Below, piece by piece: positions 1 through 64,000 of a stretch of 64,000 bases of DNA. The position numbers were made by a program, and so were the translations under genes. The notes below the pieces were generated by a model. The model did no database searches, was not told the origin of the DNA, and was given only the letters and a program-made list of their open reading frames with translations. How positions within the stretch are numbered: position 1 is the first letter of the stretch; each line of letters begins with the position of its first letter. The DNA is from Peteryoungia algae (GTDB taxonomy: Bacteria > Pseudomonadota > Alphaproteobacteria > Rhizobiales > Rhizobiaceae), in assembly GCF_030369675.1 (NCBI RefSeq), contig NZ_CP128477.1, positions 1,922,001-1,986,000 on the forward strand, read 5' to 3'.

Positions 1-444
1 AACCTTCTTGCCGGTATGGATCGTCGCCGGCTGCGGCACGATGAAGCCGAGCTCATAGGCCTTGTCGGCAATCGCCTGCTCGACGGTCTTGATCGCAACC
101 GGGCTGTCTTCAAGGTTCAGCGTGCAGGCTTCCTCGCAAGGCGCTGGGCAAACGCGACCGGTGAATTCCGGGAAGTTGTTCGTCGAGTGGAGGTTGCGGA
201 TCGCCTCCTCCCACTTGTTGTTGTAGACGAGGTCGTTCCAGTCCGGGATCTGGTTGTGAACAGGACAGCCGGTCGGACCATGGCAATAGGGAATGCCACA
301 ATCCATGCAGCGTGCCGCCTGCTTGGTGACCTCAGCATCCGACATGGGGATGGTGAATTCGCGGAAATGGCGGATGCGGTCGGAGGCCGGCTGATACTTC
401 GCCACCTGCCGGTCGATTTCCATGAAACCTGTAACCTTGCCCAT
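1..444 (-). CDS. gltD: Glutamate synthase small subunit, N-terminal part (cut by window edge)
   Basis: The small (beta) subunit of NADPH-dependent GOGAT passes electrons from NADPH through FAD and Fe-S clusters to the large subunit, which makes glutamate from 2-oxoglutarate and glutamine. Only the first 148 residues are in the window. They carry the N-terminal ferredoxin-like cysteines (CMDCGIPYCHGPTGCP, then RVCPAPCEEAC) typical of GltD; the FAD/NADPH domains lie beyond the edge. The start is the ATG at 444, giving MGKVTGFMEIDRQVAKY. It lies downstream of gltB on the same strand, with one small ORF between them, so it is probably the last gene of a gltB-orf-gltD operon. Confidence 0.95.
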   Translation of the reverse strand, partial: MGKVTGFMEIDRQVAKYQPASDRIRHFREFTIPMSDAEVTKQAARCMDCGIPYCHGPTGCPVHNQIPDWNDLVYNNKWEEAIRNLHSTNNFPEFTGRVCPAPCEEACTLNLEDSPVAIKTVEQAIADKAYELGFIVPQPATIHTGKKV

Positions 445-459
445 TCTCTTTCCCTCAGC

Positions 460-626
460 TCACAGAGGCGGCCATTGCGGCCCCCAGTACCAGTAGGCGA
501 TAGCGATCACCGCCCCCAGCACTACGAATTCCAAAACAAGCGCACCATTGACGAGTGCGGCGACCGTTGGAACGGCCGCAGCAATTGCCACGGCCATTCC
601 TAGATGGACGATACGTCCCTTGCGAT

Positions 627-630
<4 letters not shown>
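460..630 (-). CDS. Small hydrophobic membrane protein between gltB and gltD (56 aa)
   Basis: This is an unrecognised small ORF. Its GTG start (628-630) overlaps the TGA stop of gltB, suggesting translational coupling; an internal ATG follows 11 codons later. The short basic N-terminus ([11 protein letters not shown]) precedes a continuous hydrophobic stretch of about 35 residues rich in Ala, Val and Ile, then an aromatic C-terminus ([12 protein letters not shown]). That pattern fits one or two membrane segments. It ends 15 nt before the gltD start. It could be a GOGAT-associated membrane peptide or a chance ORF; the overlap and the coherent hydrophobic sequence favour a real gene. Confidence 0.55.
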
Positions 631-5345
<4,715 letters not shown>

Positions 5346-5759
5346 GACCTTTACCTCCATAGTAGCCGGACAGGCCGGGCTGATTGGACCCATTTCCAGG
5401 CGCCGATGGGCGCCAGCGACAGCCCTGCCATCCTGCACGGATTGCTTGACTACCCCATGACGCCCGAAAACATGCTGCCTTCGAGACTTTAATTAGGTCA
5501 ACTAGTCTGACCTAATTTCTGATTTTCCTATGACAGAAAGTAAACGCTCATGCAAGAGTTCGCCGGGAAATTAACCGGCACAGGGATGCGAAATTGCCCT
5601 CATTGGCGCATCCGCGAAATTTTATTACGCACAAGCTGCGACCCAGGTCACCTTGTTGCGGACTTGGCTGTCGCCGCCCTCATGATGACCGGGCCGGATT
5701 GATAGCGAGCCGGAAATGCCTACAGTCCTCGCACCCGCCTATGCCCTAGGAATATTGCC
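5346..5759. other. Intergenic region between divergent gltB and threonine aldolase
   Basis: This 414-nt gap lies between two divergently transcribed genes and contains no convincing ORF. It holds a perfect 10-bp inverted repeat at 5491-5517 in an AT-rich patch, the most likely control point for gltB. Promoter hexamers were not assigned with confidence on either strand. Confidence 0.6.
5491..5517. promoter_or_regulatory. Perfect inverted repeat, candidate operator for gltB
   Basis: The arms AATTAGGTCA (5491-5500) and TGACCTAATT (5508-5517) are exact reverse complements separated by 7 nt (ACTAGTC). The site lies 146 nt before the gltB start, and on the gltB strand it overlaps hexamer-like TTGACC and TAATTA. 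A dimeric regulator is the obvious candidate ligand. The symmetry suggests a GntR- or AsnC-like protein, but the factor cannot be named from sequence alone. Confidence 0.55.
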
Positions 5760-6806
5760 ATGCACTTCGCTTCAGACAACTGGTCCGGCGCCCATCCGAG
5801 AATCGCCGAAAACCTCACTCGCCATGCCGCCGGCTTCGCGTCTGCCTATGGCACCAGCGACCTGGACAAGGCGGTCGAGGAGCGCTTCAGCGCGATATTC
5901 GAACGCGAGGTCGCGGTCTTCTTCGTCGCGACCGGCACGGCTGCCAACTCGCTGGCGCTCGCCAGTCTCGCCAAGGCCGGTGGCGTGAGTTTCTGTCACG
6001 CCGATGCCCACGTCAACGCGGACGAAGGCGGCGCGCCTGAATTCCTGACCGGTGCCACCCGGCTCTTTCCCGTCGAAGGGCCGGAAGGCAAGATCGACCC
6101 GAGGGCCCTGGAGACCGCAATCGGCCGCTTCGAACCGGCTTCGCCCCATCACGGTCGCGCGATGGCAGTGTCCGTGACCCAGGCGACCGAAGTCGGCACA
6201 GTCTATTCCCTCGATGAGCTGGATGCGATTGCAGCGGTGGCCAAGTCGCGCGACCTCCCGCTCCACATGGACGGTGCACGCTTCGCCAACGCCCTTGTTT
6301 CCCTGGGCGTGACGCCCGCTGAAATGACCTGGAAGCGCGGCGTCGACATCCTCTCCTTCGGCGGCACCAAGAATGGCTGCTGGTGTGCCGAGGCGATCGT
6401 CTTCTTCAACCCGGACCTGGCAACGGACATGCCATTTATCCGCAAGCGCTCGGCCCAGCTCTTCTCCAAGAGCCGTTTCATTTCCGCTCAGCTCGAAGCC
6501 TATCTCGAGAACGGTCTCTGGCTCGAACTGGCAGGGCACGCGAATGCCATGTCCGACCGCCTGCGGGCAGGCCTTTCGGGCAAGAACACGGTACGCCTTG
6601 CCTGGGATACGACGGCGAACGAGGTTTTTGCCGTCATGGAGAAGTCGTCAGTTGAACGAGCACGCGAAAAAGGGGCGAAATTCCATGAGTGGCAAGCGCC
6701 CCAAGGCTGGCTCCCCTTGCCCCGCGAAGACGAAACCCTGGTACGGCTAGTAACAAGCTTTGCAACCACGCAAGATGAAGTTGACCAATTCATAGACGTC
6801 GTTTGA
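5760..6806 (+). CDS. ltaE: Low-specificity L-threonine aldolase family (PLP, beta-eliminating lyase)
   Basis: This 348-aa fold-type I PLP enzyme is predicted to cleave L-threonine or L-allo-threonine to glycine and acetaldehyde, supplying glycine. The N-terminus MHFASDNWSGAHP matches the family's substrate-loop region. HMDGAR (Asp171) is the PLP-nitrogen aspartate and FGGTKNG contains the Schiff-base Lys204. The ATG at 5760 has AGGA 7 nt upstream; a longer frame starting at 5716 is out of register with these motifs. It stands alone, divergent from gltB. Related beta-eliminating lyases share the fold, so substrate preference is inferred. Confidence 0.88.
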   Translation: MHFASDNWSGAHPRIAENLTRHAAGFASAYGTSDLDKAVEERFSAIFEREVAVFFVATGTAANSLALASLAKAGGVSFCHADAHVNADEGGAPEFLTGATRLFPVEGPEGKIDPRALETAIGRFEPASPHHGRAMAVSVTQATEVGTVYSLDELDAIAAVAKSRDLPLHMDGARFANALVSLGVTPAEMTWKRGVDILSFGGTKNGCWCAEAIVFFNPDLATDMPFIRKRSAQLFSKSRFISAQLEAYLENGLWLELAGHANAMSDRLRAGLSGKNTVRLAWDTTANEVFAVMEKSSVERAREKGAKFHEWQAPQGWLPLPREDETLVRLVTSFATTQDEVDQFIDVV

Positions 6807-6948
6807 GAGAGCCGTTTCTTACAGTTGAAACGCGCACATTTTCCGCAAATAAGCTTGATTTTTCAATCTGGGAACTTCTCGGCATGATGTTTTTGCCAGA
6901 CCGACGAGGGTCTGAGCAATACGCAATTCACGATCCGAGGAGACCTTC

Positions 6949-7251
6949 ATGAGCAAGAACACACTTAACGCGACGGCTCTCGCCGCTGCTGTCACCATGG
7001 CCATCGGCGGCACCGCACTCCTGTCGGGTCCTGCCATGGCCCAGGAAAAGGAAAAGTGCTTCGGCGTTTCCATGGCAGGAAAGAACGACTGCGCCGCCGG
7101 CCCCGGCACCACCTGCGCCGGCACCTCCAAGGTCGACTTCCAGGGCAATGCCTGGACCTACGTCGCCAAGGGCACCTGCACGACCATGGCCCTTCCCGAT
7201 GGCCGCATGGGCTCGCTCGAAGCTCTCGACCGCGACCTGCCCAAGGCCTGA
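6949..7251 (+). CDS. bufA1: Bufferin-type metallophore precursor peptide (DUF2282)
   Basis: This 100-aa precursor has a Sec-type signal peptide (residues 1-31, ending PAMAQ) and a small mature part with four cysteines (37, 48, 56, 77) in [21 protein letters not shown] and AKGTC. This is the DUF2282 pattern. In characterised bufferin systems the core cysteines are modified by an MNIO enzyme (DUF692) and the exported peptide binds copper or related metals in the periplasm. The next gene encodes exactly that MNIO partner, 66 nt downstream in the same direction. The ATG follows GAGGAGACC. Modification and metal specificity are inferred from the family and context. Confidence 0.88.
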
Positions 7252-7317
7252 GCCGATACGGCACCTGCGGCCGCCCGCAGGTGCCGTCCTCTCTGTCTGG
7301 AGCGTGAGGAGCCGGTC

Positions 7318-8238
7318 ATGTCCGCAAATGCCGTTACAAAAACCCCTGTTACCGTATCGAATCGCAACGCCCGTGGTGAGACACTGCCCCCACGCGCCGG
7401 CGCCGGCTTCAAGCCGCAGCACGCCGATACCATTCTGGCCGATGAATTCCGCATCGGCTTTCTCGAAGTGCATGCCGAAAACTACATGGGCGCCGGCGGC
7501 CATCCGCACCGCATCTTGACGCGCATACGCGAAGAATTCCCGCTCTCGATCCATGGCGTCGGCCTGTCGATCGGCAGCCCGACCGGCCTCGACCAGGCAC
7601 ATCTCGCGCGGCTGAAAACCGTCATCGACCGCTATCAGCCGGAACAGGTTTCCGAGCATCTCGCCTGGTCGACTCACGAGAGCCATTTCCTCAACGACCT
7701 CCTTCCAGTGCCCTATGACGAGGCGACGCTGGCAAGGGTCTGCGATCACATTGACCAGGTCCAGGAAACGCTCGGCCGCCGCATCCTTCTGGAAAACCCG
7801 TCCACCTATCTTGGTTTTGAGGCGTCGACGATGAGCGAGACCGACTTCATCCGGTCGATTGCTCGGCGCACCGGCTGCGGCCTGCTGCTCGACATCAACA
7901 ATGTCCATGTCTCCGCCACCAATCACGGATACGGCGCCCGCGACTATCTCGCTGACTTTCCTCTCCAGTCCGTCGAAGAAATTCATCTTGCCGGCCATGC
8001 GGAAGACGTCGATGACTCCGGCCTGCCGCTCCTCATCGACAGCCACGACCGCCCGATCGACGATCTCGTCTGGAAACTGTACGAACACGTCCTCGCCAAA
8101 CTCGGCCCGCTGCCGACGTTGATCGAATGGGACAATGATGTGCCGGAATGGCCGGTGCTGAAGAGTGAGGCGCAGCGCGCCGACGCGATTCTCGACAGGC
8201 ACGCCCCGGTCGAACTCGGTGTACGCCATGCGTCCTGA
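7318..8238 (+). CDS. bufB: MNIO family (DUF692) peptide-modifying iron oxidase
   Basis: A 306-aa TIM-barrel protein of the DUF692 multinuclear non-heme iron oxidase family. Predicted metal ligands are visible as conserved segments: SIHGVGLS (His79), SEHLAW (His114), LLENPS (Glu159), LDINNVHVS (Asp192, Asn194, His197), [10 protein letters not shown] (His223) and TLIEWDND (Glu270). MNIO enzymes oxidise cysteines of precursor peptides into heterocycles, so the substrate here is most likely the upstream DUF2282 peptide. The ATG at 7318 is preceded by GAGGAG. The gene ends inside the start region of the DUF2063 partner (11-nt overlap), indicating translational coupling. Confidence 0.92.
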
Positions 8239-9019
8239 CCCGGTACACAATGGCGCCTTTGCCCAGGCGCTTCTTGCCCCCGAACAGCCGCCGCCGGATG
8301 GCCTGACCAGCCGCGATGGGCACATTCCGACGCGCCGCTTCGCTGTCTACCGCAACAATGTCGTCGTCTCACTGGTCGATGCCATGGCCTCGATCTTCCC
8401 GACCGTGCAGAACCTCGTCGGCGAAGACTTCTTCCGGGCCATGGCCCGCCTCTACGTGACCGGCCATCCGCCGACCTCGCCTTTGCTCTTCACCTATGGC
8501 AAAAGCCTCCCGACTTTTCTGGAAACCTTTGCGCCGGCAGCGGACCTGCCGTTCCTCCCTGACGTAGCGCGCGTCGAACGCCTCTGGCTGGACGCCTATC
8601 ACGCCGCAGATACCCGACCGCTCGATCCTGCCGCCCTCGCCCAGGTGCGTACGGACGAACTGGCCGGCATCCGCTTTACCCCCCATTCGGCGACCCGCCT
8701 CGCGCAGTTCAGCCATGCCGCCGGCACAATTGTCCGGCGCGACCGGGCAACGCTGCCGCTCGACGGCGTCAATCCCATGGCATCGGAAACGGTCTTGCTC
8801 ACACGGCCCGACTGCGATCCTGCGATCGAAGTCCTGCCAGCCGGAGGAGCCGCGTTCTTTCAGGCTCTTCTGAGCGGCGCTCCACTGGGTGAAGCCTGTT
8901 TCGCCGCGCAACACATGCAAGGCGACATTCCCGCTCTCATCGGCCTGACCCTGTCGAGCGGCGCCTTTTCCTCGATACACCTGCCCAACGACACAAAACA
9001 GGAAGGCGACCGACCATGA
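8228..9019 (+). CDS. bufC: DUF2063-type partner protein of the MNIO enzyme
   Basis: This 263-aa protein has the N-terminal DUF2063 signature ([13 protein letters not shown], then [18 protein letters not shown]), an alpha-helical DNA-binding-like fold. In MNIO gene clusters this protein acts as recognition partner delivering the precursor peptide to the oxidase. The start is placed at ATG 8228, which overlaps the 3' end of bufB by 11 nt and gives [13 protein letters not shown]; the frame is open further upstream but only within bufB. Its TGA shares the ATGA of the next gene, so all four genes look like one operon. The substrate-recognition role is from family knowledge. Confidence 0.88.
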
Positions 9020-9615
9020 CATCCGTCACATCCCTCATCGAGTTCTATCGCCGCACGGTTCGCGGGCTGGAAACGGCACTCGACGGCTGGCTTCTGGGCC
9101 TCCTTGCCCGCCTGGTCTTCCTCGCGGTTCTCGTACCCTACTACCTCAATTCCGCCCTGACGAAATTCAGCGGCCCCTTCTCGATCGCTGACGGCGCCTA
9201 CTACCAGATTGCCCTGCCCGCCGTGGATGCGGCAGGCGGCGACATCTCCGCCGTCTCCTTCTTCCCCTGGGGCCTGATGGTCTTTCTTGGCTCCTACGGA
9301 GAAATCGTCTTGCCGCTCCTCATCGTCGCCGGCCTCTTTACCCGCATCGCCGCCCTCGGCATGATCGGCTTCGTGGGTGTACAAACGCTGACCGACATCC
9401 TTGTCCACAATGTCGATGCCACAACGATCGGCGCGCTTTTCGACCGCTTCCCCGACAGCGTCATCCTCGACCAGCGCCTGCTCTGGACCTTCCCGCTCGC
9501 CTATCTCGCGGTGAAAGGTGCCGGCCTGCTCTCGCTCGACAAGCTGCTGAGCACGCTCTGGACACGCAGAACCGGGACCCAACAAAAAAGCGGCCGGCTT
9601 TCGCCGACCGCCTGA
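9016..9615 (+). CDS. DoxX-family membrane protein of the bufferin operon
   Basis: This 199-aa integral membrane protein of the DoxX family has about four hydrophobic segments (LLARLVFLAVLVPYYLNSAL, WGLMVFLGSYGEIVLPLLIV, the following GMIGFVGVQT region, and TFPLAYLAVKGAGLL). It starts at the ATG overlapping the bufC stop (ATGA). DoxX-like genes commonly close bufferin operons; a redox or electron-transfer role in peptide maturation is likely but unproven. The last 30 nt of the gene also encode, on the opposite strand, the terminator hairpin of the converging hsp20 gene. Confidence 0.85.
   Translation: MTSVTSLIEFYRRTVRGLETALDGWLLGLLARLVFLAVLVPYYLNSALTKFSGPFSIADGAYYQIALPAVDAAGGDISAVSFFPWGLMVFLGSYGEIVLPLLIVAGLFTRIAALGMIGFVGVQTLTDILVHNVDATTIGALFDRFPDSVILDQRLLWTFPLAYLAVKGAGLLSLDKLLSTLWTRRTGTQQKSGRLSPTA
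9584..9611 (-). terminator. Rho-independent terminator of hsp20, embedded in doxX coding end
   Basis: On the minus strand the stem GCGGTCGGC / GCCGGCCGC (9 bp, one G-T wobble) is closed by a GAAA tetraloop and followed by six T. It lies 34 nt after the hsp20 stop and wholly within the last codons of the convergent doxX gene. Confidence 0.85.
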
Positions 9616-9645
9616 CTGGATGATGCTTGGCGCTCGCGCCTGCGC

Positions 9646-10116
9646 TTAGTTCACATGCGCCTCGATCGCCTTCGGTGCCGCGCCCACGGGCTCGGCGGCA
9701 ATCGAGATGCGGCGCGGCTTCATGGCTTCCGGAATGTTGCGCAGGAGGTCGATATGCAACAGCCCGTTCTTCAGCGAAGCGGCGGTGACTTCCACATGGT
9801 CGGCGAGCTGGAAGCGGCGCTCGAAGGCGCGCTTTGCGATGCCACGATAGAGGAACTCGCTCTGCTCGACCTTCTCATCCTCGGCCTTCTCCCCCTTGAC
9901 GGTCAGCACATGGGCATGCGCCTCGATCGAAAGCTCGCTTTCATCGAAGCCGGCAACGGCCATGGTGATCCGGTAGAGGTTCTCACCGGTGCGTTCGATA
10001 TTGTAGGGCGGATAGCTCTGCGCCTGTTCCGGCTGGCCGAGACTGTCCAGCATGGTGAACAGGCGGTCAAAACCGACGGTGGAACGGTAAAGCGGGGAAA
10101 AATCGACGTGACGCAT
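9646..10116 (-). CDS. Small heat-shock protein, Hsp20/IbpA family
   Basis: This 156-aa ATP-independent holdase chaperone has an alpha-crystallin domain spanning roughly residues 38-135. It begins at YPPYNIERTGENLYRITMAV and contains the family's LTVKGEK strand and the GLLHIDLLRNIPEAMKPRRI end segment. The N-terminus MRHVDFSPLYRSTVGFDRLF is typical of rhizobial class A small Hsps. The ATG at 10116 has GGAGG 6 nt upstream. Expression is probably heat-induced at two levels: an RpoH-type promoter at 10219-10247, and a ROSE-like hairpin that hides the ribosome site. Confidence 0.95.
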   Translation of the reverse strand: MRHVDFSPLYRSTVGFDRLFTMLDSLGQPEQAQSYPPYNIERTGENLYRITMAVAGFDESELSIEAHAHVLTVKGEKAEDEKVEQSEFLYRGIAKRAFERRFQLADHVEVTAASLKNGLLHIDLLRNIPEAMKPRRISIAAEPVGAAPKAIEAHVN

Positions 10117-10214
10117 GATGTCCTCCTTGAAGCGACGTTGGCGTTCTCAAACCCGCGCGCATCCCGTTGGGGCGATGGCGGCGGCGGTTCGCGGACCCGT
10201 TTGGCGTCCGCAAA
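10117..10214 (-). promoter_or_regulatory. ROSE-like RNA thermometer in hsp20 5' UTR
   Basis: The leader forms a 3' hairpin at 10120-10136, GTCGCTTCAAGGAGGAC. The Shine-Dalgarno AGGAGG pairs with the TCGCT segment, leaving a bulged G opposite the SD, which is the hallmark of ROSE elements (U[U/C]GCU motif). A second hairpin sits at the 5' end (stem GCGGAC/GTCCGC, 10191-10211). The leader length of about 95 nt from the predicted RpoH start also fits. ROSE elements of rhizobia melt at heat-shock temperature to release translation of small-Hsp mRNAs. The folding was judged by eye. Confidence 0.75.
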
Positions 10215-10218
10215 CCCG

Positions 10219-10247
10219 ATGTGGGAAATGCTTGTCCCGAATTCAAG
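10219..10247 (-). promoter_or_regulatory. RpoH (sigma-32) type heat-shock promoter for hsp20
   Basis: On the minus strand the -35 CTTGAA (10242-10247) is followed after 16 nt by the -10 CCCACAT (10219-10225), close to the sigma-32 consensus CTTGAA/CCCCAT. Transcription would start near 10212, about 95 nt before the hsp20 ATG. Confidence 0.75.
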
Positions 10248-10397
10248 ATCGCAGCGCTCGCAGGAGGTCTGCGCCGATGAACTGTCGGTGAACGCACGGT
10301 TCAAGCCGCATTCAACCGTCCCCACATAGTGTCTTCCCATCGGTTGTCTCGACCGTCCGGGCCGGAGATATCGTCCCTTCCTCTTCGACCGGATTTG

Positions 10398-10436
10398 GCC
10401 GGAACCGCATCCTCCGCATGCGGTTCCGGCTTTTTT
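10398..10436 (+). terminator. Strong Rho-independent terminator not attached to an annotated gene
   Basis: A perfect 13-bp stem GCCGGAACCGCAT (10398-10410) / ATGCGGTTCCGGC (10418-10430) with a 7-nt loop is followed by TTTTTTCTTT. There is no plus-strand gene upstream within about 780 nt. A promoter-like pair TTGTCT (10344) - 17 nt - GATATC (10367) would give a transcript of roughly 58 nt ending here. It may terminate a small RNA or attenuate leader transcription of the hydrolase gene. Confidence 0.8.
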
Positions 10437-10509
10437 CTTTGACTTCGGCTTGGGCTGCAGCCTATCCCGGAGAAACGATAAGCGCTTCAACCGACAGGCA
10501 GTTGCAGGC

Positions 10510-11499
10510 ATGGACGCCATTCTTCACGCTACCCCCGGCAACCCCATTCCTGGCACGCCAGTGGTTGGCTTCTTCGAAGGATATCGCGGTGCGCGGCTCC
10601 GCTATGCTGTGTTCCGGTCGTCCTCGCCAAAACCAAAAGGCACGATTGTCCTGCTCCATGGGCGCAACGAGACGATCGAGAAGTATTTCGAGACGATCCG
10701 CGATCTGAACGAGCACGGCTTCTGGGTGGCGACCTATGATTTCCGTGGCCAGGGCGGCTCCGGGCGTCTGCTGAAGGATCCGCGCAAGGGCCATGTCGGC
10801 CGCTTCGACCACTATATCCGCGATCTCGAGATCTTTCTTGAGCAGATCGTCCTGCCGGACACACGCCTGCCCTTCTTCATGCTCGCCCACTCGACCGGCG
10901 GCCTGATTGCCTTGAAGGCAGCGCCCCGGCTTTCCAACCGCATCGAGCGGATGGTTCTGACAGCGCCCTTCGTCGGCCTGGGTGGCCAGAAGACCTCACC
11001 GGAAAACATCCGCAGGGTCGCAGCGCTCGCCGCCTTCACCGGCTTCGGCCAGATAACCCTGAACAAGGATGAAGCGCTGAAACGTTTCGAAGGCAACCCG
11101 CTGACGACGGATGCCCTGCGTTTCGCCCGAAACCAACGCCTGTTCGTCGACCATCCGGAACTGGCGCTTGGGCCACCGACGGCACGCTGGCTTTATGAGA
11201 GCCAGAAGGCGATCGATGACGTGCGGCGTCCCGGCCATCTCGCCTCGATCACGGTCCCAACCGTCGTCATCGCCCCCGGCAACGACCCGATCGTACCTTT
11301 CCATTTTCAGGAATCGCTGGCGCAATATTTCCGCGCCGGACAGCTTGTCCCCGTACCTGGCGCGCGCCACGAGATCCTGCAGGAGCAGGACCGCTATCGC
11401 AAACAGGCCTTGGCGGCCATCTTCGCCTTCATGCCAGGCGGTGAGCCGGACGAGACAGATCCAATCGGGCAGCTTACCGATTCAGCACTGGAGACTTGA
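10510..11499 (+). CDS. Alpha/beta hydrolase, lysophospholipase-like (PldB family)
   Basis: This 329-aa hydrolase of the serine aminopeptidase/monoacylglycerol-lipase-like superfamily has an oxyanion region LLHGRNE and DFRGQGGSG strand. The nucleophile elbow is AHSTGG (Ser128), the acid is Asp in APGNDPIVPF, and the catalytic His is in GARHEIL. It probably hydrolyses lysophospholipids or monoacylglycerols, but the substrate is not determined by sequence. The ATG at 10510 gives MDAILHATPGNP; the frame is open 20 codons further upstream without a good start. It has its own promoter-like sequence just after a strong terminator. Confidence 0.85.
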   Translation: MDAILHATPGNPIPGTPVVGFFEGYRGARLRYAVFRSSSPKPKGTIVLLHGRNETIEKYFETIRDLNEHGFWVATYDFRGQGGSGRLLKDPRKGHVGRFDHYIRDLEIFLEQIVLPDTRLPFFMLAHSTGGLIALKAAPRLSNRIERMVLTAPFVGLGGQKTSPENIRRVAALAAFTGFGQITLNKDEALKRFEGNPLTTDALRFARNQRLFVDHPELALGPPTARWLYESQKAIDDVRRPGHLASITVPTVVIAPGNDPIVPFHFQESLAQYFRAGQLVPVPGARHEILQEQDRYRKQALAAIFAFMPGGEPDETDPIGQLTDSALET

Positions 11500-11519
11500 G
11501 CCACCGACCGAACGCTGGC

Positions 11520-12296
11520 TCAGCGACGCTTCAACATGTCCATCGCCTGCGCATGCACGGTCTTTGAGCCGGCCGCAATGATCGAGCCGCCTGCTTCAGG
11601 CCGTCCGCCATCCCAGGTGGTGATGATCCCGCCCGCCTGCTCGATGATCGGGATCAGCGCGCCGACGTCATAGGGCTTCAGCACCGTCTCGATCACGAGA
11701 TCGACATGGCCGGCCGCCAGCAGGCAATAGGCGTAGCAATCGACGCCGTAGCGGAAGAGCTTGACCTTGTCCTGGACGGCCTGGAAACTCTCGACCTCCC
11801 AATCCTTGAAAAGATGCGGCGAAGTGGTGAAGAGGATCGCGTTTTCGAGGCTGCCGCAGTCGCGCACCGCATTCTGCCGCTCGCCATCAGGACCGAAATA
11901 CCAGGACCGCTCGCCATCGGCATAGTAGCGCTCGCCTGTGAATGGCTGCTCCATCAGCCCCATGACCGACTTGCCATGTTCCTGAAAGCCGATCAGCGTG
12001 CCCCAGACGGGCACGCCGGAGATGAAGGCGCGCGTCCCGTCGATTGGGTCGATGACCCAGAGCTGATCGCTATCCATACGGATATTCTCGTGCTCCTCGC
12101 CGAGAATGCCGTGGGTGGGAAACTCGGCCTCGACCAGCTGGCGAATTGCGATTTCGGCGGCCTGATCTCCCTCGGTGACGGGATCGAATCCGGCCTTCTC
12201 CTTGTTGACGACCGAGAGGCCCGAACGAAAGCGCGGAAGGGTCTCTGCCTTGGCAGCATCAGCAAGGCGGAAGAAGAAATCTCTGTCAGGGCGCAT
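11520..12296 (-). CDS. Inositol-monophosphatase family phosphatase, probable histidinol-phosphatase (HisN)
   Basis: This 258-aa Mg2+-dependent phosphatase of the IMPase/SuhB superfamily carries its metal-binding motifs: GEEHE near residue 70, WVIDPIDGTRAF near residues 80-95, and YDVGALIPIIEQAGG near 205-220. Rhizobia lack a classical HisB-type phosphatase domain and close relatives are annotated as histidinol-phosphatase, so histidine biosynthesis is a reasonable inference; inositol phosphate hydrolysis is the alternative. It is monocistronic on the minus strand. The mmgR-type small RNA is transcribed divergently about 195 nt upstream, the arrangement that gave the suhB RNA family its name. 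Confidence 0.85.
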   Translation of the reverse strand: MRPDRDFFFRLADAAKAETLPRFRSGLSVVNKEKAGFDPVTEGDQAAEIAIRQLVEAEFPTHGILGEEHENIRMDSDQLWVIDPIDGTRAFISGVPVWGTLIGFQEHGKSVMGLMEQPFTGERYYADGERSWYFGPDGERQNAVRDCGSLENAILFTTSPHLFKDWEVESFQAVQDKVKLFRYGVDCYAYCLLAAGHVDLVIETVLKPYDVGALIPIIEQAGGIITTWDGGRPEAGGSIIAAGSKTVHAQAMDMLKRR

Positions 12297-12457
12297 GAAA
12301 AATTCCGTCGTCTGGAGGGTATGTCCCTCTTAAAGCCAGTTGCCGGGAAAGAAAACAACCGACTGGCTGAATGCACCCTGCCTGCGCCCTGCGATCACGA
12401 GCCGAGGGCCAAATTGCGTAAATTTTGGCCTTGCTCAAAAAAGCACCAAAATCGGAC

Positions 12458-12487
12458 TTGACAATGGTGCACCGCAACATCTAACCT
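12458..12487 (+). promoter_or_regulatory. Sigma-70 type promoter of the sRNA
   Basis: A perfect -35 TTGACA (12458-12463) is followed after 17-18 nt by the -10 region CTAACCT (12481-12487). The predicted start near 12491-12494 places the first hairpin immediately at the transcript's 5' end. Confidence 0.7.
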
Positions 12488-12490
12488 CTC

Positions 12491-12571
12491 AATTACAGTC
12501 TTCTGACTGTAAATACCCTCCTTGGGTGTTTCCTCCCTAGACTTAGCCGCGCCACGAGCGCGGTTTTTTTT
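12491..12571 (+). ncRNA. mmgR: mmgR / suhB-family trans-acting small RNA (alpha-r8)
   Basis: The predicted transcript is about 78-81 nt with three hairpins. The first is TTACAGTC-TTCT-GACTGTAA (12493-12512), the second ACCC/GGGT (12515-12527). A single-stranded pyrimidine stretch TTTCCTCCCT (12529-12538) follows, able to pair with Shine-Dalgarno sequences. The last is a terminator stem CCGCGC/GCGCGG (12547-12563) with eight T. Architecture, size, anti-SD loop and position beside an IMPase (suhB-like) gene match the alphaproteobacterial suhB/mmgR family. MmgR of Sinorhizobium limits polyhydroxybutyrate accumulation under nitrogen limitation with carbon surplus. Identification is from remembered sequence and structure. 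Confidence 0.8.
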
Positions 12572-12618
12572 GCCCACCGCAACGCGACAGGTTCCCAAAA
12601 CAGTTCGATTGGAAAGCC

Positions 12619-13494
12619 TCACTCGGCCGCGAGCGCCTGGTCGATGGCATAATCCGCCACGAATCCTGCCATCTGCTGCATGAACACGGCGATCGAACCC
12701 GCAAGGGCGTCGAAATCGGCCCGCTTCTCCAGCCTCGCCTCGTCGATATAGATCGAGCGATTGACCTCGATCTGCAGGGCGTGCAGCCCGCGGGCCGGAC
12801 GACCATAATGTTCGGTGATGAAGCCACCGGCATAAGGCTTGTTGCGAACGGCCGTATAGCCGAGCTCTTCGAGGAACTGCAGCGCCGCCTGGCTGAGATC
12901 CGCCGATGCACTGGTGCCATACCGATCACCGACGATGAAATCGGGCTTCAGCCCGCTACCGGCCACCCTGATATTGCCGGGCATGGAATGGCAGTCGATC
13001 AGAACGCCGAAACCGAACATCGCATGCGTCCGGGCGATCAGTCTGCGGAGGCAGGCGTGATACGGCTTGTAGCAGCTCTCGATCCTGTCCATGGCGACGG
13101 ACAGCGGCATCCGCCGCTCGTAGATCTCCATGTTTTCAGCAACGATGCGAGGGATCGTGCCAAGCCCTCCAGCGACGCGTGCCGAATTGCTGTTGGCAAA
13201 GGGCGGCAGCGGATCGGAAAACATCCGGGGATCGAGCTCATAGGGCTCTCTGTTGACGTCGACATAGGCGCGCGGGAAATGCGCGACGAGCAGCGGCGCG
13301 CCCAGCCCGGGTGCCGCCGAGAACAGCTCATCGACGAAATGGTCTTCCGACCGGCGAATCGAGACATCATCGAGTCGCGACTCATCCAGAAAGGATGACG
13401 GGTATCGGCGGCCGCTATGCGGGGAGTTGTAGACGAAAGGAATGGTCTGGATCGCGGGCTCTCGAACCTCGAACAGCTCGAATTCGTTGGTCAT
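12619..13494 (-). CDS. N-formylglutamate amidohydrolase family protein
   Basis: This 291-aa zinc-dependent amidohydrolase of the HutG-like FGase family is predicted to release formate from N-formyl amino acids. Signature segments are VYNSPHSGRRYP (start of the barrel), RSEDHFVDELF, AYVDVNREPYELDP, GVLIDCHSMPG and LQIEVNRSIYID; the His and Glu residues in these blocks are the expected metal and catalytic ligands. It is not in a hut operon, so the substrate may be another formylated amino acid. It is divergent from cpdR across a 198-nt gap. Confidence 0.9.
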   Translation of the reverse strand: MTNEFELFEVREPAIQTIPFVYNSPHSGRRYPSSFLDESRLDDVSIRRSEDHFVDELFSAAPGLGAPLLVAHFPRAYVDVNREPYELDPRMFSDPLPPFANSNSARVAGGLGTIPRIVAENMEIYERRMPLSVAMDRIESCYKPYHACLRRLIARTHAMFGFGVLIDCHSMPGNIRVAGSGLKPDFIVGDRYGTSASADLSQAALQFLEELGYTAVRNKPYAGGFITEHYGRPARGLHALQIEVNRSIYIDEARLEKRADFDALAGSIAVFMQQMAGFVADYAIDQALAAE

Positions 13495-13692
13495 CCGCTT
13501 CCCAGGGCCTCTTCTTTACCAAGTCACAAACTTGTTGTGTCCGCCATGTTGCCAGTCGGCAGGTGCAAAGTCCATACTCCTGGAAATGGCGGAGCAGGCT
13601 CACTTTTTCGTTGTTCACCGGTTCTTTACTGAGCCGACCCTAAAGTGAGCGACTGCGAGCTTCCCAATGCAATCGAGTACAGCGGTCCCTAA

Positions 13693-14055
13693 ATGACTCA
13701 GAAAATCCTTCTCGCCGAAGACGACAACGACATGCGCCGGTTCCTGGTGAAGGCGCTGGAAAAGGCGGGGTACAAAGTTTCCTCCTTCGACAACGGCGCA
13801 AGCGCCTATGACCGCCTTCGGGAAGAACCCTTCTCCCTTCTCTTGACCGACATCGTGATGCCGGAAATGGACGGCATCGAACTGGCACGCCGCGCCACCG
13901 AGCTCGATCCGGACCTGAAGGTCATGTTCATCACCGGCTTTGCTGCCGTCGCGCTGAACGCCGATTCGAAGGCGCCGAAGGATGCAAAGGTCTTGTCCAA
14001 GCCTTTCCACCTCCGCGATCTCGTCGACGAAGTGAACAAACTCCTTGCTGCGTAA
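13693..14055 (+). CDS. cpdR: Single-domain response regulator CpdR
   Basis: This 120-aa receiver domain has no output domain. The phosphoacceptor is Asp53 in LTDIVMPEMDG, the acidic pocket is AEDDND (residues 8-13), the switch Thr is in FITGF and the conserved Lys is in VLSKPFHL. In alphaproteobacteria CpdR, when unphosphorylated, recruits ClpXP and primes proteolysis of CtrA-pathway proteins, coupling the CckA-ChpT phosphorelay to the cell cycle. Sequence and length match CpdR1-like proteins of rhizobia. It is monocistronic, followed by a tRNA gene. Confidence 0.9.
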   Translation: MTQKILLAEDDNDMRRFLVKALEKAGYKVSSFDNGASAYDRLREEPFSLLLTDIVMPEMDGIELARRATELDPDLKVMFITGFAAVALNADSKAPKDAKVLSKPFHLRDLVDEVNKLLAA

Positions 14056-14149
14056 GGCCTTGTCGAGAGGTTGAAAAAATCTCTTCACAAAACTGCAAAA
14101 TGCCTATTGACGGGCGAACAGGTTTTGTGGTCTTAAGCCGCCATCGGAT

Positions 14150-14224
<75 letters not shown>

Positions 14225-14565
14225 TTCGAATTCTTTCAAGGGCTTGCCGGAAACGGCGAGCCCTTTTGATTTTCCGGTTTCGCCCGAACATCTCTGCACG
14301 ACATCAATCGATACCCGACAGGTAAGCGGGGATTGATTCGCCCCGAATTCATCCGAGGGCCCTCCATCAGGCCCGTCGCTTTGGGATCCGCTCATGGCAG
14401 GCAAGCCGGCCACCCGCACAGTGACACGCGCCAGGGCTCTGGAACGCGTCAAGACGTCCTCGCGAGTGCAAGGGTCCGATCTGAAGCCCGTCAACGCGTC
14501 TGCGCACTCCGGCAGGCTGACTGCGGCTCTGGTCCCCCTTGAGGAACAGAAACCGCAGATCCCGG
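14225..14565. other. Gap after tRNA-Val: terminator, otherwise unassigned
   Basis: After the tRNA terminator (14238-14268), about 300 nt up to the convergent CoA-transferase gene shows no credible ORF on either strand. The short frames there are low-complexity Arg/Ser/Pro-rich translations with no ribosome sites. No duplicated tRNA end was noticed that would mark an integrated element. Confidence 0.5.
14238..14268 (+). terminator. Terminator downstream of tRNA-Val
   Basis: The inverted repeat AAGGGCTTGCCG (14238-14249) / CGGCGAGCCCTT (14254-14265) pairs with one internal mismatch, has a GAAA loop, and is followed by a short T run. Confidence 0.8.
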
Positions 14566-17085
14566 TCAGCTTGGCAAATACTCCGAGCTCCAGCTCTCGC
14601 TGACCACACCGTCAGCCAGCAGCCTCTCGATTTCGTCGCTCGTATAGCCGAGCTCTTCAAGAACCGTCACGGTGGAGGCGCCGTATTTCTCCGCGGGCGG
14701 CGGAGAGACGATCGCGCTGCGGCTTGGTCGGATGGCATAGGGGTCGAGTTGTGTGACGACATGACCGCTTGGGTGGTCGGTGTACGTCGAAAAGGAATAG
14801 CTTCCCCGGTCGATGCCGTTGGTTCCGTCGGCCTCCCGTGAATAGCGCGACCTCAGGGCGTCAATATTGTCGCAAATGGCCGCGCCGAAACCTGCCGCAT
14901 GCAATTTTTGCAGCCAAGCCTGAGAGGTATCCTTGGCAAAGATGCTGGAAAGAAACGCATCGCGCTCGTCTTTCGGCAGACCGGCAATGCCCTTGAAGTC
15001 CTCCAGACCATCCAGACTTGGCACATCATGCTCGTTCGAGCTGAACAGGAGATAGTCGCCGGACGCCGTGTAATAGAAGCGCGTCAGCGCATCGTATCCA
15101 GGAACATACCGGCCGGAGGGTTCATTGAAGAGGCCTCGGTCGCGATAGTCGTAGCAGAAGGGGATCTGCAGCAAGCCGCTATTGGCGGAGAGCGAGGTTC
15201 GCCCACGGCCAATCCGACCGGTCTTAAGCTTCTGGTAAAGGGCGGCCGCCACGGCGAGAGCACCGCCGAAGCCACACATGACGTCGATGGTGCCGACATG
15301 CGCATGCTCTTCAGGCTCATGCATCGATCCGCCGAAACGCAGCATGATACCGGTCGCCGCCTGCACGAGATCGTCATAGCCGACATAGTCGGTCCGAGGG
15401 CCGCGGCTGACCCCGCTGAAGCAGTCGAGTTTGCAGAAGATGGCGTCAGGATTGATCTTCGCCAGCGCATCGGCATCGAGCCCCATCTGACGGACCTGGT
15501 TGTCCGGCGCATTCCAGACAATGACATCGACCGACTTCACCAATGCCTCGAACGCCTTGCGCCCCTCGGCGGATTTGATGTCGATGAGTGCCGATCGCTT
15601 GCCGCGCATGTGCGACATGCCAAAAATGACGGTATTCCAGCAATCGTACAGAGGTGATGCAGGGTCGAGCTTGATCACTTCAGCGCCAAACCGGGCGAGG
15701 TAATACACGGAATGCGGTCCGGCGATGACATTGCACAGGTCGAGCACGCGAACGCCCTCAAGCCAACCGCTGCGATCATTGGAATCGGTAACCCGTGGCA
15801 GTTTGGTCTTCTGCTTCTTTAGGAGGTCCAATGCGCTGGAAAATGGCACCCAGCGCCTTGGCACCGGAGACAGGGCCGCCTCGCCGCTGTCCTCAAGCCA
15901 GACGACGGGTCCGGGCTGGATCATGGTTCCGTATTCCGGATCCTGAACGTCAATCATCAGACCCGCCGTCTCGGCGTGATCATCATTGATCCATTCCTGC
16001 AACCAGCGTTGCGGCGCGCCGGGAAAACCGCCACGTCCGAAGATCCGCTCCCATTCCTTGGCTGTCCGGGTGAGGAAGACCTGCTTCATTCTCGCGGCAA
16101 TCTTGTCTGCCCAGAACTTGGGTAGCGGGTAAACACCAAGCGAGACGTCGGATTTCCATTCGGAGGTCGGAAGGTATGTATCCTCCTCCTCCATCAATCC
16201 GTCGGCAACCAGCTCCTCGTAGATACCGAGGGCCTGCAGACAGCGTTTTGCATGATGCTTGTGGCTGGGGCAGACAACATAGAACATGCGTCCGTCCTTG
16301 CAGAGGTAGCTTCGGTAGAACGGATCAAGAAGCTCCTGCAGTTCCTCATAGGCGAGGTTCATCGGCAGGCCCTCGACCCGCCTGCGGGCGATCTCCTGCT
16401 CCCGCTGGGTGATGTAGCGAGCCGGCAAGCCATCGATCTGGATCGAGTTGTAGCAGAGCCCTTCCATGACGGCGCTGGCGAGCGGGACTTCGATGTGGTC
16501 GCCAAGGCCGGTACGTTCACGCGCCTGCAGGGCGAGCACAGCGGCGGAAGCCGCCAGCATTGCGCCGTAGGCGGAGGCAAGCGGCAGCGGAGAAAATGAT
16601 GGATTGACGCCCATCAGCACGCGATTGAGGCCCATATCGGTAAACACACCCGAGCTTGCCGCAATGATGCTCTCATAGGCGCGTAGCTCGCGTCGTTCCT
16701 CGTCATTCGATGCAAAGCCCGGAATGGAAAGGGTGATCAGTTCCGGCCGCTCCTGCCTGAGACCAGCGAAGTCTATCTTCAGCGCCTCGAGTTTCCCCGG
16801 CCTGAAGTTTTCGATGACGATGTCTGCTTCCGCAATCAGCGCCAGCGCCTGCTCGAGGCCTTCCGGCGACTTCAGATCAATGGTGACGATCAGCTTGTTG
16901 CGATTGAGTGTCGCATTGGCCGGGCTCTGCCAAAGAGGACCACCGGGCGGATCGATGTGAACCACCGTCGCTCCGAGGTCGCCAAGGATCATGGCTACGG
17001 CCGGACCAGCGATATACTGGCCAAAGTCTACGACCTTGACACCGTGGAGGGGGAGTTTGTCTCGAGTGTTGACTACCATTGTCAT
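14566..17085 (-). CDS. Tandem class III CoA-transferase, DddD-like
   Basis: This 839-aa protein has two complete CaiB/BaiF domains in one chain. Domain 1 starts at LPLHGVKVVDFGQYIAGP and domain 2 near residue 440 at WLEGVRVLDLCNVIAGP. Domain 2 keeps the catalytic aspartate in YVGYDDLVQAATG (Asp571); domain 1 has Glu at that place (RAYESIIAASSG, Glu138). Length, duplication and a single active Asp in the second half match DddD, which attaches CoA to DMSP and cleaves it to dimethyl sulfide and a 3-hydroxypropionate moiety. The neighbours (a GMC dehydrogenase and a LysR regulator) fit that setting. The ATG at 17085 has AGGA 6 nt upstream; a GTG at 17121 overlapping the previous stop is an alternative. 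A carnitine- or other acid-specific transferase cannot be excluded. Confidence 0.8.
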   Translation of the reverse strand: MTMVVNTRDKLPLHGVKVVDFGQYIAGPAVAMILGDLGATVVHIDPPGGPLWQSPANATLNRNKLIVTIDLKSPEGLEQALALIAEADIVIENFRPGKLEALKIDFAGLRQERPELITLSIPGFASNDEERRELRAYESIIAASSGVFTDMGLNRVLMGVNPSFSPLPLASAYGAMLAASAAVLALQARERTGLGDHIEVPLASAVMEGLCYNSIQIDGLPARYITQREQEIARRRVEGLPMNLAYEELQELLDPFYRSYLCKDGRMFYVVCPSHKHHAKRCLQALGIYEELVADGLMEEEDTYLPTSEWKSDVSLGVYPLPKFWADKIAARMKQVFLTRTAKEWERIFGRGGFPGAPQRWLQEWINDDHAETAGLMIDVQDPEYGTMIQPGPVVWLEDSGEAALSPVPRRWVPFSSALDLLKKQKTKLPRVTDSNDRSGWLEGVRVLDLCNVIAGPHSVYYLARFGAEVIKLDPASPLYDCWNTVIFGMSHMRGKRSALIDIKSAEGRKAFEALVKSVDVIVWNAPDNQVRQMGLDADALAKINPDAIFCKLDCFSGVSRGPRTDYVGYDDLVQAATGIMLRFGGSMHEPEEHAHVGTIDVMCGFGGALAVAAALYQKLKTGRIGRGRTSLSANSGLLQIPFCYDYRDRGLFNEPSGRYVPGYDALTRFYYTASGDYLLFSSNEHDVPSLDGLEDFKGIAGLPKDERDAFLSSIFAKDTSQAWLQKLHAAGFGAAICDNIDALRSRYSREADGTNGIDRGSYSFSTYTDHPSGHVVTQLDPYAIRPSRSAIVSPPPAEKYGASTVTVLEELGYTSDEIERLLADGVVSESWSSEYLPS

Positions 17086-17117
17086 TGTCCTGATTGAGTC
17101 CGGGACTTGCCAGCGCG

Positions 17118-18812
17118 TCACGCGTTTTCGGCAGCGTCCTGAAGAATAAAAGCGGCCGCTTTTTCGGCAATCATCAAAGTCGGTGCATTGGTGTTGCCGC
17201 TGGTGATGTTCGGCATGACCCCGGCATCAACGACGCGCAGGTCGGAAATTCCCCGCACCCGCAACCGGCTGTCGACGACTGCCATCGGGTCGTCGTGTCG
17301 CCCCATCCTGGTCGTTCCGACAGGATGGAAGATCGTGCTGGCGATATCACCGGCGAGCGTCGCGAGTTCCTCGTCCGTCTGGTACTGGATCCCCGGCTTC
17401 CATTCCTCGGGCTTGTATTTCGCCAGCGCCGGCTGTGCGACGATTTTACGGACCTGTCTCAAGCTGTCCGCAGCAATTTTCCGGTCTTCCTCGGTGCTCA
17501 GGTAGTTCGGCGCGATGGCCGGCGCATCCGAGAAATCGGCCGAGCGAATGCGCACGCTGCCGACACTTGTCGGATTGAGATTGCAGACGCTCGCGGTGAA
17601 GGCAGGAACGGTGTGCAATGGCTCGCCGAAAGCATCCAGACTGAGCGGCTGGACATGATATTCCAGGTTGGCGTGAGGTTGGCTATCATCCGAGCGGGTG
17701 AAAGCGCCGAGTTGCGAGGGCGACATGCTCATCGGGCCACTGCGCTTCAGCACATATTCAAGCCCGATCATCGCCTTGCCGAAAACACTGCCCGCCAGCG
17801 TATTCAAGGTTTTCGCTTTGCCGACCTTGAAGACCGTGCGGATCTGCAAATGGTCCTGCAGGTTCTCGCCGACGCCCGGCAGATCATGCGCAACCTCGAT
17901 GCCATGCTGCTTCAGAAGCCCGGCCGGACCGATACCCGACAATTGCAGGAGCTGCGGCGAGCCGATTGCGCCGGCGGACAGGATGACTTCCCGACGCGCC
18001 CGAACTTGCACACTGCGCCCTTGCCGCTGAACCACCACACCCGCGCACCGCTTGCGGCCCGACCCCGACGTTTCAAGGATCAGTCGCTCCACATGGGATT
18101 GGGTCCAGACGCTGAGATTGGGGCGCCCCTTTGCCGGGCGCAAGAAGGCCTTCGACGTGTTCCACCGCCAGCCGGAGCGCTGATTGACCTCGAAATAGCC
18201 GACGCCCTCATTGTCGCCACTGTTGAAATCTTCGGAGCGAGGAATGCCGGCCTCGACTGCAGCCTCGGCGAAGGATTCGAGAATGTCCCACCGCAGGCGC
18301 TGCTTTTCGATCCGCCATTCGCCGCCGTGACCGTGCATATCTGAAAAGCGGCTGTTGTCGCCGGTTTTCGGGTCCGCGCCGTCATCCAGCCGGAAATGAT
18401 CCTCATGCGCCTTGAAGTCGGGCAGGCAGTTCTGCCAGGACCAGGCGTCGTCGCCGGTGGTGGTCGCCCAGCCGTCGAAATCACGCGCCTGGCCGCGCAT
18501 ATAGATCATGCCATTGATCGAGGAGCAGCCGCCAAGCGTCTTGCCGCGCGGATAACGCAGAGACCGACCGTTCAGGCCGGCATCGGGCTCGGTTTTGAAA
18601 AGCCAATCGGTACGCGGATTGCCGATGCAATAGAGATAGCCGACCGGGATATGGATCCAGAGATAGTCGTCCTTCCGGCCCGCCTCCAGCAGCAAGACAC
18701 GGATTGCCGGATCGCGGCTGAGACGATTTGCGATCAGACATCCTGCAGAGCCACCGCCCACGATGATATAATCAAAAACGTCATCCGACGGACGTGAAGC
18801 GCCACGGGTCAT
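17118..18812 (-). CDS. GMC-family FAD dehydrogenase (choline-dehydrogenase-like)
   Basis: This 564-aa FAD alcohol dehydrogenase has the dinucleotide motif [19 protein letters not shown] at the N-terminus, the GMC signatures [16 protein letters not shown] and [16 protein letters not shown], and a C-terminal catalytic region with HPVGTTRMG and the final [14 protein letters not shown]. It oxidises a primary alcohol to an aldehyde. In some DddD loci a GMC enzyme (DddA) oxidises 3-hydroxypropionate, so that role is a specific inference here. ATG 18812 is chosen for GGAGG 8 nt upstream over a GTG at 18839. The CoA-transferase follows it on the same strand, so the two probably form an operon divergent from the LysR gene. 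Confidence 0.9.
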
Positions 18813-18971
18813 GGGCTCGCCCTCCGGTCGCGATGCCACACTCTACACGGAGCAAATCTCGCATCATTCCTTGGCATGCCACACTCCCACCCCGCTTGCT
18901 CTCAGCATTAACGTAGAAACAAGCCGGGAATCTAATGACAAATAACGCAAGGCATCATAAGCAGAATTAAT

Positions 18972-19898
18972 ATGCCACCATCGATCGACTTGAGAACATT
19001 GAAGGCATTCGCCGCCGTTGCACGGGAAGGCAACGTGACGCGTGCGGCAGAGCAGATGCATGTCACCCAGCCGGCTGTCACCCTCCAGTTGAAACGACTT
19101 GCCGCGGATACGGGCGTAACGCTGTTCCGGCGGACCTCTTCCGGCCTGGAACTGACCCAGGACGGAGCCCTGCTCGCCGCCAAAGCGGAACAGGTGCTGG
19201 CAGCGCTCACGGATTTCGGCCAGACGGCCGGGCATCTGTCGACGCGCGTTCGAGGGAAACTGCGGATCGGCACGATCATCGATCCCGAGTTCACCCGATT
19301 GGGCGCCTTCCTGAAAGCGCTTATCGAGCACGGGCCGGGCATTGAAACCACACTGCGCCACGGGATGAGCGGCGAGGTACCGGAGGGGCTGAGGCGAAAT
19401 GAGCTCGATGCCGGCTTCTATCTCGGCGACCCAAGATACCATGAGCCCTCCTCGGACATCGCGGGAGAGGCGGCCGCCCCCTTGTTCGATTCGCGGGAAC
19501 TGGCGCAGCTGACCTACCGGGTTGTCGCCCCGCCATCCTTCGCAAGCCTCGTGCGTGGCGCAGACTGGAGACAGCTGGCATCGCTCCCCTGGATCGGCAC
19601 GCCGCCGGCTTCCGTTCACAATCGTTTGCTGTCGCGCCTATTCGCAGATCTGGGCCTGCGACAGAATGTGGTTGCCCATGTGGACCAGGAAACATCAATG
19701 CTTGCCATGGTGCGGACAGGGGTGGGACTCAGTCTCTGTCGCGAGTCCATCGCCCTTCACGAACAGCAGTCGAACGGTCTCGTCATCGCGGAAAACGTCA
19801 AGATTCCTACTAAGCTGAGCTTTCTCTCCTTGAGGGCGCGCTCCGCAGATCCAACGATACTGGCCGCAATGGAGGCAATCAGGCGTGTTTGGGGCTGA
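18972..19898 (+). CDS. LysR-type transcriptional regulator
   Basis: This 308-aa protein has an N-terminal winged helix (residues 4-63; FAAVAREGNVTRAAEQMHVT followed by QPAVTLQLKRLA) and a C-terminal periplasmic-binding-fold effector domain (about 90-300). It is transcribed divergently from the GMC/CoA-transferase operon across a 159-nt gap, the classical position of a LysR activator of that operon. The likely effector is the substrate or a pathway intermediate. If the operon is for DMSP, this is the equivalent of DddR; otherwise the target is unknown. A clear T-N11-A site was not singled out. Confidence 0.93.
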   Translation: MPPSIDLRTLKAFAAVAREGNVTRAAEQMHVTQPAVTLQLKRLAADTGVTLFRRTSSGLELTQDGALLAAKAEQVLAALTDFGQTAGHLSTRVRGKLRIGTIIDPEFTRLGAFLKALIEHGPGIETTLRHGMSGEVPEGLRRNELDAGFYLGDPRYHEPSSDIAGEAAAPLFDSRELAQLTYRVVAPPSFASLVRGADWRQLASLPWIGTPPASVHNRLLSRLFADLGLRQNVVAHVDQETSMLAMVRTGVGLSLCRESIALHEQQSNGLVIAENVKIPTKLSFLSLRARSADPTILAAMEAIRRVWG

Positions 19899-20027
19899 TT
19901 GCAGCAACGGGGACCGGCGTCTCCATGACGGCGCAGGAAGAGCAGAGAAAGTGTTGTTGCGCTCGCAGGCCGCTCTCGAAAGAACTCATGATCGACTGGC
20001 CGGCCGAACTTGCATCTCCCCTGCAAC

Positions 20028-20453
20028 TCACCCCTTCACCACCGCCACATCCTCCCCCGCATAGACCACGACATAGCCCCCCTCAGCCTTCAGCGTCCGC
20101 GCCCTCTCCTCAAGCAAGTCGATATAAGGCGCATCTCGCCACTTCGCGCCCGCCGCCGGCTCCACCAGCACCGTCAGCTGCGCCCCTTGCGCATACAGCA
20201 TCATCCGGCTCACGCGCGGCTCCCATTCGGGCCCAAGCGTCGGATCGATGCGCCAGAGGCAGTAGAAATCGCGACAGGTCGCGGGCCGCGCGGCATAGGC
20301 ATCACAGCCGCCACCGGGCAGGCAATGGCGGCAGGGCTGGTTCGCCGGTTTGTCGAATTCTGCGATGTCGGGAAGGATGCAGCAGAGCGAACAGCTGCCA
20401 CATTCACGGCCTGGCACCAGCGCCAGGCCCTGTCCTTCCCCCGGGAGAGCCAT
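20028..20453 (-). CDS. YkgJ-like cysteine-cluster (zinc/iron-chelating) protein
   Basis: This 141-aa protein is dominated by the CxCxxCC-type cluster ECGSCSLCC followed by PCRHCLPGGGC, ATCRDFYC: the YkgJ domain, described as zinc- or iron-chelating and loosely called an Fe-S oxidoreductase. The biochemical role is unknown. The start at 20453 (MALPGEGQGL) lies one base after the stop of the upstream FAH-family gene on the same strand, suggesting coupled translation; a longer frame runs back into that gene but gives a sequence unlike the family. Confidence 0.82.
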   Translation of the reverse strand: MALPGEGQGLALVPGRECGSCSLCCILPDIAEFDKPANQPCRHCLPGGGCDAYAARPATCRDFYCLWRIDPTLGPEWEPRVSRMMLYAQGAQLTVLVEPAAGAKWRDAPYIDLLEERARTLKAEGGYVVVYAGEDVAVVKG

Positions 20454-20454
20454 G

Positions 20455-21219
20455 TCAGGCCGCCGGGCCGATGCTGACCGTGATCGGCGAAAGCCCTTCG
20501 ACGGCACCGGCGAGCCGGTCGCCCGGCTGGAGTGCACCGACACCCGACGGTGTGCCGGTAAAGATCAAGTCACCAGGCGTCAGATGATAGTAGCGCGAGA
20601 GATGACTGACGATTTCAGGCACTGACCAGATCATGTCGGAGAGCTGCCCCTCCTGGCGCAGCCGATCATTGACGAGAAGCGAGATCCGCTGCGCTCCAGG
20701 CTTAAATTCCGCAGCCGGCGTGATCGCGCCGATGACAGCCGAGTCTTCAAAGGCCTTGGCGATATCCCAGGGCCGCTGCTTGTCCTTCATCACCTGCTGC
20801 AGGTCACGCCGCGTCATGTCGAGCCCCACCGCATAGCCGAACACGGCCGTCATGGCTTCGTCGGTGGAGACCCGGAAGGCGGGTGCACCGATCGCGATCA
20901 CAAGCTCGATCTCGTGGTGATAGTCCTCCGTTCCCGGCGGATAGGCGATTGTGCCGCCTTCGAGAACGAGCCCTGTCGGCGGCTTGGTGAAATAGAAAGG
21001 GGCGACACGATCAACAGTGTTGCCGAGCTCTGCGGCATGCGCCGCGTAATTGCGTCCCACACAGAAGATGCGGTGGATCGGAAAGCCGTCCTCCATCCCG
21101 AGGATCGGAACGTGTGGCGCGGATGGAACGGTGAACAGGGGACGGGAAGCGGGCAAGACACACTCTCTTCGGATGGAAACAGGGATGGCCGCAATAAAGG
21201 ACCGCGACGCGGCCATCAT
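20455..21219 (-). CDS. Fumarylacetoacetate hydrolase family protein
   Basis: This FAH-family hydrolase/decarboxylase/isomerase has IFCVGRNYAAHAAELG near the start, the metal-binding acidic triad in DYHHEIELVIAIG, followed by GYAVGLDMTRRDLQ and the C-terminal LIFTGTPSGVGALQPGD. It probably acts on a 2-oxo acid or acylpyruvate. The family core begins at LFTVPSAPHVP, so the N-terminal end is uncertain: ATG 21219 has AGGTGG upstream, a TTG at 21156 has AAGAGAG upstream, and the frame is open to 21243. It lies just upstream of the YkgJ-like gene and divergent from manC. Confidence 0.85.
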   Translation of the reverse strand: MMAASRSFIAAIPVSIRRECVLPASRPLFTVPSAPHVPILGMEDGFPIHRIFCVGRNYAAHAAELGNTVDRVAPFYFTKPPTGLVLEGGTIAYPPGTEDYHHEIELVIAIGAPAFRVSTDEAMTAVFGYAVGLDMTRRDLQQVMKDKQRPWDIAKAFEDSAVIGAITPAAEFKPGAQRISLLVNDRLRQEGQLSDMIWSVPEIVSHLSRYYHLTPGDLIFTGTPSGVGALQPGDRLAGAVEGLSPITVSIGPAA

Positions 21220-21406
21220 ACCCACCTGCAACGACTTGTGCATCAGCCGTGATCAGCAAAGACAATCTTGCGACAGGCTTGGAACATCGGCACAAACATG
21301 TAACAAATCTGCCGCGACCGCGTTGCATAATGCGTAAGCAGATCCGTCGAACAGAGCGAGAAGCGAAGACCTCTCGCTCCGGCAAGACATCGAAAGGCAA
21401 GAAAAA

Positions 21407-22834
21407 ATGAGCATCAAGATCGTGCCGGTCATCATGGCCGGCGGCAAGGGAACCCGTCTCTGGCCATTGTCGCGCGCAGCCGCCGCCAAGCAGTTCATCC
21501 GTTTCCTCGGCGACGAGACCTTGCTGCAGAAGACCTTGGCCCGCGTCTCCGACGAAGCGATCTATGACGCGCCGATCGTCGTCACCAACGAGGACTTCCG
21601 CTTCCTGGTGGCCGAACAGGCGCGTGAACTCGGCGTCAAGCTCGACGGCATCATCCTGGAGCCGGAGGCACGCAACACGGCAGCTGCCGTCGCCGCTGCC
21701 GCCGTCATCGTCAGCCAGCGCCATGGCAGCGACACCCTCATCCAGATCCTGCCCTCCGACCATGAGATCACCGTCGACGACACCTATCGTGCCTGCGTTC
21801 AAAAGGCCGCATCCGCCGCCCGAAACGGCAAGATCGTCACCTTCGGCATCACGCCAACCGAACCTGCGACCGGGTACGGTTACATCGAGATCGGCGCGGA
21901 CGTCGGCAACGGCGTGCACACGGTCTCGCGTTTCGTCGAGAAGCCCAATGCGGAAGTCGCAGAGGAAATGCTGGCCAGCGGCAACTATGCCTGGAACTCC
22001 GGCATGTTTGTCTTTTCCGCCGGCCAGATGATCGCAGAACTGCAGGAACTGGCGCCGGAAGTCCTGGCTGCCGTCGAGAAATCGGTCGAGAACGCCAAGG
22101 GCGACCTCGACTTCACCCGCCTCGACGGGGAAAGCTTTGCTGAAAGCCCCAGCATCTCCATCGACTATGCGATCATGGAAAAGACCCCGAACGCCGCTGT
22201 CGTGCCCTCGCCGATCACCTGGTCGGACCTTGGCAGCTGGGACGCGATCTGGAAGCTCGCCGAAGGCGACGAGAACGGAAATGTGGTGAACGGCAACGCC
22301 ACCGTCTCCGACACCACAAATTCGCTCGTCATGTCGCGCAACGCCCATCTCGCTGTTCAGGGCATGGACGGTGTTGCCGTCATCGCCTCCGAAGATGCCG
22401 TCTATGTCGGCCGCCTCGATCGGGCCCAGGAGGTCGGCAATCTCGTCAAGATGCTCGCCGCAAATGAGAAGACGGCGCACCTGACCGAGAACCACCCGAC
22501 AGCGCTGCGTCCCTGGGGTGGCTACACCTCGATCCTCAACGGCGACCGTTTCCAGGTGAAGCGCCTCTTCGTCCATCCGGAAAAGAAGCTCTCGCTGCAA
22601 AAGCATCACCACCGCGCAGAACACTGGGTCTGCGTGCGCGGCACGGCGGAAGTGACGATCGACGACAAGGTCACCGTCCTGCACGAGAACCAGTCGATCT
22701 ATATTCCGCAGGGCTCCGTGCACCGCCTCGCCAACCCCGGCAAGATCCGGCTCGAGGTGATTGAGGTGCAGACCGGCTCCTATCTCGGCGAGGATGACAT
22801 CATCCGTCTGGTCGATGAATTCGGCCGCAGCTGA
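21407..22834 (+). CDS. manC: Mannose-1-phosphate guanylyltransferase / mannose-6-phosphate isomerase
   Basis: This 475-aa bifunctional enzyme makes GDP-mannose for polysaccharides. The N-terminal nucleotidyltransferase has the pyrophosphorylase motif MAGGKGTRLWPLSR (residues 10-23), LPSDHEI and FVEKPNAE. The C-terminal cupin, type II phosphomannose isomerase, has RPWGGYTSI, KKLSLQKHHHRAEHWV and IPQGSVHRLANPG, with its His cluster as metal ligands. AGGCAAGAAAAA precedes the ATG. It is a single gene followed by a hairpin terminator; no exopolysaccharide cluster is adjacent. Confidence 0.96.
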   Translation: MSIKIVPVIMAGGKGTRLWPLSRAAAAKQFIRFLGDETLLQKTLARVSDEAIYDAPIVVTNEDFRFLVAEQARELGVKLDGIILEPEARNTAAAVAAAAVIVSQRHGSDTLIQILPSDHEITVDDTYRACVQKAASAARNGKIVTFGITPTEPATGYGYIEIGADVGNGVHTVSRFVEKPNAEVAEEMLASGNYAWNSGMFVFSAGQMIAELQELAPEVLAAVEKSVENAKGDLDFTRLDGESFAESPSISIDYAIMEKTPNAAVVPSPITWSDLGSWDAIWKLAEGDENGNVVNGNATVSDTTNSLVMSRNAHLAVQGMDGVAVIASEDAVYVGRLDRAQEVGNLVKMLAANEKTAHLTENHPTALRPWGGYTSILNGDRFQVKRLFVHPEKKLSLQKHHHRAEHWVCVRGTAEVTIDDKVTVLHENQSIYIPQGSVHRLANPGKIRLEVIEVQTGSYLGEDDIIRLVDEFGRS

Positions 22835-22858
22835 CATCGGATCATACACCGCATCATG

Positions 22859-22893
22859 GCGGCCCGGCGGCTTCAACCGTCCGGGCCGCTTGC
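22859..22893 (+). terminator. Probable terminator after manC
   Basis: The perfect 9-bp GC stem GCGGCCCGG (22859-22867) / CCGGGCCGC (22881-22889) with a 13-nt loop is followed by the weak T tract TTGCTTT. Confidence 0.6.
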
Positions 22894-22966
22894 TTTATGG
22901 CGCTGCATTGCACAAGATCGATGCAAGCCGGAAAAAGCGGCAGGGCGAACAGCGAAGTGGTACCGT

Positions 22967-25900
22967 ATGTCAATCAAGGCAAGCATCTATCATCTCACCC
23001 ACTACACCTATGACAACCCGGTCCAGCTCGGACCGCAGATCATCCGGCTGAAGCCTGCCGCCCATTCCCGGACCAAGGTTCTCTCGCATTCCTTGAAGGT
23101 CACGCCCGAGAACCACTTCGTCAACCTGCAGCAGGACCCCTACGGCAACTATCTCGCCCGCTTCGTCTTCCCGGACCCGGTCACCGAGTTCAAGATCGAA
23201 GTCGATCTGGTCGCCGACATGACGGTCTACAATCCCTTCGACTTCTTCACCGAGGAAATCGCGGTCAAATGGCCCTTCGACTACCCCGAAGACCTGCGCG
23301 ACGACCTGAAGATCTACATGACGCCGGAACCTTCGTCTCCAGCGCTGGATGTCTTCATGTCCACCGTCGACACGACGCCCGGCCAGGGCACGATCGACAT
23401 GGTGGTGGGGCTGAACGCCCGGCTGCAGCACGACGTGGGCTATGTGATCCGCATGGAGCCAGGCGTCCAGACGCCCGAGGAAACGCTCACCTCGGCGCGC
23501 GGCTCCTGCCGCGATTCAAGCTGGCTGCTCGTCCAGATCCTGCGCCGTCTCGGTTTTGCCGCCCGCTTCGTCTCCGGCTACCTCATCCAGCTCGCACCTG
23601 ATCTGAAGGCGCTTGATGGGCCATCCGGCACCGAGGTCGACTTCACCGACCTGCATGCCTGGGCGGAAGTTTACATCCCCGGCGCCGGCTGGATCGGCCT
23701 TGATCCGACCTCTGGCCTTTTGACGGGGGAAAGCCACATTCCGCTGGCTGCGACCCCGCATTTCAAGAACGCAGCACCGATCTCCGGCGGCTATGTCGGC
23801 CAGGCCAATACAGAATTCGCCTTCGACATGCAGGTGAAACGCGTCGCCGAACATCCGCGCATCACCAAGCCATTCTCCGACGACAGCTGGGACGCCCTGA
23901 ACGCGCTCGGCCTCAAGGTCGACGGTGACCTGAAGGCACATGATGTGCGCCTCACCATGGGCGGCGAGCCGACATTCGTATCGATCGACGACTTCCAGTC
24001 CGCCGAATGGAACACCGATGCCGTCGGTCCGACCAAGCGCGACCTCGCCGATCAGCTCATCCGCCGGCTGCGCGAAAAATTCGCCCCCGGGGGCTTCCTG
24101 CATTATGGCCAGGGCAAATGGTATCCGGGCGAAAGCCTGCCGCGCTGGACCTTCTCGCTCTACTGGCGGAAGGACGGCAAGCCGATCTGGCATGATCCGG
24201 CGCTGATCGCCGCCGAAGAGAAGGATACGGGCGTCACCCACGAACAGGCGCAAGCCCTGATGGCGGGGATCGCAGCGGAGCTCGAGATCGAAACCGAGAT
24301 GATCATCCCGGCCTTCGAGGATCCGGCCGAATGGATCATCAAGGAGGGCAGCCTGCCCGAGAATGTCGATCCCTCGAATTCCAAGCTCGAAAGCCCGGAA
24401 GAGCGCGCCCGCATCGCCAAGGTCTTCGAGCGCGGCCTGACGAACCCGACCGGCTACATCCTGCCGGTCCAGGCCTGGAATGCCAAGGCTGCTGGCCGAC
24501 GCTGGGTCAGCGAGAAATGGCGCACGCGCCGCGGCAAGATCTTCCTCATCCCGGGAGACAGCCCGATCGGCTTTCGAATGCCGCTCGGGACGCTGCCCTA
24601 TGTGCCGCCTTCGGAGTATCCCTACATCCACACCACCGATCCCTCGGTCCTGCGCACGCCCCTGCCGGATTTCGCCCCGCGCGATTTCGGCCCGGTTGTG
24701 CGCGAAGGGCGCGCCATGCCGGAAATCTCCCGCAGGACCGGCGAGCCCCAGCAGGACCGCAACGAACAGACCATCGCCGGATCGGTCGAGGACATCAGAG
24801 GGGCAGTGCGCACCGCGATGAGCGTCGAGGCTCGCGATGGGCGCCTCTGCGTGTTTATGCCACCCGTCGAAGAAGTCGAGGACTATCTCGAATTGGTGGC
24901 AGCAGCCGAAACGGCTGCCCGCGGTCTTGGCCTGCCCGTTCACATCGAAGGTTACGCCCCCCCGCAGGACGAGCGCATCAACGTCATCCGCGTGGCACCC
25001 GACCCGGGTGTCATCGAGGTGAACATTCACCCGGCCGAAAGCTGGCAGGACTGTGTGGCGACGACCAACACAATCTATGAAGAGGCACGCCAGACCCGTC
25101 TCGGCGCCGACAAGTTCATGATCGACGGCCGCCACACCGGAACGGGCGGTGGCAACCATGTCGTGGTCGGCGGCGCCAATCCCGCCGACAGCCCCTTCCT
25201 GCGCCGTCCCGACCTGCTCAAGAGCCTGATCCTGCACTGGCAGCGTCACCCGGCCTTGTCCTACATGTTTTCCGGCATGTTCATCGGCCCGACCAGCCAG
25301 GCGCCGCGCTTCGATGAAGCCCGCCATGACAGCCTCTACGAGCTGGAAATCGCCATGGCCCAGGTGCCGATGCCGGCAAGCGGTGAGGAAGCCCCCCTGC
25401 CCTGGCTCGTCGATCGCCTGTTCCGGAACCTCTTGATCGATGTCACCGGCAACACCCACCGCTCGGAAATCTGCATCGACAAGCTGTTCTCGCCGGATGG
25501 CCCGACCGGTCGTCTCGGCCTCGTCGAGTTCCGAGGCTTCGAGATGCCGCCGAATGCGCGCATGTCGCTTGCCCAGCAATTGCTGGTCCGCGCCCTGATC
25601 GCCCGCTTCTGGAGAAATCCCATCGGTGGTCGTTTCGTCCGTTGGGGAACGAGCCTGCACGACCGCTTCATGCTGCCGCATTATCTCTGGCTGGACTTCC
25701 TCGAAGTCCTGGCGGACCTGCGCGAGAACGGTTTCGACTTCAAGCCGGAATGGTTTGCAGCCCAGCTCGAATTCCGCTTTCCCTTCGTCGGAGAAGTTAC
25801 CTACGAGGGATCGAAACTCGAGCTGCGCCAGGCGCTGGAACCCTGGCATGTCATGGGCGAGGAAGGCGCGCCCGGCGGCACGGTCCGTTACGTGGACTCG

Positions 25901-26326
25901 TCTGTCGAACGCCTGCAGGTGCAGCTGGAGACAGCCAATCCCGAACGCTTCGTCGTGGCCTGCAACGGGCGCCAGGTTCCGCTGCGCAAGTCTGACGTGA
26001 ATGGTGTGGCAGTCGGCGGCGTACGCTACAAGGCCTGGCAGCCGGCCTCCGGCCTGCATCCGGTTCTGCCCGTCAACACACCGCTAACATTCGACATCTA
26101 TGATACATGGTCTGCCCGGTCGATCGGGGGCTGCGTTTACCACGTCGCACACCCTGGAGGCCGGACCTATGACACTTTCCCTGTGAATGGGAATGAAGCG
26201 GAAGCCCGTCGGCTTGCACGTTTCGAGCCTTGGGGCCATACAGCCGGCTCCTATCCCCTATGGCCCGAAACCGTGTCGCCGGAGTTTCCACACACTTTGG
26301 ACCTGAGACGACCGCAAGGTATCTGA
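22967..26326 (+). CDS. Transglutaminase-like domain fused to DUF2126 (predicted amidoligase)
   Basis: This 1119-aa two-part protein begins with a bacterial transglutaminase N-domain (residues 1-90) and a transglutaminase core with the full triad: Cys181 in [10 protein letters not shown], His230 in TDLHAWAEV and Asp246 in GLDPTSG. From about residue 320 the DUF2126 region begins ([20 protein letters not shown]), continuing through RPWGGY-unlike, GS/GCS2-type-looking blocks such as [14 protein letters not shown] and [19 protein letters not shown]. Comparative genomics has linked this architecture with amide-bond synthesis and peptide processing; the product is unknown. ATG 22967 gives [15 protein letters not shown]. 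The next gene starts 4 nt after its stop. Confidence 0.88.
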
Positions 26327-26330
26327 TCTG

Positions 26331-28745
26331 ATGGCACAAAAGACGGCAGCGGAGCTTTCCCCGCCAGACCCGCCGAAAAGCGAGGCCCACACGGCCGGCT
26401 ATCGCGCGCTGGCGGGCGCTGCCGATGAGATGCTCGATACACAGGGCAATGTGCGGCCTGTCTGGCAGGCGCTGGTCTCGGCCATCGACACGATGCCGGA
26501 ACACGAACTGCACGAACGATTCGCCCGGGCCGATCGCTACCTGCGTGATGCCGGCGTCTTCTACCGCGCCTATGGTTCTGGTGGGTCGAGCGAGCGGGCC
26601 TGGCCCTTCTCCCATATCCCGGTGATAATCTCGGATGCCGAATGGCAGGCTCTGGGCGAAGGTCTGGTGCAGCGCGCGAACCTGCTGGAAGCCGTTGTCG
26701 CCGACATCTACTCCGAAAACAGGCTCGTGCAGGAAGGGTTCCTGCCGCCGCAGCTGATCGCCTCCAATCCCGAATTCCTTCGGCCGCTCGTTGGCATCAA
26801 ACCGGCCGGTGGCCACTACCTGCATTTCTGTTCGTTCGAGATCGGCCGTGGCCCTGACGGCAACTGGTGGGTTCTCGCCGACCGGACCCAGGCCCCGTCC
26901 GGGGCCGGCTTTGCGCTCGAAAACCGGGTCGCGACGGCACGCGCCTTCTCCGACATCTATGCCGAGACGCATGTTCATCGCCTTGCCTCCTTCTTCGGCG
27001 CCTTCCGCAAGGCGCTGCAGGCACGCACCCGCAACAGCGATGAACGTATCGCCGTGTTGTCGCCGGGCCCGGCCAACGAGACCTATTTCGAGCACGCCTA
27101 TATCGCCCGCTATCTCGGCATCATGCTGCTCGAAGGTGAGGATCTGACCGTCGTCAACGGCCGGGTGATGGTCCGAACCGTCGCCGGCCTCAAGCCCGTC
27201 AGCGTGTTATGGCGCCGCCTGGATGCCGCCTTCGCGGATCCGCTCGAACTCGATCAGAATTCCTATATCGGCACGCCCGGCATGGTGGAGGCCTTGCGCA
27301 ACGGCGCCGTCACCTTCGTCAACGCACTCGGCTCCGGCATTCTCGAAACTCGCGCGCTGCTTGCCTTCATGCCCACCCTCTCGCGCCATCTGCTCGGCGA
27401 AGAGCTGAAGCTTCCCTCGGTCGCCACATGGTGGTGTGGACAGAAGGCAGAACGCGAACACGTGGCAAACCATCTCGACCGCATGGTCATCGGTTCGGCC
27501 TTCTCCCGTCTGCCCTTCTTCGACGACGGCGGGCGATCCGTGATGGGATCGCGCTACAAGGACCCGCAGGGACGCACCACCGCCGAGTGGCTGGAAACGG
27601 AAGCCGGCAATCTTGTCGGCCAGGAAGTGGTCACCCTGTCGACGACACCGGCCATCGTCGATGGCAAGCTGACGCCGCGACCGATGTCGCTGCGCGTCTT
27701 CGCCGCCCGCACGAAAAATGGCTGGCAGATCATGCCGGGCGGCTTCGCGCGCATCGGCAGCGGATCCGATGTCTCGGCGATTGCCATGCAGTCCGGCGGC
27801 AATGCTGCCGATGTCTGGATTGTCTCCGACAAGCCGGTCGACCGAACCTCCCTGCTGCCGGACGAGGAAACGTTCACCCGCAATATGCCCGGCAGTCTGC
27901 CGAGCCGAGCTGCCGACAACCTCTTCTGGCTCGGCCGATACATCGAGCGCGGCGAAGGTGTCTTGCGCATCATGCGCGCCTGGCATGCGCGCTATGCCGA
28001 GAGCGCCAATCCGGATCAGCCGCTGCTCGCCTTTGTCAGCGAGTATCTCTCGAACATCGACGTCGACACCCAGTCGGGCGTGCCGGAAAGCCTGCTGCGC
28101 AACATCGACAGCGCTGTTTATTCCGCGAGCAACATCCGCGACCGCTTCTCACCGGATGGATGGCTGGCACTGAACGACCTGTCGAAGACCTCCAAGCGCT
28201 TCCACGAGAAGGTGAAGCCGGGTGACGACGCGGCGCATGCCATGACCATCCTCCTGCGCAAGCTTGCGGGCTTCGCCGGTCTGGTGCACGAAAACATGTA
28301 CCGTTTCACCGGCTGGCGCTTCCTGACGATCGGCCGTCTGCTGGAACGCTGCCTGCACATGACCCGCCTGCTTGGCCACATGACCGGTCCGGACGCTCCG
28401 GATGGCGCGCTCGACATGCTCCTGGAGATCGGCGACAACGTCATGACCCACCGTCGACGTTACAACGTCTCGACGGCACGCCTGACGGTGACCGACCTCC
28501 TCGCACTCGACCCTCTCAACCCGCGCTCGATCCTCTTCCAGCTCAACGAAATTCGCATCGAGGTCGAGCAACTGCCGAACGCCATGGTCAACGGCCAGAT
28601 GTCGAGCCTTTTCCGCGAGGCCATGCGTCTGCATTCGGGCCTGGCGGTCATGACGCCAGAGGGCATGTCGGCCGAGGTCTACACCAATCTGGAGCGGGAA
28701 CTGGAGAAGTTCTCCGACATCCTCGCCCAGACCTATCTGAGCTGA
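26331..28745 (+). CDS. Circularly permuted ATP-grasp protein fused to alpha-E domain
   Basis: This 804-aa fusion has residues ~60-480 forming a circularly permuted ATP-grasp (DUF404/DUF407 type) with the typical WWVLADRTQAPSGAGFALEN, SPGPANETYFEHAYIARYLG and LPSVATWWCGQ blocks. Residues ~520-800 form the alpha-helical alpha-E domain (DUF403), starting SRAADNLFWLGRYIERGE. ATP-grasp enzymes form carboxylate-amine bonds, and alpha-E is found only with these ligases. In many bacteria the two are separate genes. Flanked by two transglutaminase genes with gaps of 4 nt each, it is the centre of a three-gene operon. Substrate unknown. Confidence 0.9.
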   Translation: MAQKTAAELSPPDPPKSEAHTAGYRALAGAADEMLDTQGNVRPVWQALVSAIDTMPEHELHERFARADRYLRDAGVFYRAYGSGGSSERAWPFSHIPVIISDAEWQALGEGLVQRANLLEAVVADIYSENRLVQEGFLPPQLIASNPEFLRPLVGIKPAGGHYLHFCSFEIGRGPDGNWWVLADRTQAPSGAGFALENRVATARAFSDIYAETHVHRLASFFGAFRKALQARTRNSDERIAVLSPGPANETYFEHAYIARYLGIMLLEGEDLTVVNGRVMVRTVAGLKPVSVLWRRLDAAFADPLELDQNSYIGTPGMVEALRNGAVTFVNALGSGILETRALLAFMPTLSRHLLGEELKLPSVATWWCGQKAEREHVANHLDRMVIGSAFSRLPFFDDGGRSVMGSRYKDPQGRTTAEWLETEAGNLVGQEVVTLSTTPAIVDGKLTPRPMSLRVFAARTKNGWQIMPGGFARIGSGSDVSAIAMQSGGNAADVWIVSDKPVDRTSLLPDEETFTRNMPGSLPSRAADNLFWLGRYIERGEGVLRIMRAWHARYAESANPDQPLLAFVSEYLSNIDVDTQSGVPESLLRNIDSAVYSASNIRDRFSPDGWLALNDLSKTSKRFHEKVKPGDDAAHAMTILLRKLAGFAGLVHENMYRFTGWRFLTIGRLLERCLHMTRLLGHMTGPDAPDGALDMLLEIGDNVMTHRRRYNVSTARLTVTDLLALDPLNPRSILFQLNEIRIEVEQLPNAMVNGQMSSLFREAMRLHSGLAVMTPEGMSAEVYTNLERELEKFSDILAQTYLS

Positions 28746-28749
28746 GGCC

Positions 28750-29631
28750 ATGCTCTACGACCTCTCGCTCCATATCGGCTATCGCTACGAGGTCCCGGCC
28801 ACCGGGGCCCACCACATGCTGCGCCTGCTGCCGCTGTCTCTGCCGGATCGCCAGCGGCTCATCGCCGGTGCCATAAAGGTGACGCCGGAGCCCGACGAGA
28901 TCACGACATTCAACGACTTCTTCCGCCATCCCGCGAGCCACGCCATCCTGCGCGGACCCCATGAAAAGCTCGACATCCGCATGCAGGCCCGCGTCCTGGT
29001 TCAGCCCCAGCCGATGACCGCCGACTTCTCGCCGCTGCTCGACAGCCTTCCGCAGGAGATAGCCGAGACCTGGTCGCTGGACGCCGAATCGCCGCACCAT
29101 TTTCTCGGCACCAGCCCGCGCCTGCCCCGCGACAAGGCGATCTCGGCCTATGTGCAATCCATGCTGAAGCCAAGCATGACCGTGCGCCAGATCGCCGAGA
29201 CGCTCTGCAGCCGCATCCACAAGGACTTCAAATACGATGCCGAGGCGACCACGGTCGACACGACGCCGGCCGAGGCCTTCGCAAGCAAGCATGGCGTCTG
29301 CCAGGATTTTTCCCATGTGATGATCGTCGCCCTGCGCAGCCTGGGCATTCCCTCGGGCTATGTCAGCGGTTTCCTGCGGACCATTCCGCCTCCTGGCAAG
29401 GAGCGGCTGGAGGGTGCCGACGCCATGCATGCCTGGGTGAGGGTCTGGTGCGGCAAGCTGACCGGCTGGCTGGAACTCGACCCGACCAATGACATCGCCG
29501 CCGGAACGGACCATATCGTGGTTGGCTACGGGCGCGATTACGCCGATGTGGCACCCGTCATCGGCGTGTTGAAGAGCTATGGCAGTCATCAGACGGATCA
29601 GGCGGTGGATGTCATTCCTGTCCGGCAATAG
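28750..29631 (+). CDS. Transglutaminase-like cysteine peptidase
   Basis: This 293-aa stand-alone transglutaminase-fold protein has an N-terminal beta domain (residues 1-95) and a core with Cys184 in KHGVCQDFSH, His227 in DAMHAWVRV and Asp244 in LELDPTND. The triad is complete, so peptidase or amide-transfer activity is expected. No signal peptide is apparent, suggesting cytoplasmic action. It starts 4 nt after the ATP-grasp/alpha-E gene and ends the operon. A proteasome-like Anbu gene, often found in such clusters, is not adjacent. Confidence 0.92.
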   Translation: MLYDLSLHIGYRYEVPATGAHHMLRLLPLSLPDRQRLIAGAIKVTPEPDEITTFNDFFRHPASHAILRGPHEKLDIRMQARVLVQPQPMTADFSPLLDSLPQEIAETWSLDAESPHHFLGTSPRLPRDKAISAYVQSMLKPSMTVRQIAETLCSRIHKDFKYDAEATTVDTTPAEAFASKHGVCQDFSHVMIVALRSLGIPSGYVSGFLRTIPPPGKERLEGADAMHAWVRVWCGKLTGWLELDPTNDIAAGTDHIVVGYGRDYADVAPVIGVLKSYGSHQTDQAVDVIPVRQ

Positions 29632-29723
29632 GGCAATAGAGCATCGTTGCATCGAATTTTAGCGATCAGCTTAAACGGATCGCAACAGGTCCCGGTCTAT
29701 AACCTTCCAAACGCTGATGTTGG

Positions 29724-30941
29724 ATGGACATGATGACGAAACCTGACAGACAGAAAAAATCGATCGTCTCCCGATTCTTGAGCGACCGGGCCGGCAATTT
29801 CGGCATTACGACCGCCATAATCATTCCGGTCGTCGCCGCGACCGCCGGGGTTGCGATGGACTACAACAGAATGGTCCAGGTGCGCGCCGCCCTGCAGGAC
29901 TCGGCCGATTCCGCCGTTCTCTCGGCAGCCAACGCGCTGGCCAAGAATGACAACCTGTCGGACGAGGCCGCTCTCGAACTGGCGCGCAAGTTCATGAAGG
30001 CCCAGTTCTACAATGTCGTTCCGGGCGCCAGCGGTGACAGCTCCGACATCCCCGCCGACGAGGACCCGCTTGCAGGCGCGGTCGGTAACGTCGAGCGAAA
30101 GTCCAGCTCATCCGGCAAGACTTTCGACGTGACCCTGTCGACATCCTACGTCATGCCGACCAATGGCTTGACCGGTCTTCTGGGCTGGAAGGAAGTGACA
30201 CTGGGGGTCACGGCCTCGGCCCAAGCCACCACCGAAAGCAAAAATGCCCTGTCGATGTATCTGGTGCTCGACCGATCCGGATCGATGGCCTGGGATACCA
30301 CGATGGTGAACGAGGCACAGCCGACCAAGACCGTTTATTACAGCTGCGGAAACAAGAAAACCTGCAGCTACCAGGCGACCAACTACGTCGTCAAAATCGA
30401 TGCGCTCAAACTGGCCGTTGCCAATCTGACGACGCAGTTGACCACGGCTGACCCCGAGAGCAAGTATGTTCGCACCGCGGCAGTCGCGTATGAGGCAAAG
30501 ATGTATACCCCTGCTTCATTCAATTGGGGCAGCGCGCATACATTGAGTTATGTTCAGGCGCTCGTAGCCAGCGGCGGAACGGACTCGTCCGATGCGATGG
30601 CCCGTGCCTATACCGACGTCATAAAGTCGTCCGAGGACACGGCGCATAAGAACAAGAATGGCCAGGTTCCAAGCAAGTTCATCGTCTTCATGACCGATGG
30701 CGACAACAACCAGTCGAGCGCCGACACGAAGACCAAGGCGACCTGCGAGAGCGCCAAGAAGGCCGGCGTTGAGATTTTCACCGTCGCCTTCATGGCCCCG
30801 AGCAAGGGTCAGGCGCTCCTCGAATACTGCGCGACAAGCACGTCGCACTACTACGACGCACAGGATGCTGCCGAGCTGGTCGCGGCTTTCAAGGAGATCG
30901 GCGACAAGGCGGTACAGGCCTCGACCCGCCTCACCAACTGA
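29724..30941 (+). CDS. TadG-like pseudopilus protein with von Willebrand factor A domain
   Basis: This 405-aa protein has an N-terminal TadE/TadG-type segment, SDRAGNFGITTAIIIPVVAA (single membrane helix, residues ~20-45), followed by the DYNRMVQVRAALQDSADSAVLS motif region. The second part is a VWA domain with the MIDAS motif DRSGSM (Asp183) and a later FMTDGDNN strand. Such proteins are exported and anchored at the envelope, and in tad loci they act in pilus assembly. No other tad gene is nearby, so this is an orphan copy. The start could be ATG 29724 or the ATGs 6-9 nt later; the ribosome site is weak. Confidence 0.88.
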   Translation: MDMMTKPDRQKKSIVSRFLSDRAGNFGITTAIIIPVVAATAGVAMDYNRMVQVRAALQDSADSAVLSAANALAKNDNLSDEAALELARKFMKAQFYNVVPGASGDSSDIPADEDPLAGAVGNVERKSSSSGKTFDVTLSTSYVMPTNGLTGLLGWKEVTLGVTASAQATTESKNALSMYLVLDRSGSMAWDTTMVNEAQPTKTVYYSCGNKKTCSYQATNYVVKIDALKLAVANLTTQLTTADPESKYVRTAAVAYEAKMYTPASFNWGSAHTLSYVQALVASGGTDSSDAMARAYTDVIKSSEDTAHKNKNGQVPSKFIVFMTDGDNNQSSADTKTKATCESAKKAGVEIFTVAFMAPSKGQALLEYCATSTSHYYDAQDAAELVAAFKEIGDKAVQASTRLTN

Positions 30942-30945
30942 CCAC

Positions 30946-31006
30946 ATCCAAAACGTTTTGGATTTTTCTGAAAATTCGACCGCAGTCATCTCGACTGCGG
31001 TCTTAT
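30946..31006 (+). terminator. Double hairpin terminator after the TadG-like gene
   Basis: A palindrome ATCCAAAACGTTTTGGAT (30946-30963) followed by TTTTC is succeeded by a 10-bp stem GACCGCAGTC (30978-30987) / GACTGCGGTC (30993-31002) with a 5-nt loop and TTAT. It separates this gene from the glycogen operon. Confidence 0.75.
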
Positions 31007-31202
31007 CGTATGTTCGCAATGTCGGGATAAAAGAATAAATTCAAGAATTTGCATGCCATGCTGCCCGCTTGAACAATTTTCTCCGCGCCCGCTCGCCGCT
31101 GTTGCAACTGTTCCATTTCGATGCGTAAACTGCCGTCCCAGGGTTCGGCGCCTGCGATTGCATCGGAGCCGCCCGGAGAAACGAGCAACGCCAGGCGGAC
31201 CG

Positions 31203-33664
31203 ATGATCAAGACTCCCCACAAAGTCGACCTTCCCCTTCCCAAGCGCGAAGTTTCCGATCCGGATGCCTTGGCCGGCGAGATCATGGAAAAGCTGACCTA
31301 CAGCATCGGCAAGGATGCCAAGGTCGCCACACCGCATGACTGGCTGACCGCCACCATTCTCGTGGTCCGCGACCGCATCATCGACAAGTGGATGGAATCC
31401 ACCCGCAACACCTACATGAACAACGGCAAGCGGGTTTATTATCTCTCGCTCGAATTCCTCATCGGCCGCCTGCTGCGCGATGCGATGTCGAACCTCGGCC
31501 TCATCGACGACATGCGGCTTGCACTCCAGTCGCTCTCTGTCGAATTCGACGTGATCGCCGGCCTCGAGCCGGATGCAGCACTCGGAAATGGCGGACTTGG
31601 ACGTCTGGCGGCCTGCTTCATGGAAAGCATGGCAACGGTCAACATCCCCGCCTATGGCTATGGCATTCGTTATGTCCACGGACTGTTTCGCCAGCAGATG
31701 GCAGAAGGCTGGCAGGTCGAACTGCCGGAAAGCTGGCTCGCCCACGGCAATCCCTGGGAATTCGAACGCCGCGAAAGCTCCTATGAAGTCGGCTATGGCG
31801 GCACGGTCGAGACGACAGAAGGCCCCGACGGCGAGCCCCGTTACGTCTGGAAACAGGGCGAGCGCGTCATCGCGACCGCCTTCGATACGCCGGCTGTCGG
31901 CTGGCGCGGCGAACGTGTCAACACGCTGCGCCTGTGGTCGGCGCAACCGATCGACCCGATCCTGCTCGACGCATTCAACGCCGGTGACCACATCGGCGCT
32001 CTGCGCGAGAGCAACAAGGCCGAATCCCTGACCCGGGTCCTCTATCCGGCCGATGCGACATCTGCCGGTCAGGAACTGCGCCTGCGCCAGGAATTCTTCT
32101 TCTGTTCGGCCTCCCTCCAGGACATCGTCCGCCGCCACCTGCAGCAGGGCAACACGCTCGCGCAGTTGCCCGACAAGGTCGCCATCCAGCTCAACGACAC
32201 CCACCCGGCCGTCTCCGTCGTCGAACTCATGCGCCTCCTGGTCGACGTCCATGGCGTCGCCTTCAACGACGCATGGGAGATTTGTTCCAAGACCTTCTCC
32301 TACACCAACCACACACTTCTGCCCGAAGCGCTGGAAAGCTGGCCCGTGCCGCTCTTCGAACGCCTCCTGCCGCGTCACATGCAGCTCGTCTATGCAATCA
32401 ATGCCAAGATCCTGCTCGACGCCCGCAAGAACCGTGGCTTCACCGATCACGAGATCCGTCAGATCTCGCTGATCGACGAAAGTGGCGACCGCCGTGTGCG
32501 CATGGGCAATCTCGCCTTCATGGGCTCCCACTCGATCAACGGCGTATCGGCTCTGCATACCGAGCTGATGAAGGAGACGGTCTTCTCCGATCTTCACAAG
32601 CTCTATCCGACGCGGATCAACAACAAGACCAACGGCATCACCCCGCGCCGCTGGCTGATGCAGTGCAATCCGGATCTGACAGACCTGATCAAGGAAGCGA
32701 TCGGCCCCGAATTCCTCGATGACGCCACCAAGCTCAAGGGCCTCGATGCCTTCGCCGACGACGCTGCCTTCCAGCAGAAGTTCGCGGCGGTGAAGTTGGC
32801 CAACAAGCAGAAGCTCGCGAGCCTCGTTGCCAGTCGCATGGGCATCAAGCTCAATCCGCATGCGATGTTCGACATCCAGATCAAGCGCATCCATGAATAC
32901 AAGCGCCAGCTCTTGAACATCATCGAGACGGTCGCCCTCTTCGACCAGATCCGCTCGCATCCGGAACGCGACTGGGTACCACGCGTAAAACTCTTCGCCG
33001 GCAAGGCTGCACCCAGCTACCACAATGCGAAACTGATCATCAAACTGGCCAACGACGTCGCGCGCGTCATCAACACGGATCCGTCGGTCCGCGGTCTCCT
33101 CAAGGTCGTCTTCATTCCCAATTACAACGTCTCTCTCGCCGAAGTCATGGTACCGGCCGCCGACCTCTCCGAGCAGATTTCCACGGCCGGCATGGAAGCG
33201 TCGGGAACCGGCAACATGAAGTTCGCGTTGAACGGTGCATTGACGATTGGAACGCTTGACGGCGCCAATGTCGAAATGCGCGATCATGTCGGCGAGGAGA
33301 ACATCGTGATATTTGGAATGACCGCAGACGAGGTCGGTCGCGTGAGAGCCGAGGGGCACAATCCGCGCGCCGCGATCGATGCGTCGCGTGAACTGCAACA
33401 GGCCTTGTCCTCGATCGCATCGGGCGTCTTTTCGCCTGACGACCGCGACCGTTATGCCGAGCTGATGCAGGGCATATACCAGCATGACTGGTTCATGGTT
33501 GCCGCCGATTTCGACGCCTATGCCAAGGCGCAGCGTGAGGTGGACGACATCTGGACTGATACTTCCGCCTGGTATTCCAAGACCATCCGCAATACCGCGC
33601 GCATGGGCTGGTTCTCGTCGGACCGCACCATCCGGCAGTACAACGCGGACATCTGGAGAGCTTG

Positions 33665-33665
<1 letters not shown>
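31203..33665 (+). CDS. glgP: Glycogen phosphorylase
   Basis: This 820-aa glycosyltransferase family 35 enzyme releases glucose-1-phosphate from alpha-1,4-glucan ends. The PLP lysine is Lys673 in ASGTGNMKFALNGALTIGTL; N-terminal blocks YYLSLEFLIGR and GNGGLGRLAACFMES are characteristic. ATG 31203 (MIKTPHKVDLPL) is preceded by AGGCGG; the frame is open 50 codons upstream but that part is not GlgP-like. It is the first gene of the glgP-glgB-glgC-glgA-pgm operon, and its stop overlaps the glgB start (TGATG). Confidence 0.97.
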
Positions 33666-35878
<2,213 letters not shown>

Positions 35879-35891
35879 GGGGAGGATACAC

Positions 35892-37151
35892 ATGACGGAA
35901 AAGAAAACAAAAAGCCTGTCACGCGACGCCATGGCCTATGTGCTGGCCGGCGGTCGCGGAAGCCGCCTCAAGGAGCTGACGGACCGCCGCGCGAAGCCCG
36001 CCGTCTATTTTGGTGGCAAGGCCCGCATCATCGACTTTGCCTTGTCCAACGCCCTCAATTCCGGCATTCGCCGCATTGGCGTGGCCACCCAGTACAAGGC
36101 CCATTCGCTGATCCGCCACATGCAGCTCGGCTGGAACTTCTTCCGCCCTGAGCGCAACGAAAGCTTCGACATCCTGCCGGCATCCCAGCGCGTCTCGGAG
36201 ACCCAGTGGTATGAAGGCACCGCCGACGCCGTCTTCCAGAACGCCGACATCATCGAATCCTACGCGCCGGAATACATGGTCATTCTCGCCGGTGACCACA
36301 TCTACAAGATGGACTACGAACTCATGCTTCAGCAGCATGTGGACACCGGCGCCGACGTCACCATCGGCTGCCTCGAAGTGCCGCGCATGGAAGCCGTCGG
36401 TTTCGGCGTCATGCATGTCGATGCCACCGACAGGATCATCGACTTCGTCGAAAAGCCCGCCGACCCGCCGGGCATTCCCGGCAATGAAGACTGCGCGCTC
36501 GCCTCGATGGGCATCTATGTCTTCAACACCAAGTTCCTGATGGAATTGCTGCGCCGCGACGCCGCCGATCCCGACTCCAGCCGTGACTTCGGCAAGGACA
36601 TCATCCCCTATGTGGTAAAGAGCGGCAAGGCAGTCGCCCACCGCTTTGCCCAGTCCTGCGTCCGCTCCGATTTCGAGCGCACCCCCTACTGGCGCGATGT
36701 CGGCACGATCGATGCTTACTGGCAGGCCAATATCGACCTCACCGACATCGTCCCGGAACTCGACCTCTACGACAAGACATGGCCGATCTGGACCTATTCG
36801 GAAAACACCCCGCCGGCCAAGTTCGTCCATGACGACGAGGGGCGACGCGGCTCGGCGATTTCCTCGCTGGTCTCGGGGGATTGCATCATTTCCGGCTCTT
36901 CACTGTACAAGAGCCTGCTGTTCACCGGCGTTCGCGCCAATTCCTATTCCCGTCTCGAAGGTGCGGTCGTCCTGCCCAAGGTGCAGATCGGCCGTCATGC
37001 GCGTCTCACCAATGTCGTGATAGACCATGGCGTGGTGATCCCCGAAGGGCTCATCGTCGGCGAGGATCCGGAAATGGATGCCAAGCGCTTCCGCCGCAGC
37101 GAAAACGGGATATGCCTCATCACACAGGCAATGCTCGACAAACTGGGTTAG
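35892..37151 (+). CDS. glgC: Glucose-1-phosphate adenylyltransferase (ADP-glucose pyrophosphorylase)
   Basis: This 419-aa enzyme makes ADP-glucose, the committed step of glycogen synthesis. The N-terminal pyrophosphorylase domain shows [20 protein letters not shown] and [14 protein letters not shown] (allosteric/activator region), [10 protein letters not shown] (catalytic Asp) and [12 protein letters not shown]-terminal left-handed beta-helix follows ([20 protein letters not shown]). The Agrobacterium-type enzyme is activated by fructose-6-phosphate and pyruvate; that property is inferred. GGGGAGGATACAC precedes the ATG, 13 nt after glgB. Confidence 0.97.
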
Positions 37152-37159
37152 ACATATTC

Positions 37160-38599
37160 ATGAAGGTCCTCTCGGTCGCCTCCGAACTCTATCCTTTGAT
37201 CAAGACCGGAGGCCTCGCCGACGTTGCGGGCGCGTTGCCGATCGCGCTCGCCGCCCGTGGCGTCGACACGAAAACCCTTATTCCCGGCTACCCAGCGGTG
37301 ATGAAGGCCGTCAAGAAACCGAGAAAGGTCCACGAATTCGAGGATATCCTCGATGAGCGTGCGACCCTGCTCGAGGTCCGCCACGAGGGTCTCGACCTGC
37401 TCATCCTCGACTGCCCGCCGCTCTACGAGCGATCGGGCGGTCCCTATCTCGACAGCCAGGGTCGTGACTATCCGGACAATTGGAAACGCTTCGCCGTGCT
37501 CTCCAAGGTGGGCGCGGAGATCGCCTCCGGCGCGCTCCCCGGCTTCAAGCCGGATCTGGTTCACGTTCATGACTGGCAGGCGGCCCTCGTGCCCGTCTAC
37601 ATGCGTTATGCCGAGGCGCCGGAAGTCCCGAGTCTGATCACGATTCACAATATCGCTTTCCAGGGCCAGTTCGGTGCGACAGTCTTCCCCGATCTCGGCC
37701 TTCCGGGACATGCCTGGCATGAGGCGCTCGAATATTACGGCACCATCAGCTATCTGAAGAGCGGCCTCCTCACAGCACACGCACTTTCGACGGTCAGCCC
37801 CTCTTATGCCGATGAAATCCTGACGCCCGAATTCGGCATGGGCCTAGATGGCGTGATCGCCAGCCGCGCCGACGACCTCTATGGCATCGTCAACGGCATC
37901 GATGCCGATGTCTGGAACCCCTCGTCCGACCCGCTGCTGGCGAGCCACTACTCGGCCACGTCATTGAAGAAGCGCGCGGGGAACAGGGCAGCCCTTGTCG
38001 AGCGTTTCGCCTTTGACGGCGATGATGGCCCGATCTTCTGCGTGATCTCGCGCCTCACCTGGCAGAAGGGCCTGGACCTCGTGCCAGAGGTGATCGACGA
38101 AATCATCGATGCCGGCGGAAGGCTCGCAATCCTCGGCTCTGGCGACAGTAGCATCGAGTCCGCCTTGCAGACCGGCGCCACGCATCACCGCGGCCGCGTC
38201 GGCATGGTGCTTGGCTACGACGAGACGCTCTCGCATTTGATGCAGGCCGCATCCGACGTGATCCTCGTACCATCACGCTTCGAGCCCTGCGGCCTGACCC
38301 AGCTCTACGCACTGCGCTACGGCTGCATTCCCCTTGTCGCCCGCACCGGCGGCCTTGCCGACACCATTGTCGACGCGAATGAAGCAGCGCTTGCCGCCGG
38401 CGTCGCGACCGGCATCCAGTTTGCGCCTGTGACCACGGACGCCTTCCGCCGCGCCATCCGCCGCACGCTCAGGCTCTACCGTGACCAGCGCCTCTGGTCG
38501 CAGATGCAGAAGCAGGGCATGAAGTCGGACGTCTCCTGGAACAGGAGCGCAGCCGCCTATGCCGATCTTTATCAACGCCTCGTCGCGAAAGGCCAGTAA
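37160..38599 (+). CDS. glgA: Glycogen synthase
   Basis: This 479-aa GT5 glycogen synthase uses ADP-glucose. The N-terminus [22 protein letters not shown] contains the ADP-glucose-binding KTGGL motif; the C-terminal half has [18 protein letters not shown] and [18 protein letters not shown] with the conserved catalytic Glu. ATG 37160 lies 8 nt after glgC; the longer frame from 36881 lies in glgC and is a shadow. The ribosome site is weak, consistent with coupling to glgC translation. Confidence 0.97.
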
Positions 38600-40231
<1,632 letters not shown>

Positions 40232-40255
40232 TCCCAGAGATCTTCTCGCGCAGTG

Positions 40256-40289
40256 AAACCCCGGTGTCTTCGACACCGGGGTTTTTCTT
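40256..40289 (+). terminator. Terminator at the end of the glgPBCA-pgm operon
   Basis: A perfect 13-bp stem AAACCCCGGTGTC (40256-40268) / GACACCGGGGTTT (40272-40284) is closed by a C(TTCG)G-type loop and followed by further T's. It isolates the glycogen operon from the inserted arsenic genes. Confidence 0.92.
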
Positions 40290-40309
40290 TGGCAGTGGCA
40301 CGCCCGCAA

Positions 40310-40343
40310 TTGACTCTGCCATCATATCCACTATTCTGGATAT
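40310..40343 (+). promoter_or_regulatory. ars promoter with ArsR-type operator touching the start codon
   Basis: The -35 TTGACT (40310-40315), 16-nt spacer and -10 TATTCT (40332-40337) predict a start at about 40344, the A of the arsR ATG, so the message would be leaderless. An inverted repeat ATATCCA (40324-40330) / TGGATAT (40337-40343) covers the -10 and reaches the ATG, an ideal autorepression site for ArsR. Confidence 0.7.
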
Positions 40344-40703
40344 ATGGATGAAAAAACGACGATCGCGGCGCTGGCCGCCCTGGCCCAGCCGACCCGCCTC
40401 CAGACATTCCGTCTGCTCGTGGCGCATGAGCCGGATGGTATTCCCGCCGGAGAACTCGCGCGCCTGATCGGCGTACCGCAAAACACCATGTCGGCGCATC
40501 TGTCGACATTGTCCCAGGCCGGCCTGGTCACGGGCGAGCGCCAGAGCCGCTCGATCCTCTACCGCGCCGATCTCGATCGCTTTCGCGCCGTCGCCCTATA
40601 CCTGCTCAAGGATTGCTGCGGCGGCAATGCCAGCCTCTGCCAGCCGCTGATCGACGATCTCGCCTGCTGCAGCCCTCCACTTCGACCCACACATCCAAAC
40701 TGA
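40344..40703 (+). CDS. arsR: ArsR/SmtB-family arsenic-responsive repressor
   Basis: This 119-aa winged-helix repressor has the recognition helix in GVPQNTMSAHLSTLSQAGLV and the wing ERQSRSILYRAD. Typical ArsR arsenite ligands (ELCVCDL in helix 3) are absent. Instead the C-terminal part has CC at DCCGGNASLC and ACCSPP, a placement seen in other ArsR subtypes that bind As(III) through C-terminal cysteines. It heads the operon and should release DNA on binding arsenite. No Shine-Dalgarno is visible before the ATG; see the promoter entry. Confidence 0.92.
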   Translation: MDEKTTIAALAALAQPTRLQTFRLLVAHEPDGIPAGELARLIGVPQNTMSAHLSTLSQAGLVTGERQSRSILYRADLDRFRAVALYLLKDCCGGNASLCQPLIDDLACCSPPLRPTHPN

Positions 40704-40713
40704 GAGACCGGCC

Positions 40714-41241
40714 ATGTCCGACAAGATCTACAACGTGCTCTTCCTCTGCACCGGCAATTCCGCCCGCTCGATCATCGCCGAAGCGATCCTGAACCGTCTC
40801 GGCCAGGGCAGGTTCAAGGCATATTCTGCAGGCTCCCAGCCCAAGGGTGAAGTTCATCCCTACACGCTGCAGCTTCTGAAGGGCATGAATTACGACACGA
40901 GCTTTGCTCGCTCGAAGAACTGGGACGAGCTTGCGGGACCGGGCGCACCGGAACTCGATTTCGTCTTCACCGTCTGTGACAATGCCGCCGCCGAAGCCTG
41001 CCCGGTCTGGCCGGGCCAGCCGATGACCGCCCATTGGGGCGTACCGGATCCGGCTGCAGCCGAAGGCACCGATAGCGAGAAGCATTTCGCCTTCGCCGAC
41101 ACCCATCGCATGCTCAACAACCGCATTTCGATCTTCGTCAGCCTGCCGATGATGAGCCTCGACAAGCTGTCTTTGCAGAAGCGCCTGAACGAAATCGGCA
41201 AGGCGACCGACGCTGCAAGCTCCAATCCCGAGGTCGCCTGA
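40714..41241 (+). CDS. arsC: Arsenate reductase, low-molecular-weight phosphatase type
   Basis: This 175-aa LMW-PTP-fold arsenate reductase has the P-loop LFLCTGNSARS (Cys12, Arg18) and a conserved region DFVFTVCDNAAAEACPVWPG containing the additional redox cysteines. It reduces As(V) to As(III) for export, using thioredoxin or a mycothiol/glutathione-like relay depending on subtype. It is the second gene of the operon, 10 nt after arsR with AGAGACCGGCC upstream. Confidence 0.93.
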   Translation: MSDKIYNVLFLCTGNSARSIIAEAILNRLGQGRFKAYSAGSQPKGEVHPYTLQLLKGMNYDTSFARSKNWDELAGPGAPELDFVFTVCDNAAAEACPVWPGQPMTAHWGVPDPAAAEGTDSEKHFAFADTHRMLNNRISIFVSLPMMSLDKLSLQKRLNEIGKATDAASSNPEVA

Positions 41242-41243
41242 AC

Positions 41244-42302
41244 ATGTCCACGTTTGAACGCTACCTGACCCTCTGGGTCGCATTGGCCATTGTTGCCGGC
41301 ATCGCGCTTGGCTCCCTGTTTCCAGGCCTTTTCCAGCTCATTGGTTCGGCCGAGATCGCCAAGGTAAACCTGCCGGTCGCCGTGCTGATCTGGTTGATGA
41401 TCATTCCCATGCTGATGAAGATCGACTTCGCCGCCATTCGCGAGGTCGGCACGCATTGGCGCGGCATGAGCGTTACCCTCTTCGCCAACTGGGCGGTGAA
41501 GCCCTTTTCCATGGCGGTTCTGGGCTGGATCTTCATCGGCTGGCTCTTTGCACCCTTCCTGCCCAGTGACCAGATCGACAGCTACATTGCCGGCCTGATC
41601 CTCCTGGGGGCCGCGCCCTGCACCGCCATGGTCTTCGTCTGGTCCAACCTGACACGAGGCGATGCCCCCTTCACCCTGACCCAGGTCGCCCTCAACGATG
41701 CCGTCATGGTGCTGGCATTCGCCCCGATCGTGGCCATCCTGCTCGGGGTTTCCTCGATTATCGTGCCGTGGGATACGCTTCTGATCTCGGTCGCCCTTTT
41801 TATCGTCGTCCCCGTCATCGTCGCACAGATATTGCGCCGGGCGCTTGGCAGCGGCGATGGCCGTGCCCTGCAGCGCTTCCAGGACAATATCCAGCCGCTG
41901 TCGATTGGTGCACTTCTCTTCACTGTCGTGCTGCTCTTTGCCTTCCAGGGCAATCAGATCCTCGCCCAGCCGATCGTGATCGCGATCCTCGCTGTGCCGA
42001 TCTTCCTTCAGACCGTCTTCATCTTCGGCTTTGCATATCTGGCAAACCGCATGACCGGTGAAGCCCATTGTATTGCCGGACCTTCCGCGCTGATCGGCGC
42101 CTCCAACTTCTTCGAACTGGCAGTCGCTACTGCCATCAGCATCTTCGGCTTCAATTCGGGTGCAGCCCTAGCCACCGTTGTCGGCGTCCTGATCGAAGTC
42201 CCCGTCATGCTGATCCTGGTTGCAATCGTCAATCGCAGCAAGCCCTGGTACGAGGCCGGCAGCGCCGTGACCGCCCGAAACGCCACGCAAGCAAAGGCCT
42301 GA
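41244..42302 (+). CDS. acr3: ACR3-family arsenite efflux transporter
   Basis: This 352-aa carrier has about ten membrane segments. Family hallmarks are VAVLIWLMIIPMLMKIDF and GAAPCTAMVFVWSNLTRGD, the latter holding the conserved Cys in membrane helix 4 required for arsenite transport. It extrudes As(III), driven by the proton motive force. The ATG lies 2 nt after the arsC stop. Confidence 0.95.
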   Translation: MSTFERYLTLWVALAIVAGIALGSLFPGLFQLIGSAEIAKVNLPVAVLIWLMIIPMLMKIDFAAIREVGTHWRGMSVTLFANWAVKPFSMAVLGWIFIGWLFAPFLPSDQIDSYIAGLILLGAAPCTAMVFVWSNLTRGDAPFTLTQVALNDAVMVLAFAPIVAILLGVSSIIVPWDTLLISVALFIVVPVIVAQILRRALGSGDGRALQRFQDNIQPLSIGALLFTVVLLFAFQGNQILAQPIVIAILAVPIFLQTVFIFGFAYLANRMTGEAHCIAGPSALIGASNFFELAVATAISIFGFNSGAALATVVGVLIEVPVMLILVAIVNRSKPWYEAGSAVTARNATQAKA

Positions 42303-42308
42303 ACATCC

Positions 42309-42734
42309 ATGACCGTCACCATCTACCACAACCCCGCCTGCGGCACCTCGCGCAACACGCTGGACCTCATCCGCCATGCCGGCATCGAGCCTGTTGTCAT
42401 TGAATATCTGAAGACCCCGCCGAGCAAGGAAGACCTCGCAGCCATGATCGCCGCTTCGGGCCTTTCCGTGCGCCAGGCGATCCGCGAAAAGGGCACGCCC
42501 TATGAGGAACTCGGCCTTGCCGATCCGGCCCTTTCGGACGACCAGCTGCTCGACGCAATGATCGCGACACCGATCCTGATCAACCGCCCGCTTGTGGTCA
42601 CCGACATGGGCACCCGCCTCTGCCGTCCCTCCGAAGTGGTCCTCGACATTCTGCCATCAGACGCTTTTACCGCCGCCTTCGTCAAGGAAGATGGCGAGGC
42701 CGTGCTCGATGCGGAGGGCAAGCGCATTGTCTGA
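42309..42734 (+). CDS. arsC2: Arsenate reductase, glutaredoxin-dependent (ArsC/Spx fold)
   Basis: This 141-aa protein of the ArsC/thioredoxin-fold family has catalytic Cys11 in [13 protein letters not shown] and the conserved Arg-rich tail [23 protein letters not shown]. It reduces arsenate with glutathione and glutaredoxin. It is unrelated to the LMW-phosphatase ArsC two genes upstream, so the operon encodes both main arsenate-reductase types. It overlaps the arsH start. Confidence 0.94.
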
Positions 42735-43437
42735 TGGAGATCCCAACCTGCCGGCCGCCGATCTCGATCACCTGCGCATGCCGGATCTGGAGGCGCTGCG
42801 GCAACCCTTCTCCACCCACAAGCCGCGCATCCTGATCCTCTACGGTTCGCTGCGCCAGGTTTCCTTCAGCCGGTTCCTGGCAATGGAAGCCAAGCGCCTG
42901 CTGGAGCATTTCGGGGCCGAGGTCAAGGTCTTCGATCCCTCCGGCCTGCCCCTGCCCGACGATGCACCCGTCAGTCATCCCAAGGTGCAGGAGTTGCGTG
43001 ACCTATCCACCTGGTCCGAAGGGCAGGTCTGGGTGAGCCCAGAGCGTCACGGCACGCTGACCGGCATCATGAAGGCACAGATCGACTGGATTCCCTTGTC
43101 CGTCGGCGCCGTCCGTCCGACCCAGGGAAAGACGCTCGCCGTCATGCAGGTCTCTGGCGGCTCTCAGTCGTTCAATGCCGTCAATGCCATGCGTCTGCTC
43201 GGCCGCTGGATGCGGATGATCACCATTCCAAACCAGTCCTCCGTCGCCAAGGCATGGCAGGAATTCGACGGCAACGGACGCATGAAGCCCTCGTCCTATT
43301 ACGAGCGCGTCGTCGACGTCTGCGAGGAATTGATCAAATTCACGCTGCTGACACGCGACATCTCGGATCACCTTACCGATCGCTACAGCGAGCGCAGGGA
43401 AGCAGCCGTGAAGGGTGTGAACCTCAAGGCAATGTAA
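42727..43437 (+). CDS. arsH: ArsH, NADPH-dependent FMN reductase / organoarsenical oxidase
   Basis: This 236-aa flavodoxin-like protein has the FMN phosphate loop [12 protein letters not shown] and the ArsH-specific [20 protein letters not shown] and [13 protein letters not shown] blocks. ArsH oxidises trivalent organoarsenicals and reduces quinones or Fe(III). No ATG lies before the conserved region; the TTG at 42727 ([10 protein letters not shown]) has GGAGG 9 nt upstream and overlaps the arsC2 stop by 8 nt, so it is the likely start. Last gene of the arsenic operon. Confidence 0.93.
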
Positions 43438-43517
43438 GCGCAGCTGCTCTGGCCGAAAAACGCTCGCCTGCTATGGTTCGGCAAGGCGAGCGAATCAACC
43501 GGACCATGGGGCGAAAT

Positions 43518-45476
43518 ATGACGGACGCGATGCTCGGAGCCACCCTCGGCAAGACTGGCGCCGATTTTCGTCTCTGGTCGCATCATGCGGATCGCGTGGA
43601 GCTCTGCCTCTTCGACGAGCGGGGCGAGGCTGAACTGGTCCGCATCCCCATGTCCCGCGACGAAGACGACGTAAACCACGTCTTCGTTGAAGGCTTGAAG
43701 GAAGGCGCACGCTACGGCTTCCGCATCCACGGCCCGTATGATCCGGCCGAAGGCCACTGGTACGACCCATCCAAGCTGCTGATCGACCCCTACGCCACCG
43801 AGCTGGACCGGTCTTTTGTTTATGATCCTAGGCTTGGCCAGTTCGGCGTCGAGACGGCCGATCTGATGCCGAAGTCGATCGTGAAGGCGCACAAGCTGCT
43901 GAAGCCCATGATGCCACTCGGTGAGCGCACCGGCTTCATCTACGAGGTCAACGTCAAGGCGCTGACCATGCTGCATCCTGACGTGCCCGAGGCTCAACGC
44001 GGCACGCTATCCGCCCTCGCCCATCCCGCCATCCTCGCCCATCTGCGCCGCATCGGCGTCGACATGGTCGAGCTCATGCCGATCACCGCCTGGATCGACG
44101 AGCGTCATCTTCCACCGCTCGGCCTCACCAACAGCTGGGGCTACAACCCCGTCGCCATGATGGCGCTCGATCCGCGTCTCGTGCCCGGCGGCGTGAAGGA
44201 ATTGCGCGAGACGGTCGCGGCCCTGCATGCCGAAGGCATCGGCGTCATCCTCGACCTGGTCTTCAACCACACCGGCGAAAGCGATGTCCACGGCACCACG
44301 CTCTCCCTGCGCGGCATCGACAATCGCTCCCTCTTCCGCCATGTGGCGGGCGATCCCGGAACTCTCGTCAACGACACCGGCTGCGGCAACACGCTCGCCT
44401 GCGACCACCCCATTGTCCGCCGGCTGATCGTCGACACCCTGCGCCACTTCGTCCTCTCTGCCGGAGTCGACGGCTTCCGCTTCGACCTCGCCCCGATCAT
44501 GGGCCGCCATTGGGACGGCTTCCATCAGGACGCCCCGACCCTCAAGGCCATTCTCGAAGACGAGGTGCTGGAGGACCGCATCCTGATCGCCGAACCCTGG
44601 GACATCGGCCCCGGCGGATACCAGCTCGGCCGTTTCCCGCCCGCCTTCCTCGAATGGAACGACCGCGCCCGCGACACCATCCGCCGCCACTGGCGCGGCG
44701 ATGCGGGAACGACGGGCGATCTTGCAACGGCGCTGGCCGGCTCCGCCGATCTCTTCGCCCATGACGGTCACAGCCAGACCCGCAGCGTCAACTTCATCGC
44801 CGCCCATGACGGCTTCTCGCTCTACGACCTCGTCTCCTTTGAGCACAAGCACAACGAGGCGAACGGCGAGGAAAACCGGGACGGCCACAACGAGAACCAT
44901 TCCTGGAACAACGGCACCGAGGGCGAAACCACAGACAAGGCGATCCTGAAGAAGCGCCGCCAGGATGTCGAAGCCCTGCTCTCCACGCTTTTTGCCAGCC
45001 GCGGTGCCGTCATGCTCACTGCCGGCGACGAGTTCGGCCGCACGCAACGCGGCAACAACAATGCCTATTGCCAGGACAATGCGCTCACCTGGCTTGACTG
45101 GTCGAAGACAGATGAAGACTTGATCGAATCCACCGCGCGCCTCGCCGCCATGCGCCAGCGCTTCTCCTGTTTCATGGACACGGCCGTTCTGGCAGGCGAT
45201 GGCGATGTCGAATGGCTGAATGTCGAAGGCCTGCCGATGACCGCCGGCGACTGGCAGACCCCGGATCTCGGCTCCTTTGCCATGCTGCTCACGGCCATCG
45301 ATCGCGAAACCGGCAAGGATTGTCGCGTCGCTGTGCTGGTGAACCGGTCCGCGGACACACAGGATTATAGTCTGCCGATTGCAGAAAGGCGCAAATGGCG
45401 CCGTCTGCACACCGGACGAAGTGCTGCCAAGGCGAGCGTAAAGCCTCGGACGGTGGATTTCTGGGTCGAGAGCTAG
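43518..45476 (+). CDS. glgX: Glycogen debranching enzyme
   Basis: This 652-aa GH13 isoamylase-type enzyme removes short alpha-1,6 branches left by phosphorylase. It has an N-terminal CBM48-like domain (GADFRLWSHHADRVELCLFDE), then the barrel with the nucleophile Asp in VDGFRFDLAPIM, acid Glu in ILIAEPWDIGPGGY and Asp in NFIAAHDGFSLYDLV. ATG 43518 follows GGGGCGAA; ATGs at 43473 and 43506 are alternatives. In related Rhizobiaceae glgX directly follows pgm; here 3.3 kb of arsenic genes intervene. A 9-bp hairpin (43461-43492) without a T tract precedes it. Confidence 0.96.
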   Translation: MTDAMLGATLGKTGADFRLWSHHADRVELCLFDERGEAELVRIPMSRDEDDVNHVFVEGLKEGARYGFRIHGPYDPAEGHWYDPSKLLIDPYATELDRSFVYDPRLGQFGVETADLMPKSIVKAHKLLKPMMPLGERTGFIYEVNVKALTMLHPDVPEAQRGTLSALAHPAILAHLRRIGVDMVELMPITAWIDERHLPPLGLTNSWGYNPVAMMALDPRLVPGGVKELRETVAALHAEGIGVILDLVFNHTGESDVHGTTLSLRGIDNRSLFRHVAGDPGTLVNDTGCGNTLACDHPIVRRLIVDTLRHFVLSAGVDGFRFDLAPIMGRHWDGFHQDAPTLKAILEDEVLEDRILIAEPWDIGPGGYQLGRFPPAFLEWNDRARDTIRRHWRGDAGTTGDLATALAGSADLFAHDGHSQTRSVNFIAAHDGFSLYDLVSFEHKHNEANGEENRDGHNENHSWNNGTEGETTDKAILKKRRQDVEALLSTLFASRGAVMLTAGDEFGRTQRGNNNAYCQDNALTWLDWSKTDEDLIESTARLAAMRQRFSCFMDTAVLAGDGDVEWLNVEGLPMTAGDWQTPDLGSFAMLLTAIDRETGKDCRVAVLVNRSADTQDYSLPIAERRKWRRLHTGRSAAKASVKPRTVDFWVES

Positions 45477-45564
45477 AATTCTCGCCGATCTGTGACCGAA
45501 CCCTATTCCGCATGACACCAAGCGGCTGTAGCCTGCGGGAATTATTGAAGGATCGGGTCTTTTC

Positions 45565-46053
45565 ATGCCGCAAGAGATTTCACTCAGGGACGTGCCGGGC
45601 CTCGTCGGAAGCGTTGTCGGCGTGTCTGACTGGATCACCGTCGACCAGACGATGATCGACGCCTTCGCAGGCGCCACCATGGACCATCAGTTCATTCACA
45701 CCGACCCGGTGCGGGCTGCGGCCGAAACGCCTTTCGGCGGCACGATCGCCCACGGATTTCTGACGGTTTCGCTGCTGTCGGCCATGAACTTCAACTGCCT
45801 GCCCAAGATCCGCGAGCAGACTCTCGGCATCAATTACGGCTTCGACAAGCTGCGTTTCATGTCGCCGGTCAGGACGGGCAAACGTATCCGGGGATCGTTC
45901 AAACTCGCGGCAGCCCGCTTCCGTGGGGCCGGCATGCTGATGAACACCTATGAGGTGACCGTCGAAATCGAGGGCGAGCGCAAGCCGGCGCTGACCGCCG
46001 ACTGGATCACCATCTCCCAGTTCGACCCGAAGGATCGGCCGGACAACATCTGA
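45565..46053 (+). CDS. MaoC-like dehydratase (hot-dog fold)
   Basis: This 162-aa single hot-dog-domain protein has the hydratase motif DAFAGATMDHQFIHTDPVRA (catalytic Asp and His) and GGTIAHGFLTVSLLSAM, resembling NodN/MaoC (R)-specific enoyl-CoA hydratases. It probably hydrates an enoyl-CoA; involvement in fatty-acid or PHB metabolism is speculative. The ATG is preceded by AAGGATCGGG. It is followed by the DUF2332 gene at 20 nt in the same direction. Confidence 0.9.
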   Translation: MPQEISLRDVPGLVGSVVGVSDWITVDQTMIDAFAGATMDHQFIHTDPVRAAAETPFGGTIAHGFLTVSLLSAMNFNCLPKIREQTLGINYGFDKLRFMSPVRTGKRIRGSFKLAAARFRGAGMLMNTYEVTVEIEGERKPALTADWITISQFDPKDRPDNI

Positions 46054-46073
46054 TACCTGGAACGAGGACGGCC

Positions 46074-47141
46074 ATGAACGATGAGCGCGCTGAAGTCATC
46101 CGGCAGAGCTTTCTCCGTCAGGCCAGGGCCTGTGAAGATCTTGGGTCGCCGTTTACCGCTCGTCTCTGCACGCTCGTGGCAGAGCGGCTGACCGAAGAAA
46201 CCCCGGTCGGTGCCACGATCCTCGGCTGGCCCGGAAATCCGGACGGCACTGGCGACGCGCTGGCGCTGCGGCTGGCGGGCACGCTGCATGCGCTGGTCCG
46301 CTCTCGCCGGGACCCGGCATTGTCAGCCGTCTATCCACCCCATACCGTCGGCGACGACACATTCTGGTCCAGCGTGGAGGCCGCCATCCACCGCGACGAG
46401 GCCTTCATTCTCGAGCGCCTTGCATCGGCCCCGCAGACCAACGAGGTGCGCCGTTCATCCGCCCTGCTTCCCGGCTTTCTGACCATCGCGACATTGACCG
46501 GAAAACCGCTGGTCCTGTCGGAAGTCGGCGCCAGCGCCGGCCTGAACCTGCAATGGGACCGCTACGCCTATCGGCTGGGCGATTTCAGTTGGGGCAAGGC
46601 CTCGTCAGTCGACCTCGCCCCGCGCTGGGAAGGTCCACCTCCCCCCGGGGCTGACATAGAGGTGGCCGAGCGCGCCGGCTGCGACCGCAATCCCCTCGAC
46701 CCGGCCTCCGAGGACGACCGCCTGCGGCTCTTCTCCTATATATGGGCCGACCAGCAGGACCGCCTCGACCGAACGGCAGCGGCCCTTGCCATGGCTACGG
46801 AGAGCGGCCTGAAGGTCGAGAAAGCCGACGCGATCGACTGGCTACGGCAACGCCTCGCCTTGCCGCGGCCTAGCGTGACGCATGTCATCTGCCACACCAT
46901 CGCCTGGCAATATCTGCCACCAGCGCTGAAGGCCGAAGGCGAAGCCCTCATCGCCGACGCTGGAGGCCGGGCAACGCAAGAAGCGCCCCTCGCCCGCCTG
47001 CAGCTCGAAGCCGACGGCAAGCCGGAGGGCGCCGCAATCCTGCTCACGCTGTGGCCGACAGGCGAAACCCGCGAGATTGGCCGCGCGGATTTTCACGGGC
47101 GCTGGGTGAAATGGGTTGGGTGGGAAGGTTCAGACGCTTGA
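46074..47141 (+). CDS. DUF2332 family protein of unknown function
   Basis: This 355-aa soluble protein matches the DUF2332 family, recognised by SFLRQARACEDLGSPFTARL at the N-terminus, the central LVLSEVGASAGLNLQWDRYAY and the C-terminal VICHTIAWQYLPP. The glycine-rich SEVGASAGLN segment looks like a Rossmann or methyltransferase-type nucleotide loop, but no activity is known. The ATG follows GAACGAGGACGGCC. It may be cotranscribed with the MaoC gene. Confidence 0.85.
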   Translation: MNDERAEVIRQSFLRQARACEDLGSPFTARLCTLVAERLTEETPVGATILGWPGNPDGTGDALALRLAGTLHALVRSRRDPALSAVYPPHTVGDDTFWSSVEAAIHRDEAFILERLASAPQTNEVRRSSALLPGFLTIATLTGKPLVLSEVGASAGLNLQWDRYAYRLGDFSWGKASSVDLAPRWEGPPPPGADIEVAERAGCDRNPLDPASEDDRLRLFSYIWADQQDRLDRTAAALAMATESGLKVEKADAIDWLRQRLALPRPSVTHVICHTIAWQYLPPALKAEGEALIADAGGRATQEAPLARLQLEADGKPEGAAILLTLWPTGETREIGRADFHGRWVKWVGWEGSDA

Positions 47142-47298
47142 GTTGAACAGAGCCGGTCTCACGCCCACTATCGGCCCGAAGCGGACATCAACTGTCGGAC
47201 ATTGGAGTCTTGAAAATCCCAATATTTGAGGAAAGCCCGGCGACTACCTAAAGAGGAGGCTGCCGCCATTGTAGCAAAACATTGAATTTCGCGACAGG

Positions 47299-48189
47299 CT
47301 ACTCGGCCTTCCGGTTGATACGCGAACCGGTGGGTAGAACCTCCAAACTGCGTCGGTCCATCTGCGCGAGCACCTCCTCGAATCCATAGTGCGGCGTCCA
47401 GGCAAGCCGACGCATGGCTTCAGCGGAACAGTATACGCGATCTATGGTCTTTGGCAGACCCCAGCCCCTTCGGTCGAATTCGGCGGCAAGGGATGGCGCT
47501 CGTCGTTTAATGACGGGCACTGCATCAGACGCGAGGGCCTTACAGTCTTGAAGGAAAAATGGGGTGGCCGCCGAGATTACATAGCGCTGGAAATGCGCTC
47601 CTTCGTTCATCAGTGCCAACACATGTGCGTCCGCAACATCTCTAACATCAACGCCACGATGCAATCGATAGGCCGCCATCACATCGCACGGTTCAGGAAA
47701 ACTACGCGACATGCGCAGAACGCGCACGCCCAACTGCGCGCACGCCATGTCTTCCAAGACACGCTCCGCTTCGAGTTTTGTGTGGTGGTAAATACTCTTG
47801 GGCTGCGGAGGCGTGTTTTCATCAATCCATGTGCAGGAACCAGAAGCAACAGCGTGACCATACAAAGCTGTTGTGCTGGTGAAGACCAGTCGCTTCACGC
47901 CCGAAGCAATTGCGACTTTCGCAACGAGGCGAGTTCCTTCCACATTGATGCGGCGGAATTCCTCGTCGGCAGCGTGTCCGACATGTGGTGCGTGCAGCGC
48001 GGCCGTATGAATCACCGCATCAGCGCCCTCGAATGCGCTGCTCAGGAGCCGTTCATCGGCGAAGTCTCCGACAAGATGGGTGGTTGAAAACGGTGAGCGA
48101 TCGATGCCGACAACATTATGATTGTTTGCCAAAGCGCTGAAAATAGTGCGGCCAACCCGCCCGGAACTACCAGTAATCGCTATGCGCAT
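47299..48189 (-). CDS. NAD-dependent epimerase/dehydratase (extended SDR)
   Basis: This 296-aa extended short-chain dehydrogenase has the nucleotide loop ITGSSGRVG (residues 4-12), the STTALYGHAV strand with catalytic Ser/Thr, and the YHHTK catalytic Tyr-Lys pair. The substrate is probably a nucleotide sugar or related alcohol, not identifiable from sequence. Base composition is lower in GC than the neighbouring genes, and the intergenic DNA on both sides (47142-47298 and 48190-48390) is also AT-richer, suggesting later acquisition. It is alone on the minus strand. Confidence 0.85.
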   Translation of the reverse strand: MRIAITGSSGRVGRTIFSALANNHNVVGIDRSPFSTTHLVGDFADERLLSSAFEGADAVIHTAALHAPHVGHAADEEFRRINVEGTRLVAKVAIASGVKRLVFTSTTALYGHAVASGSCTWIDENTPPQPKSIYHHTKLEAERVLEDMACAQLGVRVLRMSRSFPEPCDVMAAYRLHRGVDVRDVADAHVLALMNEGAHFQRYVISAATPFFLQDCKALASDAVPVIKRRAPSLAAEFDRRGWGLPKTIDRVYCSAEAMRRLAWTPHYGFEEVLAQMDRRSLEVLPTGSRINRKAE

Positions 48190-48391
48190 ATATCATATCC
48201 CGGCCCTCATTGCCGCAAAGTTCCCAACTAGAGCGACACTTGTATTCCTGACATTCACAACGTTGCAGAATAGGGAGTTTTGCGACAGCCGCAATGACTG
48301 CAATTGGCGCAAAGCCGCCATCCGCTCTCCACACTTCCGAGTCGCGTGCTACCTCGCAATGCCGTCACCGCACTTGCGCCGCATCCGCCCT

Positions 48392-48420
48392 CAAAAAAAA
48401 AAGGCCGGGTCACCCCGGCC
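48392..48420 (-). terminator. Terminator of the soxBDAG operon
   Basis: On the minus strand the stem GGCCGGGGTGACCCGGCC (48403-48420; outer GGCCGG/CCGGCC pairs) is followed by ten T. It lies 30 nt after the soxG stop. Confidence 0.92.
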
Positions 48421-48450
48421 TCCTCAAACCCCATCGAACATCCCCGCCCC

Positions 48451-49005
48451 TCAGAGAGAGGCATCCTCTGCGCCCTCGACCAGCATGCCGAAGGCGTATT
48501 CGGCAAACGACCGCCAGCATTCGACGCGGAACGTCTCTTCCTCGACGCGGTAGAGGATGATCTCGATCTTGCCGAACACGGTGCGCGTCACGGCACCGAC
48601 CGGGAAGGCGGCAAGCGTGAGGTCGAGCGGGCTCGCCGCGTTGAGCGTGTCGGCAGCGGCCGGACCCGAGACGATGATCGCAGTGTTGCGATGGGAGATG
48701 TCGGTGGCAGAGTGAACCACGCCGGATGTTGCGCAGTCGGCCATCAGCGCATCGCCCTTCTCGTCGATCAGCAACCACTCGTCCGGCCCGATCCAGAATG
48801 CCGTGCGCCCCTTGGCAGAGGCCGAAGCCTTCGGCTTCATCGGAAGCTTCACGCCAAGCGACTTGGAGAGGCCGGCGACCGCATCGGCACCCGCACGCAA
48901 CGACACGCGGGTCGCGGGAATTGCCGGCGTCAACCGCACCTTGGCGCTGCCGCCATGGAAGCCGGCAAGAACGGTCCTGCGGTCTGCAACAGACATATCA
49001 ACCAT
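48451..49005 (-). CDS. soxG: Sarcosine oxidase gamma subunit
   Basis: This 184-aa subunit of heterotetrameric sarcosine oxidase has a GcvT-like/YgfZ-type fold, seen in KVRLTPAIPATRVSLRAGAD, AFWIGPDEWLLIDE and HSATDISHRNTAIIVSGPAA. It contributes to assembly of the alpha-beta-gamma-delta complex. Its ATG lies 6 nt inside the 3' end of soxA, so it is translationally coupled. Last gene before the operon terminator. Confidence 0.94.
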   Translation of the reverse strand: MVDMSVADRRTVLAGFHGGSAKVRLTPAIPATRVSLRAGADAVAGLSKSLGVKLPMKPKASASAKGRTAFWIGPDEWLLIDEKGDALMADCATSGVVHSATDISHRNTAIIVSGPAAADTLNAASPLDLTLAAFPVGAVTRTVFGKIEIILYRVEEETFRVECWRSFAEYAFGMLVEGAEDASL

Positions 49006-51991
49006 GGATGCGGCCTCCTTCCTTGTCTACGAACACCATGTCGGTCACTTCGACCGCGATGGTCTTGTCCTTCATCGGCACATAGAGCGTCTCGCCCATG
49101 CGCCCGCGTCCGCCGGCCACCATGGCAATCGCGATCGAGCGCCCGAGATTTTCTGACCAGTAGGACGAGGTCACATGCCCGAGCATGGTCATCGGCTTCG
49201 GCTGGTTCGGATCGGCAACGATCTGGCCGCCTTCCTCGAGAACCTCGTTCGGGTCCTTGGTCATCAGCCCGACCAGCTGCTTGCGGCCTTCCTTGACCAG
49301 ATCCGGACGTTTCATGCCGCGAATACCGACGAAATCGGTCTTCTTCTTCGACACCGCCCAGGAGAGCCCCGCATCATCGGCAGTCAATGTGCCGTCGGTA
49401 TCCTGACCGACGATGATGTACCCCTTCTCGGCGCGCAGCACGTGCATGGTCTCGGTGCCGTAGAGGCAAGCGCCGAGTGACTGAGCCCGCTCCCAGATCT
49501 GACGGAGGACATCAGCGCCGAAGTCGGCGGGAACATTGACTTCGAAACCGAGCTCGCCGGTGAAGGAGACGCGGAAGAGCCGTGTCGGCACGCCACAGAA
49601 TTTGCCTTCGGCCACGCTCATATGCGGAAAGGCTTCGTTCGAAATGTCGATGCCCTCGACGAAGGGCGCAATGATGTCGCGTGCCTTCGGACCCTGGACG
49701 GCAATGACCGCCCATTGTTCCGTGGTCGAGGTGAGCCAGACCTTCAGCTGCGGGAATTCGGTCTGCAGATAGTCTTCCATGTGGTGCATGACGCGCGGCG
49801 CACCGCCCGTCGTGGTCGTCACGTGGAAACGATCCTCGGCCAGACGCCCGACGACACCATCGTCATAGATGAAGCCGTCTTCCCGCGTCATGATGCCATA
49901 GCGTGCCTTGCCCGGTTTCAGCGTGTCCCAGGCATTGGTATACATCAGGTTGAGGAACTTGGCCGCATCAGGCCCGACAACCTCGATCTTGCCGAGCGTC
50001 GAGGCATTGAACACACCGGCCGTGTCGCGCACGGTCTTGCATTCGCGGTTGACGGAGGCATGCATGTCTTCGCCCGGCTTCGGGTAATACCAGGCACGCT
50101 TCCAGTTGCCGACGTCTTCGTAGACAGCGCCCTGGGAAACTTCATAGGCATGCATCGGCGTCTTGCGGGTCGGATCAAACAGCGCATCACGCGAGTGGTT
50201 GATCAGCGTACCGAAGGTGACAGGCGTATAGGGCGCGCGGAAGGTGGTGAGACCGACCTGCGGGATCTCCTTGCCGAGCACCTCGGCTGCAATGGCGAGG
50301 CCATGCATGTTGGACAGCTTGCCCTGGTCAGACGCCATGCCGTTGGTGGTGAAGCGCTTGATGTGTTCGATCGAATGCATGCCCTCACGCACGGCAAGAC
50401 GGATGTCCTTGGCGCAGACATCATGCTGGAAGTCGACGAAAGCCTTGACGTTGTCCTCACGGCCCGCCCCTTCGGCAGCGCCGATCATGCCGCCGGTCCA
50501 GGCATGGGCATTGGAACCGGTGAGCGAAACGGAAGGCGTCTCGGTCGCACCCGCAGCCTTGGCCGAGGAAACACCGGCAGCCGTTGCCTCGTCGAGCAGC
50601 GCCTGCAGATCGTCAGTGCCATTGCAGCCACCGACGGAGACGCAATCCTGCGCGTAGACGTCAGGCAGGAAACGGTCGTTGGCGGCATCATATTTCAGCT
50701 TGCCGCGCGACTGCGAGAACATGTGCACAGACGGTGTCCAGCCGGCCGACATCAGAAGCGAATCGACCTCGATCTTGCGGGTGGAACCGCCGCCATTGCG
50801 GCGTACCGTGATCGAGCGGACGCGCAGGCGACCTGCCGTGTCGACCACGCCATGGCCGGTCAGCACCTCGATGCCGAGCGCACGCGCCTGGGCCAGAACA
50901 CCCTCGCCCGGCTTCTCGCGGGCGTCGACGATGACCGGCACCGAGACGCCTGCCTTCTTCAGATCGATTGCCGCTTCATAGGCCGAGTCATGCGCCGTAT
51001 AGACGCCAACTTTCGCACCGACGGCGACGCCGAAATGGTTCAGATAGGTACGGGCCGCAGAGGCCAGCATGATGCCCGGACGGTCATTGTTGGCGAAGAC
51101 CATGTGCCGTTCGATCGAACCGCTGGCGATGACCACCCGCTTGGCGCGGACCTGCCACAGCCGCTCGCGCGGCTGGTTCCTCGACGGCTTGGCAATATGG
51201 TCCGTGACGCGTTCGACCAGCGCCACGTAGTTGTGGTTGTGATAGCCGAAGGCTGTGGTGCGCGAGAGCACGGTGACGTTCGGCATGGCCTTGAGCTTGG
51301 CGACCACACTTTGCGCCCAGTCCCAGCCGCTCTGGCCGTCGACGGTCGCGCCCGTGTCGAAGTGGAAGGCGCCGCCCATCTCCGGCTGTTCATCGACGAT
51401 CATGACGCGCACGCCCGTCTGGGCTGCCGCCAGTGCCGAAGCAAGACCAGCCGCACCGCCGCCCATCACCAGAACGTCGCAATGCGCATAGCGGTTGGCG
51501 TAGTGGTCCGGATCCGCTTCCTTGGGCGCATGGCCGAGACCGGCCGCACGGCGGATGAAGGGTTCGTAGATCTGGTGCCAGGCGGCCTTCGGCCACATGA
51601 AGGTCTTGTAGTAGAAACCGGCGGCGAAGAAGGGCGAGAGCAGGTTGTTGACCTCGCCGATGTCGAGCGACAGCGACGGCCAGCGGTTCTGCGTTTCGAT
51701 CTTCATCCCGTCGAAGACCTCCTGCACCGTTGCCCGCACGTTGGGCTGGCGACGGGCAGCGTCCCGCGAGACGTCAAGCAACGCATTCGGCTCTTCCGGA
51801 CCGGCGGTCAGAATGCCGCGCGGACGGTGATACTTGAACGAGCGGCCGGCGAGATGCATGCCATTGGCAATCATCGCGGACGCGACGGTATCGCCTTCAT
51901 ATGCCGTCAACGTACGGCCATCGATGGTGAAACGGGCCGTCAGGGCGGGCGTCAGGCGGCCCTTGCCGGGAATACGGTTGGCAGCACTCAT
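48998..51991 (-). CDS. soxA: Sarcosine oxidase alpha subunit
   Basis: This 997-aa subunit has an N-terminal ferredoxin-like domain (FTIDGRTLTAYEGDTVASAM) lacking the Fe-S cysteines, an NAD-binding flavoprotein domain (CDVLVMGGGAAGLASALAAA near residue 180), and a C-terminal GcvT-like tetrahydrofolate domain (about 600-997). The last accepts the formaldehyde unit as 5,10-methylene-THF. The complex converts sarcosine to glycine and H2O2. Its ATG overlaps the soxD stop by 4 nt. Confidence 0.96.
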   Translation of the reverse strand: MSAANRIPGKGRLTPALTARFTIDGRTLTAYEGDTVASAMIANGMHLAGRSFKYHRPRGILTAGPEEPNALLDVSRDAARRQPNVRATVQEVFDGMKIETQNRWPSLSLDIGEVNNLLSPFFAAGFYYKTFMWPKAAWHQIYEPFIRRAAGLGHAPKEADPDHYANRYAHCDVLVMGGGAAGLASALAAAQTGVRVMIVDEQPEMGGAFHFDTGATVDGQSGWDWAQSVVAKLKAMPNVTVLSRTTAFGYHNHNYVALVERVTDHIAKPSRNQPRERLWQVRAKRVVIASGSIERHMVFANNDRPGIMLASAARTYLNHFGVAVGAKVGVYTAHDSAYEAAIDLKKAGVSVPVIVDAREKPGEGVLAQARALGIEVLTGHGVVDTAGRLRVRSITVRRNGGGSTRKIEVDSLLMSAGWTPSVHMFSQSRGKLKYDAANDRFLPDVYAQDCVSVGGCNGTDDLQALLDEATAAGVSSAKAAGATETPSVSLTGSNAHAWTGGMIGAAEGAGREDNVKAFVDFQHDVCAKDIRLAVREGMHSIEHIKRFTTNGMASDQGKLSNMHGLAIAAEVLGKEIPQVGLTTFRAPYTPVTFGTLINHSRDALFDPTRKTPMHAYEVSQGAVYEDVGNWKRAWYYPKPGEDMHASVNRECKTVRDTAGVFNASTLGKIEVVGPDAAKFLNLMYTNAWDTLKPGKARYGIMTREDGFIYDDGVVGRLAEDRFHVTTTTGGAPRVMHHMEDYLQTEFPQLKVWLTSTTEQWAVIAVQGPKARDIIAPFVEGIDISNEAFPHMSVAEGKFCGVPTRLFRVSFTGELGFEVNVPADFGADVLRQIWERAQSLGACLYGTETMHVLRAEKGYIIVGQDTDGTLTADDAGLSWAVSKKKTDFVGIRGMKRPDLVKEGRKQLVGLMTKDPNEVLEEGGQIVADPNQPKPMTMLGHVTSSYWSENLGRSIAIAMVAGGRGRMGETLYVPMKDKTIAVEVTDMVFVDKEGGRIHG

Positions 51992-52308
51992 GCCTTTTCT
52001 CCCTTCGATGCAGACGGGGCAACCAATGTTGCGGGATCGGGCATGGGCTCACCAGCCTTGTAGGTCAGCAGGATCTTGTCGGAGATGGTGTCGCGGGCCG
52101 CGTTGAAGAAGCGCCCGCAGCCATGGATATGGCGCCAGCGTTCGAAGATCAGGCCCTTCGGATTGTCGCGCAGGAAGAAGTAATCGGCGAATTCCTCATC
52201 CGTGATCGAGGCGATATCGGCAGGGCGCGCGATATGCGCTTCACCGGCAGCGCGAAATTCGAGCTCTGCTCGCTCTTCTTCGCAATAGGGGCATTTGATG
52301 ACCAGCAT
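51988..52308 (-). CDS. soxD: Sarcosine oxidase delta subunit
   Basis: This 106-aa zinc-binding subunit has CPYCEEER at residues 6-13 and the HIHGCGRFFN block providing the remaining Cys/His ligands, plus the family motif FLRDNPKGLIFERWRH. It is located between soxB and soxA, 18 nt after soxB. Confidence 0.96.
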   Translation of the reverse strand: MLVIKCPYCEEERAELEFRAAGEAHIARPADIASITDEEFADYFFLRDNPKGLIFERWRHIHGCGRFFNAARDTISDKILLTYKAGEPMPDPATLVAPSASKGEKA

Positions 52309-52326
52309 GTTGGGCTATCCCTAAAT

Positions 52327-53580
52327 TCAGTGCGCCACGGCAGCGGCGGCTGCCTCGTCGATGAGGCGGCCGGTACGGAACCGGTCGAGCGTCAGGCCCT
52401 GGGCCAGCCTGTGCGGCTCGCCCTTGGCGATGAGATGGGCAAAGAGATTGGCCGAACCCGGCGTCGCCTTGAAGCCACCCGTCCCCCATCCGGCATTGAC
52501 GAAGAGGTTCTGAACCGGCGTGACGCTCTGGATCGGCGAGCGGTCGGCCGTGTTGTCGGTGATCCCGCCCCACTGGCGCATCATCTTCACACGACGGAAC
52601 ATCGGGAAGAGTTCGCAGATGGCGTCCAGCGTATGCGTGATGATCTGCATGCCGCCGGTCTGGCTGTAGGAATTATACTGGTCGGTACCGGCACCGATGA
52701 CCAGCTCACCCTTGTCCGACTGCGAAATATAGGCATGTACGGTGTTCGACATGACAACGCAGGGGAAGATGGGCTTCAGCGGCTCAGACACAAGCGCCTG
52801 GAGCGGCGTGGAGTGAACAGGAAGACGCACGCCCGCCATGCCCATGACCACCGAGGAGTGGCCGGCTGCGGAAACGCCGACCTTCTTCGCGCCGATGAAG
52901 CCGCGCGTGGTCTCGACGCCGGTCACTTCGCCGTTCGGCCCGCGACGCAGGCCCGTCACTTCGGTGTTCTGGATAATATGCACACCGCGATCGGACGCTG
53001 CACGGGCATAACCCCAGGCAACCGCATCATGGCGCGCCGTGCCGCCACGCCGCTGGAGGGCCGCACCATTGATCGGGTAGCGGGCATTCTTCGAGATGTC
53101 GAGCGGCGGGCAGAAAGCCTTGGCCTGTTCCGGCGTCAACCACTCATTGTCGATGCCATAGAGACTGTTGGCGTTGACATGCCGCTTGAAGGACTGCTGG
53201 TCATGCACATTGTGCGACAGCATCATCACGCCGCGCGGCGAATACATGACATTATAGTTCAAATCCTGGGACAGGCCCTCCCAGAGCTTCAGCGAATGCT
53301 CGTAGATGTCCATGCTCTCTTCATAGAGATAGTTGGACCGGATGATCGTCGTGTTTCGACCGGTATTGCCACCACCGAGCCAGCCCTTCTCGATCACGGC
53401 GACATTGGTGATGCCGTGCTCCTTGGCGAGATAATAGGCGGCACCCAGGCCATGACCGCCTGCGCCGATGATGATGACGTCATAGGACTGCCGCGGCTCG
53501 GGAGAGACCCACTGAGCCTCCCATCCCTTGTGGGCACGCATGGCCTCACGGACAACGGCAAAGACCGAATATTTGCGCAT
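52327..53580 (-). CDS. soxB: Sarcosine oxidase beta subunit
   Basis: This 417-aa FAD-dependent DAO-family subunit carries the sarcosine dehydrogenation site. The dinucleotide fold is YDVIIIGAGGHGLGAAYYLA (residues ~33-52), followed by GGGNTGRNTTIIRSNYLYEES, where the flavins bind; the C-terminal TPVQNLFVNAGWGTGGFKATPG is diagnostic. First gene of soxBDAG, which in rhizobia feeds glycine-betaine and choline breakdown. The ATG is at 53580, with AGGAGTTTAAGGCGA upstream. Confidence 0.97.
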   Translation of the reverse strand: MRKYSVFAVVREAMRAHKGWEAQWVSPEPRQSYDVIIIGAGGHGLGAAYYLAKEHGITNVAVIEKGWLGGGNTGRNTTIIRSNYLYEESMDIYEHSLKLWEGLSQDLNYNVMYSPRGVMMLSHNVHDQQSFKRHVNANSLYGIDNEWLTPEQAKAFCPPLDISKNARYPINGAALQRRGGTARHDAVAWGYARAASDRGVHIIQNTEVTGLRRGPNGEVTGVETTRGFIGAKKVGVSAAGHSSVVMGMAGVRLPVHSTPLQALVSEPLKPIFPCVVMSNTVHAYISQSDKGELVIGAGTDQYNSYSQTGGMQIITHTLDAICELFPMFRRVKMMRQWGGITDNTADRSPIQSVTPVQNLFVNAGWGTGGFKATPGSANLFAHLIAKGEPHRLAQGLTLDRFRTGRLIDEAAAAAVAH

Positions 53581-53885
53581 TCGCCTTAAACTCCTGTGGT
53601 TCAGGCACTGGGGTAGGACGATACAACTCGCAGATCAACCCTCAACATGACGTCCGTTTTGCGACGCAATGTCACCCGGCTTTCGACACCTTGCCAAACG
53701 CACTCTTCGCGACCGAAAATTCTCGGCTACAAGCCTTGCACCATATGGACTTTGCCCACCTCTTCTGGTAATTCGCACCCTTAATCGCCGGACTCAGGGT
53801 CCGCGCGAAGCAATACGCTGTTTCCGTTGATGTGACCTCCATCGGCGGAAGGACCAACCCTAACAACCAAAGGAACGGGATAAAC
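53581..53885. other. Divergent gap between soxB and rpsU
   Basis: This 305-nt region must hold the promoters of soxBDAG (minus) and rpsU (plus). A 56-codon minus-strand frame at 53672-53842 was considered but lacks a ribosome site. No hairpin, repeat or riboswitch was recognised. Confidence 0.5.
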
Positions 53886-54110
53886 GTGCAGGTACTAGTC
53901 CGCGACAACAACGTTGACCAGGCGCTCCGCGCTCTCAAGAAGAAGCTGCAGCGCGAAGGTGTCTTCCGCGAAATGAAGATGCACGATTTCTTCGAAAAGC
54001 CGTCTGAGAAGCGCGCACGCGAGAAGGCCGAGGCTGTTCGCCGCGTCCGCAAGCTGGCACGCAAGAAGATGCAGCGCGAAGGCCTGCTGCCGGCTGCTCG
54101 CGGCCGTTGA
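53886..54110 (+). CDS. rpsU: 30S ribosomal protein S21
   Basis: This 74-aa basic protein starts [20 protein letters not shown] and contains [20 protein letters not shown], typical of alphaproteobacterial S21. S21 binds the 30S platform near the anti-Shine-Dalgarno and promotes initiation. The start is a GTG at 53886 with AGGAACGGG 6 nt upstream; the frame is open 18 codons further but the family begins here. Confidence 0.95.
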
Positions 54111-54235
54111 TCGGCCCCGTTTTAGACGTTTTCCTGTGAAATGAGGGCGGGGGCGAAAGGAATCGCCGCCGCTCTTTTGATATGAAACACCAACTTGCGC
54201 TGTCTGGGGCCTGATGCGGCGCAGGCAGCGGCCGG

Positions 54236-55111
54236 ATGATGCGCCTCATGACGAAAACCTCCGTGCTGACGACCGCCTCCAACACCGACCGCAAGCATAG
54301 CCTCGCGTCTGCGGTGGCCCTGCTCGCCGCCCTGACTCTGGCAGGCTGCGCGACGACGACGGAAACGACCGATGTCATCCGCCTCGATCGCGCTCAGGGC
54401 TCCAATGAAAACATTGCGTCCCTGACCGCCGTCATCCAGGCCAATCCGCGCGCTCCGGAAGGTTACAATGTGCGCGGTTCGGCCTATGGCCGCGCCGGTC
54501 AGTTCAAGCCGGCGCTTGACGATTTCAACACCGCGCTGCAGATCAATCCGCAATTCTTCCAGGCCTATGCCAACCGCGCGCTGGTTTACCGCAACATGGG
54601 CAAGCCGGTCGAAGCGGCCGCCGACTACAATGCGGCGCTGAAGATCAACCCGAACTACGACGTCGCCTATATCGGTCGCGGCAACATCTATCGCCAGGCC
54701 GGCCGTATCGACGAAGCCTTCGGCGACTTCAACCGCGCCATCCAGCTCGACACCACCGATGGCCGCGCCTACCACAATCGCGGCCTGATCTACCAGCTGC
54801 GCGGAGACCACGCCAAGGCGATCGACGACTTCTCGAAGGCCATCTCGCTCTCGTCGCGCGCACCGGAGCCGTATAATGGCCGTGGCGTCTCCTATATCGC
54901 GCTGAACGACGATGAAAACGCCTTTGCCGATTTCAATCTGGCAATCGAGCTGAACAACAGCATCGCCGAAAGCTGGGCGAACCAGGCGCTCGTCTACGAA
55001 CGCCGCGGCGACAAGGCACGGGCTGCCAAGTCCTACAGCCATGCGCTGCGCCTCGACCCGAAATATGAGCCGGCCAAGCAGGGTCTTGCCCGCACACGCG
55101 GCACCACCTGA
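54236..55111 (+). CDS. TPR-repeat lipoprotein (NlpI-like)
   Basis: This 291-aa exported lipoprotein has a basic N-terminus, hydrophobic core and lipobox LTLAGC (Cys38), followed by about six tetratricopeptide repeats (for example RAPEGYNVRGSAYGRAGQFK and RAYHNRGLIYQLRGDHAKA). It is predicted to be an envelope scaffold; NlpI-type proteins coordinate murein hydrolases and proteases, but the partner here is unknown. The start may be ATG 54236 or 54248. A terminator follows 25 nt downstream. Confidence 0.9.
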   Translation: MMRLMTKTSVLTTASNTDRKHSLASAVALLAALTLAGCATTTETTDVIRLDRAQGSNENIASLTAVIQANPRAPEGYNVRGSAYGRAGQFKPALDDFNTALQINPQFFQAYANRALVYRNMGKPVEAAADYNAALKINPNYDVAYIGRGNIYRQAGRIDEAFGDFNRAIQLDTTDGRAYHNRGLIYQLRGDHAKAIDDFSKAISLSSRAPEPYNGRGVSYIALNDDENAFADFNLAIELNNSIAESWANQALVYERRGDKARAAKSYSHALRLDPKYEPAKQGLARTRGTT

Positions 55112-55136
55112 AGCCTGGACGAGGCAAGGATATGAG

Positions 55137-55163
55137 AACGGCGGGGAGACCCGCCGTTTTTTT
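55137..55163 (+). terminator. Terminator after the TPR lipoprotein gene
   Basis: A 9-bp stem AACGGCGGG (55137-55145) / CCCGCCGTT (55150-55158), loop GAGA, followed by T5-7. Confidence 0.92.
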
Positions 55164-55196
55164 ATGGCCGCGCGTCTCGTTCCAGGCATTCGCGCA

Positions 55197-55227
55197 AAGA
55201 AAAAGACGGCCCGTTTCCGGACCGCCT
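55197..55227 (-). terminator. Terminator of the cytochrome oxidase subunit IV gene
   Basis: On the minus strand GGCGGTCCG-GAAA-CGGGCCGTC (9 bp with two wobble pairs) is followed by TTTTTCTTT, about 27 nt after the gene's stop. Confidence 0.8.
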
Positions 55228-55253
55228 CTCACAGTTCAGAGATTCTGCGAGGT

Positions 55254-55478
55254 TCAGCGCATCATGAAGACGCCGGCGACAGACAGAACGATCCAGATGA
55301 ACAGACCGCCGAGCAGACCAGCGCCTGCGAAGAATCCGGCAGCCATGGCAATCATCAGAGCGATCAGGAGCGCGGTGCCATACTTGGCGCCGGCAATGAA
55401 AAGGTCATAGGTCTTTTCGTGCTCCTTGTAGTCCATCGTGGCACCGGTTTCGACCGGACCGGAATGATGTTCGCTCAT
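55254..55478 (-). CDS. aa3-type cytochrome c oxidase subunit IV
   Basis: This 74-aa protein has a soluble N-terminus MSEHHSGPVETGATMDYKEHEKTY matching the COX_aa3_IV family (pattern MDYxxHExTY) and one to two membrane helices (ALLIALMIAMAAGFFAGAGL and GGLFIWIVLSVAGVFMMR). It is an accessory subunit of the aa3 oxidase of alphaproteobacteria. The ATG at 55478 has GGGAGA upstream. No other oxidase subunit is adjacent, which is usual for this gene. Confidence 0.9.
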   Translation of the reverse strand: MSEHHSGPVETGATMDYKEHEKTYDLFIAGAKYGTALLIALMIAMAAGFFAGAGLLGGLFIWIVLSVAGVFMMR

Positions 55479-55610
55479 GTTCGATCTCCCAATTTTCAGG
55501 ACTGCGGCACCCACGGCAGAATCACACCGGACACGGCTGCGGGCAAAATTTCATCTTTTTCCCGCATACACAAACGCCAGCGGGAGTGCAATCGCATCTG
55601 CGGCCTTGCG

Positions 55611-56360
55611 TCAATAATCCCGTCCGGCGACGGCGCCTGAAATCTTGCCGGCTGCCACAAGCCGCGCCGAGGGGAGGATCGTCAGGGGTGTCGTGGGCAA
55701 AGCCCTCTCCCCACGCCCGAACATCATGCGCCGCTCGTAGACGCCCGAGTCGAAAAACGGGTAGCGCTTCAAAAGCTTCTCCCCCGTCGTATGGGTGTTC
55801 GTCGCCATGAGGGTGAGCTCCCGCCCATACACTTCCGTCATCCGCCGCTCGACGACGGTCTCAGCATAAAAGACGCGTTTGTAGAAGGCCGCGTGGGCCG
55901 GTCGCACGGGTTGGAGGACCCGGTCGGCCTTGAAATAGGCAGCAGCAACGATGCTCGGTCTGAGCGTGATATAGGGAAGAACGGACACCTCGGATGCAAA
56001 AGCGGGATCGACCGCAAAGCGCGCAGGGTCGATGAGTGTCAGCCCCGCATCCAGATAGGCTTCCATGACATCGGGAAACACCTGGGCTGACTGCGAGAGC
56101 GGATGCTCCGGGGTCACGTGATGGAGCCTGATCGTGCTGACCAGCTCTTCGAAATAGTAGATCCCGAAAACATAGGCATGCGGATCGAAATCGGCCGCGT
56201 CGATCATGCTCGGCGCCGCGCGCGGGATCATGTCGGCTGCCTTGTAGGTCTTGTAGCGGAGCTGCTCGATCTCCTCGAAATCCTCGTGAGCCTCGATCCG
56301 CCGGTACTCGATGAAATCGAGATGACGCATCAGTCGTTCCGAAAAGCCTTCAGCTTCCAT
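55611..56360 (-). CDS. FeeM-like N-acyl amino acid synthase / GNAT-type acyltransferase
   Basis: This 249-aa protein has the FeeM/autoinducer-synthase-like GNAT fold: IEYRRIEAHEDFEEIEQLRYKTY at the start, DPHAYVFGIYYFEELVSTIRL (core strands) and LIDPARFAVDPAF, corresponding to the acyl-acceptor region. Family members join a fatty-acyl chain from acyl-ACP to an amino acid; distant relatives make homoserine lactones. No luxR-type regulator adjoins, so signalling is not implied. The ATG at 56360 is used; a second ATG lies at 56330. Confidence 0.75.
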   Translation of the reverse strand: MEAEGFSERLMRHLDFIEYRRIEAHEDFEEIEQLRYKTYKAADMIPRAAPSMIDAADFDPHAYVFGIYYFEELVSTIRLHHVTPEHPLSQSAQVFPDVMEAYLDAGLTLIDPARFAVDPAFASEVSVLPYITLRPSIVAAAYFKADRVLQPVRPAHAAFYKRVFYAETVVERRMTEVYGRELTLMATNTHTTGEKLLKRYPFFDSGVYERRMMFGRGERALPTTPLTILPSARLVAAGKISGAVAGRDY

Positions 56361-56579
56361 GCCAGACGCTCGCTACGGTTACCGCCGATACTTTTGGGTA
56401 TCACGCAGTGCGCCGCTTCGCGCCCCTAGATATTAATAATTGATTAAAGTCTTCGCAATTAAGGTTAACGGTGACGTCCGGGACCGATTGCGGATGACGA
56501 GCAGCAGTCTGTGCAGCATTTCAGGATCTTCCGCAGGTGTTGGACGGGTCTTGTTTCCGATGCGCCGAACTGTGGCGCC

Positions 56580-58874
56580 CTACCCGTCAAGCCCGGTGAT
56601 TTCCGCTATCTCGGCAAGCGACTCCACGGCCTGCGGCGCGATCGGCATCGAAAAAACATATCCCTGCACCAGGTCCGCGCAGTCATGTTTCCTGATCAGC
56701 GACAGCTGCTCACGCGTCTCCACGCCCTCAACGACAATCCCGATGTCGAGGCCCCGTGTGAGCGCGACAATGCCGCGCAACAGTTTCAGCCGCCGCGGGT
56801 CCTGTCCGATATCACGGACGAAGGAGCGATCGATCTTCACAACATCGACCGGAAGCGTATCCAGGTAGCTGAGGCTTGAGAACCCCGTTCCGAAATCATC
56901 GATCGAGATCGTGATACCAAGGCTGCGCAAGCGATCGAGGACCGCACGCGCTTCGGACAATTCTTCGATCAGGCTGCTCTCGGTGACTTCAAGATGCAGA
57001 CGCTGTGGTGCAAGCCCCGTCTCCCTCAGGATTGCCTCGACCGTGTCTGACAGGTCTTCGTGGCGAAGGTCATGGACGGACAGATTGACCGAGACGCCGA
57101 TGGTTTCAGGCCAGCTGCGACAGTCGATGCAAGCCTTGCGCAGCACCTGTTGCGTGATGGACGAGACAATGCCCATCTCTTCGGCGATCTGAATGAAGAT
57201 ATTGGGCGGGATAGCCCCCTTCTCGGCATGATGCCAGCGAGCCAGCGCCTCGCAACAAACGAGGCCACGGCCGTCGGGCGTGAACATCGGCTGATAGACG
57301 ACGGTGATGCCGTGATCATCGACGGCCGCACGCAGATCCGCCTTTAAACGTTGCCGTTCCAGATGGCGCGCATCCATCTCCTCTTCGAAGAGTGTGAACT
57401 GGCCGCGGCTGCGCGCCTTTGACTCGAAGAGCGCGATATCGAGCTTGACCGGCCACTCCTCCAGCTTCGGCTCCGCGCTCTCAAGCAGCACGCCGCCGGC
57501 CGAGAAGACGACCGGTATCTGAGCTCCATCCACCTTGTAGCGGCTGCATGCCGCGAGATGCAGCTGTCGCATCTCGTTGCCGAGATCTTCGGATTGCTCC
57601 GCATTCGGGAAGAAGAGAATGAAGTGATCGCCGACTAGCCGCCCCACCACGGCCTTGCCGGCTGCGAGTTCCGTGAGCCGAGTCGCAATTGCCGAGAGCA
57701 GCCTGTCGCCGGCGAGATGACCCTTGAGATCGTTCACATGCTTGAAGTCGGCAACATCGAGAATCATCAGGCCGATCGTGGCACCGACGGCATCGGCCTG
57801 TTCCAGGCGTTCGCGCACGATCTGGCTGAAATAGGCCCGTTGCGGCAGTCCCGTCAGGCTATCGTAGCGGGCCATATGCAGGATCTTGCGGTCCGCATGC
57901 ACGCGCGCAGTGACGTCCTCGAATATCAGGACGACGCCACCCTCATCCCGCCGCCGCGCCGAGAACTCCAGCACCAGATCCTCCGAGAAATGCATCACGG
58001 CGCGGTTTGAGATCCCCAGTGTCAGCTGCGAGAGCTGCTTCTGCAGGAGGCGGGGCATGGCACCCTCGACGAAGGTGTGACGCACGCCGTAGCGCAGCAC
58101 GACATCGAGATCGCAGCCCGTCAGCCGCCGGCGATCTCCGAGATTGAGCAGCTCGCAAGCCTTGCGATTGACCACTTCGATCCTGTTGTCCGGATCGAGC
58201 ATCAGAAGTCCATGCGTCATGTTGCTGAGCGCCGTGTCGAAACGATCGGCAATCTTCGCCATTTCCCGGGATGCTATGACGTTTTCATAGAGAAAGTCGC
58301 GCACCCCGTTCGCCATTGCCCGCGTGGTCAACCAGAAAGGGACCAACAAAAGCGACAGAAGCGACTTGTAGACATCCTGCGACAGCAAACTCCCGATCAC
58401 CATAGGCGCACAGCAGGCCAGCGTCTGCAGATCCACCGCCAGCCGCGAACCATAATTGCGACCGACAATGGAGACCATTGTCGCCATGGCAACCGAGATG
58501 CAGGCAAGTTCTGCAAACGTACCCTGGAACGCCAGCAAGGCGTAGCCACTGCCGATACCCAGGATCGCCATCGTCGCTGCGCCACCCAACACGTAGCGCC
58601 GTTCCCATGCGGCGATCTGCGCACGGCTGAGCGCCAGCTTGTCCACGCGGTCAAAAACAAAGAAGGAGCGCAGACGAAAGGCAAAGATCAGGACGAAACA
58701 GCCGCAGAGCAGCAGATAGAAAGTTGCGCCGGTTTCCACGAAGACCGTCAGGAAGGTCAGGATATGGATCACCATGCCGGTGAACAGCGTGAAGCGGTTG
58801 TCGAACAGAGAGCTTACAAACGACAGGTAGACATCCGTGGGCACGTTACGGTCGCGCCCCTTGTCGGCCCCCAT
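56580..58874 (-). CDS. Membrane-bound GGDEF-EAL protein (c-di-GMP phosphodiesterase likely)
   Basis: This 764-aa protein has four to six N-terminal membrane helices (about residues 15-210), a PAS-like region (RFDTALSNMTHGLLMLDPDN), a GGDEF domain and a C-terminal EAL domain. The GGDEF signature is degenerate (LVGDHF), so cyclase activity is doubtful. The EAL domain keeps EALARW, VNLS, LEVTESS, IDDFGTGFSS, VVKIDRSFV and EGVET, so c-di-GMP hydrolysis is expected. ATG 58874 has GGGAGGG 7 nt upstream; the frame upstream to 59039 is not family-like. It is divergent from the TRAP genes. Confidence 0.93.
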   Translation of the reverse strand: MGADKGRDRNVPTDVYLSFVSSLFDNRFTLFTGMVIHILTFLTVFVETGATFYLLLCGCFVLIFAFRLRSFFVFDRVDKLALSRAQIAAWERRYVLGGAATMAILGIGSGYALLAFQGTFAELACISVAMATMVSIVGRNYGSRLAVDLQTLACCAPMVIGSLLSQDVYKSLLSLLLVPFWLTTRAMANGVRDFLYENVIASREMAKIADRFDTALSNMTHGLLMLDPDNRIEVVNRKACELLNLGDRRRLTGCDLDVVLRYGVRHTFVEGAMPRLLQKQLSQLTLGISNRAVMHFSEDLVLEFSARRRDEGGVVLIFEDVTARVHADRKILHMARYDSLTGLPQRAYFSQIVRERLEQADAVGATIGLMILDVADFKHVNDLKGHLAGDRLLSAIATRLTELAAGKAVVGRLVGDHFILFFPNAEQSEDLGNEMRQLHLAACSRYKVDGAQIPVVFSAGGVLLESAEPKLEEWPVKLDIALFESKARSRGQFTLFEEEMDARHLERQRLKADLRAAVDDHGITVVYQPMFTPDGRGLVCCEALARWHHAEKGAIPPNIFIQIAEEMGIVSSITQQVLRKACIDCRSWPETIGVSVNLSVHDLRHEDLSDTVEAILRETGLAPQRLHLEVTESSLIEELSEARAVLDRLRSLGITISIDDFGTGFSSLSYLDTLPVDVVKIDRSFVRDIGQDPRRLKLLRGIVALTRGLDIGIVVEGVETREQLSLIRKHDCADLVQGYVFSMPIAPQAVESLAEIAEITGLDG

Positions 58875-59253
58875 GACTTGCCCTCCCGGCGTGGTTGGAC
58901 GGAAAACCTCAGCTGTCAAAAAACGTCTCTTCCCATCCCAATGGCCGGCTCCCGGCAGAAAAACCTGTCCTGAAACGTCACAGTAAAAATCACGAAACGT
59001 AGCCAAGGCTAAAATGCACTGCTTCGAAGCGGGACGCAAACGCGTACGTCACAAGCCGTTAAGTCCCGCATAGGGAAAATGTTCAAATGCAACGGGACTG
59101 CCAGGCGCCCCTCCCGTACCGATGCGGCACACCTGGACCTGCAAGCGCAAGAAAGTTCAACTTTCGTCGGGTGCCCGACAAGCACTGGCCTGTCCGGTTG
59201 CGCCCGGTTTGCCATTGCTCTAAGCACGAAAAGACAAGGGGAGAACAAATACA
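58875..59253. other. Divergent gap between GGDEF-EAL gene and TRAP operon
   Basis: This 379-nt region has no gene. Close to the TRAP genes it carries two abutting palindromes (59151-59179). The rest contains no recognised RNA or repeat. Confidence 0.6.
59151..59179. promoter_or_regulatory. Two abutting palindromes upstream of the TRAP operon
   Basis: GAAAGTTCAACTTTC (59151-59165; 7-bp arms, 1-nt centre) is directly followed by GTCGGGTGCCCGAC (59166-59179; 6-bp arms, 2-nt centre). They lie 75 nt before dctQ. Adjacent perfect dyads suggest a regulator binding region. Confidence 0.55.
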
Positions 59254-59805
59254 ATGACAATTCTGTTGGCTATTTCCCGGCTGATCGACGCGATCAACGG
59301 GGCCATCGGGCGCTGGGTTTCCTGGCTGCTTCTGGCCGCCGTCTTGATCAGCGCCGGCAATGCCGTCATACGCAAGCTCTTCGACATTTCTTCGAACGCC
59401 TGGCTGGAGTTGCAATGGTACCTCTACGGCACCGTCTTCATGCTCGCCGCCGCCTATGCCCTGCTTCGCAATGAGCATATCCGCATCGACATCCTGTCGA
59501 GCGGATGGAAGAGGCGGACACGGGACTGGATCGACCTGATCCTCCACATCATCTTCCTTGTGCCCTTTTCCGCTTTGATGGCCTATCTGGCATGGCCCTG
59601 GTTCTGGCTGTCCTTCCGGTCGGGCGAGATGTCATCGAGCGCCGGCGGCCTGGTCATCTGGCCAGCCAAGGCCGTTGTCCTTCTCGGCTTCCTCCTGCTG
59701 ACCGCCCAGGCCTTTTCCGAAATCATCAAGCGCGCTGCCGTGCTGATGGGCCGGATCAGCGACCCGAACATGGCGCCGCCAGTGACCGAAGGCTCGGAGG
59801 CCTGA
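59254..59805 (+). CDS. TRAP transporter small permease (DctQ type)
   Basis: This 183-aa protein has four membrane helices, including WVSWLLLAAVLISAGNAVIR and the family segment SNAWLELQWYLYGTVFMLAA; the C-terminal helix region carries LVIWPAKAVVLLGFLLL. It is the small membrane subunit of a tripartite ATP-independent periplasmic importer driven by Na+ or H+. AAGGGGAGAACAAATACA precedes the ATG. The large permease follows after one base. Confidence 0.94.
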   Translation: MTILLAISRLIDAINGAIGRWVSWLLLAAVLISAGNAVIRKLFDISSNAWLELQWYLYGTVFMLAAAYALLRNEHIRIDILSSGWKRRTRDWIDLILHIIFLVPFSALMAYLAWPWFWLSFRSGEMSSSAGGLVIWPAKAVVLLGFLLLTAQAFSEIIKRAAVLMGRISDPNMAPPVTEGSEA

Positions 59806-59806
59806 C

Positions 59807-61633
59807 ATGATCGACATTATCGCACACAATCTCGCGCCGATCATGTTCACCAGCGTCATGCTGTTGCTGCTGCTCGGCTATCCCGTCGCCTTCACGCTCG
59901 CCGCCGGTGGATTGATCTACTTCGTGCTCGGCGTCGAACTCTCGGTCTTCTCTTCCGAGATCCGCCTCTTCTGGCCCCTTCTGCAATCCCATCCCGAGCG
60001 CATCTACGGGATCATGTACAACGACACCCTGCTGTCGATCCCGTTCTTCACGCTGATGGGCATCATTCTCGAACGGTCACGCATGGCCGAAGATCTGCTC
60101 GACACGATCGGCCAGCTGTTCGGCCCCGTGCGCGGCGGCCTTGCCTATGCGGTCATTCTCGTCGGCGCGCTCCTCGGAGCAACCACGGGCGTCGTCGCCG
60201 CCTCGGTCATGGCCATGGGCCTGATCTCGCTGCCGATCATGCTGCGCTACAAATACAACGGCCCGCTCGTTTCGGGCACGATTGCAGCCTCCGGCACCCT
60301 CGCCCAGATCGTCCCGCCCTCGCTCGTCCTGATCGTCATGGCCGACCAGCTCGGCCGCTCGGTCGGCGACATGTATGTCGGCGCGCTCTATCCGGCCCTG
60401 ATGATCATCGCCGCCTACTGCGCCTACATCTTCGCCGTGACGCTGATCAAACCGGAATGGGCACCGGCGCTTCCCAAGGAAGCCCGCACCCTGGGTGACG
60501 GCGTCACCTCGCTTTTCGTGATGATCGCAGTCGGCGCCGGCCTCTATTTCCTTGGCTATCACATTCTCTTCACCGGCATTCCCAGCGCAGAATGGCAGCT
60601 CGTTGCCGCACTCGCCTTCGGTGTCACATCCGTCTACGTCTTTGCCCTGATCAACCGCGGCATGAACCTGAACATGATCTCCCGGCTGGCACAGCAGGTG
60701 ATCATCGTCATGGTGCCGCCGCTGGCGCTGATCTTCCTGGTTCTCGGCACCATCTTCCTCGGCATTGCAACGCCGACCGAAGGCGGCGCGATGGGAGCGA
60801 CCGGGGCCCTGATCATCGCCACCGCCAAGGGACGCCTGACCCTTGGTATTCTGAAGAACGCGCTGGACGCCACCACGCGTCTCTCCGCCTTCGTCATGAT
60901 GATCCTGATCGGCGCCCGCGTCTTCGGTCTGACCTTTTACGGCATCAACGGCAATGTCTGGATCGAAGATCTGATGCTCGCCCTGCCGGGTGGCGAATAC
61001 GGCTTCCTGATCGTGGTGACGATCATCGTCTTCATCCTCGGCTGCTTCCTCGATTTCTTCGAAATCGCCTTCATCATGGTGCCGCTTCTGGTGCCGGTCG
61101 CGCAGAGTCACGGGATCGACCTTGTCTGGTTCGGCATCATTCTCGGCATCAATCTGCAGACCTCCTTCCTGACACCGCCTTTCGGTTTCTCGCTCTTCTA
61201 CCTGCGCTCTGTCGCTCCCGAAGGACAATGGAAGGACCAGGTGACGGGACAGGTGCGGGCCGGCATCAAGACCGGAGACATCTACAAGGGGGTTCTTCCC
61301 TTCATCGTCATCCAGTTCCTGGCGATCGTCATTGTCATCGCCTTCCCGGGCATTGTGATGCATTACAAGGGCGATGCCGTGGTGCGAGATCCGAGCACGA
61401 TCCAGATCACCATTCCGCAGCCGACAGGCGGAGGTGGCATCACAATGCCGGACTTCGGCCTCCCGCCGCTCGGCAGCGACAGTCAGGCACCCGCGGGCGC
61501 GACGGGTCAGCAGCCGTCATTCGGCCTGCCGCCCCTCGACCTTGGCCAGCCGCCGGCGGTCGAGCCACCGGCTGGGGCAACACCGGCGCCAGCACCGTCG
61601 ATGGACCTGAGCCAACCACCTGTCATCCAGTAG
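59807..61633 (+). CDS. TRAP transporter large permease (DctM type)
   Basis: This 608-aa protein has about 12-14 membrane segments in the DctM fold. Characteristic blocks are SIPFFTLMGIILERSRMAEDLL, VVAASVMAMGLISLPIMLRY and IVPPSLVLIVMADQLGRSVGDMY. Its size is that of the large DctM of 2-oxoacid/lactate-type TRAPs. The last ~80 residues form an unusual Pro/Gly-rich tail with GLPPLG-like repeats (GLPPLGSD, GLPPLDLG). The ATG is 1 nt after dctQ. Confidence 0.94.
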   Translation: MIDIIAHNLAPIMFTSVMLLLLLGYPVAFTLAAGGLIYFVLGVELSVFSSEIRLFWPLLQSHPERIYGIMYNDTLLSIPFFTLMGIILERSRMAEDLLDTIGQLFGPVRGGLAYAVILVGALLGATTGVVAASVMAMGLISLPIMLRYKYNGPLVSGTIAASGTLAQIVPPSLVLIVMADQLGRSVGDMYVGALYPALMIIAAYCAYIFAVTLIKPEWAPALPKEARTLGDGVTSLFVMIAVGAGLYFLGYHILFTGIPSAEWQLVAALAFGVTSVYVFALINRGMNLNMISRLAQQVIIVMVPPLALIFLVLGTIFLGIATPTEGGAMGATGALIIATAKGRLTLGILKNALDATTRLSAFVMMILIGARVFGLTFYGINGNVWIEDLMLALPGGEYGFLIVVTIIVFILGCFLDFFEIAFIMVPLLVPVAQSHGIDLVWFGIILGINLQTSFLTPPFGFSLFYLRSVAPEGQWKDQVTGQVRAGIKTGDIYKGVLPFIVIQFLAIVIVIAFPGIVMHYKGDAVVRDPSTIQITIPQPTGGGGITMPDFGLPPLGSDSQAPAGATGQQPSFGLPPLDLGQPPAVEPPAGATPAPAPSMDLSQPPVIQ

Positions 61634-61670
61634 GCTGCAGCACCAATCGGCTGCACCACGACCGAACTTC

Positions 61671-61702
61671 AAAACCCCGGCCTCAGCGCCGGGGTTTTCT
61701 TT
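61671..61702 (+). terminator. Terminator of the dctQM operon
   Basis: The perfect 11-bp stem AAAACCCCGGC (61671-61681) / GCCGGGGTTTT (61688-61698) is followed by CTTT. Confidence 0.85.
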
Positions 61703-61718
61703 CGCCGAAACTCGGCAC

Positions 61719-61749
61719 AAAAAAAGCCCCGGTCACGAGGACCGGGGCT
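61719..61749 (-). terminator. Terminator of the TRAP binding-protein gene
   Basis: On the minus strand the stem AGCCCCGGTC (61740-61749) / GACCGGGGCT (61725-61734) is followed by seven T, 27 nt after the gene's stop. It stands next to the plus-strand terminator of dctQM. Confidence 0.93.
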
Positions 61750-61775
61750 ATAGAAATCAGAAGTTCAGCGACGTC

Positions 61776-63294
<1,519 letters not shown>

Positions 63295-63774
63295 TCAGGG
63301 CAGCATCAGCAGGGCAAGGTCTGCGCCGGGCGCATCTGAGGCTTCGTAGGAAAAATGTCGACCGCGCACGAGCGTCAGCAGCGTCGCGCCATTGGCGTCG
63401 GAAATGCTTACACTTCCATCCTCGTTTTGCGTCCAGTTGCTCGCCCGCGCCAGACCAGGCCAGACCTCATCGCAATCCGGGGGCGCGAAGAAATCCCGGC
63501 TTCGGCTCGTCAATGCAGCCCCACGCTCCACCAGACACACCGTCTTGAGCGTAAAGTTTGACACCGAGAAAATGGCCGGCGGAGACGCCGAATGCACGTA
63601 CATCGACAGCGCAACGGGTCGACCCGTCGCGAGAGCATCGGGAATGGTCCCAAGAACGATCGGATCTGCCGCGTCCCTAGCGATCTGCTGCGGCGCAGAC
63701 CAGAAGGTGATCCCGACGGCAGAAATACACGCACACGACAATGCCGTCGCCACAATGACGAAAGAGGACTTCAT
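63295..63774 (-). CDS. Exported protein, possible Inh/AprI-type protease inhibitor
   Basis: This 159-aa protein has an N-terminal membrane/signal segment (SSFVIVATALSCACISAVGI) and a small C-terminal beta domain. Two cysteines (TVCLVE and PDCDEV) and the pattern CDEVWPGLARASNW followed by DGSVSISDANGATLLTLV resemble the Inh/Omp19 protease-inhibitor barrel, in which a disulfide links strands and a W and D..G motif recur. The assignment rests on pattern only. It lies alone on the minus strand, upstream of the 2-hydroxyacid dehydrogenase gene's 3' end. Confidence 0.6.
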   Translation of the reverse strand: MKSSFVIVATALSCACISAVGITFWSAPQQIARDAADPIVLGTIPDALATGRPVALSMYVHSASPPAIFSVSNFTLKTVCLVERGAALTSRSRDFFAPPDCDEVWPGLARASNWTQNEDGSVSISDANGATLLTLVRGRHFSYEASDAPGADLALLMLP

Positions 63775-63850
63775 CGGAGCATCCTTCAGCGCGAAACCTC
63801 ATGATCGCCGCAGGATGCGACATCAAGCTTGCGGAAGGCTGGCCACCGAA

Positions 63851-64000
63851 TCAGTGCATCGGGACAGGCGTCTCGGGAACCGGGGTCAGCGGGCGACCGC
63901 TGTCGAACCAGGCAATCACGTTGTCGGCCACGAGATCCGCCATGGCATCGCGCGTCGGCATCGAAGCCGAGGCGACATGCGGCAGAAGCGAGACGTTCGG
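63851..64000 (-). CDS. D-isomer 2-hydroxyacid dehydrogenase, C-terminal end (cut by window edge)
   Basis: The last 49 residues are in the window. PNVSLLPHVASASMPTRDAM carries the catalytic-domain His of the family (LLPHVASA), followed by the dimer helix ADLVADNVIAWFDSGRP and end PVPMH. This fits glyoxylate/hydroxypyruvate reductase-like enzymes. It continues beyond the window edge; the exact substrate cannot be judged. Confidence 0.85.
   Translation of the reverse strand, partial: PNVSLLPHVASASMPTRDAMADLVADNVIAWFDSGRPLTPVPETPVPMH

Follow-up and report, generated by a model that had tools for sequence, protein, structure and literature searches.

Three genes lie at positions 22967-29631 of the window, which is the whole stretch of 64,000 nucleotides of Peteryoungia algae DNA that was analysed. 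All three are on the + strand, the gaps between the open reading frames (ORFs) are exactly 4 and 4 nt, and together they are called cassette B here (Table 1). The longest mechanical frame of ORF1 opens at 22856; relatives have kept the ATG at 22967, and the promoter motif described below falls between these two positions. ORF1 matches the Pfam families Bact_transglu_N, Transglut_core and DUF2126 (1342 bits), ORF2 matches CP_ATPgrasp_2/1 (465 bits) and Alpha-E, and ORF3 matches Bact_transglu_N and Transglut_core. An earlier note had described a transglutaminase (TG), an ATP-grasp/alpha-E protein and a second TG with 4-nt spacing, and the coordinates and Pfam matches confirm this. The trio and its order were kept in 80 of 80 Rhizobiaceae loci (picked by ORF2), so the cassette is not a chance assembly.

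Table 1. Features of cassette B and its upstream region (window positions).
Feature	Position	Strand	Basis
ORF1: TG-fold Cys enzyme fused to DUF2126 (glutamine synthetase (GS)-like amidoligase), 1119 aa	22967..26326	+	Pfam
ORF2: degenerate circularly permuted (CP) ATP-grasp (probable pseudo-ligase) fused to Alpha-E, 804 aa	26331..28745	+	Pfam; 3N6X homology; ATP/Mg residue loss
ORF3: second TG-fold Cys enzyme, 293 aa, triad C184/H227/D244	28750..29631	+	Pfam; PDB 6g49, 3isr
ORF1 TG triad: C181 (23507-23509), H230 (23654-23656), D246 (23702-23704)	23507..23704	+	near-invariant alignment columns
DUF2126 domain, residues 279-1114, predicted GS-like fold	23801..26308	+	structure prediction
Substituted ATP-grasp positions: A183 (E in cassette A), R185 (N), G388 (K), S453 (D)	26877..27689	+	residue counts
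Alpha-E domain, residues 523-803, ER motifs at E539-R540 and E672	27897..28739	+	PF04168, 190.6 bits
Candidate promoter: -35-like CTTGCTTT (22889-22896), -10-like CAAGAT (22912-22917)	22889..22917	+	conserved block; -35/-10 assignment inferred
Predicted PhaR (AniA)-type operator TGCATTGCACAA, between the -35- and -10-like elements	22904..22915	+	consensus match

CP-ATP-grasp, alpha-E and TG genes adjoin at this locus, which is the mark of the ATP-grasp/alpha-E/TG amide system. The ATP-grasp/alpha-E/TG(/Anbu) system of Iyer et al. 2009 is quoted in PMC6376114 and PMC5666114, and the available parts of these papers give no product for it. Cassette B resembles it in protein families, in operon habit and in having no characterised product, and would belong to it. 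The system is widespread in the phylum, where alpha-E was found in 156 of 299 genomes.

The triad columns of ORF1 are nearly invariant in a 131-sequence alignment, and the triad of ORF3 is also present. The TG-fold proteins with complete triads reported earlier therefore hold, as both Cys-His-Asp triads are intact. ORF3 matches the PDB entries 6g49 (E=5e-9) and 3isr (E=1.5e-6), and the TG region of ORF1 matches the same entries weakly (E 0.0022 and 0.058). By sequence, the TG domains of ORF1 and ORF3 are likely two peptide-cutting enzymes.

The ATP-grasp domain and the candidate ligase

The ATP-grasp of ORF2 is a sequence homologue of PDB 3N6X (E=3e-72). Its E, N, K, D and Gly-loop residue set, which we take to bind Mg and ATP, is not intact; the same set is intact in a second cassette of this genome, cassette A. 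The Glu and Asn of the LEDN motif and the Asp of the VDLR motif are lost in 27 of 27 sampled cassette-B copies, and the Lys is gone from 23 of the 27. All four positions are kept in 35 of 35 cassette-A copies. The B-type sample consists of the window, 18 of 23 far loci and 8 of 80 Rhizobiaceae loci, with one locus (L190) incomplete. This loss in cassette B, set against retention in cassette A, points to a probable pseudo-ligase in ORF2. Its active site may instead be rewired, since the Lys is kept in 4 of the 27 copies and RRxD, ENR and Gln are retained in most B-type ATP-grasps.

The earlier note had treated the ATP-grasp as a ligase which, with DUF2126 and the TGs, makes and trims a small peptide or peptide tag. 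The fold is certain, and phosphate release from ATP is described for the ATP-grasp of the Yersinia bercovieri Anbu operon in the available part of PMC6376114. However, that protein is of the A type, and residues invariant in the 35 cassette-A copies are missing from all 27 cassette-B copies, so an active fused ATP-grasp is improbable. Loss of ATP-binding residues was what that note had itself named as evidence against its reading, and this is what was found for the ATP-grasp domain. A family name alone is thus no ground for calling fused ATP-grasp proteins ligases. No fold was identified for the Alpha-E domain of ORF2. Because the fold and some pocket residues are kept while the ATP/Mg residues are lost, ORF2 is probably a binder or scaffold; with its alpha-E part, it would bind what cassette A uses or makes, or hold the complex together.

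The ATP-dependent chemistry of cassette B would instead be carried out by DUF2126. The predicted model of this domain resembles GS folds in Foldseek, with E-values all above 1e-3, which agrees with the comparison to GS-fold ligases proposed earlier. Among its closest folds are GmaS and 4hpp, a GS homologue, which both act on amines. Conserved residues at the level of the sequence alignment are E334, E684/N686, N730/H731, R832/E834 and E854/R856. DUF2126 is like the GS-superfamily ligases (GS, GmaS, 1tt4, 4hpp) in predicted fold and perhaps in its conserved acidic, His and Arg motifs, but differs in its extra regions, its N-terminal TG fusion and the lack of a PDB sequence match: at E <= 1, PDB matches of ORF1 cover the TG part only, bar one chance row. 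From this model, DUF2126 is likely the live ligase of the cassette.

DUF2126 would share its chain with a Cys-His-Asp TG-fold amidase or acyl-transferase, so that a single polypeptide could make and break an amide. Glutathionylspermidine synthetase/amidase (Gss) of E. coli, whose amidase is a cysteine amidase, has the same layout of amide ligase and amidase in one chain. ORF1 differs from it in that its predicted ligase is GS-fold and its hydrolase TG-fold, and the ATP-grasps compared with a single Gss sequence gave an hhalign probability of 0.1. ORF3 would be a second amidase.

Pairing with cassette A

The sister cassette A, with an ATP-grasp, alpha-E and TG, lies at 1.70 Mb in the same genome, 243 kb from cassette B, and its ATP-grasp is intact. 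It is a plain member of the Iyer system minus Anbu. Cassette B differs from that system by the added DUF2126 and second TG, by its degenerate ATP-grasp and, in part of the Rhizobiaceae, by a PhaR-type operator. The ATP-grasp/alpha-E fusion had been thought to set this copy apart, but the same fused pair occurs in 23 of 25 DUF2126 loci of other families.

Stand-alone alpha-E was found in at least 80 of 84 DUF2126 genomes, counted by eye as frames under 700 aa. This limit was used because an alpha-E is already part of cassette B, so that bare alpha-E in 84 of 84 genomes tells little. One co-occurrence tally used 82 of the 84 genomes; the two left out (G117 and G085) both have alpha-E matches in the genome table. 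Cassette B is probably an accessory module that accompanies cassette A and stands alone rarely, if ever. Cassette A, with its live ATP-grasp, would be its partner.

Anbu is frequent but not universal in operons of the Iyer system. None was found beside cassette B or beside cassette A of this genome, in agreement with the earlier neighbourhood reading. A search elsewhere in the genome, proposed at that time, gave a single proteasome-family match, HslV, beside HslU, and an Anbu protein query, run without a positive control, gave no match. Missing Anbu does not distinguish this copy, since the two Anbu-like genes found (L183 and L187) sit with cassette A genes. These two genes, and the description of Anbu as co-operonic in the available part of PMC6376114, speak for protein tagging or turnover tied to the Anbu peptidase, a role put forward for the Anbu operon. 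The absence of Anbu by family and protein query, and from beside either cassette, makes this very improbable here.

Predicted promoter control and proposed function

PhaR is a polyhydroxybutyrate-sensing repressor, and it is encoded in this genome. The 12-mer TGCATTGCACAA upstream of ORF1 agrees at every position with the B. diazoefficiens PhaR consensus TGCRNYGCASMA, which was built on footprints in a family related to that of the host (PMC6201568, available part). It lies shortly after the -35-like element, as described for S. meliloti phaZ. Of 80 relatives, 75 have a block CTTGCWTT-N7-YGCANYGCACA at most 160 nt from ORF1. Across 41 dereplicated segments, this stretch of about 30 nt stands out from its flanks, which show an identity of 0.27-0.46 further than 10 nt upstream and of 0.29-0.66 on the downstream side. 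The exact block is confined to 4 of 32 DUF2126-bearing genera of Rhizobiaceae. The full S. meliloti 21-nt motif occurs in 1 of 28 other genera (0.12 expected from shuffles, in a test that excluded L306, already known to carry the block). Among 36 unique loci from other families, one had a strict PhaR match, on the antisense strand. The GGTGCASCGCAACATC form was read by eye in 6 loci. The region upstream of this genome's cassette A has no strict PhaR site.

The site could be bound by another regulator of TGCA palindromes, in which case the polyhydroxybutyrate link would be wrong and the rest would hold. TGCATTGCACAA agrees with the S. meliloti core YGCRNYGCR, but at 3 of the 21 positions of the full motif the site departs from its AT-rich arms, and short palindromes can be common to several regulators. 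At SMc03880, the S. meliloti site closest to it in having a GC-rich left arm, PhaR bound only weakly (PMC12542648, available part). The cassette differs from the PhaR (AniA)/phasin regulon of Rhizobiales, whose operator sequence it carries, in that it is not named in Table 3 of PMC12542648 (S. meliloti; the strain may or may not carry cassette B) or in the available part of the PMC6201568 target list. Against another regulator stand the exact fit to a footprint-based consensus and the same motif ahead of phaR and of a phasin gene in this genome, and we regard that alternative as doubtful.

Sigma-54 promoters precede cassette A in other genomes at 17 of 59 loci (0.3 expected); these upstream regions come from the best 60 of a longer alpha-E listing, hand-picked, with one of only 25 nt left out, and are not independent because related genomes are included. 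Upstream of cassette B there is weak enrichment: 11 of 45 at <=2 mismatches vs 1.8 in shuffles, but 6 on the antisense control. No -24/-12 promoter was found near 22967 in the window or before this genome's cassette A. The PhaR-type operator of cassette B and the sigma-54 promoters of cassette A elsewhere suggest that the system probably responds to a surplus of carbon or a lack of nitrogen.

This predicted control, and the presence of GmaS and 4hpp among the nearest DUF2126 folds, would also suit nitrogen scavenging. In that case, DUF2126 would couple amines to a carrier acid, to be freed later by the TG amidases, as in gamma-glutamylation pathways for amines, and the cassette would supply metabolism with nitrogen in times of shortage. 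However, no transporter or oxidase is present in the cassette or among the identified adjoining genes of the window, and three separate cysteine enzymes and a pseudo-ligase exceed what such a pathway needs. We consider this reading unlikely.

The joint explanation that we tentatively prefer, at a little under even confidence, is that cassette B is a PhaR-controlled accessory amide module that works with cassette A through a DUF2126 ligase and the ORF2 pseudo-ligase. It draws on the computed gene content, triads, residue loss, GS-like predicted fold, co-occurrence, and operator and sigma-54 motifs. Transcription would start from a promoter with the PhaR operator in its spacer. When carbon exceeds nitrogen, polyhydroxybutyrate granules would titrate PhaR off this operator and switch cassette B on, and other Proteobacteria would reach the same physiology via sigma-54/NtrC. 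ORF1 would carry out a ligase-plus-amidase reaction, and the substrate class would be a small peptide or gamma-glutamyl-type amide.

A more speculative form, which we hold to be rather improbable, is a two-cassette system built round a dead ligase. ORF2 would sense or hold the product of cassette A, and the GS-fold ligase/amidase would then load nitrogen onto it or unload it. The accessory half would be switched by PhaR, a repressor that reads polyhydroxybutyrate granules, and the product would therefore be a reserve or carrier that spares nitrogen, formed while carbon is being stored. With a probable live ligase, the cassette pairing and a probable expression condition, a vague metabolomics search becomes a defined one. 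Both the sister cassette A with its intact ATP-grasp and the PhaR-type operator had been overlooked in the earlier note.

Gene content of cassette B and the ATP-grasp domain of ORF2

The window spans positions 1922001-1986000 of a single-contig genome of 4.40 Mb. Cassette B within it is composed of three genes separated by 4-nt gaps, as the earlier note stated and the ORF coordinates confirm. In Pfam, ORF1 contains a transglutaminase-fold (TG) domain and DUF2126, ORF2 an ATP-grasp and an Alpha-E domain, and ORF3 a TG domain; an NCBIfam search with the three proteins gave no matches at E <= 1e-3. The closest named relative found by ORF2 is Rhizobium rhizophilum (98% identity), followed by several named relatives at 96%, including Peteryoungia aggregata. 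An identical trio in identical order was present in all 80 Rhizobiaceae loci retrieved by ORF2 similarity. Cassette B and glgP are separated by the gene of a TadE/G-like protein that includes a von Willebrand A domain; this gene recurs in 78/80 of the loci and glgP in 69/80. Regions associated with nodule competitiveness in S. meliloti SM11 include the regulatory region of a gene for a circularly permuted ATP-grasp (COG2308), which may be of cassette A or of cassette B (PMC8407117, Table 3).

The ATP-grasp domain of ORF2 aligned over its full length with PDB 3N6X (E=3e-72), and hhalign against a single E. coli glutathionylspermidine synthetase/amidase sequence gave a probability of 0.1. In cassette A, the sister cluster of the same genome, and in its relatives, all 35 ATP-grasps compared keep four residues: E and N of LEDN, the VVK Lys and the VDLR Asp. 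In cassette-B ATP-grasps, E, N and Asp are lost in 27/27 copies (one Asp position being a gap), the Lys is retained in 4/27, and the Gly-rich loop is without conservation; ORF2 of the window has A183, R185, G388 and S453 at the four positions. We take these positions to be Mg/ATP ligands because of general knowledge of ATP-grasp enzymes and their invariance in cassette A. RRxD, ENR, Gln and the Arg of DLR are retained in 25 to 27 of the 27 copies, which suggests that the domain still has its fold and some of its pocket. From its sequence, the cassette-B ATP-grasp looks dead as a ligase.

The earlier note had read the fused ATP-grasp as a ligase and its fusion to alpha-E as a distinguishing mark; the lost residues speak against the former, and gene maps removed the latter. 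Among the DUF2126 loci mapped in other families, 23 of 25 have a B-type ATP-grasp and a following B-type alpha-E in a single stop-free frame, so that fusion is the rule for DUF2126 cassettes. In L187, one of the two exceptions, A-type genes and an Anbu-like gene (Anbu, a proteasome-like peptidase) lie in the same, merged cluster. The other, L201, is a divergent split copy in which TG (300 aa) and DUF2126 (713 aa) are separate genes, and neither ATP-grasp nor alpha-E was found in its 17-kb stretch.

Cassette A, Anbu and the spread of the system

Profile searches of the own genome gave two Alpha-E and three Bact_transglu_N matches. Cassette A carries a stand-alone alpha-E. No Anbu gene was found among the neighboring genes of either cassette, which for cassette B agrees with the earlier note. 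An Anbu protein query gave 0 matches in the genome, and the sole proteasome-family protein found was HslV, adjoining HslU. Next to cassette A are a 158-aa protein whose C terminus, by eye, is J-like and contains HPD, and an open frame of 1611 aa built from ALSTDQ-type repeats, which continues past the stretch examined.

Coordinates of the cassettes and associated features
Feature	Stretch	Coordinates	Location
TadE/G-like von Willebrand A gene	window	29724-30941	own genome
Cassette A ATP-grasp	L004	5286-6746	own genome, 1.70 Mb
Cassette A alpha-E, stand-alone	L004	6748-7695	own genome, 1.70 Mb
Cassette A TG	L004	7710-8531	own genome, 1.70 Mb
158-aa protein	L004	8633-9109	beside cassette A
1611-aa open frame	L004	10166-15001	beside cassette A
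Separate TG and DUF2126 genes	L201	6709-9736	
Merged cassettes A and B	L195	1812-11056	
Merged cassettes A and B	L200	4307-13701	
TG-DUF2126 match	NZ_CP116251.1	18501-21827	Enterobacter roggenkampii plasmid

A phylum survey of 299 genomes found DUF2126 in 84 and alpha-E in 156. Cassette B has its own alpha-E; therefore, stand-alone alpha-E is the informative count. Among the matches listed, 80 of the 84 DUF2126 genomes have an alpha-E match in an open frame of <700 aa, two have one in a longer frame, and two have alpha-E matches only outside this list; alpha-E occurs in 72 of the 215 genomes without DUF2126. An alpha-E match lies <=15 kb from DUF2126 in 38/82 genomes (among the matches listed), eight of them A-type by gene map. 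Cassettes A and B form one same-strand gene run in two loci (L195 and L200), which are helpful when choosing a host for biochemistry. A full-length TG-DUF2126 match (53% identity), with an annotated alpha-E gene under it, was found on a 90.7-kb plasmid of Enterobacter roggenkampii; the system can therefore travel.

A candidate PhaR operator upstream of cassette B

The upstream regions of the relatives share a single conserved island, CTTGCWTT-N7-TGCATTGCACAA. TGCATTGCACAA matches TGCRNYGCASMA, the consensus of the polyhydroxybutyrate-sensing repressor PhaR in Bradyrhizobium diazoefficiens, derived from footprints and alignment (PMC6201568). It also agrees with the S. meliloti PhaR core YGCRNYGCR, part of a 21-nt motif with AT-rich arms (PMC12542648), in which the window site is mismatched at 3 arm positions. 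The predicted site is placed between -35-like and -10-like elements, like that of S. meliloti phaZ just after the -35 (PMC12542648). The promoter block is present in 75/80 Rhizobiaceae loci and the strict 12-mer in 45/80; all 1.13 Mb of these loci contain 57 strict 12-mers, 45 of them in the promoter slot. Across 41 dereplicated segments, with the block itself as alignment anchor, flank identity was 0.27-0.46 beyond 10 nt upstream and 0.29-0.66 downstream. The own genome has a PhaR gene and 84 strict matches, versus 28 for the reversed pattern; one lies 88 nt upstream of the phaR start, and a Phasin_2 gene has two sites (three matches) ~75-105 nt upstream. These patterns suggest that cassette B is probably controlled by PhaR.

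The exact block occurs in 4 of 61 genera of the family, each time directly before DUF2126, which itself occurs in 32/61. Of the 28 further DUF2126 genera, 5 have strict sites (expected 0.08), 20 have the core (expected 6.8, maximum 11) and 1 has the full S. meliloti motif (expected 0.12). In another genus of the family, GGTGCASCGCAACATC was seen by eye upstream in 6/6 loci; it closely resembles the ppdK site efficiently bound in S. meliloti (PMC12542648). In other families, a strict match was found in 1/36 unique loci, on the antisense strand. Five loci from another family of the order (L147, L148, L149, L212 and L213) have a different conserved promoter-like block upstream of TG-DUF2126, CCCGTTGTTA-N-TGCTTGATC ... 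GTTCTGCT-AAAAAAGC with small variations, and no strict PhaR site there.

Proposed working and the nitrogen link

In the titration model, polyhydroxybutyrate granules take up PhaR (PMC12542648). Under carbon excess and nitrogen shortage, this uptake would probably free the cassette B promoter, and cassette B would then probably act together with cassette A. DUF2126 would probably use ATP to form an amide that the TG domain of ORF1, as well as ORF3, could hydrolyze or transfer, with ORF2 as a probable receptor or scaffold; we infer the reaction direction, partner contacts and substrate.

Similar physiology suggests itself elsewhere, via sigma-54/NtrC rather than PhaR. Sigma-54 promoters were scanned before cassette A in 59 genomes (250 nt upstream plus the first 30 nt of the gene) and found in 17/59 at <=1 mismatch (shuffles 0.31, maximum 2; antisense 0) and 27/59 at <=2 (shuffles 2.5, maximum 7; antisense 0). 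Before cassette B the signal is weak: 3/45 at <=1 mismatch (shuffles 0.23; antisense 1) and 11/45 at <=2 (shuffles 1.8; antisense 6). The B. cenocepacia cluster I35_5080-83 (by annotation DUF404/407, DUF403, TG and a large TG protein) reportedly depends strongly on NtrC (PMC5491218), and we infer that the large protein contains DUF2126. PP_2685 and PP_2688, genes of an Anbu cassette, are up in nitrogen limitation (PMC8050072), and cassette domains are associated with urea metabolism in marine metagenomes (PMC3597751).

The protein families and the idea of an amide or peptide system were known before (Iyer 2009, as quoted in PMC6376114 and PMC5666114). Within the literature searched, four points are new: the apparent degeneration of the ligase, the link of cassette B with cassette A, an operator of the PhaR type, and how widely sigma-54 promoters occur. 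Five loci of one family (L124, L126, L127, L128 and L130) carry an identical TGGCATAAGTCTTGCG ~53 nt upstream of TG-DUF2126, possibly a sigma-54 site with two mismatches.
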